Of a stretch of DNA of 64,000 nucleotides, positions 1 to 64,000 are shown in pieces. Each line of letters begins with the position of its first letter. The first letter of the stretch is position 1. Made by a program: the position numbers and the translations under genes. The stretch is from Apophysomyces variabilis (taxonomy: Eukaryota; Mucoromycota; Mucoromycetes; Mucorales; Mucoraceae). The DNA lies in contig MZZL01000391.1 of assembly GCA_002749535.1 (NCBI GenBank), positions 505,149 through 569,148 on the forward strand, read 5' to 3'. The notes under the pieces are model-generated. The model had not been told where the DNA came from, searched no databases, and saw only the letters and a program-made list of their open reading frames with translations.

Positions 1-1541
1 TCTTAGGCACGGTCACAACCTGCATAGAAAAGGCATTCAAACGATTTGAGTTGATGGGCTATGATGCCAAAGACATTAAAGGTAAACATCGAAGAAAAAA
101 ACAGAGATGGATAAGTCAATCAATTTCTTTATTTGTGTTTGTGTAGCCATTGGTATCACCAATCAACGTGAAACGACATTGATGTGGAACAAAGAGACGG
201 GAGCGCCACTTCATAATGCGATTGTTTGGAGTGATGTCCGCACAGATGATTTGGTTCATCAATTGAATAAGCGTATCGATGTGGCCAAAGTACCCGAGAG
301 ATGTGGATTGGAGATCACCTCTTATTTCTCGGCTGTCAAGATTAAGTGGTTGCTGGAAAATGTCAAGGAGGTTAAAGAAGCAGTGAAGGCCAAGAAAGCA
401 GCATTTGGCACCGTGGATAGTTGGTTGTTGTATAATCTGTCAGGCAAGCGTGCGCATTTTACCGATGTGACAAACGCGAGCCGGACCTTGTTGATGAACC
501 TGGACACATTGACATGGGACAAAGAGCTGCTTGAATTCTTTGACATCCCAGAGCATATCCTGCCTACCCTTGCATCGTCATCCGAACAGTATGCCACAAT
601 GAGCTCGGACAGTCCTTTAGCTGGTGTGCCAATCACCAGCTGTATGGGTGACCAACAAGCAGCTCTTCTAGGCCAGAAATGCTTCGAAAAAGGAGAAGCT
701 AAATGCACTTTTGGTACCGGCGCCTTCATGCTCTTCAACACCGGTACTGAATCTGTCGTGTCCAAGCATGGACTGATTCGTACTGTTGCCTTCAAACTGG
801 GCAAGAAGCCCGCCAATTACGCTCTTGAAGGATCTATTGCCGTGGCTGGCTCTGCTTTACGTTGGTTGCGTGATAATCTTCGATTGATCAATACCATGGA
901 AGAAGTTAGTGAATTGGGTAAGCTTCCTAGAAGATGATACACAGCCTTTCTCTCTTTTTGTTTCCGATCTTGGGAGCTCAATAACTTTCTCTCTCTCTCT
1001 CTCTACATGTGTGTGGGTTTGTGCTTTAGCGTCGCATGTGCAGGACACGGGTGGCGTCTACTTTGTTACAGCTTTCTCTGGGCTGTTCGCACCTTACTGG
1101 CGCGATGATGCACGCGGCACGATGATCGGCTTAACGAGTTACACAACCAAATATCATCTAGCACGCGCAACGTTGGAAAGTATGTCATTCCAATCCCGGG
1201 CAATTTTAGAGAGTATGAATCAAGATGCAACGGTTCCTCTCAAAGTGCTGAAGGTTGACGGTGGTGTGTCGAATTCGGATGTGGCTATGCAGATTCAGGC
1301 AGATACACTTGGAATCGAAGTTCATCGCCCAGCCATGCGTGAGACAACTGCTTTAGGCGTGGCGATTGCTGCTGGGTTGGCTGTAGGGGTCTGGAAAGAC
1401 ATTCATGAACTGGATGAAGTCAACAAGAAGGACGTGTCTGTTTTTGTGCCAAAGTTAGACAAGGACGCCAGAGACGACAAATATGTAACCTGGAAAAAAG
1501 CGGTCCAGGCATCACTTAACTGGACAGGTGTAGAATACTAA
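1..1541 (+). CDS. GUT1: Glycerol kinase, 5'-partial
   Basis: ATP-dependent glycerol kinase (FGGY family), which makes glycerol 3-phosphate in the cytosol. The start lies outside the window. I read three exons: 1-81, 147-917 and 1030-1541, with GT-AG introns. The junction after position 81 gives AIGITNQRETT, a family hallmark. The junction 917/1030 restores continuity into DTGGVYFVTAFSGLFAPYW. Other family motifs are MGDQQAALLGQ and CTFGTGAFML (the kinase signature region) and VDGGVSNSD near the C-terminus. About 454 codons are present, so only a short N-terminal part is missing. The second intron holds a CT microsatellite and also has a CAG acceptor at 1041-1043; the TTTAG at 1025-1029 is preferred because it gives ELASHVQDTGG, closer to the family. 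Identification is secure. Confidence 0.96.
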
Positions 1542-2510
1542 TTTAATTTGTTTGTTTGTTTGTTAAATAATGATATAATTGTTTTGCCATTCCAGTGTAC
1601 CAGTGCGTATACCTCATTAAGGGCCTTCCAAAATATGCCTAGATATGTGCAATAAAAGATAATCAATAACCATAGTTGCGTTACATTGCACTTGTTGGTA
1701 AAGGTCGTATCTTCCATTTAGCACGTTATGTCACAAAAATTAGTAGTTGATAACATTACAGCGCCCAGTTGAAACAAAAAGGATATCTTTCAAGATCGTT
1801 GTATATCCGCAGAATATAGACGCGTTTTCTGTTTCGAAGAAAGTGATCCGGCGTGCTGTGATAAACAATACAATTGAACGCATATTCTCGCATACGAAAG
1901 GATAAAGCGAATCGGCTTGGTGTTAACCTGAAACCTGATACACATCACTTCGGCATAACTTGTTGTTTAACTGATATGCTTTACCGTTTACCTATGGAAA
2001 AAGTGTTACCAGCAATACCTTCAGAATAGCCAGTAATGCCTGATGTTACAAACATGTTATCCTAGGTATTTAGGCTACGGAAAAGAACTCACTGTGATTA
2101 TTCCTGTTCAGATGGAGTCAATCATTCTATAACTTTGGTTGAATACCCCATGCTGTATCTCAATTTACTCTGGGTCCTTTAATTCATCCACTTGCTTGAG
2201 CTAGACAGTTACACAGCATTACACATACCAAACGTTATATTGATACCATGATTAAAAACAAGGATGCTGTCATCATCTCATTCTGTATTTGTACCTTGGC
2301 TTTTCCAAGCAATAAGTTACTTTTGCAACTTATATACAGTATCTCCCAAAAACAATTTCGCAAACTACGAAAATCGAAGTCGCAGTCCAGTGGAATTAAA
2401 TGTCGCATACAAATAATAAAAAAATTCAATGCCGTCCTTTTTCTGCTTAGCTACCGCTTTACCTCATTTTAAAAGTGCATCCATGTCCTTGAGCTCTCCC
2501 CATGTCCACT
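1542..2510. other. Intergenic, no gene seen
   Basis: AT-rich spacer downstream of glycerol kinase. It begins with a short TTTG run (about 1550-1563) in the probable 3' UTR. The open frames here (for example 2248-2472) are short, of biased composition and without recognisable domains. Confidence 0.5.
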
Positions 2511-2514
2511 GTTA

Positions 2515-2760
2515 AACAGTCAAAGCAGAACTCGCTGCTGCCAAGGTTGAAATTAGTAGGCTCAAACAACACAACGCTTCTCTTCTCCAGATGGTAGGCT
2601 CTGGTTTTCCTAGACGCCCAAGTCTGTCGAATCTATTTCCTCTAATACAACCCGTCCATTCAATCCACATACCTAATACATATCGACATCCCCTCAAAAG
2701 CTAACCGTCACATCAGGGCCCCTGTCCGGCCTGCTGTCGCCCGCTTCTTCCTTGCAAAAA
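2515..2760 (+). pseudogene. Possible non-LTR retrotransposon ORF1 relic
   Basis: One plus frame reads a coiled-coil-like stretch (VKAELAAAKVEISRLKQHN). After a stop and frame change it is followed by APVRPAVARFFLAKRLF. That pattern reminds me of the ORF1-type proteins of fungal LINE-like elements, but this is memory-based and weak. No intact frame exists. Random sequence cannot be excluded. Confidence 0.2.
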
Positions 2761-4768
2761 GGCTTTTTTGATACTCACGCCCTTCCCCGATATTTTTCCA
2801 TCCCCCCTCAATTTTTATCAGATTGATCTAGCTCGGGCGGACACACTTATTATTTTTTGCGCTCATTTGAACCACTGAATAAACTCAATCTTGTTTAATC
2901 AAAAGTCGATATTGCTTCTCTTCCGCGAATTGACAGAATTTTATTTTAAACACTTATAAGATGTCTCCAGGACGCTATAAAGCAAAACGAGAATATATCT
3001 AAACCGTTACATTATCGCCGTGGGAAGAAATCCACTTTCTTATTTCAAAGCTCGAGACTCAGCGCAGGTCAAACTTTTCATATTCTTTTGCCTTACGGCG
3101 CCAGATTCAATTATTATTCTGCTCATGTGTACACCCTAGAGTAGAAGAGACAGCGATGATCACTCACTCTGTACGAAGTCGGAGAAGAGCTAGCCGAACG
3201 GAGACAATGGCTGATCCATCCAGTTCTCAAGGACGAGAAGAAGAAAGACCAGAATCGTCCCGAGCTCCTTTAAGGCGATCTGAGAGGCAGCAAGCAAAAA
3301 GGCAGAAAAGGATCCACGAGTCAAGTGGATAGGGCTTTTACACCCGGTATTCAGTAAGTGTCACTGGATGATTGTTATTTTTTTCTTCTATTACTCACCA
3401 ATTGATATTTATATATGCATCTTGAATTCACTTGGCGGGGAGATGGGTATGGCGTCGTCAGTTTTATGACAGGTATGTAAAAGTGGTCAATTCGAACTCT
3501 TATAACACGACAGTTAATGTAATTTGTTAGCGTCAAGCCCAGTTTCCAAAATGCGGCAAGTGAATTTGATGCGACTTCAATTTTTGGAAATAAAGTACAT
3601 TCACTAATGACAATGAGCGTAACTGTGGGCGCAGCACCCTGGGGATACTGGTTCAGAAGTTTCCCATTTTAGACGAGTAATAACTATAACGAATGCATGC
3701 GTTCTGACTACTTCGAACCTGGATGGTTAGGATCATAAGTATTCAGTATCATTGCATATAATAGTTTAAGTGTGAAAAACCACATGCTGGAAAAGGAAGC
3801 TTTTCGTTCAATTTTCCATACAAACCACGTAAGATATATCTTTTCGATCCCAGTAAAGTGATGTTTCTGTCTAGTTTTGTTATAAGTTACAAAGCGTTTG
3901 GCAGTTTATTGTAATGATATGCATGATATAAAAAGGGAGAGTCCGTACTACATTTCTCTTTCCCATCGAATTTCTTTTGTAATCTTGGCCTTTTCCACTA
4001 TACATTTGCCTTCCTTGTACTTCTGTGGTTCAGCAAACGCCCGTATATACTTCCAGCCGACCTTGGATTGACAGATTTTACAATAAATATCCGCAACCGT
4101 ATGCATCCCTGTCATTAACATCCGTTCTTCCTTGGTACCGATAGTGACATTGACAACTTGGTCAACAAGGTACGCCGGTCCATGCTAACCTCTCCACTAT
4201 TTTAGGAGACTGTTCTTGCGCATCCTTTTTCTTTCAATTATCTTTTTCTTTTACCTGTCCTTGGAAAGACTTTGAGAGTATACTAGAATGACGAAGCAAA
4301 TGGCAGTGGCAGGTGCTGCAGGAATAGATCCGACCGTCAACAAGGTAAGTTTGATGCTTCTTGCCCATGACAATGTTCGAGTTTCAACCTCAACCAGCAG
4401 ATACTAATGTTTTGGTGAACACAGACAACGAGGTTGAGATCGCGTGTCTAAGAATGATGCCACAATAGGGTGGACATCAGAACAAGTCTATTTTCGGAGA
4501 GGAGGGCGGAACTGTCCTTATTATATACCCTCCTAAGAATCATGCGTCCGTTCCGGTCACACGCTTCCAAATTCTTAACCAACTTCAGAGGTATGTTAAC
4601 CGGTTTAACACCAGCAAGTGTAACTGTTGATAGCTTCTTCTTCTTCTCTCTTTTTTTTCTATGCTTTCAATGATTTGTTCGTTTATTCTTTAAACGAGGG
4701 GAAACAAAGAACGGAGGGAATAAGGGGAATGACTCTATAGAATAGGACAAATGACTTGGTTCATGTGT
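2761..4768. other. Intergenic with unassigned short frames
   Basis: Mostly AT-rich. An ATG frame at 3156-3332 (58 codons, Arg/Ser/Glu-rich) ends at TAG and is followed by a GT; it has no recognisable domain. A second possible exon begins with ATG at about 4288 (MTKQMAVAGAAGIDPTVNK, then GTAAGT), and open sequence runs from about 4447 to 4590. I cannot join these into a convincing protein. The end of SEC18 lies just right of this region on the minus strand. Confidence 0.3.
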
Positions 4769-7714
<2,946 letters not shown>

Positions 7715-9381
7715 GACGAAGTTGGAAAAGGAACAGAAGGGCTGGATTTCCGCACTCGTCTTCCGGTTTCGTATCCCGACCTGGTATTTTCCATTTTCGG
7801 CCCTTCTTCCAATCAAATGCTCACATTTGCCAGGTCCAACCAGAACTATAGGTTTTTTACCAAAGGTTTTTGAACGTTTCACCAAAATTGTTTGAAGTAT
7901 CGAGACTCAAAATTTGAAGAATGTATAATCAAACTATGAAAAATTGGCAATAAGATATTTTGAATCAAAAGCGTGTTCTCGTTCAAAGGCAAGTGCAACT
8001 ACATCACAAAGACATAGATAACCATCTACTAATTAGAAAATAATTCTAAACGACCCAATGGTTATAACAGTTGAGGATACTGGACAATATCACCAAAAAC
8101 AGTGTAGCCGATTTTGTTTGTGTAATGCGAAACGCCAGATGTCTTTATGATGTATGGAAAGACAGTAAGTAAAGGTTAAACTTTGTTAAACATATTATTT
8201 ACCCTAGCAATAAGAAGAAAATCAGTGACAATAATAAACGTTGACAGTTTGAATTACTGAGTATTAACACATACGAGGAGGATTACATGGTGCTTAAATG
8301 AAGCCATGGTTCTCAACGTGCTGATCCTCGTTCTCAATGTCCTGTGGATCATTTCACAAACAAGATAATGGAGCCTTTGATTATTCCACTATATCTGATT
8401 CTGCATTACATGAGGTGCCATTCATAACCTCTCGTTGTGTGGAACGAATTAAATGAATCACTTCGTATATAGGAACGCTGACCGTGCCCGTAATTTCATA
8501 AAAGAACGAAACAAAAGTCAACTAGAGAAATGAAATATTTACAGTCCATTTCATATGATCCTGTTTTACTTATGCAGCGGGATCCAGAGCGCATATTAAC
8601 AGAGAGGTTAATAGTTCCATGCTACAGAAAACAATATTAAATATCATACTGTAGCAGTAAAGTCCATGAAGTATAGCATCAACAACCCTTTGTCGAACAG
8701 GGTTCACAATGCTACATCATGATTAACTCGGGTCTAGCTGAATTCGTTCTTATCGCATATACACTGGCACATGCTCCTAAATCAAGCAAATGGAACATTG
8801 TTGCCAGTGCCCGACAAAATAATCAAGTCGTTCTCTTTATATGGTCACTTTTATAGTCTACAACAAGTGCTGTCGGCAACAGGGAGTGCATACCACATCT
8901 TCTTTCTCTCTTTCTTTAGCTTTGTTGTTTTCTGTATCGTCTTGTTTGGTACACTTTCATTATTTGTACAAGGGATGAGTTTGGCTAACCTGTAGGGTCC
9001 AGATTATTAGGTACGTGGGAACTGGGTGCGGAACCTGGTTGGCACACAGCCAGAAGAAAAGTGAAAAGGTGTTTAAGCTTATTAAACGGTTTCCTCAGGG
9101 TTCCCCGTTCTAAGACTTCCTCATGATCTGTTTTCCCATGGTATGATTTGGATAAAGATATGATGTAATTCTGTGCTAGACGCAAAAAGACAACAATCAT
9201 TTTGCATTAAAAACGTGTTGTCGCGCCATTCCGTTTTCAATCACCGCTTATTGCCTTCCTCCCTCTTTCTCTTACCCTCTTCACCTCGTCTTGTTTCTTT
9301 TTTATTTTTTAAAGTGCTTTATAACTATATCAAATAACACAAGCATTTCTTGCAAGTGTCGGCGTCTACATTGACGCGGTT
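7715..9381. other. Intergenic between SEC18 and Fanzor relic
   Basis: AT-rich spacer that must hold the SEC18 promoter. A pyrimidine-rich stretch (about 9236-9300) precedes the Fanzor relic. Frames such as 8771-8995 are Phe/Leu-rich with no domain. I see no RNA gene. Confidence 0.4.
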
Positions 9382-10224
9382 ATGATTTCGATCTTCCATA
9401 AGAAAACAGTAAAACTAGCTGAACAGGCACAAGAGGCGGAGAGAAGAAAAACTGGTCTGTAATTTGGAATATGCGTTTCAGAACAGGTATTAACAAACAA
9501 TCAATATTCTCAGTGACTTGCAAAGACTGCTCTGAAGAAGGGGATTCAAACAAGCGATACAGAGCTTGTCCTCAAAACAAGAATCACGGCAGAAATCAAG
9601 GCAAGATACATCAATGCATCACCAGAACTTTGCTCACTCTCATTTTATAGTTGGAAAAAAAAGAAAGAAAATTGACAGCTGAGGAAGAAGCAGAGCATTC
9701 TAGACAAAAAACAGTGACAGGGATTCTAAGAATGAATAGACAAGGAACAAAACTCTCCTATCTATGCCATGTCCAGCCTGCGGTTCAACTGACCATGCTT
9801 CTGCAAGAAGCAGGTCTTGCACGGGTCATGCAAAAACTATAAACGAAAACGTCAATGAAGAACTTGGAAAAGATTATGAAAGATACACAAGAAGGCTACC
9901 GCTTGATTCTATCATTCGTCCAGAGCACCGTGAGGAACTCAAAAGGAAATTTACGAATCTGTGCGGTTTTTGCGCGAAGTAGTCTTCCGAGCTCAAATCT
10001 TAGCGAATGGTTACATTATCTCGAACGCCGATCAGGAAATAGTTGCATATGTTTACACACAGTCTTTCTTGTATCACATATGTCAATTAGTCCTCGATAA
10101 GAAGGTCTCCAACAAAAACTCCAACATGCCATCCGACCTACTAGGTTATTGGCCACAATTTCTTGCGGCATATCCTTCCGTAATCTTCTCTCCACAGGCC
10201 TCTTCTGGCTACAGTGATGCCTTA

Positions 10225-10247
10225 CACTATGGGAAAAAGTCGGGGAA
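10225..10247 (+). repeat. CACTA left terminal inverted repeat
   Basis: The first about 23 bp match the inverse complement of 14669-14691, with one single-base length difference in the A/G run. Recognition end for the transposase. Confidence 0.9.
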
Positions 10248-10350
10248 TAATCGGGGAAAATGGGGGAAAATGGTCCAAAATCGGGGAAAATGGGGGAAAT
10301 TAAAATCATAAGAGGTCTTCCCCTGCTAAATAGGTGAATAATAGGGGAAA
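10243..10350. repeat. CACTA left subterminal repeats
   Basis: Short G-rich units of the type CGGGGAAAATGGGGGAAA recur several times, followed by a unit AATAGGTGAATAATAGGGG that also appears near the right end. Subterminal repeats of this sort bind accessory or transposase proteins in CACTA elements; their role here is inferred. Confidence 0.7.
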
Positions 10351-10383
10351 TTTTTGACTTAGCAAAATTTTTGAACTTCTAAT

Positions 10384-13300
10384 CTATAATTTATTGATAC
10401 TACCTAATCTAAAATCATACCTGGTCATGCCAGGCCAAATGATATAGCCTTTGTTTCTATCATTAATTTTTGGCAGAATGCCTGCCAAACAGTCTAAGTC
10501 TGTAGCATTGACCACATACAGTCTGCTAGTGTTAGGAGTATTTGTAGTGGGCAAGCCCCCACTAATCACACCGTACTGGTTCATGCTTAAGTCTGTTCGC
10601 ACCCGGATCAAGCATAAAATCTTTTTGGTGCCTGCATGCTTGTGTTGGAAAAACATTATGGTCTCACCAAAAAACGTTTCCCACACCAAGCTGACTGCAC
10701 TATTTCTTCCACGACGGGCATTGGCATCGACGGCGGTGGTGATTTTGACGAAGTTTGATTTTCGATGGCTTCTTTGATTGCTCATCTCTTCGCAATAAAA
10801 AATGTTCCCTCGGACAATTACCTGGTCTGCAACAAGTATGTCGGACTGCAGGTTGCCGTCGTTACGTTCGCTGTGTCTGTCCCAGTATTGATTCAGACGT
10901 TGGTGAAGGTTGTACTGGTCATAGTCAGAGACTGCTGCAGACCGTAAATGGACTCTGAGGATGATATCCTCTCCTTCCATATTGACGGTCAAAGAATCCA
11001 CCTCAGCCTGTTCGTCATCTTCAGGCACAGCCTGTCCGTAATGCATCGCTACTGCATAATATAATAGCTCGTTTGAGGCATTCACGGAAGGAGACGCATG
11101 AGAAGTGATTCTTTTTTTCATAATACCAATCATGCGCTCCATTGGCCGTGTGCTGTACATCCTTGGCGGGCCAAGCTTTCGGATGGCTTCTGCAAGGTGC
11201 ACCAAGTAATGTTGACTGATTGTGAAAGCATTGACCGGCAAGTACTTCCGTATAAAACCATGCCAGCAGTTAATGCACCTAACAAGGCGTTTAATATATA
11301 AGCGTTTTTTTTTTTTGAATAACCCTTACCTTGAGATTTCATCAATCTCGTCTTTATCAATCTCTATCTGTAAAGCCAAGCTACATGCCTTTACGAGAGA
11401 TGACAGAGCAATGTTTGCTTGTCTGAACACATGAGCATCGAGCCTCTTGTCTCTCCTGGCTTGGGCCTGTTGCAGACTCATCTGCTCGATAAGGTATGTG
11501 GGTGCAACGTACAAAAGGAAGACCACCCAATCCACAGCGCGGACATAACCAGCTTGTATATCTATGTAATTTCATGTTTATAATACTTTCTTTAGTTTCA
11601 TCGAATCCGTATACATACCGAGGAAATACCCCTCGAACGTTGTTGGTATATGCCTTTTAGCATTTATCAAGGCAGCGCCCATCGCCGTTCTGTATTCTTT
11701 CTTTAAGAAAAACGGGCAGCTTTCCCCATAATCTCCAGAGACAATCTTCCAAAGTTGATGGCCGATGCCATGACCTATGAGGTGCATCTCATCCAAGCCA
11801 AAAAAGAAAGATCCATGGAATGATGACAGGCTGGCAAATGGTGTCCCAGTTCTTAGTCCAAAATCCTACAAGCCTATGTATTAAATGAAGAGCAATTAGC
11901 AATTATGATAACCCTTACCTTGTCACCATCCAGGAACTCAATGGCTGAACGCAACTCTGGTTCGCTACCATCTCCGGGGAAATACATCCCGCCCGTTTCT
12001 CCTCGTTCCCCCTCCTCCTTGCAATTGCGACATCCGTAAAGGGACGTGTGGCCAGCATGATTTATTAGGTCTGCGACACCTGGTATGTCACCACCTGCCA
12101 CTAACAGATGTACGCGGGCATGGACCGTCTCTGTTGTGGTCCTCACAAGCATTCCTTCTGTACCCAGTCTCTTCAATTCTGAGAGAGACGGTTTCAGGAA
12201 GCTAAAAATGTCCTTTGGCTTTTTAGGGCCAGGGAGAACTGCGATTTGGATGAGGTTCTCTTTCTTGTACCTACTTTATGTTGAGACTTTGAACCCGCTT
12301 GAGAACAAAAAACACCTACCTCTTCTCTGGTCTGAGGTTAAGAATGACTGCCATGATCAGCGTCATGCTGTATCCACCCCTCTTGAACGGGTTGAAGCCG
12401 TCGACAAACAAGGAAAGGGCTATGTCGTCCTCGCCAGAAAACAAATGCCGGATACCCTGGTACGCTTCTCCATCAAAGATATCTGTTATCCTACCCAGTT
12501 CAGCAATTCTGTCAACCCGATACCGAAGGCATTTTCTAGTCTCGGGGTTGGCCAGTTTAGCCGCCACTTGCAGGGACAAAGGAAGTTGCATCGTGGTAGC
12601 TTTAGGTATTGCTCGGGATGGATCCTTGTAACGATCTTTGCCACATTTGCACTGCTGGGTGTGTTCGTCATTGAACATCTGGCATCCGTCTTCGCACACG
12701 TCAAAGTACTTCGGCTTCACAGGGTACATTTCCTGCAAAAGCTTTTTTGATCGATAAATTGAGAGAAGCTTGTCTCTTCCCTCTACAACAGAAGATTATT
12801 TAGTACTGCTATTCAACCGAGCTGATTATGCTTATTGTATGAATTAATTACCAAATTGTGGATCAGTTACATATCCGTTTACCCACTGAATGAGACGTTC
12901 TAAGGCGTTCCGCCTGATATTGAGTTCTTTTGCAAGAACAAACAGCTCGAGGCTTTTTTTCTCAGAGTAAGTCAAGTTCCCATCAAACCGAGTAGAGAGA
13001 TCAATCTCTATCGGGCCTTCTTCTGTAGCGGCGGAAGGATCAACAGCGGGTTCTGGCATGGTAGAATCAGTGTCTGAATCCCCATTTTCACAGTCATTTT
13101 CCATGAACACATCATCTTCGCACGTATCATCGTCGTACAAAGCATCCCAAGCTTCATCTGAAGCGTTTATCTCGCTTGTTGTCTCGTTCGTATGGTCCAT
13201 AACGTTAGAAGGTGTGCTAATATACGATCAATTTACTGCGGTCTACTTTTTTCGTACATACCCCTCAGTACCCTGATTCACAGGTGCAATAACAGACCCT

Positions 13301-13449
13301 GCACGCAAATAACTGGCACTGGTCTGCTGTCGCTCAGCATGCATTCGGGCTTCTCTTGCAGCCTTAATGCGGCAGCTTTTTGTATGTTTGCGCATTTCTC
13401 TAACAGTAAAGAGATTTTTACAGGTTTCGCAAATAGATAGCTTGGTCAT
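10384..13449 (-). CDS. CACTA transposase (tnp2 / Transposase_21 type)
   Basis: Catalyses excision and insertion of the surrounding element. Multi-exon, read on the minus strand. The N-terminus has a C2HC-like finger (CETCKNLF...HTKSCRI, exon from 13449). The intron at about 13265-13215 leads to an acidic segment (DALYDDDTCEDD). Then comes the tnp2 core: YFDVCEDGCQMF and CKCGKDRYK (zinc-binding Cys), SLFVDGFNPFKRG, HAGHTSLYGCRNCKEEG and LDEMHLIGHGIGHQLW. The last large exon (11241-10384) starts LPVNAFTISQHYLVHL and GPPRMYSTRPMERMIG, which matches the DUF4218 partner domain of this family. The ORFs between junctions are open. I checked splice consensus at the first two junctions and did not fully define the rest. 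The element may be active, but no proof can be drawn from one copy. Confidence 0.88.
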
Positions 13450-13581
13450 TTTGAATGAAGCAGGCTTTTACAATGACTTTAGCAAATTAACTTTATTTCT
13501 CGTTAGGTTGTACAAGAATCACGTCATCAGCCAATATTTATTATTGCCAAGGTACCTTATTTTCTTTATTCATCTTGGAAA

Positions 13582-14291
13582 ATGCCACCTAAGAAAGCTA
13601 ATAGCAAGTCCAGTGAAGAAGAAATGAAGGCATTGGCTTACAACTTTTTCGAAGCCATAAAAGATATTAGGCAATCCTTTAATAGCAAGATTGGCGAGTT
13701 AAATAAGAAAGTGGAAGAGCTTACTGAGCTGGTTAAGACTCTCTCTGAGGAGCGTGCGTCTTGTTTCAGGGCAGCTGAAACAACGCCACAAGCACCGGTC
13801 TACGCGGCTCAGCTTATTGAGGCTCCTCATGCAAACAAGGGTATGATACGTGTCGCTGACATCAAAGACTTCATCGCGAAGCATCGGGTTGTCGCTGAGG
13901 AGCCAGATGTAGAGAGCTCGGATACCATCTACAAGGAACTTCGCAAGCGCGTCAAGGCTTGTTGTGACTCTCTTGCGGAAGAGCTCATAGCTTCAAACAA
14001 GATGGTGGACTGGCATGACCTCAGCCAGAACGACAAGCTGAGTCTGCTGAAGGCCATCGATGAGAAGGGCGAGGCGTTGCAGCTACCTATGAGGCGATGT
14101 ATGAGCTCTTGGGTAAGCAACTTCATGGCCTCTGACGCGTGGCATAATAAAGCCACCTATCTGAAAGCTGCTGCTTCACGTAAACGGTAACGATCTATTA
14201 AAAATACGATTACATTAATCACAACCATATGATTAGCTCTTTGCCAGAAGAGACAGCGAGCCAAAGGCAATCAAGAAGAAGACGTAACTAA
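13582..14291 (+). CDS. CACTA element second protein, unknown function
   Basis: Divergently transcribed from the transposase with a 132 bp gap. Two exons, 13582-14186 and 14237-14291 (219 aa plus stop), with a GT-AG intron. The N-terminus is Lys/Glu-rich with a predicted coiled coil (IGELNKKVEELTELVKTLSE). The centre is alpha-helical in character with several Cys and Trp. The spliced C-terminus ends in an Arg-rich tail (RQSRRRRN). No domain recognised. By position it resembles the accessory DNA-binding gene (tnpA-like) that many CACTA elements carry, but sequence relationship is not claimed. Confidence 0.75.
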
Positions 14292-14514
14292 AGTAAGTAT
14301 GTGCTATGATCTCAATATTACATCGCTGACGCTTTACAATAGTTATAGATAAGCTAGTTTGCTAATTTATTTATGTATGATTTATATCACGGTAAGTTGT
14401 CCATAGCAGAAAACTCGTATCCTAGTTACCATTCAAATATGAAGATAGCATTATGAAATTGTCCACACTCAATATAAACTTTATCTTGTCATCAAATCCT
14501 CAAAAGTAAAACAT

Positions 14515-14672
14515 GGGTGAATAATGGGTGGATAATGGGTGGATAATGGGTGGATAATGGGTGAATAATAGGTGAAATGTGCACATTCTGCGGTGGGGGA
14601 AAACAGGGGAAACGTGCACGTTTCCCCTGCAAAATGGGGGAAAATTTTCCCCGATTTTTCACCTATTTTCCC
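14515..14672. repeat. CACTA right subterminal tandem repeats
   Basis: At least four tandem 11 bp units of the type ATAATGGGTGG at about 14517-14575. These are followed by GC-rich inverted sequences (an AAACGTGCACGTTT palindrome at about 14609-14622) and CCCC/GGGG units mirroring the left end. Confidence 0.8.
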
Positions 14673-14691
14673 CGACCTTTTTCCCATAGTG
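14669..14691 (-). repeat. CACTA right terminal inverted repeat
   Basis: Inverse complement of the left end; the last five bases TAGTG are the CACTA terminus. Followed by the TTA duplication at 14692-14694. Confidence 0.9.
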
Positions 14692-16552
14692 TTATCGGCG
14701 GCCTGCAAGACTTTGGCAATATGTTATACCAATAACATCGTCAAAACTTTTGAGAACCGAGTGGTGCAGTATTCAATCCGCAAGTTGAAAGCAGCAGTAC
14801 CAGTAAATATGTTTGTAATCAATGGAAAAATCATAATCAACTTCGTTCTTGCTTTTTCTAGGAACTTCCTAATGGTCGTATAAAAGATCTCGCTAGGGAG
14901 TATGTCTACGAACGCGTCTGTGGCGGAGATCTCTTATGACCTGATGCAGTTCCCTTGGTCTCCACGGGTATAACCAGCGCAGTTGATTCTCTCTGTGAGG
15001 AGTTATCCATTGTCATCCCCGTCCCTGCAACGGCAGAGACCATGTCCGCTTCCCCAGGGAGGTTTGTATCGGCGCTACGTCATATCTTGAGTACCTATGA
15101 TGAAGAATATAAAAACAGCAAAGGTTCTGATGAAGAGGCACTCCCACGGCGATTCAGCCTATCACCCATGCAGTCTACAAGTGGCGACTTGCGACAATCA
15201 ATGCAAAAGCCTTATCATGCTTAACGGAATCCACTTCTGAAAGGGGGTTTGAGCCAAACACTGCCTTATTTCATACCGTCTTTGACTTTACCAAACTAGG
15301 ATGCAGAAGGTAAGATAGAGAAAAGTCGTTGATAAAAAGAATTATGACTACAGGATGCTTAGCGTTGAAGAATTGAAAAACTCCTCGGTGTATCGTGGCG
15401 TTCTCTTCACTAATCAAATTCTCTCTGACGGGTTCGCAGTTGACTTTCAGTTTGCCAGAATGTCGGTAAAGAAAGAAAGAGCTACGGTGGAGGCAGAGCT
15501 CACTGCCACCGATTTTACAGAAGAGGAGATAACTGATTATTTCCAACCGTGTGCAGTGGACCCCGCCCGATCGCAAGTGTTTACGGCCGCATATGGGTGC
15601 GGCAACAGTATACATGAAATTCGCAGATGCAGTACAAGGGAGTACTATACGTACACTGGATCCGCCGTGTGTCAAAAAAAGAATACAGGCGGAAAAGAAA
15701 GAGCAGGTATTGAGGCCATTGCGACGGATTTAGAGACTGGCAAACACTGAGTCTCGAGGTGTATGATAGCTATGTCCGTTGCACCTTTCAACATATGAAT
15801 GCGCTATTTGCGTTCTATGGGCCGTCGAAAGCAGAGAGACGATTTCGGAATTACCAGGGCCGTCAGCGCGCTCCAGAGGAAATGGTCAATATCCTGACCA
15901 ATGGAGGGAAAAAGTACAACAGAAATCGCCGTAAACACACAAAATGGAATCGCAAGCTACGTCGCGAAAATAGAAAAAAAACGAAAGAAGAAAAGACAAG
16001 CAAACCGGGATGCAACTGAGTATGTAAATCAAGTATAAACTTGTTACTGAATAACTCAATAGGAGAGCGTGTCCACCGGAGTCTGCGGTGAGATCGACTT
16101 TGTGCAAAAACAAAGGTTTTCGAAAATGGAAGCGAGCAGACTATCAAGAGTCGGAAAAGATGCCGTTCATCGTGTTCGGGGATGGGATGTTTGGCAAAGG
16201 TAGCATGAAATTGAAGGGTCACCGGAGTGGGGTAGTTGGAAAGTTATGGAAGCACATCAAGCGAAGGGAACGAAGAGGAGAGCTGGTGACTGTCAAGATG
16301 GATGAGTACCTTACTTCGTAGGTACGATACATAGATCGAACAAACGAATCATCGATTAATACGAAGCGTTTATAGGTGTGCAACAGTTGCAACAACAAAG
16401 ATATGAAGAAGATTACGACTGCAGACGGTATCTCTCGCCATGGCATAGTAGTTTGTAAACACTGTGGAGTGTTATGGCAGAGAGATATTAATGCTTGCAA
16501 AAACATTTTCTCGATCGCGCTGTCCATCTGGATTGGGGAAGGTCGATCATAA

Positions 16553-16640
16553 GGGTTCTCCCGTCTCCCGGCCCTTAACAACATCCCCAAATCGAACGGG
16601 TCTTCCCCTCGGGGAAGTTTAAATTTCTACGGTGAGTGTA
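16553..16640 (+). ncRNA. Candidate Fanzor guide-RNA (omega-RNA-like) scaffold
   Basis: Directly after the Fanzor stop codon the base composition changes to GC-rich, unlike the spacers around it. It contains a strong hairpin, CTTCCCCTCGGGGAAG at 16602-16617, and a second complementary pair, CTCCCG/CGGG (16557-16570). In TnpB and Fanzor loci the guide RNA overlaps or follows the 3' end of the nuclease gene. Position and structure fit, but there is no direct proof. Confidence 0.35.
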
Positions 16641-17240
16641 GTAGGCAATGTTTCCAGTTAGGATTTTACTGATGTTTATATTTTATAGATGCTGCCATCG
16701 GTAAGCCTTCTATCACATTTAACAGGAAGATACTCACCAAAAATTAGTGGCAAATTCTTTATCACTTTTATCTCCAAATCTTCAAACAATTTTGAGCGGA
16801 ATCTTTAAACAATTTAAGATAAAATCTTCAAAAACTTCTGAATAAACCAGTATTATATAGGATAGACTTGCCCTGCTAAACATGTATCTCTCATCAATTA
16901 GATAAAAACATATGCCTGTGTTTAATATGTGTAATGATTAGAAAGACATCCCCTTTAGCTTTGGTTTGGAAATGATGCTGGTCTTCCTTTCGTATACAAT
17001 CCATGTACATAAAAGGGCTACCGTTTTTTTTATTGATATGTATTATACACAGTTGATTCATACGAAATCTTATTTAAATTGATCTTGTCCGTGCAGGTTT
17101 TATTGACTAAACGTTCATCAATTTAATATCGATGGTTGTGATTTCTGATTCCAATGATCAGAACTATCGATGGGATAATGAATCAGACCGGAAGATAATC
17201 AACGCTATCACGTATCTCAAGTCTTTCTATCTCTCTACAA
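16641..17240. other. AT-rich flank of Fanzor relic
   Basis: No gene seen. Between about 16755 and 16840 a motif of the type AATCTTCAAACAATTT recurs imperfectly three times. No clear right end of a Fanzor-carrying transposon was found. Confidence 0.35.
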
Positions 17241-17518
17241 GTATACTGTATTTTCGAGGGAATTTTTGCGCGCAAAAACATTTTGCCGGTAGTACAACCA
17301 GTTTCCTGCAAGCTGGTTCGACCGTCGTACTCTTCAGGTGATATAGAAGTCTTTAGTAAGGAGAAAAGAGTACGTCCAGCAATGAATTAGAGGAATAGAT
17401 TTGTTAGAGATATTGTCTGACACTTTCCAAGAAGGCCAAAGGGTCGTGTTGGTCTCAGTAGCAATTTGTATGTGTTGCAATCTTGATGTGTGGGTCAAGA
17501 GAGTTGAGCTGCAATAAG
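17241..17518 (+). repeat. Dispersed repeat, copy 1
   Basis: Starts GTATACTGTATTTTCGAG and ends TGAGCTGCAATAAG. A closely similar copy, same orientation, lies at 54137-54419. Differences are single bases and small indels. There is no coding content in common that I recognise. Both copies sit within about 1 kb of a copy of the truncated DDE element. Confidence 0.75.
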
Positions 17519-18197
17519 TGAGTAGAAGATATTACGAAGGGCAGTTAAATAGGCATTGTGTAAAAACTTCAGCGGTAATGAGAAGGGTCAAGTGCTTTGC
17601 AAAAGTGCAATGAGTAGTTGAATATACCGTCTAATTGACCTCCATCCGTTTTATATACGGTAAAAATGCTCAATGGTAAGATCCTTATGTGGAGGACTAT
17701 TGCTTTGTTCCTAGAGACATGTACCTTCAGTGAACACTGTCAATTTATCTCTGTTTCTTACATATTCTATTACCAACAGAAGTAACCATTCCTATGCTAA
17801 CTTTGTCCTTCACTCTGTAATTTTTAACGTAAGATCAAGGTTCAGAAGCTATGTTATACGAGGCAGATATCTAGGCTTCAAACATTCATTCTGCTCTTTT
17901 TTTGCCTATCTGAAATCGTTGTCCACAAGCGATACTGGCTTATTATGTTCTTATGTCTCCAGATCCTTTTTTGCGTTTTAAACTATTAATCTTACTTGGT
18001 GCATCTTTATTCACAACACCATATCATATCCGTCACTTTGATACACCTCTTGAATATCTTACATAAAATGAGGGCTTCACTTTTAGCAATATATTATGTT
18101 ACCGTAAACGTACGCTAGAAATCGCCAAAAATTCATTTCCTGCAGCCGGTTGCGGCTGCAACGGAAGGAGCGAAGCGAGTACAGAGGGACTAGTGAT
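17519..18197. other. Spacer with a strong hairpin
   Basis: No gene seen. A near-perfect 8 bp stem with a 4-base loop (TGCAGCCG ... CGGCTGCA) lies at 18141-18160, followed by a GGAGCGAAGCGAGT stretch. It borders the left end of the DDE element copy. Confidence 0.4.
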
Positions 18198-18401
18198 ATA
18201 TTTACTGTGTTTTCCTATTTGTCTGCGTGTTTCTAGTTTTATTTATGTATTGGGATTCAAGTTTTTGCGGAATCCAAAAAATGCTTTTGCATGATTGGAT
18301 GAAAATATTTGCGGTCAGACTACCCTTCTTTGCATACGGTCGTGTCCATGTTCACTATTTACTGAGATAGTTTATTTCAAACCATAGCAAGACGAACTTA
18401 T

Positions 18402-18689
18402 TCAAAGAAGTGGATCTCTACTTTTCCATATAACAGAAAAGCTTTCAGAGTGTCTGATTCGTCCTTGACAGTCTAGACGCTTTAGTTTTTGCGCTGCTTG
18501 AACAATACGCTCTTGAAGGTTATCGTCAACTTGTAAGGGCTCCTTTCTTACCCTAGCCTTCACTTTGGCCCGAAACTCTTCTATTGCGTTGAGAAAGGGA
18601 GACTCGAGAGGAAGATAGAGACATTTGTATCCCCTTTTTTCGACCAACTGCTTAATCTTGACTGGTGTATGGATGGGTGCATTATCCAT
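18402..18689 (-). pseudogene. C-terminal DDE transposase fragment (IS630/mariner)
   Basis: Carries MDNAPIH, ESPFLNAIEEF and a basic KVKARVRKE segment, the second Asp and the Glu of a DD34E-type active site. Only the C-terminal third is present. The usual PPWSPFLNPIEEFW is altered to PLESPFLNAIEEFR. A stop interrupts the frame just upstream. Confidence 0.8.
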
Positions 18690-19548
18690 GACAAGATACT
18701 AAGCGTTCATTCCGTGGCAATCCAATCTTTTGTGATTGCCTAATAGACAAAGTTTAAGATATAATAGAAGAAAAAGAGAACATAGCTACATTCAGGGAAA
18801 ATAAAAGTGGAATATAAGGCAATACAATTGAGCAGAACCGGAATTGGATACCATAGCCCTGACAGTTTCTGATGCCATAACTGACAGCAACGGATATGAT
18901 AGCATCAATGACGTATAGAAACTAACGAAGAGGGTTTATTTCCTCTACAGATGTTCCATTCTGTTCCACGCCTTCTATCAGACTGAATCCATTTTTTACT
19001 CTTGGGAAAATTGTTGTCTTATCTCTGAATTGTTGTCATCCATAAGACATCCATCGATTTCTATCCATGACTGTGATTTTTGGTTTCAGTGACCCGAGCA
19101 ATACAAACGCGAAGGGACAACACCTTTCTGACTCTTTGGCTCTGTTCTCCATAAACATTCCCGGTATATACTTCGCATTGATTATATTTACAGAATGACT
19201 GATGTCCCTGTTCTGTAACCTTTAGCCTGCATGACCTCGGTCCCGAACCACCTTGGTTGTGTGAATAAGCTCCCTGCACTCCACTCGCTAAATGAAAAAG
19301 AAATGTTGTCTGTTTATGCACAGTGTCATTCATTATCTTCTGCTTCCAAGCCCTCGCCAGGTGTTGCATCGCCTCAAGTCCTCTGCAGTGCGTTACACAC
19401 AAACCGGCGGCTCATGGAAGCCGTGCCTCTCTCCCCCCCCCCCACCGATACAGGTGCGGGGCCGGCCCCTACCTTTGGGTAGGATTACCCTTCGGGGGTA
19501 AGTAAAAAAGATGTCAAGCTATCCTTCCATTTACTAATCATGAACGTA

Positions 19549-19715
19549 TTTTTTACGCTGCTCGGATGAATTTGTGTCCACGGAAGGACCAAGTTCACGT
19601 AAGTAAAATATATTTCCCGCATAATCCATTTACTAATGACGCATATTTATATCCCTTTTTAGCGCAAACTTGATCCTTGCATGGACGCAAAATTGATTCA
19701 GAGTAGCGTAAAAAA
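19549..19715. repeat. MITE-like inverted-repeat block, copy A1
   Basis: 167 bp. Left end TTTTTTACGCTGCTCGGATG and the inverse of the right end TTTTTTACGCTACTCTGAAT form imperfect terminal repeats about 30 bp long, both ending in a GTCC motif. Related blocks occur at 20494-20660 and 52319-52483. Confidence 0.65.
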
Positions 19716-19807
19716 TTGTTCAATAAACCGTATATCAAGTATGCAAATCGATAAGTGTCAACAGTTTTTACTTTTACATGTTATCACGCGTATTCCTTTG
19801 AAAATAT

Positions 19808-20467
19808 TTACTGTCTTGGCATCAGGTCAGCAGTGGTTTGCATCAGCAATCTTAATTGCTTCATATTGGGTGGATCCGTTGAAACCGGCAATTTGGTAAA
19901 CTTCTTTGCCAACTCGAACAGCTGCTCAAATTTTAACTCTTCGTCTTCACTCCATAAAGGTTGAATAGGTTCTCCATCAGCAAACCTTTCAGACAAGTCA
20001 AGAGCTATTGGAAATCAATATCAGAAAATGTCCCGTCAGTATCAATCAACGGATTAAAACAAACAAACCTCTCTGCACAAGATCAGTGGATAGACCAGCA
20101 ATACTCGCACACCATGCTCCAAAGGAAGCATTGAGACCAGTGCCAGGTATAATCCGATATAAGAAGACCATTTCTTCGGTCGCCCCTTCACTGCAGAGTA
20201 TGCTTGCTTGTTTCTCAGATAGATGCGCGAGTTGGCGATGAATATGTTGATTGAAGATCTCCGTTGTACGCAAACTAACTGGGTAGTCGCTGCTAACTAT
20301 GTTCTTGGTAATCATATCTTATGTACGTTGTCTCATTTAGAAAAAATAGTAGCATAATTTCTGGTTCGTTTTTACCATGGAAATGGGAACTGAAGATAGC
20401 TCTGGGACATTGTGATCCACGAGAGAGTAAATAGTTTACCACACCATAAAGTAGTCCGGCACCGTCC
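19808..20467 (-). pseudogene. Duplicated 3' end of MSH5
   Basis: Repeats the last exons of MSH5 (DGAGLLYGVVNYLLSRG to the stop), cut at the N. Probably an assembly duplicate rather than a second gene piece. Confidence 0.8.
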
Positions 20468-20468
20468 N
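20468..20468. other. Single-N assembly gap
   Basis: The only N in the window. It marks a scaffold join between two identical 944 bp ends. Confidence 0.95.
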
Positions 20469-21412
20469 CTTCCATTTACTAATCATGAACGTATTTTTTA
20501 CGCTGCTCGGATGAATTTGTGTCCACGGAAGGACCAAGTTCACGTAAGTAAAATATATTTCCCGCATAATCCATTTACTAATGACGCATATTTATATCCC
20601 TTTTTAGCGCAAACTTGATCCTTGCATGGACGCAAAATTGATTCAGAGTAGCGTAAAAAATTGTTCAATAAACCGTATATCAAGTATGCAAATCGATAAG
20701 TGTCAACAGTTTTTACTTTTACATGTTATCACGCGTATTCCTTTGAAAATATTTACTGTCTTGGCATCAGGTCAGCAGTGGTTTGCATCAGCAATCTTAA
20801 TTGCTTCATATTGGGTGGATCCGTTGAAACCGGCAATTTGGTAAACTTCTTTGCCAACTCGAACAGCTGCTCAAATTTTAACTCTTCGTCTTCACTCCAT
20901 AAAGGTTGAATAGGTTCTCCATCAGCAAACCTTTCAGACAAGTCAAGAGCTATTGGAAATCAATATCAGAAAATGTCCCGTCAGTATCAATCAACGGATT
21001 AAAACAAACAAACCTCTCTGCACAAGATCAGTGGATAGACCAGCAATACTCGCACACCATGCTCCAAAGGAAGCATTGAGACCAGTGCCAGGTATAATCC
21101 GATATAAGAAGACCATTTCTTCGGTCGCCCCTTCACTGCAGAGTATGCTTGCTTGTTTCTCAGATAGATGCGCGAGTTGGCGATGAATATGTTGATTGAA
21201 GATCTCCGTTGTACGCAAACTAACTGGGTAGTCGCTGCTAACTATGTTCTTGGTAATCATATCTTATGTACGTTGTCTCATTTAGAAAAAATAGTAGCAT
21301 AATTTCTGGTTCGTTTTTACCATGGAAATGGGAACTGAAGATAGCTCTGGGACATTGTGATCCACGAGAGAGTAAATAGTTTACCACACCATAAAGTAGT
21401 CCGGCACCGTCC
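20469..21412. repeat. 944 bp duplication, second copy
   Basis: Continuous with the rest of MSH5 to its right, so this copy is the one used for the MSH5 model. Confidence 0.9.
20494..20660. repeat. MITE-like inverted-repeat block, copy A2
   Basis: Same block as 19549-19715, repeated through the 944 bp duplication. It ends about 90 bp downstream of the MSH5 stop. Confidence 0.6.
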
Positions 21413-24400
21413 GCACTATCCGTTCCCTAAATGAACAAGCTCAACCATAATCGTTTCTTTCCTGTCCAAAGTTGATTTACCTTTCCAAATTCGTCTACTA
21501 TGATCATACTTCTTTCCGTAGCATAAGTAATAGCGTGTAATAATTGCTGAAGATCGAAGGCAAACGCGCTTGTTACCTACATCGGAAGTTATTATGTTGA
21601 TGCTCCAAGACAGCACTGTTGTTTACCGCGGAGACTGTGTCCACAGTTTCGGTGTGAACGAACATTTTATCAGTAATTCCGATGATTGCTTTGCTGGCGG
21701 GAACGAAGCTATATATAGGAAGTCAAAAGCTTGAAGAAATCTGTAGGATTGCCATTATTACCTTCCGATATGAGCCATATAGGTGATTAAAGCAGTCTGA
21801 AATGCATGTGTCAACTTCTCTTTTGCGTCCATGCACTATTACCTGCTTCAAGTAAACGCTTTTGCCCGAGCAGTTGGCTCCGCTCAATAACATGATGCTG
21901 TTGAGCCCGTCTTCACTAGGCAAGCTGTCTCCGGCCCGCCCTTGCTCTGAAGAAGAGCAAGTGCTTTTGTCTAAGTCAATTCCCTGACCTCCAACTAAAT
22001 GTATATCGTTTGGAACAAACACGTCAACGTTGAGTTCATAGATCGGATGCCTGGGAGCACCATTATTATGGAATGAATCAGCGCGAAAAACTTCGGAACC
22101 TAAGGTGCCGACTTGCCTTCCTTTCACAATATGTAGGACGTTATTTGCCGTCATCTCTGGCTTCACATAATGACACTGTTTTGCTACTACAGCAAGAGAA
22201 ATGAGACTTTGAAGCAGTAGTCAGAAAACAGAATGTTGTATATCTCTTTTTACCTATCCAATTCCGCGAATACATCTGCCGCGTTTAGCAAAGCCTGCTT
22301 ATAAGTTAGTGTTCGTTCGGCTAAGCCTTGAAGTAATTCGATTTCTTTATCTGTTACATGAACGCATAATTTAACTGTGATATTGATTTCGGTTTGTCAG
22401 CTCAATAATAGCGTACCCACAATCAATACATGGATATCACCGATGGTTTCGTCCAGCTCTTTTCATAGTTAGCCAACTAATCATCAGCAAACTCAATGAT
22501 TCAGCTCCGACTTCTCACCTTTAGTTTGATCGTTCTTGAAGTAGACGTACTCAGCCGTCGTAAACTATGCTTTTGGCATAAGCGTATCGGTCTTTCATTG
22601 TCAGATCGCACATTACCTGTAACTTAAAATAGGAAAACAACTGAACACTTTCTATAACCGCCTTTCCCACGTTTCGGGGCAATGCTAACAAATAACCTAG
22701 CTGAGGGAAATAGACAACATTCAAAGCGGCAGCCGCTTCACTTTGCATCCCTGATGCTATTTCCTGAGCGACTTCAAACTAAAATAAAAGCGTGAGTATA
22801 TTTCACATAAGGTCTTCAAGGAATCATACGAGAAAAGGGTCAAGACTATCGTATCTCTCTTTCAGCTTATCCAATTTCTAGTTTTTTTTAGTGGTCATGC
22901 GCAATTGGCCTAATTCACCTCATCTACGTTCTTTTTGACAACTGTACGGTCTTCTTCATGACTCCGCTCAAAGTCTATCTGTAATAAATTCCACAAGAAA
23001 TCAGAATAAAAAGAATACCTCATATATCTACAATGCTTTTAATTGTTACCACATCATTGATGTCTGATCCCAACTTCTTGAGGGTCTGCACATCTACTGT
23101 GCGTTGAATCTGCCAGAAGATATGTTAGACAATTGAAGGTAGCCAGTCAGCATCTACTTTATGGACAATAGGCACATCCAACTGATTGTATGACCGAACC
23201 GATTCATACAACTTAATCCCATAGTAGGCAAACTAATAAATGATTGATATTACTGTTCGATAACGTGCAAAGTCCGTTACCTGCAGTAGCTGTTGCCATT
23301 CCACTGCCGAACATTGATGCTCTCTCACTTTGCTGAGAATGCTTGGGATATTGCGCATTTGTTTTAAATATCCGCATACTTCTCGTATCATCGATCCTTT
23401 ATCGGTTTGAACAAAAAAAGAAATGGATGCATGTCGTTCGTGAATAACACGAGTGTCCAACGTCGGCTGCGAAACCCATTCCTTAAGCAATCGCTTCCCT
23501 GCTGGACTGACTGCGTGGTTGAGAACTCCTTCCGGTTTCCATAACAAAAGTAGTAATTATCAGTATGCCATATGCTATATGGGTTAGATCGTTTTAGGTA
23601 GCTACCAAAGAGGGATGATCTTTCCTTTGACTTGTTTAGTTGCGCCTTAGAATGGACTTCATTATCGAAGATAGTAAGCGACCTATGTAAATACCAAATT
23701 GTATGAGCAACGCAGAGAGGGTATCATTCAATTAAAGGTACCGAATAGCATAGGCAGATATTTGCATCCAATGATTGCTGCACACAATGAAAGCGGCTTT
23801 ATAGACAAAAGAAATGTCTTTTTTGTTCTTTATACCTGGAAACCATTCGTAGCCGTAAATTTCCAATGATATTAGTCATCCTGTTGGCTGAAGATACATT
23901 GCCAACATCATCCAACTGCCGAAGGTATGTAAAAAGAACACCGGCACAGCTGATCTGAAATCAGTGCCATCAGAATACGACTTGGTTTTGCTTATAGCCA
24001 GTCTGTATTGTGTTACCGCAGTACTGCTGTCCATATCAATAAGGCATGCTAGCTGTAAGTAAGCTTGCTGTCTCTGATCATCGAGCCGAGCAGGCAGTTG
24101 ATGTTCATCGCTGGGACGATCAACTAGTTCGTCTTTTCTTGTTTCCTCGCTCAGCCTGCTTTTGTTCATTTCAGCTATGCGCCATTCCAGCAGAATGTCT
24201 TTGCCCCTGGCATATGCAAATCCTTTCTTGGGAACACGATGGATTTTAACGTGCGGGTCTACATAAGAATGGTGTAAGTCCCGTTAGATAGACATATTTT
24301 TATCTGTCAACCATATGCATGCAAAATCTCGACAAGTTCGTCTTCCATGTCAAAAGCGATAATCATGGTACGAGGGGATATTTGAGCTATCACTTCACAA

Positions 24401-24880
24401 ATTAACAATCAGTTCAAAGCTCTTTAACATGAGGGCAAGCCGAATACGTTTCCAAAACGCACACTGGGAAGCACGAGTAAAAGGCGATTGATCCTTCAAA
24501 TCTTCCATTAAGCAAAGCTCGTGGACTGGATGTGAATAATAAGCACATCCTATCCTTCCGCCTTGCCAGTGAATACACATGATAGGATCAATAGATCCTT
24601 CTTCAGTATCAGTCTTCAAATAAAACAAGCGTTAAGATAAGTCCCTAACAGTACCGGTTTCTGACTGTACCATATCTTTATTTACAGAATGTACGTCTTG
24701 ATTTTGTATGTTCTCTGTAGTACACGGTTCCCTTTGCTGTTGGCTTTGCATAGTACTTCCCTCATCTGTACAATGCCGTCCCATAAAATAGGAGCTAATT
24801 TTAGAAGCTTTAGATCTCGCGGATATTGTACTCATTGACGAAAGACAACAATAAAGAAAAAGGGCTAAAGGAGCTGTCAT
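20753..24880 (-). CDS. MSH5: MutS homologue MSH5 (meiotic)
   Basis: With MSH4, MSH5 forms a clamp that stabilises crossover intermediates in meiosis and does not repair mismatches. Many short exons. Seen in order: an early exon (DPIMCIHWQGGRIGCAYY), an Asp/Glu-rich linker (LDDQRQQAYLQLACLIDMD), and the MutS core (GVLNHAVSPAGKRLLKEWVS, QPTLDTRVIHERHASISFF). Then come helical segments and the ATPase domain: HPIYELNVDVFVPNDIHLVGG, Walker A LSGANCSGKSVYLKQV, IIVDEFGKG, and DGAGLLYGVVNYLLSRG followed by SSHFHG. The order and GxNxSGKSxYLKQV are typical of MSH5 rather than MSH4. Stop at 20753-20755. An internal ATG at 24835 (MSTISARSK) is an equally likely start. Exon borders were not all fixed. The last exons also appear at 19808-20467. 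Confidence 0.88.
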
Positions 24881-27347
<2,467 letters not shown>

Positions 27348-28179
27348 GGATAGTTACTGCTGGAGCTTTCTCTTTTCTTTTTTTTTCATCTTCATCTTCT
27401 TATCTTGATGGGATAGGATGGGTATTACTGTTATTTACTATATTATTTTTTTTATTTATATTGTAATAGGATTATGATGGATTTTGTAGGGGTTAAGGTG
27501 GAGGAGGAGGAGACAGAGAGAGTGAGAGAAAGTATGTTTCTTTCTTTTTTAGCTCGTGTCATCGGGACACTTTGTCGATGACCAAAGAAGGAAATAGCAC
27601 TGGGATCAAAAAAAAAAAAGAAAGAAGCACAGTAGTTAGCTCATGGATCTTGTCAAAGTAGCCTAAAAGGTATACGTACTGTATACATATTTGTTGAAGG
27701 AAATCAAAGTCCCCCTCTCCTTTTGTCAGACCCAAAGTATTGTAACTTCTTACTTCTTCCTTTTTCTTTTTTTTTTTGCTTCTCTTTTTTTTTGTGTCAG
27801 GGTTTTTGATTTCCGAAGCACATTTTTTGTCTTAAAGAGGAAATTCTCCTTGCTTGCTCCATAACTTTTTTCGTCTCGTCGTTTTGTGTATTTTAGATCC
27901 GTTTTTCTTCTATTCCCTTTTCTTCAAAGGTATACTTCTTTTTCTTTTTGAAGAAAGAAAACAATCATTGTCATTATACTCCATTCCTTTAAACAGATCT
28001 CTCTCGTTGGGTGACCTCTCTTCTACCATTGGATCCATTCACACCCACACCCCCCCCCAGTTTAAAAAGCCACGTAACCCTACACCAAATTTCCATCTAT
28101 ACGTTCTTCTTTCCTTCCTTTCCCGTTTCGCTTCCCCGTGCTCTCCTCTCTTTCTCTCTTTTCTCTCTTTACCTCCATC
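27348..28179 (+). promoter_or_regulatory. Pyrimidine-rich upstream region of CK1 gene
   Basis: Long T/C-rich tracts (27560-28175) including CTTTTT runs and a C-run at about 28055. They lead straight to the casein kinase ATG. CT-rich upstream tracts are common before strongly expressed fungal genes. No precise TATA box or start site can be named. The epimerase 3' UTR occupies the left part. Confidence 0.35.
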
Positions 28180-29787
28180 ATGAGTCAACATCAACCAACA
28201 ACAGCTTCCAATGCTTCCTCTTCTCATAATGTCGTCGGTGTCCATTACAGAGTCGGCAAAAAAATTGGAGAAGGAAGTTTCGGTATCATTTACGAAGGTA
28301 GACAAAGAAAAAAGAGAGGAATAATCATCATTCCCAAACCGTTTGGATCTTTCCCACTCTCGTCACACATATATTCCTTTATTTTTCTAACCTTTCGCTT
28401 TTTGTCCTTTATTTTTTCCCAGGAACTAACTTATTAAACAACCAACAAGTCGCCATAAAGTTTGAACCCAGAAAAAGCGATGCTCCACAATTACGCGATG
28501 AATATCGAACGTATAAGATTATGGCTGGTTCCAGTAAGTCTCACTTTCTGTTTCTCCCATGCCTTGCACTTTCTAATGTTTAATGCACTTTTCAACTAGC
28601 CGGTGTACCCACGGCGTATTATTTTGGTCAGGAAGGCCTGCACAATATCCTCGTGATCGATCTGCTGGGTCCCAGTCTGGAAGACATGTTCGATATCTGT
28701 GGAAGACGTTTCTCTGTCAAAACAACAGCCATGCTCGCAAAACAAATGGTACCTAAACTTTCATCTCTTTCTCTTTTTTCCTTCTTTAATTCATTTGTAC
28801 TAAACATTACCAAAAAATAATCCTAGTTGAACCGCGTCCAGACCATCCACGAAAAGAACCTGATCTATCGAGATATTAAGCCTGACAATTTTCTGATCGG
28901 AAAACCAGGCACCAAGATGGCCAATAACATCTTTATTGTTGATTTTGGAATGGCTAAGCTCTATCGCGATCCCAAGTCGAAACAACACATCCCTTATCGC
29001 GAGCGAAAGAGTCTCTCAGGAACAGCACGATACATGAGTATCAATACACACTTGGGAAGAGGTATGTAAAGAAAACGGAATGGGAAAGAAAAAGTCTTGA
29101 TCGAAATACCCTTGATTCCCTAACCCCTCACACTTTTTTTTTTCAGAGCAATCTAGACGAGATGATCTCGAGGCTCTAGGCCATGTGTTCATGTACTTTT
29201 TGCGCGGATCATTGCCTTGGCAGGGCCTAAAGGCAGCGACGAACAAACAGAAGTATGAGAAGATCGGTGAAAAGAAACAAACGACAGCAATCAAGGATCT
29301 CTCGGACGGTTATCCCGGTAACTACTCTATCCCTATTTATTTATCTTTTTGCGAAAAGCGACGTGTTCCCAGTGGAACTGATGTATTTATTTCCTACCCC
29401 TTAGAGGAATTTGGTATCTACCTCCAATACGTGCGCAAGTTAGGATTCGAGGAAACTCCTGATTACGACTTTTTGCGTGAGCTCTTCACCAAGGCCATCA
29501 AGAACGCGGGCGAGGTCGAGGACGGCGTTTATGATTGGATGCTCCTCAACAATGGCAAAGGCTGGGAAACCATGTCCAAACGTCAGGCAAGTCGTCATGG
29601 ACTACCCGCTCAAGCCAAGAAAGCCATCGCCGATAAACGTCAAACCGTCCAAAAGGATGCAAACGCTAACCAACCAGCTAACGCAGCTGCCGCCGGAAAT
29701 GCCCAAGCTCTGAACCAACAGCATCTCAAGAAGCCTACTGCATGGTCAAAGTTCAAGACAACCATGACCTGCGGTCTGTGTCAATAA
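28180..29787 (+). CDS. Casein kinase I, membrane-type (Yck/CK1-gamma-like)
   Basis: Ser/Thr kinase of the CK1 family. Six exons: 28180-28297, 28423-28533, 28600-28748, 28827-29061, 29147-29317, 29405-29787; sum 1167 nt, 388 aa. Kinase motifs: [18 protein letters not shown] (Gly loop), QVAIKFEPR (catalytic Lys), [14 protein letters not shown] (catalytic loop), IVDFGMAK (DFG) and [20 protein letters not shown] (the CK1-specific activation segment). The tail is Ala/Asn/Gln-rich and ends TCGLCQ. Cys near the C-terminus is used by Yck-type kinases for palmitoylation and plasma-membrane anchoring, so a membrane location is inferred. Which paralogue it is cannot be told here. Confidence 0.95.
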
Positions 29788-30184
29788 CTCGTTTCTTTTT
29801 GTTCCCCTTTCATATCCAAAGTACCCATAATCATCAATTCGCCGTGAGTCAAGGAAATCCAAAAAAGAGAAAGGCTTTGATAAGTTTGTATCAACTATTT
29901 CATGTCTTTGATCATCTTCCTTTGTCACCTACCATCATTTTTGTGATTTTTGAGCGTCCTTTAGTTACTACTGTTACTATATATTACCTATTTTTCACTT
30001 TTTTCTCTCTTTCTATTGCATTTGCAGCTTCCTTTATTTTCTCCTTTTATCTTTTCCTGATTTTTCCTTTCTTGTTCCAACTGATGTTGCTGTTCATCCT
30101 TATTTTTTTTTTCGATCCAACAGTTTTCTTTTTCGAACAATTCATCCAAACATAGAAACAGAAAAAAAAATCTTTGCAAGTTCC
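29788..30184. other. Convergent 3' spacer
   Basis: T-rich spacer between two convergent genes. The plus-strand frame at 29742-30155 is Phe/Leu-rich low complexity and is not considered coding. Confidence 0.5.
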
Positions 30185-32560
30185 TTACTTATCAAGGCCA
30201 ATGTTTTTCATGATATCTGCAACGGCCTCGCGGTAGTCAGTGTGGCCTTCTAATTGTAGTTCGACATTTTCTACGCGTGGTACATTTACTGCTTTAAGAC
30301 CGGCTACATCCGTATCCATCGAATGTAGTCGATGTACAAAAGCTAATCATTATGAGAAAAATCATCATGCGACAGTACCACATATATGCAACCTTACCTA
30401 ATACCCAGTCTTTACTTGTGTAGCAATTAATGAATCTTCCAGACACTACAGAAAGCACCTCACGCCAGTTTTCTATATCTTGTCCTGAAATGGGTGCGCC
30501 CATAAGGACGACATGATCGACGATGCCTTGGCAATTTCGCCTAGCTAATTCTTGCAAACAATGCCAAATAACCAGGCTTCCGCAACTGTAGCCAACCTAT
30601 TTTATGGCGAGTATTAATTCCAAGATGAACTAGAAAATAAAGGAGAAGAAGACGGCTACTAACAAGGCTACAGGGGCGGTTGCCTTGAACACGCTGTTCT
30701 AATACATCGGCCAAAACTATGTGGGAGATTCTTAATTTGCGTTTTATGTTTAAAGAAAAGCCTACCTTCCCCAGCCTTACGTGACCTATCCGTTGCAATG
30801 ACCCATTGGTTATCAATTACATCTGCAACCTTGAGTAACATTGCAGGTAGAGCAACCGCAGCTATAGATACACATTGTTTATATATTTTTGTGATATAAC
30901 TGACTTTGGTTTACCAAAAAATGCATGAAGGGCCGTATGCATAGCCACTTCTTTGCCGGCATAAGTCATTGCTTGATTTGCGATGAATCGACGGAAGGCG
31001 TAACCCAGTTGAAGCAATGCTTCTGTCTCATACTCCAGACAATATATATCGTTGTAGTTTCTAGATGTAGCAAAGGCACGTTCCCATGGTATCTAAGATA
31101 TTCCTCCCCACCCCCACCCCCCATGAATTCGGTGAGTGCATAGGGGAAAACACACTTGTTTCCATTTACCCGCGTTTCATCGACGCTTTCCAATAAGAAT
31201 CCGGAAACACAAATCGTGCACTATAAACTCACATGCAAGTGAACCGCGTGCCCAAAGTGATAAAACGTACATTTGCCGTGTTTCTTACCTGTAATGTTGG
31301 AATCGGTGGCACATCGGTAGCAGCAAGAATTTGCTTAAACCCAAACTCTTCAATGCCTTTTGTCCTTCTATGCATTTTCCATCCTAAATCGTAGAGAATT
31401 CTTTAAAGGATAGCATTCTATTTGTGCGAACCTTACCTGCTAATCCACCTCCTAAATAACACAAAAAACAGAAACAAAACAAGTTTAATGGTTTTCTACA
31501 CAGTATTGGAAAAGTTACCTGTTAATCCAAAAAGACTTGTGATTAAGGCAACCCCTCCAGCAGTTGCAAAGAAAGTTGCACCAGTGACTCCTAATAATGA
31601 CAGAAAAGTTAATCAAATCTTCGCTTTTCCTTTTTTTTTTCCTTATTCCTTGCCTACAATCAAAGGAGCTAAAAGTGGGGCCGCCAATCCGCCTGTCAAA
31701 GCTGTCATACGTCCATCCAATGAGTCGATATGGTTAAAAACGGGAAGCGCTCATTCATACCAATCACTGCACCACCACCAATGATCCCAGCACCGGTCGC
31801 TAACCATCGAAATGCTTTTTTCTTCTTATTGGTAGCCTCGATTATCTTTTGTGCTGATTGATCCATCATCGCAGTTCGATGAGCTGTGGTGCCATCATCA
31901 TCGGAAGTTGTGCTTTCCTTGAGTGCAAAATAGATCTGTTGGCCGATACTCCTTTCCACCGCTCCCAAATCGGACGCTTCCAATTGGAGCAAGCGCGTCA
32001 ATTCAGCAAGGAAGCGACGAGAACGGGCATCATACAGTATTTGGATCTCTTTATCTCTACCATATTCCATACACGAAAATAAAAGAGAAAAAATGAATAA
32101 TCACAAAAAAATTTTGTGATGATCAACCAACGTTTGGCCTTGTTTATCCAATTGCATAGACACAGCAATTAAATCGATCAGAACCTCGATACGGATATCG
32201 CGTGTATCTGTACTCAACAAGGCTATCGCTTGTTCATACCCCAGCGCATTGGACGCTATTGAAAATGATAAATACAGCTTTTTTCCAAATCCTTTTTGTG
32301 TGTTTGTGTTGCTGTACGCATGCTTTACCTAAATCTTCCTGTGACAATTGCAAATGGTGCAGCATGCGGAACCACCATGCATGAGCCCATGCCTGAGACA
32401 CAATTGTTTCCACTCTTGCCAGTGCGTCTCCGGCCACTCGAGCAACAGCACAACGTTGCCGTAGAGTCCAACTGGCGATAGAAAGTTGTATGGGGCTGTC
32501 CATAATTTTTATCAGCAGCTGGTATCTGTTACTGAAAGAAAATTTTCGCAATGCGCTCAT
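30185..32560 (-). CDS. DUF726 / TMCO4-like alpha/beta-hydrolase membrane protein
   Basis: Family of membrane-associated alpha/beta-hydrolase proteins that includes human TMCO4 and yeast Mil1; substrate uncertain. Several short-intron exons. The N-terminal helical part (MSALRKFSF...) is followed by a coiled region (RRFLAELTRLLQLEASDLGA) and a Gly-rich membrane segment (WLATGAGIIGGGAVIG). Then come the nucleophile elbow GYSCGS with its Ser (about 30575-30595), CLQELARRNCQGIVDHVVLMGAP, GRFINCYTSKDWVLG, and a C-terminal VENVELQLEGHTDYREA. Stop at 30185-30187. The order and the LMGAP and KDWVLG motifs are typical of DUF726. Exon borders between about 31000 and 31700 are uncertain. Confidence 0.82.
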
Positions 32561-32615
32561 ATTATGCCGGGACCCGTCATGGCCTGAGAATTGTCATTCC
32601 GCCAAATTGATGTCA

Positions 32616-33180
32616 TTATAACCTTTTCTGCTTTAGCTTAGCAACCATATCCACGTCAAAGGGAACAGGGTCATGAAATGGAAAAATTTCTTCGGATATC
32701 TGGAAGAAAAAGGAGAGCATCATAGCCTTAGTGATACAAAGTGTGTGGAAAAGAGAAGCTGTCCTTACAGCGGCTCTTTGTGAAGATGGTCTCGATATCT
32801 ATCGTTTTCCCTATGACAGTTTGAACGTATTTGTCACCGTATGTTACACTGATTGGAAAAGATGATCAAAATGCAAAAAATATTGTTAGTAGACAATGTG
32901 TTCCCTGAAGTTGTGTTGTGTTTCTCTATTCTTTAATGACAAGATCTAGAAATGAGACGATAAGTATCCCATCTTGGCCCGTATGACAAGAGATTTTACA
33001 GTCGGAGCTCTGTGAGTAAAGCATGTTGGACTTTGAATGTGCTGAATTCATTAAGTCTTGCAGTTCATAGTCAAAAACAGTTTAGTTTCTGCTTCATGCT
33101 TCATAGCCAAGCAATCATTGAACTCTTTGGCTTTTTTCAGTCTCTTTTCCGAGTAATTTAAGCATGAAGATCTAAATCAC
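32616..33180 (-). CDS. Unrecognised gene fragment(s)
   Basis: Reading the minus strand, coding-looking pieces end at TAA 32616-32618 (ISEEIFPFHDPVPFDVDMV, AKLKQKRL). Other pieces at about 32850-32770 read VTYGDKYVQTVIGKTIDIET. A third at about 33020-32945 reads APTVKSLVIRAKMGYLSSHF. Plausible AG acceptors precede each. Further upstream (about 33150-33070) a Lys/Glu-rich stretch appears. The pieces run up towards the end of the mariner element at 33264, so a gene truncated by that insertion is possible. I do not recognise a family. Confidence 0.25.
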
Positions 33181-33263
33181 CCATTTTTTTTTCGGTCATT
33201 GCCACGGAGATAGTAAATGCTGCATTTCATTTTTTTCGGAAAGCGAATTATCCTGCACTCATA

Positions 33264-33396
33264 CTGGATTTTTCCTTTTGATTTAGCGTGCAAGAGAAAA
33301 CTTTTGGCGTGCAAATAAAAAGATGTGTGCGCGCGAACCACTGGTGGTGCACGCAAACCATTTTTGTGCCACGCGCAGACATATATTCATGCGCGC
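33264..33396 (+). repeat. Mariner element left TIR
   Basis: About 130 bp, matching the inverse complement of 37932-38066 with scattered mismatches. Contains the shared GCGTGCAAGAGAAAACTTTT and GTGCCACGCGCAGA segments. Confidence 0.9.
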
Positions 33397-33489
33397 AGCC
33401 CATATTCATTTGGTTCTTATTCAGCTCAAGTACATCCAGCGCAGTATGGGAGGTAAGGCGCATATTCCATCTCCAGTATCAGTAGTACA

Positions 33490-33800
33490 ATATCACCACA
33501 CTCGCATAATTCGGGGGAATTGCTACGAGCACTCTTTTCGCGCACTCCCACTTTCAGGCAATCTCGCTTTCGGGCACTCTTCTTTCAAACACTCCCACTG
33601 TTCCGGTAATTTTTTTTTTGCTTGTTAGCATACTTTAGTTTTCGGACACTGTCATATATACTGCTATTGGTAATGTCTCTTTTTTGCGTACCGCTGGTTA
33701 TTGTGCCACTCTGCTTTTGGGCACTCCGCGCTTGACAGACATTCGTATGTTCTCTGGCATTCACTGAGTTGACTGCTAGCGGAGCCAAAATTATCGGGGG
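33490..33800. repeat. Irregular short repeats (CACTC / GGGCACTC)
   Basis: Motifs such as TTCGGGCACTC, CGCGCACTCCCAC and TTTTGGGCACTCCGC recur at irregular spacing. Related AATTCGGGGGAAT and ATTATCGGGGGAAT occur at each end of the block. They may be subterminal binding sites of the older inner mariner relic. Confidence 0.45.
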
Positions 33801-34259
33801 AATACTGCCCGTAGTAATTCCCAATTCGGGTCCAAGAACAGCATTCACATTAGAACATATCTGCTCATTGGACAGAAAAATGGTGGCAAGGGTAATACAA
33901 ATGTTTTCATCCGTGCTTTATCGTGAATTCTCGTATGAAATTAACCTTGAAGAGTTGATATATTGCTTAATACCGAACAAGTGCCTTGTAGCCTAAAGTA
34001 GGGATGTATATGGTCGGATCTGCAATATCAACTGAATTAGCAGAAATACTACCTACAAAGCCAAACTTCGAAATAATAGTAAAAATCAAGACTGTATAAA
34101 ATTAGAAGATTGCACTCTCTTAACAGTACTGTTGCATCGATTTACAAGTAGCTCCTCTTTCCAGCACATACTAAAAGCAGTCGTCTTTCGAGACACTGCT
34201 TACTTTCTATGATCGACTCACATGGTATGATCACAACGATGGGTTAAGCTTTAATGCTA

Positions 34260-35286
34260 ATAAAATATGGTACTGAGATACTGCTTATAATTTTCTTCAC
34301 ATTTTACGATCATATCATTCAAATCATCGATTGCAACGGTATCTGTTGCATCAATAATTCATGAGGTCAATGTCTCATCATCTCGCAGTGATTTACGATC
34401 CACTTTGCTGATCAATAATGTCCAGAATCGCACGCAGGGATGCAAATCACACGGGATAAGCGGGATTCATAAATACTTATACCCATGATCGACGAACCTT
34501 GATTGAACAGTAGCTTGATCATCTAAAGGTACATTATTTGCCAGGATATAACATCCGCAAACACAATGTGCTGACCCATTATTGTCAACGTTTCGTTTAC
34601 AAACTTCAAATATTGCATTTGATGGCCTTATAATTTGGTAGCTGCAACTGGATGTTTATAACCCCGATTGCACAATATGCCACGAGCATTTTACGTGTTT
34701 GCTTTCGAACGTTTGCTATCTTTTCCTTGGACGACCAAGACCTTGAGACCCTCATAGACAGAGCAAAAGTTGCTTCGTCGATGAAGATACAAGTGCGAGT
34801 GTAATCCAAATCGGGTTGTGTCCAATCTCTTAAAAAAGGGTTCCGTTCGTGTAACTCATCTTCGCAGTTGGCACAATTCAACTTCGGCATATATTCAAAC
34901 GAGATATTGTACTCGTTCTTCATCAAGGTGTCAACAGATGACTTTGTAATCTGCAAATTCTCAAATTGCTGAATAAGGCTCTTCTGAATGTCATCGATTG
35001 ATGCTTCCGGATTTTTGTCTATGTAATTCCGTATACATGATATATGTTCACCAGAAAGATGCTGTTTGTTGATGTGATTTTGAGTCGTTCTTCGTTTACC
35101 CGTATTGTATTCTTTAACCCACCGTTGGACTGATCGGACAGGCACATCAAATACTTTTGCTGCTGCTCTGGCTGAAACGCATTTCTCTATCACATAGCTG
35201 ACGACCTTATTTTTTGTATCAGCTGTGTGATTTTTCATTGTAAGAAACAATAAGATAAAGAGACGAAAAAGAAAACGAGGATACAA
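34260..35286 (-). pseudogene. Decayed mariner-like transposase (inner relic)
   Basis: N-terminal helix-turn-helix region (ARAAAKVFDVPVRSVQRWVKE) and first catalytic segment TRTCIFIDEATF are intact in one frame to 34606. Beyond it the rest is degenerate but traceable: RFVDHGYKYL and FWTLLISKVDRKSLRDDE at about 34500-34390, the region that normally carries the final Glu, with stops and frame changes. Related to the IS630/Tc1 group but distinct from the 36403 transposase. Confidence 0.7.
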
Positions 35287-35509
35287 CTAAAACAAATGAA
35301 ACAATGCGACATGCCTTCATCAAACATGTGCCACTTTGCTGCCCTTATCTGCGCCCAGCCGACAGCACAGCAGGCAAGCGATGCATTAACAGTTACAATG
35401 CGCCAATAATTTCAGAAAAAAATGCGCCTAGTGCGATCTGCAGTGAACTGTAACGTGTTCTAAAAAGCTTGTGTGTGAAACAAAACAACGGGGCTATGCG
35501 ACAAAATAA

Positions 35510-35571
35510 TTTGTGGATGGTTTGTGGATGGTTTATGGATAGTTTATGGATGGTTTATAGATGACAGCGAC
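35510..35571. repeat. Imperfect 11 bp tandem repeats
   Basis: Five or so units of the type GGTTTATGGAT/GGTTTGTGGAT in a row. They lie upstream of the inner mariner transposase. A role as protein-binding subterminal repeats is inferred. Confidence 0.7.
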
Positions 35572-35783
35572 GTGTGAAACAGCCCCATGCACAATCTTGT
35601 ACGACAAATTGGTTTGTGCGATTTTACGAAAATGCTGACGGCATGGACGAAGAAAAACAAGGTGATGCATGTATTTGTTCCTGACCTGTTGTAGACACAG
35701 GAAACACTATGTATGACTCAATGAAAATAAATGCAGTAGAACTTGTTTATTGTGTTCGTTCATTTGATAACTGTGAATACAGT

Positions 35784-36266
35784 TCAGGATTTTCTTCTTG
35801 AACTATATCCAGGGGCGGGGGGGGGGTTTCGCGAAACAATTTCACATATTTGCCGACAGTTGAATGCCTCATACCCCAGTAGCCGTGCGACTTGGTCCAT
35901 TGAACGCTCTTTGTCAGAGGACAAAAAGTACTCATAGAAGATCTTGTATTTCAACTTGTTGCTTATGGGTTTCCTTCCACATTTGGCCACTCGCTGGAAG
36001 TCTGCGCTGGAACTAGACGAACGTGGACGTATAGCCCTTGTCCTAACTTGTAAACCTGTAGATGGAGCAATCTCATGGCGTGGAAATATACCAAGTGGTG
36101 TTGATATTCCTACTACATCTTGTGTTTGCGACGGTGGCGTTTCCGTTGTGGTGGATTCAACATTCATTTGCGGCATTGGATGGTCAGTTTGTGTCGCACC
36201 AACCTCCATGCAATTGACTGAACCGAAGAGATTGTTGTACTGATTGTTATTGTTCTGGAATGACAT
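35784..36266 (-). CDS. Unknown ORF inside mariner element
   Basis: 160 aa single ORF, divergent from the plus-strand transposase (137 bp apart). The N-terminus is Asn/Gln/Thr/Pro-rich and disordered. The C-terminal third (CGRKPISNKLKYKIFYEYFL, then RSMDQVARLLGYEAFNCRQI) looks like a helix-turn-helix DNA-binding domain. A second gene is unusual for Tc1/mariner elements. It could be an accessory DNA-binding protein or a captured N-terminal piece of another transposase. Confidence 0.55.
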   Translation of the reverse strand: MSFQNNNNQYNNLFGSVNCMEVGATQTDHPMPQMNVESTTTETPPSQTQDVVGISTPLGIFPRHEIAPSTGLQVRTRAIRPRSSSSSADFQRVAKCGRKPISNKLKYKIFYEYFLSSDKERSMDQVARLLGYEAFNCRQICEIVSRNPPPAPGYSSRRKS

Positions 36267-36402
36267 AGAATGAATGGTGTAGTAAAACGTTAGTTGGCCC
36301 CATTAAATTATATTTGCATTCTGCACTACACGGGAACCTTTGTAGTCGTAAAACTATATATACCTTAACAAAAGATCAACTCTATTGCTGTAGCATACTA
36401 TA

Positions 36403-37851
36403 ATGGATCCTTGGTCTCACCGTGGCAACACTAGCGACAGCTATGATACTACTGATACAGAAAGCGAATGCGCTTCTTTGTTGAGTAAGGTTGATATTTT
36501 TGAAACCAACCCTATTAGCCATCTGGCTGGTGGAGATGGTCCTGCTTTGATGGACGTCGTTCAGTCTGAATTCAAGCAATACAATATCGCTAAGGCTGAC
36601 TGGGAGAAACAGCAACGAGACACAGGTCTGCTTCTCACTCTTATAGAATACGAGCAAATCCAGTTCCACCCACAAGAAGGCCAAGAAGCTACACCAACGA
36701 CGAAAATACCGGTTATCGATGTCCCACTTACAAACAAGCGAGAAGCATATCGAAAATATACACTTGAACAGGTCCAGTCATTAATTGCCTTGGTGATTGA
36801 GCAAGGTAAATGCCTGATTTTGTTTAAAAGCAATTGGCACTGACCAGTCATTCTCTTTGATTATTCAGGAATGACAGCTGCTGCTGCTGCACGAAAAGTA
36901 GGCATCAAGGAAAGAACTGCACAACAGTATGTTTATAAGGATCGACAGGATTCCTACTGTTGGGCGGAAAAGCGGTAATCGAAAACTGTTTGAAGAGCAC
37001 TCACAATTCCTGATCAAATATTTCGAGGATCACGTTGAGTCCACCCTTGCTCAAGCTAGGGAGAGCTTCTTGCCAACTTTCCTGGCTTGACGATTACGCT
37101 CTCTGGCTTACAAAAGCATCTTGTCAAGCATTGTCGTCTTAGTTTGAAGAAGCTGAACAAGTTGCCTGCAGTCCGAAATTCAGACCGTATTATTGATCAA
37201 CGTCACGATACCATTTTATCCTGGCTCCAGCTACAAGACTTCAATTATCTTACTACTTGCGTTTTCATTGACGAGGCTGGATTCAACCTGCACATTAAGC
37301 GTGGGTTTGGCTGGGCTCCCCGAGGTCAACCAGCCAAAGCAGTTGTGCCAACACAAAAGGGACTCAATATTACCATTATAGGCGCGATCTGCGAACGAGG
37401 TGTAGTGTCACTCATGCTACGCAAACCTAAGGTGTGCACAGCTAAAAAGAATGGAAAGACTGTCGTAACCAAAGTCGGCACAAGGACAGATGATTACCTT
37501 GCATTTATCGAAGCAGTGATGGACGTCCTGGACATCAAGAACATGAAAGGCCGTTACCTGGTGATGGATAACGCTCCTATACACAAGTCACCTCAGATTA
37601 AAGAAGCCATCCAAAATCGCGGCTATAAGCCAATGTTCCTTCCTCCATGGTCACCATTTTTAAACCCGATCGAGGAGTTTTGGTCTAAGGTCAAGGCTGG
37701 TGTCCGAAGGAGCCAACTTTCGGAAAACGGTTCCCTCAAACCTCGTCTTGTAGAGTCGACCAAATTGGTGACTCCCACAGATTGTATGGGTGGGATAAGG
37801 CATTCGCTATCATTCTTTGAACGATGCTTAGCAAAAGAAAAAGATTTATAA
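36403..37851 (+). pseudogene. Tc1/mariner (IS630-type, DD34E) transposase, frameshifted
   Basis: Exon 1 from ATG 36403 to about 36805, a GT-AG intron, then a helix-turn-helix segment (AAAAARKVGIKERTAQQYV). The catalytic core from 37087 has VFIDEAGFNLHIKRGFGW (first Asp), LVMDNAPIH (second Asp) and PPWSPFLNPIEEFWSKVKAG (Glu, 34 residues after the second Asp). The reading frame changes near 36950 and again near 37085, so the gene is broken unless these are sequence errors. Stop at 37849-37851. Confidence 0.88.
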
Positions 37852-37931
37852 TGAAAAAGTAGCGTGGGCTTGAAAGCATTTATTTGCAGACAGAGTTATT
37901 GATAAGATGGTCCAGCCTGAATAAATCAATG

Positions 37932-38066
37932 TGCGCGCATGAAAAATATATCTGCGCGTGGCACAAAAATGGGTTTGCGTGCACCATCAATGGTTCGCGT
38001 GCACACCCCTTTTTATTCGCACGCCAAAAGTTTTCTCTTGCACGCTAAATCAAAGGAAAAATCCGG
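37932..38066 (-). repeat. Mariner element right TIR
   Basis: Inverse complement of the left TIR; TA follows at 38067-38068. Confidence 0.9.
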
Positions 38067-38980
38067 TACACTGACAAAATTTGACATGGTTAGCATGCTT
38101 GCATTCGCCACACGCTTTCCCGCAGCGTGACTTGCCATAAACGTGTGCATATACAGAGCTAACCCATTTGAGAAGGCAACTGACAGATTATACATCAGAA
38201 AAACTACTATAGTCCCCGAATAATCCCTCCACTCTGTTTGTTTGATCGTTTTCTAGCAAAGTTGTGGAAATGACGCCATGCACTAAAAGAATAAAAAGGG
38301 TCCTTGCCTTATTTTATTTTTGCTTCTGGACCGGACGATCTTAGTTTTGTCTAGTCCTTAGCAAGTGATGGCTTTCTTATTTTCTGCATTTTCTCTTTCG
38401 TTGTATAATATCATCTTGCATAAGCAGGAGACAAAATGCTATATGAAAGGCATCCTCATTAAACCAATGCCAGTCTTCCCATGAATTAGTTAACTGGAAC
38501 TTACAAAGACTTGTCAGGATGACATTGTCATATCCAGTAAAGTTATCCATGGCAAACACAAAAAGTTGAACAAAGCATACATGATAAGTAAATGCTTTCG
38601 TTTTTACACAGACCGTTTGTTGCCAACAGTGACGGATGCTCATGACAACGTATCCCGATTTTTAGTTGTTCTGTTTGAATCAGGTCTACTGAAAGAATAT
38701 TCCCGATAAGGTCGTTCTGAAAGAAAGCTATGCGGGAAAACATCAGAAGATTTGACATTATTGTTTTCTGCAAAATCGATAGACTGTACAGAAACGAGCA
38801 ATTCATGTAGGGTGAATGCATTGAAGCAATTCACTGGTAACGAACTGGTTATCATGCAAAGGCTGGAAACGAATACGTACATGAATGCTTACGCTAGGAG
38901 AGAACATTGGCCAGGCCGATAAGCTATGAACCTTCGGTCAGACGGGAAGAAGGGTGTGACCGAAAAAGAGAAGGGAGACA
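38067..38980. other. Spacer upstream of PP2C gene
   Basis: No convincing gene. Minus-strand frames at 38377-38882 overlap one another in different frames, which argues against real coding. The PP2C promoter must lie in its right part. Confidence 0.4.
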
Positions 38981-40166
38981 ATGACCAATCCTGTCTGCGT
39001 AACTTTAATTCCTAATGTGCGGGCCGTGTCACCATGCGCCATACGATTGACAACTGGCCCCCAGGGGCGAAAACTTGGTCTCGATCATCACTTCCTCATG
39101 AACACATGTGTAAGATTTTCAAGCGATGGGGCCGAAGGGTTCGCGATCGGCATTGCAGAAGACAGGAACAAGCGATTCCGTCGAACCATGGAGGATTCTC
39201 ATTTGTACGTCATGAACTTCGATTCAGTTCCGCAGCAGGGTTTGTTCGCGATCTTCGATGGTCATGGCGGAAGGGATGCAGCAGAATGGTGCGGTGACCA
39301 TTTTCATGAGGTCAGAAACATGCTATGATACCTAGCCTCTTTCGCTAGCGCTTGCCTCAATGGTGGATCCTCAAACAGTAAAAACTTCGTAGGCTTTTCT
39401 TGAGTGTTATAAAGCATATCAGGATACACATACCGTACCTGAAATTTTGCAAAAAACATTCTTACATGTCGATGAGCTCATTAAGGACGAAGAAGGCAAA
39501 GTTTCGGGATGTACAGCTATCGTGGCCTTCATTCAAGTTAAGGATTCCAAGGTAATTTGAAGAAAAGAGTTCATAGGGCAATACTGATGATCGTCTTTCA
39601 CAGCGAATATTGTATACTGCTAATGCAGGCGATGCACGTGCTGTACTATCGTAAGGTGAAAGGAGACGAATTGTTTGGTTAATGAACCTATACGCTTTGT
39701 AGACGTAATGGGAAGGCTCTCCGGTTATCGTATGATCACAAGGGAAGCGATGCCAAAGAGGCCAAACGTATTAAAGATACAGGCGGTTTAATCATGAACA
39801 ATCGTGTGGGTGGGCTTCTCGCTGTTACTCGCTCCTTAGGTGATTACCCACTGAAAGAATATGTTATTGGCATGCCATATACGACTGAGACTGAGCTGGG
39901 TCCAAAGGACAAGTTCTTGATTCTCGCATGTGATGGGGTAAGTGTGTGGATGCAGAAGAAGACGGGAATGGATTGTAGCTAAATTCCTGTTCGTTCTTTC
40001 TTGACTATTTTGTGAGCAGCTATGGGATGTCTGCGAAGATCAAACGGCAGTGAAGGAAATCAAGAAAGTAGAAGACCCTCTGACAGCAAGTAAAAAGTTA
40101 TTAGATCTGGCTATATCTAGAGGAACTCAAGACAATGTTAGCGTGATGGTTGTACGATTTACCTGA
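38981..40166 (+). CDS. Protein phosphatase 2C (Ptc1-like)
   Basis: Mn/Mg-dependent Ser/Thr phosphatase of the PPM family, which commonly down-regulates stress MAP kinases. Five exons: 38981-39310, 39393-39551, 39604-39650, 39703-39937, 40020-40166; sum 918 nt, 305 aa. Motifs: [25 protein letters not shown] (metal-binding Asp), [59 protein letters not shown] (metal-binding Asp) and [13 protein letters not shown]. The single catalytic domain fills the protein; the short basic N-terminal extension (about 60 aa) is not conserved. Closest to the yeast Ptc1 type by size and motifs. Confidence 0.95.
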
Positions 40167-40194
40167 ACCCCTCCCTCCCTTCGCCTCTTCCCCT

Positions 40195-40226
40195 CCTCCT
40201 CCTCTCTCTCTCTCTCTCTCTCTCTG
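40195..40226. repeat. CT microsatellite
   Basis: CCT then CT dinucleotide run just after the PP2C stop, within the probable 3' UTR. Confidence 0.9.
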
Positions 40227-40553
40227 ACAAATACAATGTTATGTTTGATTTACATTTGTGAGCTTGTCGCTACAAATCTAAAGAAGTGGGATTATACATG
40301 CGAAGGGAAACGAATATTACGCTGAAAAATTACCATCTATGTTGATTAGGTTTTGCCAAGAAAGTGGCAAGAAGGTTTAAGCAGCCCCTTAGATACAGAA
40401 AAAATAAACAATCCAAAAGCTGCGTTAGTAGCATTTCGGATAGATGCCCATGCTTGCACATCAAGGAAAACGGCACGTAGAATAAACAATCTGTACCCTA
40501 TGACTTACAATGCCTGAATAAAGTTTATTATGGTTTTTGTGAATGTTTTCATA

Positions 40554-41459
40554 TCATAAGTTACGGAATTCGCCTTCAATCACTCTGGCAGTGTCTGATC
40601 TATCCAGAGGGATCACCTCATCCGCATGCCAACCTGGAGCACTTAGCTGTATCGCGTCCAATTGCAGCCGCCCATCCTCGTTCACCGTAGCTGCGACGCG
40701 CACCATGCAAGCCCCTCCACGGTTACCTACTGACGCGTCATCCTCCACCCAAAATTCGAGATTCATTTGCTTATGGTCATTCTGTTCTATGGTCGTCATC
40801 GAATGAACTGGCAGAAAAGTAAGCTGATTGACATGGTCCACATTGAATTCCCTCACTAAGAGCTGTCGTCCCTCATCCGTGTTGGCCCACTTTAGCAATT
40901 GGTCAATGGCTCGTTGTCGAACCTGTTCGATCATGTGGTGCTTTTGCACCTGTGATTTCAAGACACTGAATATATTGCTGGCCACAGCAGCAGAGGAATT
41001 GACTTGTGGAGTCAGTGTTTGCCATAATTTCTGGGTCCTGGACCATGTTCGCCAGGCTACGACTGATCCCAAGCCAAGCACGGTGATCCAGATCAATGGG
41101 CCAAGGACAACACTGATCAGTGATATACCGCCGACCATAGTTGCCAGAGCGAGACGTCGTTTCGTCTTGCTTGCGGAGACCAGCATAAATGGTATCTGAT
41201 ACAAGGAAAATGGACGAATGGCATGACAGTTCATCGGCGATGGACGCAAATAAAGACTTGACACGGTTGCTGGCCGGGTAGGAAGTGTCATCATTGTTGG
41301 CATGGGTGGTGGTGCATAACGAACAATGATCTTTTGGGCAGGTGCCGATTTCGTGATAAAGGGCCATGGCTGACCTCTCCAAACTCGAGCCCTTAGTGCT
41401 GGAGTCGCTTTTGTCCACGAAGACATCATAGCGATAAGACAGAGAAAAAAAACAAGCAC
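40554..41459 (-). CDS. Unknown protein, probable mitochondrial membrane
   Basis: Single-exon frame of 301 aa; no family recognised. The N-terminus (TKATPALRARVWRGQPWPF) is rich in Arg, Ala and Ser with almost no acids, which fits a mitochondrial targeting signal. A hydrophobic stretch near residues 105-135 (LATMVGGISLISVVLGPLIW and on) is a likely membrane hairpin. After it comes a helical part and a beta-rich C-terminal domain ending LQLDAIQLSAPGW and VIEGEFRNL. ATG codons at residues 11-12 are alternative starts. The opposite-strand frames here are shadows. Confidence 0.72.
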   Translation of the reverse strand: MLVFFLCLIAMMSSWTKATPALRARVWRGQPWPFITKSAPAQKIIVRYAPPPMPTMMTLPTRPATVSSLYLRPSPMNCHAIRPFSLYQIPFMLVSASKTKRRLALATMVGGISLISVVLGPLIWITVLGLGSVVAWRTWSRTQKLWQTLTPQVNSSAAVASNIFSVLKSQVQKHHMIEQVRQRAIDQLLKWANTDEGRQLLVREFNVDHVNQLTFLPVHSMTTIEQNDHKQMNLEFWVEDDASVGNRGGACMVRVAATVNEDGRLQLDAIQLSAPGWHADEVIPLDRSDTARVIEGEFRNL

Positions 41460-41479
41460 AAACTAAGAAAAACGGGGAC

Positions 41480-42036
41480 ATTGGGACCTCTATTTTAACA
41501 AGGTTTCAAAGTGAAACCTGCCTTTTCTTGTCTTCCTCCCGCATCTGCAGGAATTGAGATTATCCACACTCAGAAAAGTCTAGAAAATCGCTTCGTTCTA
41601 TTTTACACACATAGTCCTCCCTGCTTCTAAGCTTAAAGAACAATGTTGAATGCTTGTCTAGGAATCCGTTTATGCAACTGTTTAAGTCAATGGATTTAGG
41701 CAAACTATAGATAAAAGGAAAAAAAAAAGCAAAAAAAAAGCTAGAGCTTTGTTAGAACGAACTCATAAGGATTTATTGCGTTGTAGACATGTCAGGAAAG
41801 TTTTGAATTTTGCCGATCTGACAACATCTTAGGGCACTTGCCGTCAGTCGAATGCCAGCTCAAGAGATTAGGTCCCTCGATATTAGCATAAGAATATCAT
41901 TAGATTGAACGGACGGTTGCGCCACTACTTATTACAAGTTGGCTACCTGAAGTATCGGTACCGAATCATTCCTTGCACAATGTCAGTCTTTTGAAAAAGG
42001 GCAATTGCATATTATTTACTATAACAGATGCAGTAA
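41480..42036. other. Spacer, no gene seen
   Basis: AT-rich interval between two minus-strand genes, holding the upstream region of the 301-aa gene and the 3' end of the HIT gene. Poly-A tracts at about 41716-41740. No further feature. Confidence 0.4.
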
Positions 42037-42802
42037 TTACATGTTGTTTTTTATCTTATCAAACGTTACTTGGATCTCCTCCTTAGACGTATCTACGGGC
42101 TTCCATCGTATACCTAAACCTGTTTCGGTATCCGGCTTAGGAATAACATGGAAGTGGACGTGAGGAACAGCCTAATGATAGGGATTTGAGCTTGTTGCAA
42201 GTGAAAATTGTGTTTTTCCTTACTTGATTTGCAAGTTTTCCGTTGTTCTATGTTTCAAACGATAAGTAGATATGTTTAAATATACATTATCCAAACAGAT
42301 CTCACTGGATTACCTGAAGTACATTGTACTGTTCGAACTTTGCTGCTGTAGCTATTTTCTTGGCGATGGGTAAAATATCGACCAAATGATCATCAGGAAG
42401 CTGGTGCATGAATTCAGCGTGGTCTATTCAACACAGTCAAAACCCATGTTATGTGTGATTTAGTAAGTTTTTTACACTTGGGAATAATCAGCTAAAACGA
42501 AATGAACTGTGAATTTTCTTGCTGTGCTCTTCCAAGGCCTCATATCCTTACCGCGTGTCCAACACTTAAAGGTTCTATATCCATAAAGGCAAAGCTAGGA
42601 CAACATCAGAAGAGAATATAAAAATACTTCAGGGAAGCATCCAATACCTCTTGTCAGTCTCGACTAGTTTCAAAGACGCGACCTCGCCGCTGAGACAAGC
42701 ATAAATGGAATTAGGTTATGGACAGACAGAATGCCTTGACGCGTCTTACCGAACGATCTTGCAAAAGATGCAATCATCGGATAAGTGAGCATGAGTAGAC
42801 AT
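42037..42802 (-). CDS. HIT-family nucleotide hydrolase (HINT/Hnt1-like)
   Basis: Histidine-triad proteins of the HINT branch hydrolyse AMP-lysine-type nucleotide conjugates. Several short exons. The start MSTHAHLSDDCIFCKIVR gives the typical CIFCKI zinc-type opening. It continues LVETDKSFAFMDIEPLS (substrate pocket), HAEFMHQLPDDHLVDILP, QYNVLQNNGKLANQAVPHVH and the triad HVHFHVIPK. The tail is GLGIRWKP and EEIQVTFDKIKNNM, then TAA at 42037-42039. The frame is open upstream of 42802, but MSTHAH fits the family start. Size about 135 aa, normal for the family. Confidence 0.92.
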
Positions 42803-43072
42803 TGTTCTTTTCACTGAAACGAAATGGCGTGGAAAAGATTGTTTCGTAAAAGAAGCAACCACACCGAAAAATACCATGCTAAAACAACAAAAGCTGAAAT
42901 CCCTGTCCAGCAGCACGCTCTCATCTCTGCCCCCCCCTCCCCACATCACGCACAACATAAAAAATGTCATGTGCGCGGCTATTCAATTTCAACGTACAGG
43001 TGAACCATGTCCAAAGCGCAAAACATCTAACTTCTTTTATGCTTTTTTTCCCTTTTTTTTCTTAGTTTATAT

Positions 43073-44192
43073 CTATTGTCCCAGAGTGCGCAGGATGTCA
43101 GGGGGAAGTTTTGAGGTAAGATCACCGAGACTTGCAAGGCCACCCTATAAGGGAAACAATATGAAACGAGTGAGAAAACTGCTATCATCCAGCAAAGTCT
43201 ATTTCTAACCTCGAGAGGACATGGAAAGCTGGCAGAGTTCGATATGGTTGGCGATATAGGAATACCAAGGATCTTTATCGTGGGCGTCACATCATAGTCG
43301 ACTTTGATATTTTGTTTCGCGCCGCCTAGCAGGCCACATTTACTCAATATGTCGGTCAAAATGCCCGTATCCGCTGGACCAATGGTTAAAGAGAACGGAA
43401 AGATAATGTTGGTAATCGCATTAGAGGAGATATGGACGTTGTCTTTTTGACCGCCACCGATGGAATGATCGCGATAGCCGGGATAGTAAGCCTAGAAAAA
43501 GAAACGAAAAGCAAAAAGGTTGGGAGATTATTTCTCGGTTGATTTTTCGGTGAATCCGAGGAGCTCACCTTGGCCAAGATATTAGAGAACGTGACACTTT
43601 CGATATTTGGGTTGTTCACACTGATAGATAACTGGAAGCTAATATTAGCATTTGTGCCGACCAAGTTGAACTGTGGTTCTCCATTAAGCCCGTTAAACTT
43701 GACTTCGGGTGTCTTGAAGAGGGCGGCCAGAACTCCAACAGCAATACCCAATCCGACGATGATCAGCAGCAGAATACAAGCAAGCCAACGTATCCATCGA
43801 GGACAACAGCCGCAACAGCAACCACAGCAAAACAAATCGCAGCATGACCTTTTTTCTTTTAGATCGTTATATCCTTTTTCATCGTTTAAATAAAGATATT
43901 GATTGTTGGGGTTTAGTATGCTTGTTCGTTGATGGCTCTCTGGTAGATATCCTGTGTTTGTGGCTGCGGTGGGGCCTTCGGCGGCTAATTTTGAACTGTA
44001 TGGGGGGTCATAGTGATGTTGTGAATCCATGTAGTATTGATCGTAGTATCGTTGATCATGGTGTTGTGCTGAGGCTGGTGGGGCTGGTGAATGAGGCACT
44101 TGCTGTAACGCATAGGCATCATGTGAATAGTTGTTGTTGTTGTTATTGTTGTGTGAATAGTAATAGTCGTCGTGATGATAATAGTTCGACAT
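43073..44192 (-). CDS. LEA2-domain single-pass membrane protein
   Basis: Three exons: 44192-43569, 43491-43210, 43145-43073; sum 978 nt, 325 aa. The N-terminal about 120 residues are disordered, rich in Tyr, His, Asn (one poly-Asn run), Gln and Pro. Then a dense Cys cluster (RSCCDLFCCGCCCGCCPRW) sits right before a transmembrane helix (LACILLLIIVGLGIAVGVLA). Outside follows a LEA-2/water-stress type beta-sandwich (FNLVGTNANISFQLSISVNN, VTPTIKILGIPISPTI). The Cys cluster is a probable palmitoylation site. The architecture matches fungal and plant NDR1/HIN1-like proteins, but the exact function is unknown. Confidence 0.85.
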
Positions 44193-45820
44193 GGACTAGA
44201 AAGAGAGGAAAAAGAAGAGGGAAAGAAGGGAAGAGGAAAAGGAAAAGAGAAAAAGGACCGAATAATTTAAAACATCGTGGTACGGGTAATCGTGGCAATT
44301 TACGTTGTGTGCCAAACGGATCAAAGCGTAGTCGATATTTAGTTTACCATTAACCTTTTTATATCCTATTAAGACACCGGTCAATCATGTACCACTTAAC
44401 TACCCAATCATATCCGATAGGCACAAGGTCGATCCACATCCAGATCTCCAGGAACAGTCAGACCAACGTTAACTTGTTCATAAACATCGCTTATTTTTAG
44501 CTCGTTAGAATTCATGTTTGCTTTTACTATTCTCGCAACTTTTACTGTCTTTCTATCTGGACAGGAGAAAGGCATGCTTCTCTAAGTGGATCCCCATAAC
44601 AAACAAAAAGAGATATCAGCACGAGGATTGCGTATGTTTCACTTGCCAATTCACTGTATGACGCTTTTATGTCTAATATGTGACAGATTGTCCATGTTTT
44701 TGCCTTTCAAACATATGCCACAATAATGAAACCCATTACAAAAATATACAAAAGCACATAACAGTGGCCAAGAGGGCCATTGGAACGGCTGTCGTCATTG
44801 TTTTATTTGTGTTTTCATTAAGAGAGAGAAAGGAAGCCAAGAGAATGAATGCAGACAACAATAGACGATGGTTCGCTGTATTTGTTTTAGAATCCCGACT
44901 GCATGCGTTTACCCGACAACGGTCGGTACAGGCCCCTTGCTTAGCGAACTCAATTAATCAGCTTGTTGAATGAAAAAGAATTCATACATGAAAGATAAAG
45001 CAATTAAGACACTTTTAGTACTCCGCTTCAGTAGTTCAGGATAGGCAAGGGGCGCTTTTCGTTTAGAACGAATTGACTAGCGCATCTAGTCCAAACACCG
45101 CAGCATGCTTGGTTATGTGGGATAGCTTATCGAGATCCCAATAGGCGGCGACACAACAGGTAACATTCAAACTAAGACATCAGATTCAGGCGTTCACCTT
45201 TCCTCACCAGTAACTACGCGAAGTCTGAACTGCCCTTTGTCTGTCATAATCTTCGATCTTTCCACTTTCATGAGATACTACTAGAAGTAGCTTCACGGTA
45301 CAGTAACTCACTCCTTCCCCAGTATGACGATGAATTGTTATTGAAAAACGAAAGGTCTGTATCAGAATGTTGTTTTACCTCTAATCGGGCTGCTATAGGT
45401 ATAATATTGCAGATTGGACACGGCTATGCGTAATGTATCTCATGTCTATCTGTTCGACGTTAGCGAATATTATGCGGCCTACAATGACCTCTTGTAATAT
45501 AAAAAGCTTCAAAGATCTCGACAGCTGTGGACAAAACGAAGCATACTCATTTCTTATACTACCAGTTCATAATGAAGAAAGGACGAAGAAGTACAGCAAA
45601 TCTCTGTTTACATGATATTGCCTATAGAAAGTTCATTCAAACAAAGTTAAAAAAACGGAACATAAGTGTGGCGGTATTTCAATTAATTTTTCCACTACAG
45701 ATATGGTTACGAGCCATCTCAACGACGACACAACTATTGTTTTGGTTTCGGTGAGCCTTTGTTTCAAAAGCCAGCAGCTTTGTTAACGTGCCCCATTACA
45801 TAGGGTGTCCGCTTCCAAAT
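44193..45820. other. Intergenic upstream of KOG1 and LEA2 gene
   Basis: Divergent promoter space of about 1.6 kb. Frames at 44680-44973 and 45433-45754 have no recognisable domain. I see no RNA gene or repeat. Confidence 0.4.
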
Positions 45821-48800
45821 ATGCCTACCGCCACCCAACCTAGTATTTCGGACCTGAATGAGGACGCGAGGAGCACGAGTAGTACGCTGGTGAACGGAGA
45901 AAACAGCGCGCGAAATGAAGTAGATGTAACTCAAACACAACACACGGATGAGAGACGGTCGGCTAACCAAGCAGCGACATCACCTGTCCGACTCGGGTTC
46001 GATCAAGACATTTACGAAGAGGACATTATACGTTTCTTATACTTCTCTGAAAAACGCCATGATACCAATGCTAAACCAAACCCAGCAGTACAAAGCGCAC
46101 TATTAGACTGGGTACAGTATCGTTATTAAGGATGATAAGAATACAGTTGGCTCACGTCATTGACAGCGTCTACGAGAACGGATAAAAACTGTATCAGGTA
46201 ATTATGCAGGCAGGTGATGAACTGGGTAGGCTCACGATGAAACACAGGTCTATTGGTCGTTTGCTTAAATATTGGCACCGACCCCCCGGATATTGTCAAG
46301 ACAAATCCGTGTGCAAAGTTGGAATGTTGGATTGATCCTTTCCTTCTCATACCACAGAAATCCTTAGAAGCCATCGGAAAACATCTCCATACACAATATG
46401 AAACGATTAATGGTCGTACTCGGTTTAAATTATCGCTTGATCCGTCTGTTGAGGAAACCAAAAAAGTATGCTGCCAAATGCGTCGAAATGCAAAAGAGGA
46501 ACGAATATTATTTCATTACAATGGTCATGGAGTACCAAAACCTACTGCAAGTGGCGAAATATGGGTCTTTAATCGAAATTACACACAATACATACCAGTG
46601 TCCTTGTACGACCTTCAATCATGGCTCGGGTCGCCTGTGATATACGTATGGGATTGCTCGTCAGCGGGGAATATCATCAACGCATTCAATAGATTTGCTG
46701 AAAAACGAGATAACGATGCAGTTCTAATGGCACAGCAACACCAGAGTGCTTTGCCGTCATCATCATGGCGAGATTGTATACAGCTAGCGGCTTGCGGACC
46801 GACAGAAACCCTACCGATGAATCCAGATCTACCTGCTGATGTATTCACAGCATGTCTGACAACACCAATAGAAATGTCATTAAGATGGGTTGTTATGCGG
46901 AATCCTTTATTAACGTCTAATATTACAATGGATATGGTACTCCGGTTACCCGGGCGAGCAACAGAACGACGAACCCCGTTAGGAGAGTTAAACTGGATAT
47001 TTACAGCTGTTACGGATACGATTGCTTGGTGTGTTTTGCAAGATCAACCTGAGCTTTTCAAGCGTCTGTTTAGGCAGGATTTGACTGTAGCTTCTATGTT
47101 CAGAAACTTCCTTTTGGCTGAGCGTATCATGCGGTCGTACCAATGCACCCCTATGTCGACACCCAAATTACCAAAAACGCATGATCATCCTATGTGGCAT
47201 GCTTGGGATCTCGCTGTTGATATGTGTCTCTTTCAATTACCGGCAATGCTGGCTGCCGAAGCGGGAGGACCAGCATATCAATACCAGTCTAGTACCTTTT
47301 TTGCAGAACAATTGACGGCATTTGAGGTGTGGCTCTCGGAAGGAGCAGTGAATCCAAAAATCCCAGAGCAATTGCCGATCGTGCTACAGGTGCTGCTTAG
47401 TCAGATTCATCGTTTGCGCGCGCTCCTGCTTTTGAGTCGATTTTTAGATTTGGGACCTTGGGCGGTCAATGCTGCGCTCTCAGTGGGCATTTTCCCTTAC
47501 GTTCTTAAACTTCTTCAGAGTCCAGCAGCAGAGCTCAAACCCGTGTTGGTGTTTATCTGGGCCCGTATCCTGGCTGTCGATAGATCCTGTCAGAACGATT
47601 TGCTAAAGGACCATGGTTACGCCTATTTCATCAATATCCTCACTCCGAACAATGCCATGCGAAGCATCCCCAACGTGTCTGAGCATCGTGCTATGTGCGC
47701 CTTTATCCTTTCCGTCTTCTGTACCAACTTTAGAATGGGCCAACAGGCTTGCTTACGCGGTAATGTGATATCTGCATGTTTGGCACACGTGAGGGATCCA
47801 GATCCATTGCTGAGACAATGGGTATGCCTCTGTCTGGCGCAGGTTTGGATGAACAACAGTGAAGCAAAATCGGCAGCAATAGCAGAAAATGGCCATGAAC
47901 TCCTTTGCTCCATGCTACATGATAATGTCCCCGAGGTGCGCGCATCTGCGATGTATGCCCTAGGGACTTTCTTGGGTGATGCCAATATTACGGAACAGAT
48001 AGTGAACATTGAACACAACATCGCGATATCGGCACTGGTGGTCATGTCGGATGGGTCTCCGATCGTACGCAAAGAATTTGTGATAGCATTATCTCACATT
48101 GTCAAATTAACTGGACCAGCCAGATTCTTGCAAGCGGCCAGTCAAACAATCGAAGAGGATCAATCGCAACGCTCAAATTTCGCAGATGAAAGGGGTCGGA
48201 TAGGACGTAGTCGCCAATCCGATTGGAGAGCGGCAATGGATGGTCATTTCGGATCAACAAGCTACGATTCGGTGTACGCGGTGATATGGAAAGCACTGCT
48301 GAATTTATCGGTGGACCCTCATCCTGACGTGGCCAATGCCGCCTCCACAGTTGTGGACCATATTAATTCTATGCTACTCAGTAATCCATCTATGGGAGAA
48401 TTAGCAACTTCATTAATCCGTGATACCGTCCAGCAGGCAACGAATGATCAAACAGCGAATTCAGATCGTTCGCAGCCTTTTAATACGCATGAAGATCGCA
48501 CTTCAGCAGGATCGCCGGTCCGACGCCCTGCAATGCTAACTCGATCTGTTTCTTTTGCATCGACACTTCGTACAATCTATAATTTCAGCAATATCAGCTC
48601 AACTTCGATGCATGACACTAGCAATACCAACTCCCGCTCTCACACAGATAATCCCCGCGTGGCAAGTCCAGCAACAGTCGCGCAGCGCAATGTGCTCCGG
48701 GGAAACCCACCTATGGATCCGCAGAGGAATCCAACAAGCCAATCAGATCGAACGGGTCATAAATCGACTACAGAGAATGTTCTACCTTTGACCTCAGAGT

Positions 48801-50331
48801 TTTATGACTGGAGTTGCGAATATTTTACCGAACCGCAGATAAGGGTAAGCTATTCTGTCAGTTCCAATGCGTTACTGAGCGCGATATATTAGGCGCCCGA
48901 AGCAGACGAACCAGGAAGCGTGGTTTATACCCAGAGAAAATGGCGTCGAGCAAGAAACGAAAAGATCTTGGTGGAATCAAACTCAAATAGGGCTGCTACT
49001 GGTAAGCGTAGCCTTGCTTTCTTTCTGTACAAAGTTAACACTGTCATTTACCTTAGCAACTCGATGGGATAATCAAGTTATATCTGTTTATAACGAAACA
49101 GAAGCTACGCACTTATTGTTCCATCCTTATGAATCCCATCTTGTTGCAGCGGACGCTTATAACTGTTTAGTGTACGTATGCCACTATTGAAGATAACCAG
49201 AGATCTAACTGTAACATGATCACAGAGTTTGGGATTGGAAGGCTGGCACGCCGCTCACTGTCATTGATAACCGCAACCCATCGCACAGTCGCATCACTGA
49301 TGTTAGATTTATCAACGAAGATGATGTGGCACTGTTATTGACAGCGTCAGGTATGCATAATCTTTTATCGATCCTTCCTCACTCATAGATGGGATGAAGA
49401 TGACGGTGCCGTAAGACTGTATAAAAACTATGATGGAAGTGAACAAGAGGACGCTATACTGGTTAGCGCATGGCGTGCACTAAAAGACATGGAAAGGAGT
49501 AGCTCAAGACAGAGTGGGTTGGTCTGCGAATGGCATCAGGGTAGAGGTGCTCTTTTTACAGGAGGTGATGCTCGCGTGATCAAAGTCTGGGATGCCCATC
49601 AAGAGATGTCAGTCATGGTGCGTCCAGATCCATGCTTCATCAACATCATTTGCATTAATATCTCCGTTTAGGATATTGCGACCCAGTGTACGGCATGTGT
49701 TACCAGCATAGTGAGTGATCAAATTGGTGGTAACATTGTCATTGCTGGCTTTGGAGATGGATTAATTGGCGTATACGACCGCCGCATGAGATCCAATTCT
49801 GCGTAAGAATCCAACGCTGTATCTTAGTTTTAATGCAAATTATTCACGGCAATATTTTACAGATTGGTGCAACGTTGGGATGAACATAAATCATGGATTA
49901 CTGGCATTCATCTTCAACGAGATGGTAACAGGGAGCTCATATCAGGTGGTTTCGGAGGTGATATTAAAACCTGGGATCTTCGTGAACCCAATTCTTTACG
50001 GACAATCGATGCACATACACATGCAAACATGACAGCATTGGCTTTCCACGACCAAAGTCAGACAATTGCTAGGTAAGCAATAGATAGGGGAATGGAGAGA
50101 TGGCAAAGGCCAACATAGTTCACATCAATTAAACTGTTCTTTGGTGCTAGTGCTGGTGACGACCAGGTTATCAAAATATGGGACCTCAACGGTACCAGAC
50201 TTTCGACCATTCGACCTTCTTCCGGATTCCTCGGTCAAAGGAATTCATTTACACGTGCTCTTGCATTTCATCCCAATTACAGGATTATGGCAGCTAGTGG
50301 AGATGATGGTTATATTACCGTACGAAGTTGA
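45821..50331 (+). CDS. KOG1: Raptor / Kog1, TORC1 scaffold subunit
   Basis: Raptor/Kog1/Mip1 recruits substrates to TOR kinase complex 1. Ten exons: 45821-46111, 46167-46197, 46248-48844, 48893-49001, 49057-49171, 49226-49350, 49400-49617, 49672-49802, 49863-50072, 50151-50331; sum 4008 nt, 1335 aa, the usual family size. The raptor N-terminal caspase-like domain has LLVVCLNIGTDPPDIVKT, RILFHYNGHGVPKPT and VIYVWDCSSAGNII. HEAT-like helical repeats follow (for example FILSVFCTNFRMGQQACLRG and VRASAMYALGTFLGDANI). A Ser/Thr-rich linker (about 48400-48800) leads to WD40 repeats (VWDWKAGTPLTVID, VIKVWDAHQEM, IKTWDLREPNS, VIKIWDLNGTRL). Exon 2 is only 31 nt. Another nearby AG exists before exon 7; the chosen one keeps TASDDGAVRLY in frame. 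Confidence 0.95.
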
Positions 50332-50925
50332 TAGAATTTCAAATATATAATGTAATGTAAACATGAAATTATGCAATGGTCCCTTAGCTTTGATATCGTA
50401 TTTCTATTACTTGCCTATGAGAAATGCATATAACCTAGCAACAAATGTACCCTAACTTTAAGATACTAGATTAATTATTTTTACATCACTAAACCATAGC
50501 CGAGCCGACGGATAAGGCTAAATTCCTAGTTCGTAATGTAACACTCATGAAGTGGATTTTGATGAGCAGTACGATTTCAGATGTCAAAACTTTTGATAAT
50601 AACGATCTGTCTCGACTCAGCTTTCCTACAATGTACAATATAAGACAAACAGTGACTGAGAGATGGCTAAAGCCACAGAAGTAGTTCAATGGAAATGTAA
50701 AAAAGGCGTAGCCGAGGAGACCATCAAAAATAGTGTCATTGCTCTCATGCTCCCGTTTATTGTATGCAGACATGCTACTTTGACTCTTCCTATACATCGG
50801 TGTGAAACAATTCCCCCAATCGACGTCAATTGTTGTGCGTAAATCACGTATTGTTTTTATTCGAATTGCGCAGATCGATCAATCAGAGAGAAAAGAAGAC
50901 AAAAGCGGATAAAATGAACGGTGCT
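50332..50925. other. Convergent spacer KOG1 / SmB
   Basis: About 590 bp between two convergent genes; no gene seen. The minus-strand frame 50489-50797 is low in similarity to anything I know. Confidence 0.4.
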
Positions 50926-51940
50926 TTATTGTTGTGGTCCTGGCGGCGGCGGCGGTCTGTTGTACATTCCTGGTGGCGGAGGCGGAGCTCCACGACCTGC
51001 ACCCTGAGGGAATCCTTGCGGAGGTGGAGGCTGTGTAGAAGTAAAAGAGAAAAGGACTATCAGATCACCGTATCCTTTAGCAAAAGAACACTTACCATGC
51101 CGGGTCGGAAGCCTGGTGGAGGCATACCAGGAGCACCTGCAGGAGGTCTGAAGCCCATAGGTGGAGCACCAGGGGCACCGGGTGGAAGAGGTCTAAAGCT
51201 CTGAGGAGCACCTGGAGGCGGACGGAATCCTGGTGGAGGCTATAAAGATAACATACAAAGTCAGCCCTTGCATGATACAATCCAGATAAATGGTGTCACT
51301 TACAGCTTGACCAGGCATAGGAGGACGGCCATATGGAACTGGAGCACCCTGAATACCAGGTCTTGGTTGCATCATCTGCAAGAAGACAAAACCATGCTCA
51401 TTTAGCTACTGCACTTTCTCTCTCTCATTTTCTCCCTTTCTTCTTTTTACTTTACCTGAGGTGCAGGTCCACCAATACCACGGACAGGACCAGACAAACC
51501 GGTCATCGGAGCACCTGGTGGCGGAACTGCAGGCATACCACGGCCAGCAGGCTAACGAGAAAAAAAAATTGACAGGTAAGGAGATAAAGATCGAATGGGA
51601 TGAAACAAAGATCATAAGAAATAATAATTACTCTTCCAAGACCAGGACCAGAGAGCAAGGACATTCCTCGGGACCGTGCATCGTCAGCGGTTGGAGGTGG
51701 AGGTCCATCAATGCTCATGCTGACAATTGTTTCTCCTCGCAAAATCACCAATCCCAGCGTTCGCTTTTGTTCCAGTTCGTTCTGATTTTCGGTCTTCTTA
51801 CCCTTGGGCTTGATCTTGCGGAATTCTTCGCAATCTGCCAAGACAAGGTTCATGTGCTTGTCGAACGCGAGCATCTGACCCGTAAGTGTACGCGAATCCG
51901 ACAACGTGACGCGAAGTCGGTAGTTGATGATATTCGTCAT
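50926..51940 (-). CDS. SMB1: Spliceosomal core protein SmB
   Basis: Sm-ring subunit shared by the U1, U2, U4 and U5 snRNPs. Exon 1 holds the Sm fold: [20 protein letters not shown] and [18 protein letters not shown] (Sm1), then [19 protein letters not shown] (Sm2). The lysine-rich spacer KPKGKK is typical of SmB. Later exons encode the Pro/Gly/Met-rich tail with many PPPG and RPP units, ending PPPPPGPQQ and TAA at 50926-50928. Five short-intron exons are visible. Several unconvincing plus-strand frames here are shadows of the repetitive tail. Confidence 0.95.
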
Positions 51941-52305
51941 TTTAGAATTTTTCGACTAAAAAATCAAACAATCCATTTCAACCAATTAACAAAACATAAA
52001 GGTTACAATGCATGCACATACCATGGTTGCAACTCAATTTTTGATTCCAGTACGGAATCGCCAAAGACACAGGGAAAGCTGGTTGAGGAGATTGGGTTGC
52101 ACACTTGGCACTCTTGAGACGATTTTCCTTCACAAAATACGAGGCGTTTGAAATTTTCTGATGGCGTCACGCGTGACGACTATTCCCGAACAGCCTTTGG
52201 CTGGTAAGGGAAGGACGTTTTTGTTTGCTTGTTGAACAGAGTCGCTCATTACCGAGCTTGAATCGGATAGAAACAAGAGTGGCAAGTTTGATGCACCGAA
52301 ATATT
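51941..52305. other. SmB upstream region
   Basis: No intact gene. A minus-strand frame starting MSDSVQQANKNVLPLPAK (ATG about 52249, stop about 52130) is short and not recognised. Confidence 0.35.
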
Positions 52306-52318
52306 GTTTATTGAACAA

Positions 52319-52483
52319 TTTTTTACGCTACTCTAAATAATTTTACGTCCATGCAAGGATCAAGTTTGCGCTAAAAGGGATAAAAATATGCGTCATTAGT
52401 AAATGGATTATGCGGGAAACATATTTTACTTACCTCAACTTGGTCCTTCCGTGGACACAGAATTCATTCGAGCGGGGTAAAAG
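52319..52483. repeat. MITE-like inverted-repeat block, copy B
   Basis: Left end TTTTTTACGCTACTCTAAAT and inverse right end ATTCTTTTACCCCGCTCGAA, imperfectly complementary; both lead to a GTCC motif as in copy A. Confidence 0.6.
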
Positions 52484-53285
52484 AATGTTCATGGTTATTA
52501 AATGGAAAAATAGCTTGACATCTTTATTTTTTACTTTACCCCCGAAGGGTAATCCTACCCAAAGGTAGGGGCCGGCCCCGCACCTGTGTCGGTGGGGGCG
52601 GTGAGAGAGAGAGACACGGCTTCCATGAGCGGCCGGTAGAAGGTAACGCACTGCAGAGGACTTGAAGCGATGCAACACCTGGCGAGGACTTGGAATCAGA
52701 AAATAATGAATAATACTTTGCATAAACAGACAGCGTTTATTTTTCACTTACCTAGAGGAATGCAGAGAGCTTACTCACACAACCAAGGTGGTTCGGGCCA
52801 GAGGTCATGCAGGCTAAAGGACACAAAAAAGGGATATCAGTCATTCTGTACCTATAATCAATGCGAAGTACATACCGGGAATGTTTTTGGATAACAGAGC
52901 CAAGGAGCAGAAAAGGTGTTGTCCCTTCGCGTTTGTATTGCTCGGGTCACTGAAACCAAAAATCACAGTCATGGATAGAAATCGATGGATGTCTTATGGA
53001 TGACAACAATTCAGAGATAAGACAACAGTTCTCCCAAGAGTAAAAACGGAGTCAGAACATATGTAGAGGAAATATACCCTCTTCGTTTGTTTCTATACGT
53101 TATTGATGCTATCATATCCGTTTCTGTCAGTTATGGTATTAGAAACTGTCAGGGCAATGTACCCCAATTCCGGTTCTGCTCAATTGTATTGCCTTATATT
53201 CCACTTTTATTTTCCCTGAATGTAGCTATGTTCTTCTTTTCTTCTATTATATCTTAAACTTTGTCTATTAGGCAATCACAAAAGA

Positions 53286-53609
53286 TTGGATTGCCACGGA
53301 ATGAACGGTTATTATCCTGTCATAGATAATGTACCCATTCATACACCAGTCAAGGTTAAGCAGTTGGTCGAAAAAAGGGGATACAAATGTCTCTATCTTC
53401 CTCTCGAGTCTCCCTTTCTCAACGCAATAGAAGAGTTTCGGGCCAAAGTGAAGGCTAGGGTAAGAAAGGAGCCCTTACAAGTTGACGATAACCTTCAAGA
53501 GCGTATTGTTCAAGCAGCGCAAAAACTAAAGCGTCTAGACTGTCAAGGACGAATCAGACACTCTGAAAGCTTTTTTGTTATATGGAAAAGTAGAGATCCA
53601 CTTCTTTGA
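53286..53609 (+). pseudogene. C-terminal DDE transposase fragment, copy B
   Basis: Nearly identical to 18402-18689: VIDNVPIH (second Asp; Ala changed to Val relative to copy A), ESPFLNAIEEF and KVKARVRKE. The N-terminal two thirds of a transposase are absent. Confidence 0.8.
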
Positions 53610-54136
53610 ATAAGTTTGTCTTGCTATGGTTTGAAAATAAACTATCTCAGTAAATAGTGAACATGGACACGACTGTACGCAAAGAAGGGTAGGCTGACCG
53701 CAAATATTTTCATCCAATCATGCAAAAACATTTTTTGGATTCCGCAAAAACTTGAATCCTAGTACATAAATAAAAAATAGGAAAAACACGGTAAATACCA
53801 AACCAAGACCAGTCAATCACGTAGCGCGACTTCTTGCAACGTACGAATGCTCACTGCTGAAGATACTTTTTATTGTTTCCGTGATAAGCTAAACAAAACT
53901 GTTTATGAAACATAAAAAAGGATCATAGAGGATCTATGAAAATATGGTTACTGGAGTTTGGGTGGAAATGCTCCAAAATGATTATTGCCTAGGACTAAAT
54001 GTTTGCGTTCTTTTGGCTTTATATCCAGTTGGTGGCGACAAATAATCTTAGATAAAAGAAACAAAACCTGCCTCCTTTGAGGTGATGCACGACTATGCAA
54101 CAGCCATCAATCTCTCTATCTCTCTTCTCTCTATTA

Positions 54137-54419
54137 GTATACTGTATTTTCGAGTAATTTTTGCGCGCAAAACATTTTGCCGGTAGTACAACCAGTTTCT
54201 TGCAAGCTGGTTCGACCGTAGTACTCTTCAGTTGATATATATATAGAAGTCTTTATTAGGAGAAAAGAGTACGTCCAGCAATGAAGTAGAGGAATAGATT
54301 TGTTAGAGATATTGTCCGACGCTTCCCAACAAGGCCAAAGGGTCCTGTTGTTCTCAGTAGCAATTTGGTATGTGTATGCAATCTTGATGTGTGGGTCAAG
54401 AAAGTTGAGCTGCAATAAG
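54137..54419 (+). repeat. Dispersed repeat, copy 2
   Basis: Counterpart of 17241-17518 in the same orientation, with small indels (a TATATA expansion at about 54235-54244). The unassigned plus frame 54300-54710 begins inside it and runs towards the ribosomal gene. It has no recognised domain. Confidence 0.75.
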
Positions 54420-54761
54420 ATAGGCCAATATATGATGCCTCTTAAGCTGGCTTCGGTTTATGAAAGCATACCATTCCATAAGCCGGAAACATTGAAACTT
54501 GATTGTAGTTCGACTAAAATAGACCTGAGTCGAGAACTGTTCCTTTTGCTCAGTAGCCGGCTGCATGGGCTTCTGTCCAGCCTTCAGTTCGACAAGTGGC
54601 TTGCATCTTTCGCAAACGATATTTTCAAACTGCGAACTCACAATAATCAGCTTCCATGGGGGGCTGACGCAAAAAAAATTTCAAACAACGCAGTATTTGT
54701 GGTGGTGTGAGCCTTTATACACCACTGTTGTTCCTTTCGTTTGTTATACAGATCGACAGCC

Positions 54762-55223
54762 ATGCCACGCGTTCACGATCTTTGCGCACGCATCCAAAAC
54801 GGGTTCCGTGCACGTCTCCAGACCATCGCTATTCCAGAAACCAAAATGAACCTCGCCATTTCTCAGGTCTTGTACCGAGAAGGTTTCCTGTCTTCCGTCA
54901 GTCGCGGTAACCATGTCGGTCCGGATACGACCTATACCCCTACTACGCCCGACAATGTCGCCACACGTCGTCTCTGGCTCAACCTCAAATACAAGGAGAA
55001 TCAACCTGTCCTAAGCAAATTGTCGGTTGTCAGCAAGCCTTCGAAAAAGGTCACTTTCACTGTCAATGAGATGAAGAACATGGCAAACGGTCGACGAGCC
55101 AAATTTATCAAGCCTCTTCAACCGGGTGAAATCGCTATCATGAACACCAATTGTGGCGTGCTGGAATTGCAAGAGGCAATTCAGAAGAATGTCGGCGGTG
55201 AGATCCTTTGCCGCGCTTCATAA
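54762..55223 (+). CDS. MRPS8: Mitochondrial ribosomal protein uS8m
   Basis: Bacterial-type S8 protein of the small mitoribosomal subunit, binding the central domain of the rRNA. Single exon, 153 aa. Starts MPRVHDLCARIQNGFRAR, the classic S8 opening. It continues NLAISQVLYREGFLSSV and LWLNLKYKENQPVLSKL (family centre), and ends GVLELQEAIQKNVGGEILCR, where bacterial S8 has the same fold with GEVLC. There is no clear cleavable leader, as usual for this protein. An AG at 54747-54752 may end a 5' UTR intron. Confidence 0.92.
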   Translation: MPRVHDLCARIQNGFRARLQTIAIPETKMNLAISQVLYREGFLSSVSRGNHVGPDTTYTPTTPDNVATRRLWLNLKYKENQPVLSKLSVVSKPSKKVTFTVNEMKNMANGRRAKFIKPLQPGEIAIMNTNCGVLELQEAIQKNVGGEILCRAS

Positions 55224-55833
55224 ACCATTACGTTTTTCTGCTTTTAATATCATGTTTCTGTACCATAGCCCTCCTACTTCAATAAAAATAGACACTGTTT
55301 GCCACGGAAGCTGATATCGATGGCTAAGATAAAACAAACAAAAAACGAGCAAGGAAAGATATCAGAAAAGGAAAACAGCGATGGAAAACATTGAGTAGGA
55401 TGGCGTTATTCTAATCCATGAAGGATGGTAAGATGTAATGACGAAATATCGAGGTTCTGTTAGAGCTGGAAAGATTCAAACCGTGTTATGTACAAGGTGC
55501 AATGTCCTCCAAACGGGCTGGTAAATAAGGCTTGTTTGCATGGTAAGATAGCGATGTTTATCAGCTGTCTTTTCTACTTCGTCTTCTCCGTAATGAACAA
55601 TGCACAAGATACATCCATGGCGATTGGATTATCTATGACTGAACCTCCTAATGATATGGATTATTGAAAACTAAACGATCAAAAGATTCGTCGTATTGGT
55701 CCAAGGTGAAGAAATTGCTTTGATAGAGATTTAAGACTTGTCAGCTGTGCTTAAATCGTCGCCTTAAATCGTGGGAAAGTGCCTGGATCTCTCCAAGATA
55801 GATCTCTCTCTTCTTTCTTTCCCACCATTATTC
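55224..55833. other. Spacer, no gene seen
   Basis: 3' UTR of uS8m and upstream region of the acyl-CoA dehydrogenase gene; nothing else recognised. Confidence 0.4.
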
Positions 55834-57613
55834 ATGAATTTCCTCCGCTCAGCTGCCAGAGTAACCGCTGCTAGACTACCCACCATAAATCATGGTCTAA
55901 GGCGGTAATATCTGACTTGTTATAATGCATAGTTTTACAGTCATTGATTACCATTTGCTAACCTTAGTCACTACGTCCTGATGGCGCCTACAGCAACTCA
56001 AACACCCACATCACTCCAATCCTTCACTGAAGAAGAACTAATGCTTAAAGAAACGGGTAACTGCTTTTAAGTGATGAGATAAAAGGAATAGAAATCTCAT
56101 GGGTTTGATACAGTTGCAAAGTTTGCACGGGAAGTGGTAGCACCACGGGTGCAAGCCATGGATGAAAAAGCTGAAATGGATAGAGACATCATCAATGCCA
56201 TGTTTGAAACAGGGGTAACATCGTTTATGACTCTTGGCTGTCTTTCTATAACTGAATCTGGGTTTGTTAGCTTATGGGATTGGAAACGGAGAGCGATTTA
56301 GGAGGGGCCGAGTGTTCTTTCACATCGGCAATCCTTACAATTGAAGGTTGGTTAGAGCTGACAAACTGTACATACAAGTCGACTAATTTTTATTGCTGAT
56401 TTAATCTAGAATTGGCCAAAATTGACCCTTCTATCAGTGCGCTGTGCGATATCCATGTAAGATAATCGTATAAAGGTTTTATAGCAGATGAGATACTCAC
56501 TGATGGTCAGAACACCGTAACCAATACTGTTATTCGCAAATGGGGATCTAAGCAACTGAAAGAAAAGTATTTGACACGCCTCGCCACCGACACTGTGGGT
56601 AGTTTTTGTATTTCTGAAGCAGGTTCTGGAAGTGATGCTTTTGCATTGAAAACACGTGCAGAAGACAAGGGAGATCATTACTTGCTGAACGGAAGCAAAA
56701 TGTGGATCAGCAACTCAGCGGAAGCGGGAATTTTTGTCATCTTCGCCAATGTGTAAGTCATGGTTGGTAGATTTTTGGCATGGTATACATACTGAAGGTT
56801 ATGTCTTAGCGATCCTTCAAAGGGATATAAAGGGATCACTGCCTTTGTTGTCGAGAAAGAGTGGGGAGTCGAAATTGCTAAAAGAGAGAAAAAGGTGGGT
56901 CTAAGTGTGAACTGTTCAAATCGACTCATTTGATTACATTGTCTTTTCGGCCAGCTCGGTATCCGATCTTCTTCTACCTGTGTTTTAAATCTGGACAATG
57001 TCAAAGTACCAAAAGAAAACGTGCTTGGTGAAGTTGGCCAAGGATATAAGTATGCTATTGATTCATTGAACGAGGGCCGCATTGGTATTGCTGCTCAAAT
57101 GGTTGGATGTGCTCAAGGTGCTTATGACATTGCGTTGCCTTATATGATGGAACGCAAACAATTTGGATCCCCTATTGGCGAGTTCCAGGCTATGCAACAT
57201 CAATTCGCCCAAGGTAACGAAATTCGGTTTGTAACAGGTTATCGTGATACAGTTTCTGCTATCCTATAGTTGCTGTGGAAATTGAAGCTGCGAGACTGTT
57301 GACATATAATGCTGCTCGGTTAAAGGAAGAAGGAAGGCCATTCATAGGCCAGGCAGCTATGGCCAAATTCTACGCAGCCAAAGTTGCAGAAAATGCTGCT
57401 AGTTATGCAGTCGAATGGATGGGAGGCAATGGATTCGTTCGCGAAACAGGTGTTGAAAAATTCTATCGTGATAGTAAGATAGGCGCAATCTATGAAGGTG
57501 GGTTGATTATGATAACAATAAGCTTGCGGATTCCTTACCTTCTTGATAATTCAGGCACCAACAATATACAACTACAGACAATTGCCAAGTTGATCAGTCA
57601 AAAATATAAATAA
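55834..57613 (+). CDS. ACADSB: Short/branched-chain acyl-CoA dehydrogenase, mitochondrial
   Basis: FAD-dependent dehydrogenase of the ACADSB type (2-methylbutanoyl-CoA; isoleucine breakdown and beta-oxidation). Ten short-intron exons. The N-terminus [17 protein letters not shown] is a mitochondrial leader. Then [60 protein letters not shown] (FAD and substrate binding), [88 protein letters not shown] (about where ACADs carry helix K) and [19 protein letters not shown]. The YEG near the C-terminus carries the catalytic Glu typical of most ACADs. The sequence order matches the ACADSB subtype best. Confidence 0.93.
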
Positions 57614-60015
57614 AAAAGAAATAACAGACTCTATCCTCACCGCATCGTACGATTATGACTATACACATACATGCTGCAAACAATAAAAGACGAACCGTTT
57701 AAAGGATAGCTTCCATCTGCTAACCATCTACTGCCGCTACAATTAAGGAATCCCTTTTATTCTGCGCCCCAATTTTGGGTTTCTCGAAATCTCTTGGGAA
57801 GCTATTTCATTTTCCTAGCTTCTTACGGTGACCTTGCTATATCTACTTCCTCTTCATGCACAAAGCTTATAGGGAATGCAACATGATTCTTGTGGGTATA
57901 TATACAAAGGATAAACTCACTCAGTTGAGAGACATTAAGAAAGGCGGATGCAAAAGGAGAACTGCAAGACTGATTTGGCTGCTGACAGAAAACAATCGGG
58001 TTCCTTGGGTCTGGAAATGGCGGATAATCAACTTTTGTTTTCCTGAGCCGTTCAGTTATCTTTGCATAACGACATTTCGGGTTTCTGCTTTATCTGATCC
58101 AACCTGTCTTCATTTTTACTCTTGTGGGAAACTCAGCCGTATGTGAAATGCAACAAAACAAGAATCAAGCACGTTATTAACATGCGGCTCTGAAATTTGT
58201 CTCGACTCAGAGACGCGGGAATTCTTTAGTTCGTCATGCTAACAACAGCAGCTAGTAGTTATTTTTTCAGCAAAGGTGTTTAAAACAAACGAGTAAACAA
58301 TAACTTTGCGATCTTGTGGAAGAAAAACTGTATAAATAAGGTCAATCAATTAGCGATGGATGGATTCATCTGTAAAAAATATAGGGTAACATTATTTTTT
58401 GACAATAATGTAATATGTATTCCCTATCTATGGAAAATCCAAAGCTCATTGATCTTTGTGTAGCTGCAAGGATATAAAATATACGTATGTCTTAATCCAG
58501 TGGGAGAAAAGTAATGGATGTGCAGAAATCGCTCTGGATATTTTAGATGTCTGTCCTCGCTTTGAATTTCTTGCAGCTTACCTAAATAGGTCTTCAAGGT
58601 AACCCTAGAGCTCCGCATGGTAGCACGAGATCAAGCGGACATTTAAAACCATGTGGTCTGTCACCGCCATCAACGCCCGAAGTAAAAAAAAAAAAGGTGC
58701 TTTTCTTTCACTGGGCCAAACGGATAAAGTGATACTCTGGATTATTGGCCCATTGAAGATTTACATGGACGTCATCACCCACATCTAGACTGATTTGGTT
58801 ATACAGTAAATGTTTCAATTTTTTTATATAGATAATTCGACGCGATGTCAATGACGTAATTTGGAAAAAATGGACCGGGCTGGAACTTTGTGGCGCGTCA
58901 TAGGCCTATTCATTACGTTACACGGGACAGCACTGAGGTAAAAAAAGAAAAAAAATGGCCTCCTCTTTGCACGGATCGTAAGACAAAAAGGCAAGTGCAA
59001 TATGAGAAGAAAGTTAAAATGATCATTGCCACGAGCGATGGAAGCAAAGCCATGGTGATGAAATGGAAAAATGAACTATTAGAATACCATGACATATTGC
59101 ATACAGAGAGAATGACTGATAGCGCAATTCCTTTTTCTTTGTATGTAGACATCCGGATAGGATGTTGTTGACAAAAAAAAAGGGAAATAAGGTTAGACAT
59201 TAAGCATGCCGGAGTCTAAGCAAGTTGTTATGGAGAATAGGAGATGAATGCTGATATTTTTATGCAAGATTAAAAAAGGATGATATAACAGGGTCAATCC
59301 ATTTCTATGCTTGTCTATCTATGACTTCTCTGAGTGTACCTTGTCAATCGTTTAATGCAAGAAATATAGAGGCAGGATACCCACACTGTTTCTCCAATCT
59401 TCCCTTTCTTCCTTCTTCCCCCCACCCCGGTTCTCCTAGCTGTTTCCTCTTTGCCCCCTTTATTTTCATCCATGATAGACTATAGTCGAGATAGTTGTTT
59501 TCAGGATCAAATGATCGCGTGAATCTTACTTGCATTTTATTTTCTTCGGATCAACAACAAAGCTCTTGGCTTTTTAGAGGACATAATATCACGTCATTAC
59601 TTCTTTTTAGTTCTCCTGCAACAGAGTGAGGAGTATAGATTATAACGCGATGTGGTTCATTCAAACAAGATAATAAGAGAATTAGACAAAAGTGGTTTCA
59701 ATTGTTGGTTTGTAACATAGTTGAATCAAAATCAGGCTCGATTGAGATATTACAATGAAACGGCTGTTGAATAGTTAGTATAAAAAGATACTATATAGAA
59801 ATGAGATCTTCCATATCCAATGGAAGGTCACGAAATCGGTCGTTTGGGAAAAATCCAGACCTTTTTTTTTTTTTCCTTGTACGGTCACAGTTCAACTGCA
59901 GCGCACAACACTTCACTCCTTTCCCTTTTCTTTTCTTTGCTTCTTCTTTTTTTTTCCTCTATTCCTCTCCCTTTTCTGTTTTTCTACTTTTTATATACTC
60001 TTATTTTTCTATATA
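57614..60015. other. Long spacer between ACADSB and PTP genes
   Basis: About 2.4 kb. Frames at 57856-58146 and 58890-59171 are unassigned; the second (93 aa, Lys-rich) has no known domain. A TATAAAA-like box at 59779-59785 and strong T/C-rich tracts (59860-60010) precede the PTP start codon. No repeat or RNA gene seen. Confidence 0.4.
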
Positions 60016-62376
60016 ATGAGTATAGCTTTCGAGTCACCTACACATCGGACACAACCCAGTGAAGCTTATTTTACGCCACTGAACCTACCTTCTATGCTAT
60101 CCCCCGAGGAAAGCTCGTCGGCGGTCAGCACTCCTTACTTTACAGCACCCATTAACACTGCTCTCCATCAAGACTTCTTGAATGCCATTCATGCTCGTCA
60201 AGCAAGTCAACCTACCGTCCTTGTCACTCCGCCCGAACTGAGACAACCCCTAACCATGGTTGCCAACTCAACTGTCATTGCTATGGAAAGTCAACAACTT
60301 TATGAATTAATGACAACACAACGTGATCGTATCATGATACTCGATGTCCGATCCTTCGTACAGTACTCTCATGCACGGCTACGCACGGCTATCAATGTGT
60401 CGATCCCTAACACCATCCTGAAACGCATGACTTTTACGATGGATAAAGTCTACGAAGCGATTGTGCGAGAATCAGACAGAGAACGCTTAAAACAATGGCA
60501 AAATGTGGAATGGATTGTTTTCTATGATCAATCTTGTCAGTCCCTTCCGGAAAACTGTGCCGCCTCTTACTTGGGAACCAAATTACGGCGAGCGGGCTTT
60601 AGAGGTCATCTTCATTATTTAAAAGGTAAACAAAAAAATTAGATGGCCCAAAACCCGAACCTTATGTGTTCATCGTCCATAGGCGGTTTTGAGGGATTTA
60701 TTTCCAGGCATGCAGATCAATGTGAATCATCGCCTCTACCTAGAGGTGGACGAACGGGAGGCTCCTTACCTTTTCCCATGCCAATGCCAACCCAGCAACC
60801 AGCGGAACAAACCCGTCGACGTCCTCCTTTGAATCTTGGCTCTTTACCAGCCGCTGGTCCCTTTACCGCTCCCATGCCGCAATTTGAGAACCAGGAATTC
60901 AACCCGTTTTTCTCTAATATACGTCAAAACATGGAACTTTCGCACGATCCCATTCGCGAACGCTTTGCAATACGTTTACCCTCCGAATGCACTGTCCAAG
61001 CTAACCGCATTAAATTGACCCGACAACCACGACTGGTTGCAGGATGCTGCATCCAGGATGGTGAGTTATCAGTTCCGTCCTGGCTTCAGAACACGGTGGT
61101 GGAGAGTGGCGCGCAGCTGTTGGCGGAGATGTATGAGGCAAGTGGCACCATAGTAGTAAGGTTCCTATTGGTCTTAACCTTGAATGAACCGAATAGAAAA
61201 TCGAACGCATTGAACAACGCCGATTGCAAAACGTGATGTTATTTCATTCCAAACACACCAATAATCCGGAAGAATTCCCCCTGAGTATCGTTGCGGGCAT
61301 CGAAATGGGATCGTTGAACCGGTACACAAATATCTGGCCATACGGTAAATTTGCCGAACCCTTTTTTCCCCTTTCCCTCGTCTATCTTGGCTCATGATGT
61401 CATATAGAATATACACGTGTAAAGGTTGCCCAGCCTCAAACAGGCACGGGATATATCAATGCAAGTTATATTCAATACGCAGATACTATCGCTGCACGCA
61501 GCAGCATCACCATTCCCTCCTCCTCCTCCGCCACCACTAACAACATCTCCACCGATCATGTCAGCTACACATCTCTGCAGACAATGAAACTCCAAGGCCC
61601 ACAACCCTATCGAAGATACATCTCTACACAAGGCCCTATGCCCGATACCTTTGCCGATTTTTGGCAAGTGGTCTGGGAGCAAAATTCACGCGTATTGGTA
61701 ATGCTTACCAAAGAGGAAGAAATGAATAAGGCAAGTTAGAAAACTGCTTTCCTTTTAGCGCAGGAAATAATCGTATCGCTTATTCCATTCCTCTTTTGTT
61801 TAGATTAAATGCCATCGGTATTGGCCCTCCGTGGTCGGTCAACCTGTATATTATGGCACCTTAACGGTGACGTTATTATCGGAAACAGTAAGACCGGTCG
61901 GCGAAGCCGACGATGATTGCATCATTATCAGACAACTGGTCTTGTCACGAGCTGGCGAGATTGTCCGGCGGCCTTTGACCCATTTGCAGTATACCGGATG
62001 GATGGACTTTGGTGTCCCAGATACCCCCATCGGTACTCTCCAGATCGTCTATGCAGCAGATGAAGCCCAGACGTTACACGAGCAACAACAAGCCGAGGAG
62101 ACGAATCCTATCCCTGTGGGACCTATGATCGTACACTGCTCAGCGGGTTGTGGACGATCAGGGGCCTTCTGTACGATTGACACTGTCTTGAGAAAACTAT
62201 GCCGCGAACAGATCAGTAGCAACCAAGATATGTTGCTGGACACTATCTCGCGGTTTAGAGAACAAAGACTTAGTATGGTACAAACCTTACGCCAATTCGT
62301 CTTTTGCTATGAAGCGATATGGTGGTGGATCCTTGGCTATGGACACGTACCCGTTAGTGCAGAACGCTCCACATAG
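60016..62376 (+). CDS. Tyrosine phosphatase with rhodanese-like domain
   Basis: Protein tyrosine phosphatase resembling the fungal MAP-kinase phosphatases Ptp2/Ptp3 and Pyp1/Pyp2, which pair an N-terminal rhodanese/Cdc25-like domain with a C-terminal PTP domain. Five exons: 60016-60625, 60683-61155, 61197-61344, 61408-61730, 61804-62376; sum 2127 nt, 708 aa. Rhodanese-like part: [20 protein letters not shown] and [12 protein letters not shown], then a [10 protein letters not shown] strand that lacks an obvious active CxxxxR loop. PTP part: [39 protein letters not shown], the WPD-like loop WMDFGVPD and the signature [10 protein letters not shown], with catalytic Cys at 62137-62139. The intron at 61731-61803 starts with GC. 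Confidence 0.93.
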
Positions 62377-62500
62377 AAAAGCTTTGAAAAAGTTCCTCGT
62401 TTTGTTTGTGCATTTTTCTGTTTCTTTTTGGATTTCCATCGTTTTAAAGGTCTTTTTTTTCTTCGTTCTTTTGTACAGTGTACTGTTTTATTGAAAGGAA

Positions 62501-62537
62501 ATTTTTACGCTACTATAAATAAAAATTTTGCGTCCAT
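62501..62537 (+). repeat. Partial MITE-like end
   Basis: Sequence ATTTTTACGCTACTATAAAT and TTTTGCGTCCAT closely follows one end of the 165 bp MITE-like blocks. Its partner end was not found. It lies 125 bp after the PTP stop. Confidence 0.5.
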
Positions 62538-63163
62538 CATGAACAAAAGAAAAAAGATAAATACAGTCCGTTCGAACGATCTGGAAACGTACAAGAATCA
62601 ATCTATTAGAAAGAGAAAAAGGGAACGAATGGGATAAAGAAAGATAAGGCATTGATAAACCATTGATCAAATGCAGATCCATCATCTACACGTCAACGCT
62701 AGGACGTAATAGGACGATTGGGATTTATCAAGCAAGTCCTTCCTTTGCTCCTACATACCTTCTACCCGCTTCTTCGCTATACATGATGTGATATGCCGTA
62801 CATAAAAGCCAAAAGCTCAATAAGGGGCGATCTGGAAGTTGACTTGATTATTAGGGTTAACGTAATAGAGAACAACAACCACGTCCTAGCAGACTTTTCT
62901 TCCACATGTGGCCATGCATGGGATATGCGTTCCCTTAACGTGCGCAACGTGTTTTACTCAAAGGCGACAAGCCATCAACAGCCTAGATGAGATATCTGAC
63001 AGTCCAATGTGAGAGTAGTAAATTGTTTTTCTTTTTCTCGTCGTTTTTGGTACCAGAAAAAAAGGGAAAACTATCATAAAAACTAAAGCAATGCAGAAAC
63101 AAAAAAAAAGATGCTGTACAGAAGGTGATATAATAGACATAGGAAAGGGATGAGAGAGGGAAG
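62538..63163. other. Spacer, no gene seen
   Basis: Convergent 3' region between PTP and the partial minus-strand gene. Small frames only. Confidence 0.4.
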
Positions 63164-64000
63164 TCATGAAGATAAAGAACTCTGGGTGTTGAGCCTAATG
63201 ATACGTCGTTTGGGTATCTTCTTATGTTTCGGCTTAGAATCCACTTTCTTGACGGTGTGTGGTAGGCTGCGGTAAGTGAAATGGTCTATGGTGTAGGCGA
63301 ACGGAGAGATAGTGTGGTTTATGCAGGTCAGCTGAGCTAGTTTGTGTGCAATGACATTCTCGCTCGGATTAACCACGATTTCTTGATCCAACGGAAGGGT
63401 AAACGGTTGCTCTATGTTGTTGGACGATGGCAATTCAGGACCCTCAGTGACATACCATGGAGCATCCACGTCATCCACATAGATATCATGGGCCGCTAAA
63501 GACTGAACCGAAGAAGGCGAGTCATTGATGCATGAAGAATCCACTTCCGATTGGGTATCCTCGTAATTTTGTTGTTGCTGGTCTGCATAGAACGGAACTT
63601 GACCATTCATCATTGCAAATCGGTAATTGTAAAGCCGGTTCAACGTAGAGAGATTGGCGGCTGTGACTGGTGCACCTGCGGGAAAAGATGAGCGATACAT
63701 CTGCTGCTGTTGACTTGCTGTTCGACCACTATCTATAGACGATGCATTGTGCACAGAGCCGATACCATCGAAGTAGCCATCAACTGTACTTCGCAGAGAC
63801 CCCTTTCGCAACTCATGTTCGCTGTTGTACAGATCGCTAAACGTTCCAGGTGGTACTGACGAGCGAAAGGAGCCTGTTGGTATACAGTCCAAGAAGGCAT
63901 CATCCAAATATGGGTAATCTGAAGGTGAAGATAGTCGGGCACTAATCGAAGGAGTGACCACTTGTGATTGTCCAGAGGTAGGTAAGTTTGGTGATAGGTC
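63164..64000 (-). CDS. Unknown protein, 5'-partial
   Basis: The open frame runs from the window edge to a stop at 63164-63166, at least 278 codons; its start lies beyond 64000. Ser/Gln/Asn-rich and mostly disordered, with a poly-Gln run and acidic patches. The C-terminus is basic (VKKVDSKPKHKKIPKRRIIR), which could be a nuclear signal. No domain recognised. The composition is like fungal regulatory proteins, but function cannot be named. Confidence 0.7.
   Translation of the reverse strand, partial: DLSPNLPTSGQSQVVTPSISARLSSPSDYPYLDDAFLDCIPTGSFRSSVPPGTFSDLYNSEHELRKGSLRSTVDGYFDGIGSVHNASSIDSGRTASQQQQMYRSSFPAGAPVTAANLSTLNRLYNYRFAMMNGQVPFYADQQQQNYEDTQSEVDSSCINDSPSSVQSLAAHDIYVDDVDAPWYVTEGPELPSSNNIEQPFTLPLDQEIVVNPSENVIAHKLAQLTCINHTISPFAYTIDHFTYRSLPHTVKKVDSKPKHKKIPKRRIIRLNTQSSLSS

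Follow-up and report, generated by a model that had tools for sequence, protein, structure and literature searches.

What does a Fanzor nuclease do for the transposon that carries it? The role is unsettled, and the question is raised here by a locus of Apophysomyces variabilis, in a genome with numerous intact and decayed copies whose junctions can be read. Within the 64,000-nucleotide stretch of DNA that was analysed (the window, to which positions refer), positions 9382–16552 had been read as the recently disabled gene of an RNA-guided Fanzor nuclease in an early-diverging fungus. Judged from its sequence, this is a Fanzor1-carrying transposon with Tc1/mariner-like ends that is dead and non-autonomous and has been split by the insertion of a CACTA-like element (Table 1). 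Taken singly, it is an ordinary decayed Fanzor transposon; the interest comes from its family.

Identity of the window gene

The motifs named in the original prediction (two N-terminal zinc knuckles, VDPARSQVFTA, a CX2C...CX2C ribbon and WQRDINACKNI) are all present, and the Fanzor assignment was borne out by matches to solved Fanzor1 structures in profile, sequence and fold searches, the modelled fold being that of a Mucor relative. Ten window frames between 9423 and 16549 match, in collinear order, a profile (A1) built from 15 proteins, 14 of them from the database (13 from Mucorales) and one an intact sister copy, with zero window sequence. Their E-values run from 3.1e-36 to 0.0032, nine of the ten lying at or below 6e-6, and the first two frames, with one knuckle each, cover an overlapping stretch of the profile. 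Because the sole further window frame listed had an E-value of 0.16 and the lowest from five shuffled windows was 0.079, the match is not due to chance. A database search with the intact sister protein returned two relatives at E <= 0.001, and a second search, from a Rhizopus relative, returned 29 proteins including the query.

RuvC-I reads AIDPGIN in open sister copies and AVDPARS in the window, where Asp and Pro are retained and Gly is replaced; this motif varies among relatives, e.g. DPG or DPN. The RuvC-II Glu is displaced to a position about six residues ahead of the zinc ribbon (DEYLSSQVC in sister copies), and the window has it in the same position as in Fanzor1, as DEYLTS, an intron and then VCNSC. 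The last window frame carries the ribbon followed by the RuvC-III Asp, again in the Fanzor1 layout.

That the protein is instead a TnpB or Fanzor2, or an unrelated zinc-finger protein, is very improbable. The TNB-type zinc ribbon is common to TnpB relatives generally (for Pfam Cas12f1-like_TNB, with a cut-off of 26.3 bits, the intact sister protein scores 33.8 and the window piece 24.7, under the cut-off), and LaTranC is matched at E 0.017 and 0.022. However, Fanzor1 chains rank first in both the sequence and the fold comparison, well ahead of the next, and DPG with a Glu beside the zinc ribbon is the stated Fanzor signature in the available part of PMC10711439. SpuFz1 matches the family by sequence at E 1.9e-20; the fold model of the Mucor relative is of modest quality (mean pLDDT 63, pTM 0.47), with whole-length TM-scores to Fanzors of only 0.26–0.39. 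The attribution to an early-diverging fungus also stood: the neighbouring raptor gene (46241–48889) matches proteins of Apophysomyces (Mucorales), its first 420 residues sharing 97% identity with Apophysomyces sp. BC1021 and 99% with A. ossiformis over 92%.

Table 1. Features of the Fanzor1 transposon copy in the window
Feature	Position	Strand	Evidence
Fanzor1 transposon, non-autonomous, Tc1/mariner-like ends	7847–16852	+	Alignment with L027, and with L026 (left end only), stops here
Predicted target-adjacent motif ACTA (left flank AC plus TA)	7845–7848	+	C before TA in 33 of 38 Fanzor elements
Left terminal inverted repeat, imperfect	7847–7897	+	Left end shared with L027 and L026
Fanzor fragment, first zinc knuckle (CKDC...H)	9423–9647	+	Profile E 0.0032
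Fanzor fragment, second zinc knuckle (CPAC...H...C)	9740–9979	+	Profile E 2.3e-19
Fanzor fragment, shifted frame, N-terminal half	9934–10224	+	Profile E 9.3e-18 (frame 9934–10308)
Nested CACTA/EnSpm-like DNA transposon, 4.47 kb	10225–14691	-	Inverted ends; absent from L026–L028; TTA at 10222–10224 and 14692–14694
Fanzor fragment past the insert	14692–14880	+	Profile E 4.2e-9 (frame 14572–14880)
Fanzor fragments, two frames, downstream of in-frame stop	14940–15310	+	Profile E 1.7e-9 and 6e-6
Fanzor fragment with RuvC-I (DPA; Asp codon 15559–15561)	15358–15747	+	Profile E 3.1e-36 (frame 15319–15747)
Fanzor fragment, mid RuvC half	15714–16019	+	Profile E 5.3e-32
Fanzor fragment, displaced RuvC-II Glu (DEY; Glu codon 16304–16306)	16055–16318	+	Profile E 1.6e-24
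Fanzor fragment, zinc ribbon and RuvC-III (WQRD; Asp codon 16484–16486)	16376–16549	+	Profile E 2.7e-16; Pfam TNB E 2.6e-5, under cut-off
Conserved 3′ non-coding tail to right end, candidate omega/guide-RNA scaffold; hairpin 16602–16617	16553–16852	+	79.7% identity to subfamily with 46–62% exon identity; paired changes
Intron-like stretch in tail (GT...branch-like CTGAT...AG)	16632–16688	+	GT in 24 of 30 and AG in 27 of 30 copies
Right terminal inverted repeat, end ...AATAAACCAGTA	16803–16852	+	Right ends of copies stop at ...CCAG followed by TA

Limits and decay of the element

The stretch first singled out does hold a Fanzor gene, but it is not one unit, a separate 4467-bp CACTA-like insertion splitting the gene. 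Similarly, the gene does belong to a mobile element, but the real limits of that element are longer, with TA at each end (7847–7848 and 16851–16852) and a length of ~4.54 kb minus the insert. The Fanzor1 gene is carried by a eukaryotic transposon with inverted repeats, TA and multiple copies; the TA and the inverted repeats are of Tc1/mariner type, the TA being read from filled sites. No transposase was found in the window element, either in the window frames or among the genome transposase matches listed. Elsewhere in the window lie Tc1/mariner remnants, namely a DDE_3 frame (E 2e-28) at 37060–37848 (+), which contains stops and is 42% identical to the Fanzor-linked transposase described below, and an HTH transposase frame at 34609–35286 (-).

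The nested insert has the ends CACTATGGGAAAAAG with TTA on either side, and its minus strand carries tnp2-like (Transposase_21) and DUF4218 fragments with Pfam scores under the curated cut-offs. An extra plus-strand frame at 13507–14187 (227 aa) has a best Pfam E of 0.008. The first 1101 bases of the insert occur at no fewer than nine genomic loci including the window, some of them >95% identical, which indicates that the CACTA-like family has moved recently, and the insertion in the window itself looks recent because another genomic copy shows a rounded 100% identity over 1047 query bases. At G000:C95:2602-4207, a CACTA-like copy with this match to the window's (rounded 100%, 1047 query bases) sits ~0.5 kb into the left end of another Fanzor element, apparently a second case of one of these transposons landing in the other.

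That the frame is broken at several points was confirmed: it changes near 9.65–9.74, 9.93–9.98, 15.13–15.22 and 15.71–15.75 kb, and there are in addition an in-frame stop before 14940, a stop at 16319–16321, next to the last intron, and a premature end at 16550. The description "recently disabled" holds only in part: it suits the CACTA-like insertion, but less so the Fanzor copy, which is 88–92% identical to the sister copies L026, L027 and L028 and, with 8–12% divergence from its nearest sisters and several small lesions, is not very young.

Intact sister copies and a linked transposase

Uninterrupted copies, whose existence in the same genome had been suggested, were found in a sister subfamily by a genome-wide search, and among the genomic pieces examined no intact copy of the window's own subfamily was seen. 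In the 38.7-Mb assembly (126 contigs), the RuvC-I piece has at least 135 matches at E <= 0.001 (150 of 160 candidates scored), copy numbers at 1e-3 being lower bounds. Half of 20 fetched copies (L009–L017 and L019) form one sister subfamily and are nearly identical to each other. An exon model was derived from L009 and applied to 14 other copies; by this model L010, L012, L014 and L019 have an open 867-codon, seven-exon frame whose six introns are all GT..AG. One extra base lies in a homopolymer in L009, L011 and L013, and a shift near the frame end is found in L016 and L017; L015 was left out of this count on account of assembly gaps, and in six older copies the same model meets 13 to 51 stops. 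The otherwise open L014 has the RuvC-III Asp replaced (WDIYVL), a natural catalytic-site change.

L013, L017 and L019 are continuous composite units of ~7.1 kb, in the order left repeat, DDE transposase, inner right repeat, Fanzor and outer right repeat, and L009 is the same unit with an assembly gap, 99.7–99.8% identical to L013 in two pieces. N runs lie beside several copies, and the single N and misplaced 206-base repeat at L009 1439–1645 are probably an assembly artefact at the gap. The 466-codon transposase frame (DDE_3, E 4.3e-21) is open at four or more loci, including L009, L013 and L019, and broken in L017; in L019 both the Fanzor and the transposase frames are open. In L018, L022 and L025 the left repeat is joined straight to the Fanzor part, with no transposase between.

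A conserved 3′ tail

When the window copy or L027 is compared with L012, exons are 46–64% and introns 43–57% identical, whereas the 235 bases past the stop are 80–83% identical. Conservation of the tail at this level of exon divergence makes it a likely guide-RNA scaffold. A DNA search with the window tail gave at least 41 matches (40 of 87 candidates scored). Across 30 copies, two hairpins, one of them at the stop codon, keep 82–85% of their pairs and contain 35 double-change cells, compared with 2–11 in slid controls of the whole hairpin structure. Both hairpins were picked by eye and named after the alignment had been seen, so that the slid control favours them, and most of the double changes, as judged by eye, separate two large clades and therefore represent few independent events. 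RNAalifold alone returned -1.47 kcal/mol and 12 weak pairs from the 30-copy tail alignment, and the single-sequence fold is unremarkable (z -1.33). Unlike other introns, the intron-like stretch in the tail, which has a branch-like CTAAC, is 74–78% identical between subfamilies over its first 80 bases.

Other pairings in the tail were rejected: an outer helix and a rival long stem had little paired-change support, and a third helix, GTTAG/CTAAC, showed zero double changes and makes more sense as a branch-point-like motif. L043 and L049 keep the conserved tail with no recognisable Fanzor zinc ribbon upstream; they are possible RNA-only derivatives.

Flanking bases and a predicted target-adjacent motif

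The right ends read ...CCAG, then TA, then unrelated flanks. On the left, the base next to TA is C in 33 of 38 Fanzor elements and the preceding base is A in 27 and G in 8, against a baseline in which C precedes TA at 18% of window TA sites; the mirrored G after the right TA occurs in 5 of 48 copies. Among the 29 Fanzor copies read on both sides, 23 have C on the left alone, 1 has it on the right alone, 3 have it on each side and 2 on neither. L108, with C on the right only, is one of the five of 38 without a left C. In Spu-1 of Spizellomyces punctatus the two conserved bases left of the left repeat are CA, and the target-adjacent motif (TAM) measured for SpuFz1 is CATA, according to the available part of PMC10432273; here the corresponding bases are RC, and from this parallel (R)CTA is predicted to be the TAM of these elements.

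Before the count of 38, nine left ends without a recognisable repeat, the inner repeat L062, four copies with no TA start (L080, L083, L089 and L100) and L013, whose left hexamer is gone, were left out. L092, L098 and C124 (left hexamer unreadable) and L101 (no hexamer found) were left out before the count of 29, which also does not include C70 (C before TATTGG, by eye); L094 has no true right end. As controls, five transposase-only elements were read, two left sides by eye: C is on the left in C77 and C81, on the right only in C93 and on neither side in C79, and C84 lacks it on the left, its right being unread. The right flank of C81 is the inner flank of the composite unit, so that C81 may be a decayed composite and not independent. 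These controls leave out L109 and L119, which are of uncertain kind or lack TA, and L105, L107 and L118, which are right or inner ends.

Repeats at altered left ends

A prefix of the right flank recurs at the left junction in four of the 34 copies with both junctions, over 12 bases in L013 and in L089/L044, 13 in L084/L124 and 8 in L099/L033; the last is weak, reaching 12 if a one-base gap is allowed, and the other three are exact. In the remaining copies the match is of 5 or fewer bases, as it is wherever the left hexamer is intact, and among 1122 mismatched flank pairs used as a control, one reaches 8 and none is longer. All four repeat-bearing copies have the left hexamer missing or altered, with C before TA, and a complete right end (one base changed in L084/L124). 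In three of them the join falls within a shared T run, and allowing for such runs the repeat is 10–13 bp long. L084/L124 (G000:C94:170548-172930), with the 13-bp repeat, is a 2.3-kb element that has both Fanzor-family ends and no RuvC-I match in the genome search, resembling the "ghost" elements of Spizellomyces.

With a little less than even confidence, we suggest that the 12–13-bp repeats may be natural footprints of Fanzor cutting empty (R)CTA sites in a living eukaryote, copying of the element having started at its right end and joining at short T runs having sealed the left. SpuFz1 cuts at a distance of 16–17 on one strand and 20–21 on the other (PMC10432273, available part); the repeats are shorter than this, so trimming must be assumed. 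In the literature on Fanzor with homing and on Fanzor with target site duplication, in so far as its text was available, we found no paper linking Fanzor and homing to such junction repeats.

A proposed cycle and its alternatives

We consider it probable that the window holds a dead copy of a Fanzor1 transposon whose transposase would insert it at TA, whose Fanzor-RNA complex would cut the empty site and which repair would then copy back. This explanation is built on the observed family, limits, intact copies, transposase frame, tail, (R)CTA and repeats, from which we infer RNA production, cutting and the repair route. The DDE transposase of intact sister units would move the element into TA sites, Fanzor would be translated from the seven-exon gene, and the 3′ tail would, by analogy with published Fanzor systems, be transcribed into a scaffold RNA that continues past the right end of the element into the flank, which would serve as guide. 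The complex would cut an empty site consisting of (R)CTA plus right-flank sequence, perhaps ~10–13 bp into it (or further, with trimming), and repair off the sister chromosome would restore the element there. Copying from the right followed by end joining would leave a right-flank repeat at an altered left end; the cut-copy-join reading is invoked because excision by the transposase alone would not place right-flank bases on the left.

The part assigned to the tail could be dispensed with if its conservation came from subfamilies swapping 3′ ends, or from transposase-binding sites, and not from a guide RNA. Transposition requires the right inverted repeat to persist, copies in such transposon families often recombine with one another, and Rfam gave no match in the 64-kb window at gathering scores. 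Even so, we regard this alternative as improbable, because the conservation spans ~235 bases and extends past the 50–94-base inverted repeat, because the two hairpins hold their pairing through double changes well beyond the slid controls, and because S. punctatus Fanzor loci express RNA from the equivalent 3′ tail region (PMC10432273, available part).

Alternatively, the left (R)CTA may be the transposase's own target preference, with Fanzor as a passenger and the 12-bp repeats as ordinary long target-site duplications or random repair, an account that we judge unlikely, though less so than tail exchange. Target-site duplications of up to 12 nt are held genuine in the available part of PMC10711439. 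Some transposase-only elements adjoin C|TA, on the left in C77 and C81 and on the right in C93; one Fanzor element, L108, shows the motif at its right side alone; and an asymmetric transposase could prefer (R)C on the left, the five transposase-only elements being too few to decide between the two. However, Tc1/mariner transposases make TA duplications, and copies with the hexamer intact match the right flank over no more than those few bases; the repeats are confined to copies in which the left end is damaged and the right complete (4 of 4); and a one-sided C at 23 left to 1 right is not expected of a two-fold symmetric TA target, which predicts no side.

Comparison with known systems

The cut-and-copy-back explanation can be set beside several described systems, here taken from the available parts of the papers cited. 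SpuFz1 and Spu-1 of S. punctatus resemble the Apophysomyces elements in the nuclease fold and catalytic layout of Fanzor1, in the presence of many copies with inverted repeats, in a conserved RNA region that lies between the stop codon and the right end, and in shortened derivatives, but no transposase was found between the Spu-1 repeats, whereas the Apophysomyces sister units have an open DDE frame, and the gene is a single reading frame in a 2.1-kb locus in Spizellomyces and has seven exons here (PMC10432273). Fanzor1 elements with mariner-type ends and TA duplications, with transposase present or absent, were likewise described by Bao and Jurka in 2013 (PMC3627910). In the same paper, Chlamydomonas CRe elements with full 5′ ends have no duplication and most others, chiefly 5′-shortened, have ~7–19 bp after the target motif, while Mucor circinelloides MCi-2 has 11–12 bp duplications and fuzzy 5′ ends. 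Its authors explained CRe by rolling-circle (Helitron) replication and left MCi-2 open, whereas the pattern in the mariner-type Apophysomyces elements is read here, tentatively, as nuclease footprints.

PpFz1 of Parasitella parasitica has a reported TAM of ATN (PMC11423790), in contrast to the predicted (R)CTA, and was not among the matches of the family sequence searches at the thresholds used. TnpB of IS200/IS605 elements offers a likeness in its flank-copied guide, cutting of the empty site and restoration of the element by repair; that system is bacterial and experimentally tested, whereas the Apophysomyces case is drawn from junctions in a eukaryote (PMC11870625).

If the footprint reading is true, it would account for the 7–19-bp and 11–12-bp "target-site duplications" and the one-ended Fanzor insertions in Chlamydomonas and Mucor, and Fanzor would be a homing device that holds a cut-and-paste transposon in place. 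The outcome is a TAM prediction open to testing, together with a footprint to search for in any genome that has Fanzor elements, so that the question of homing by eukaryotic Fanzors can be asked without a new strain.
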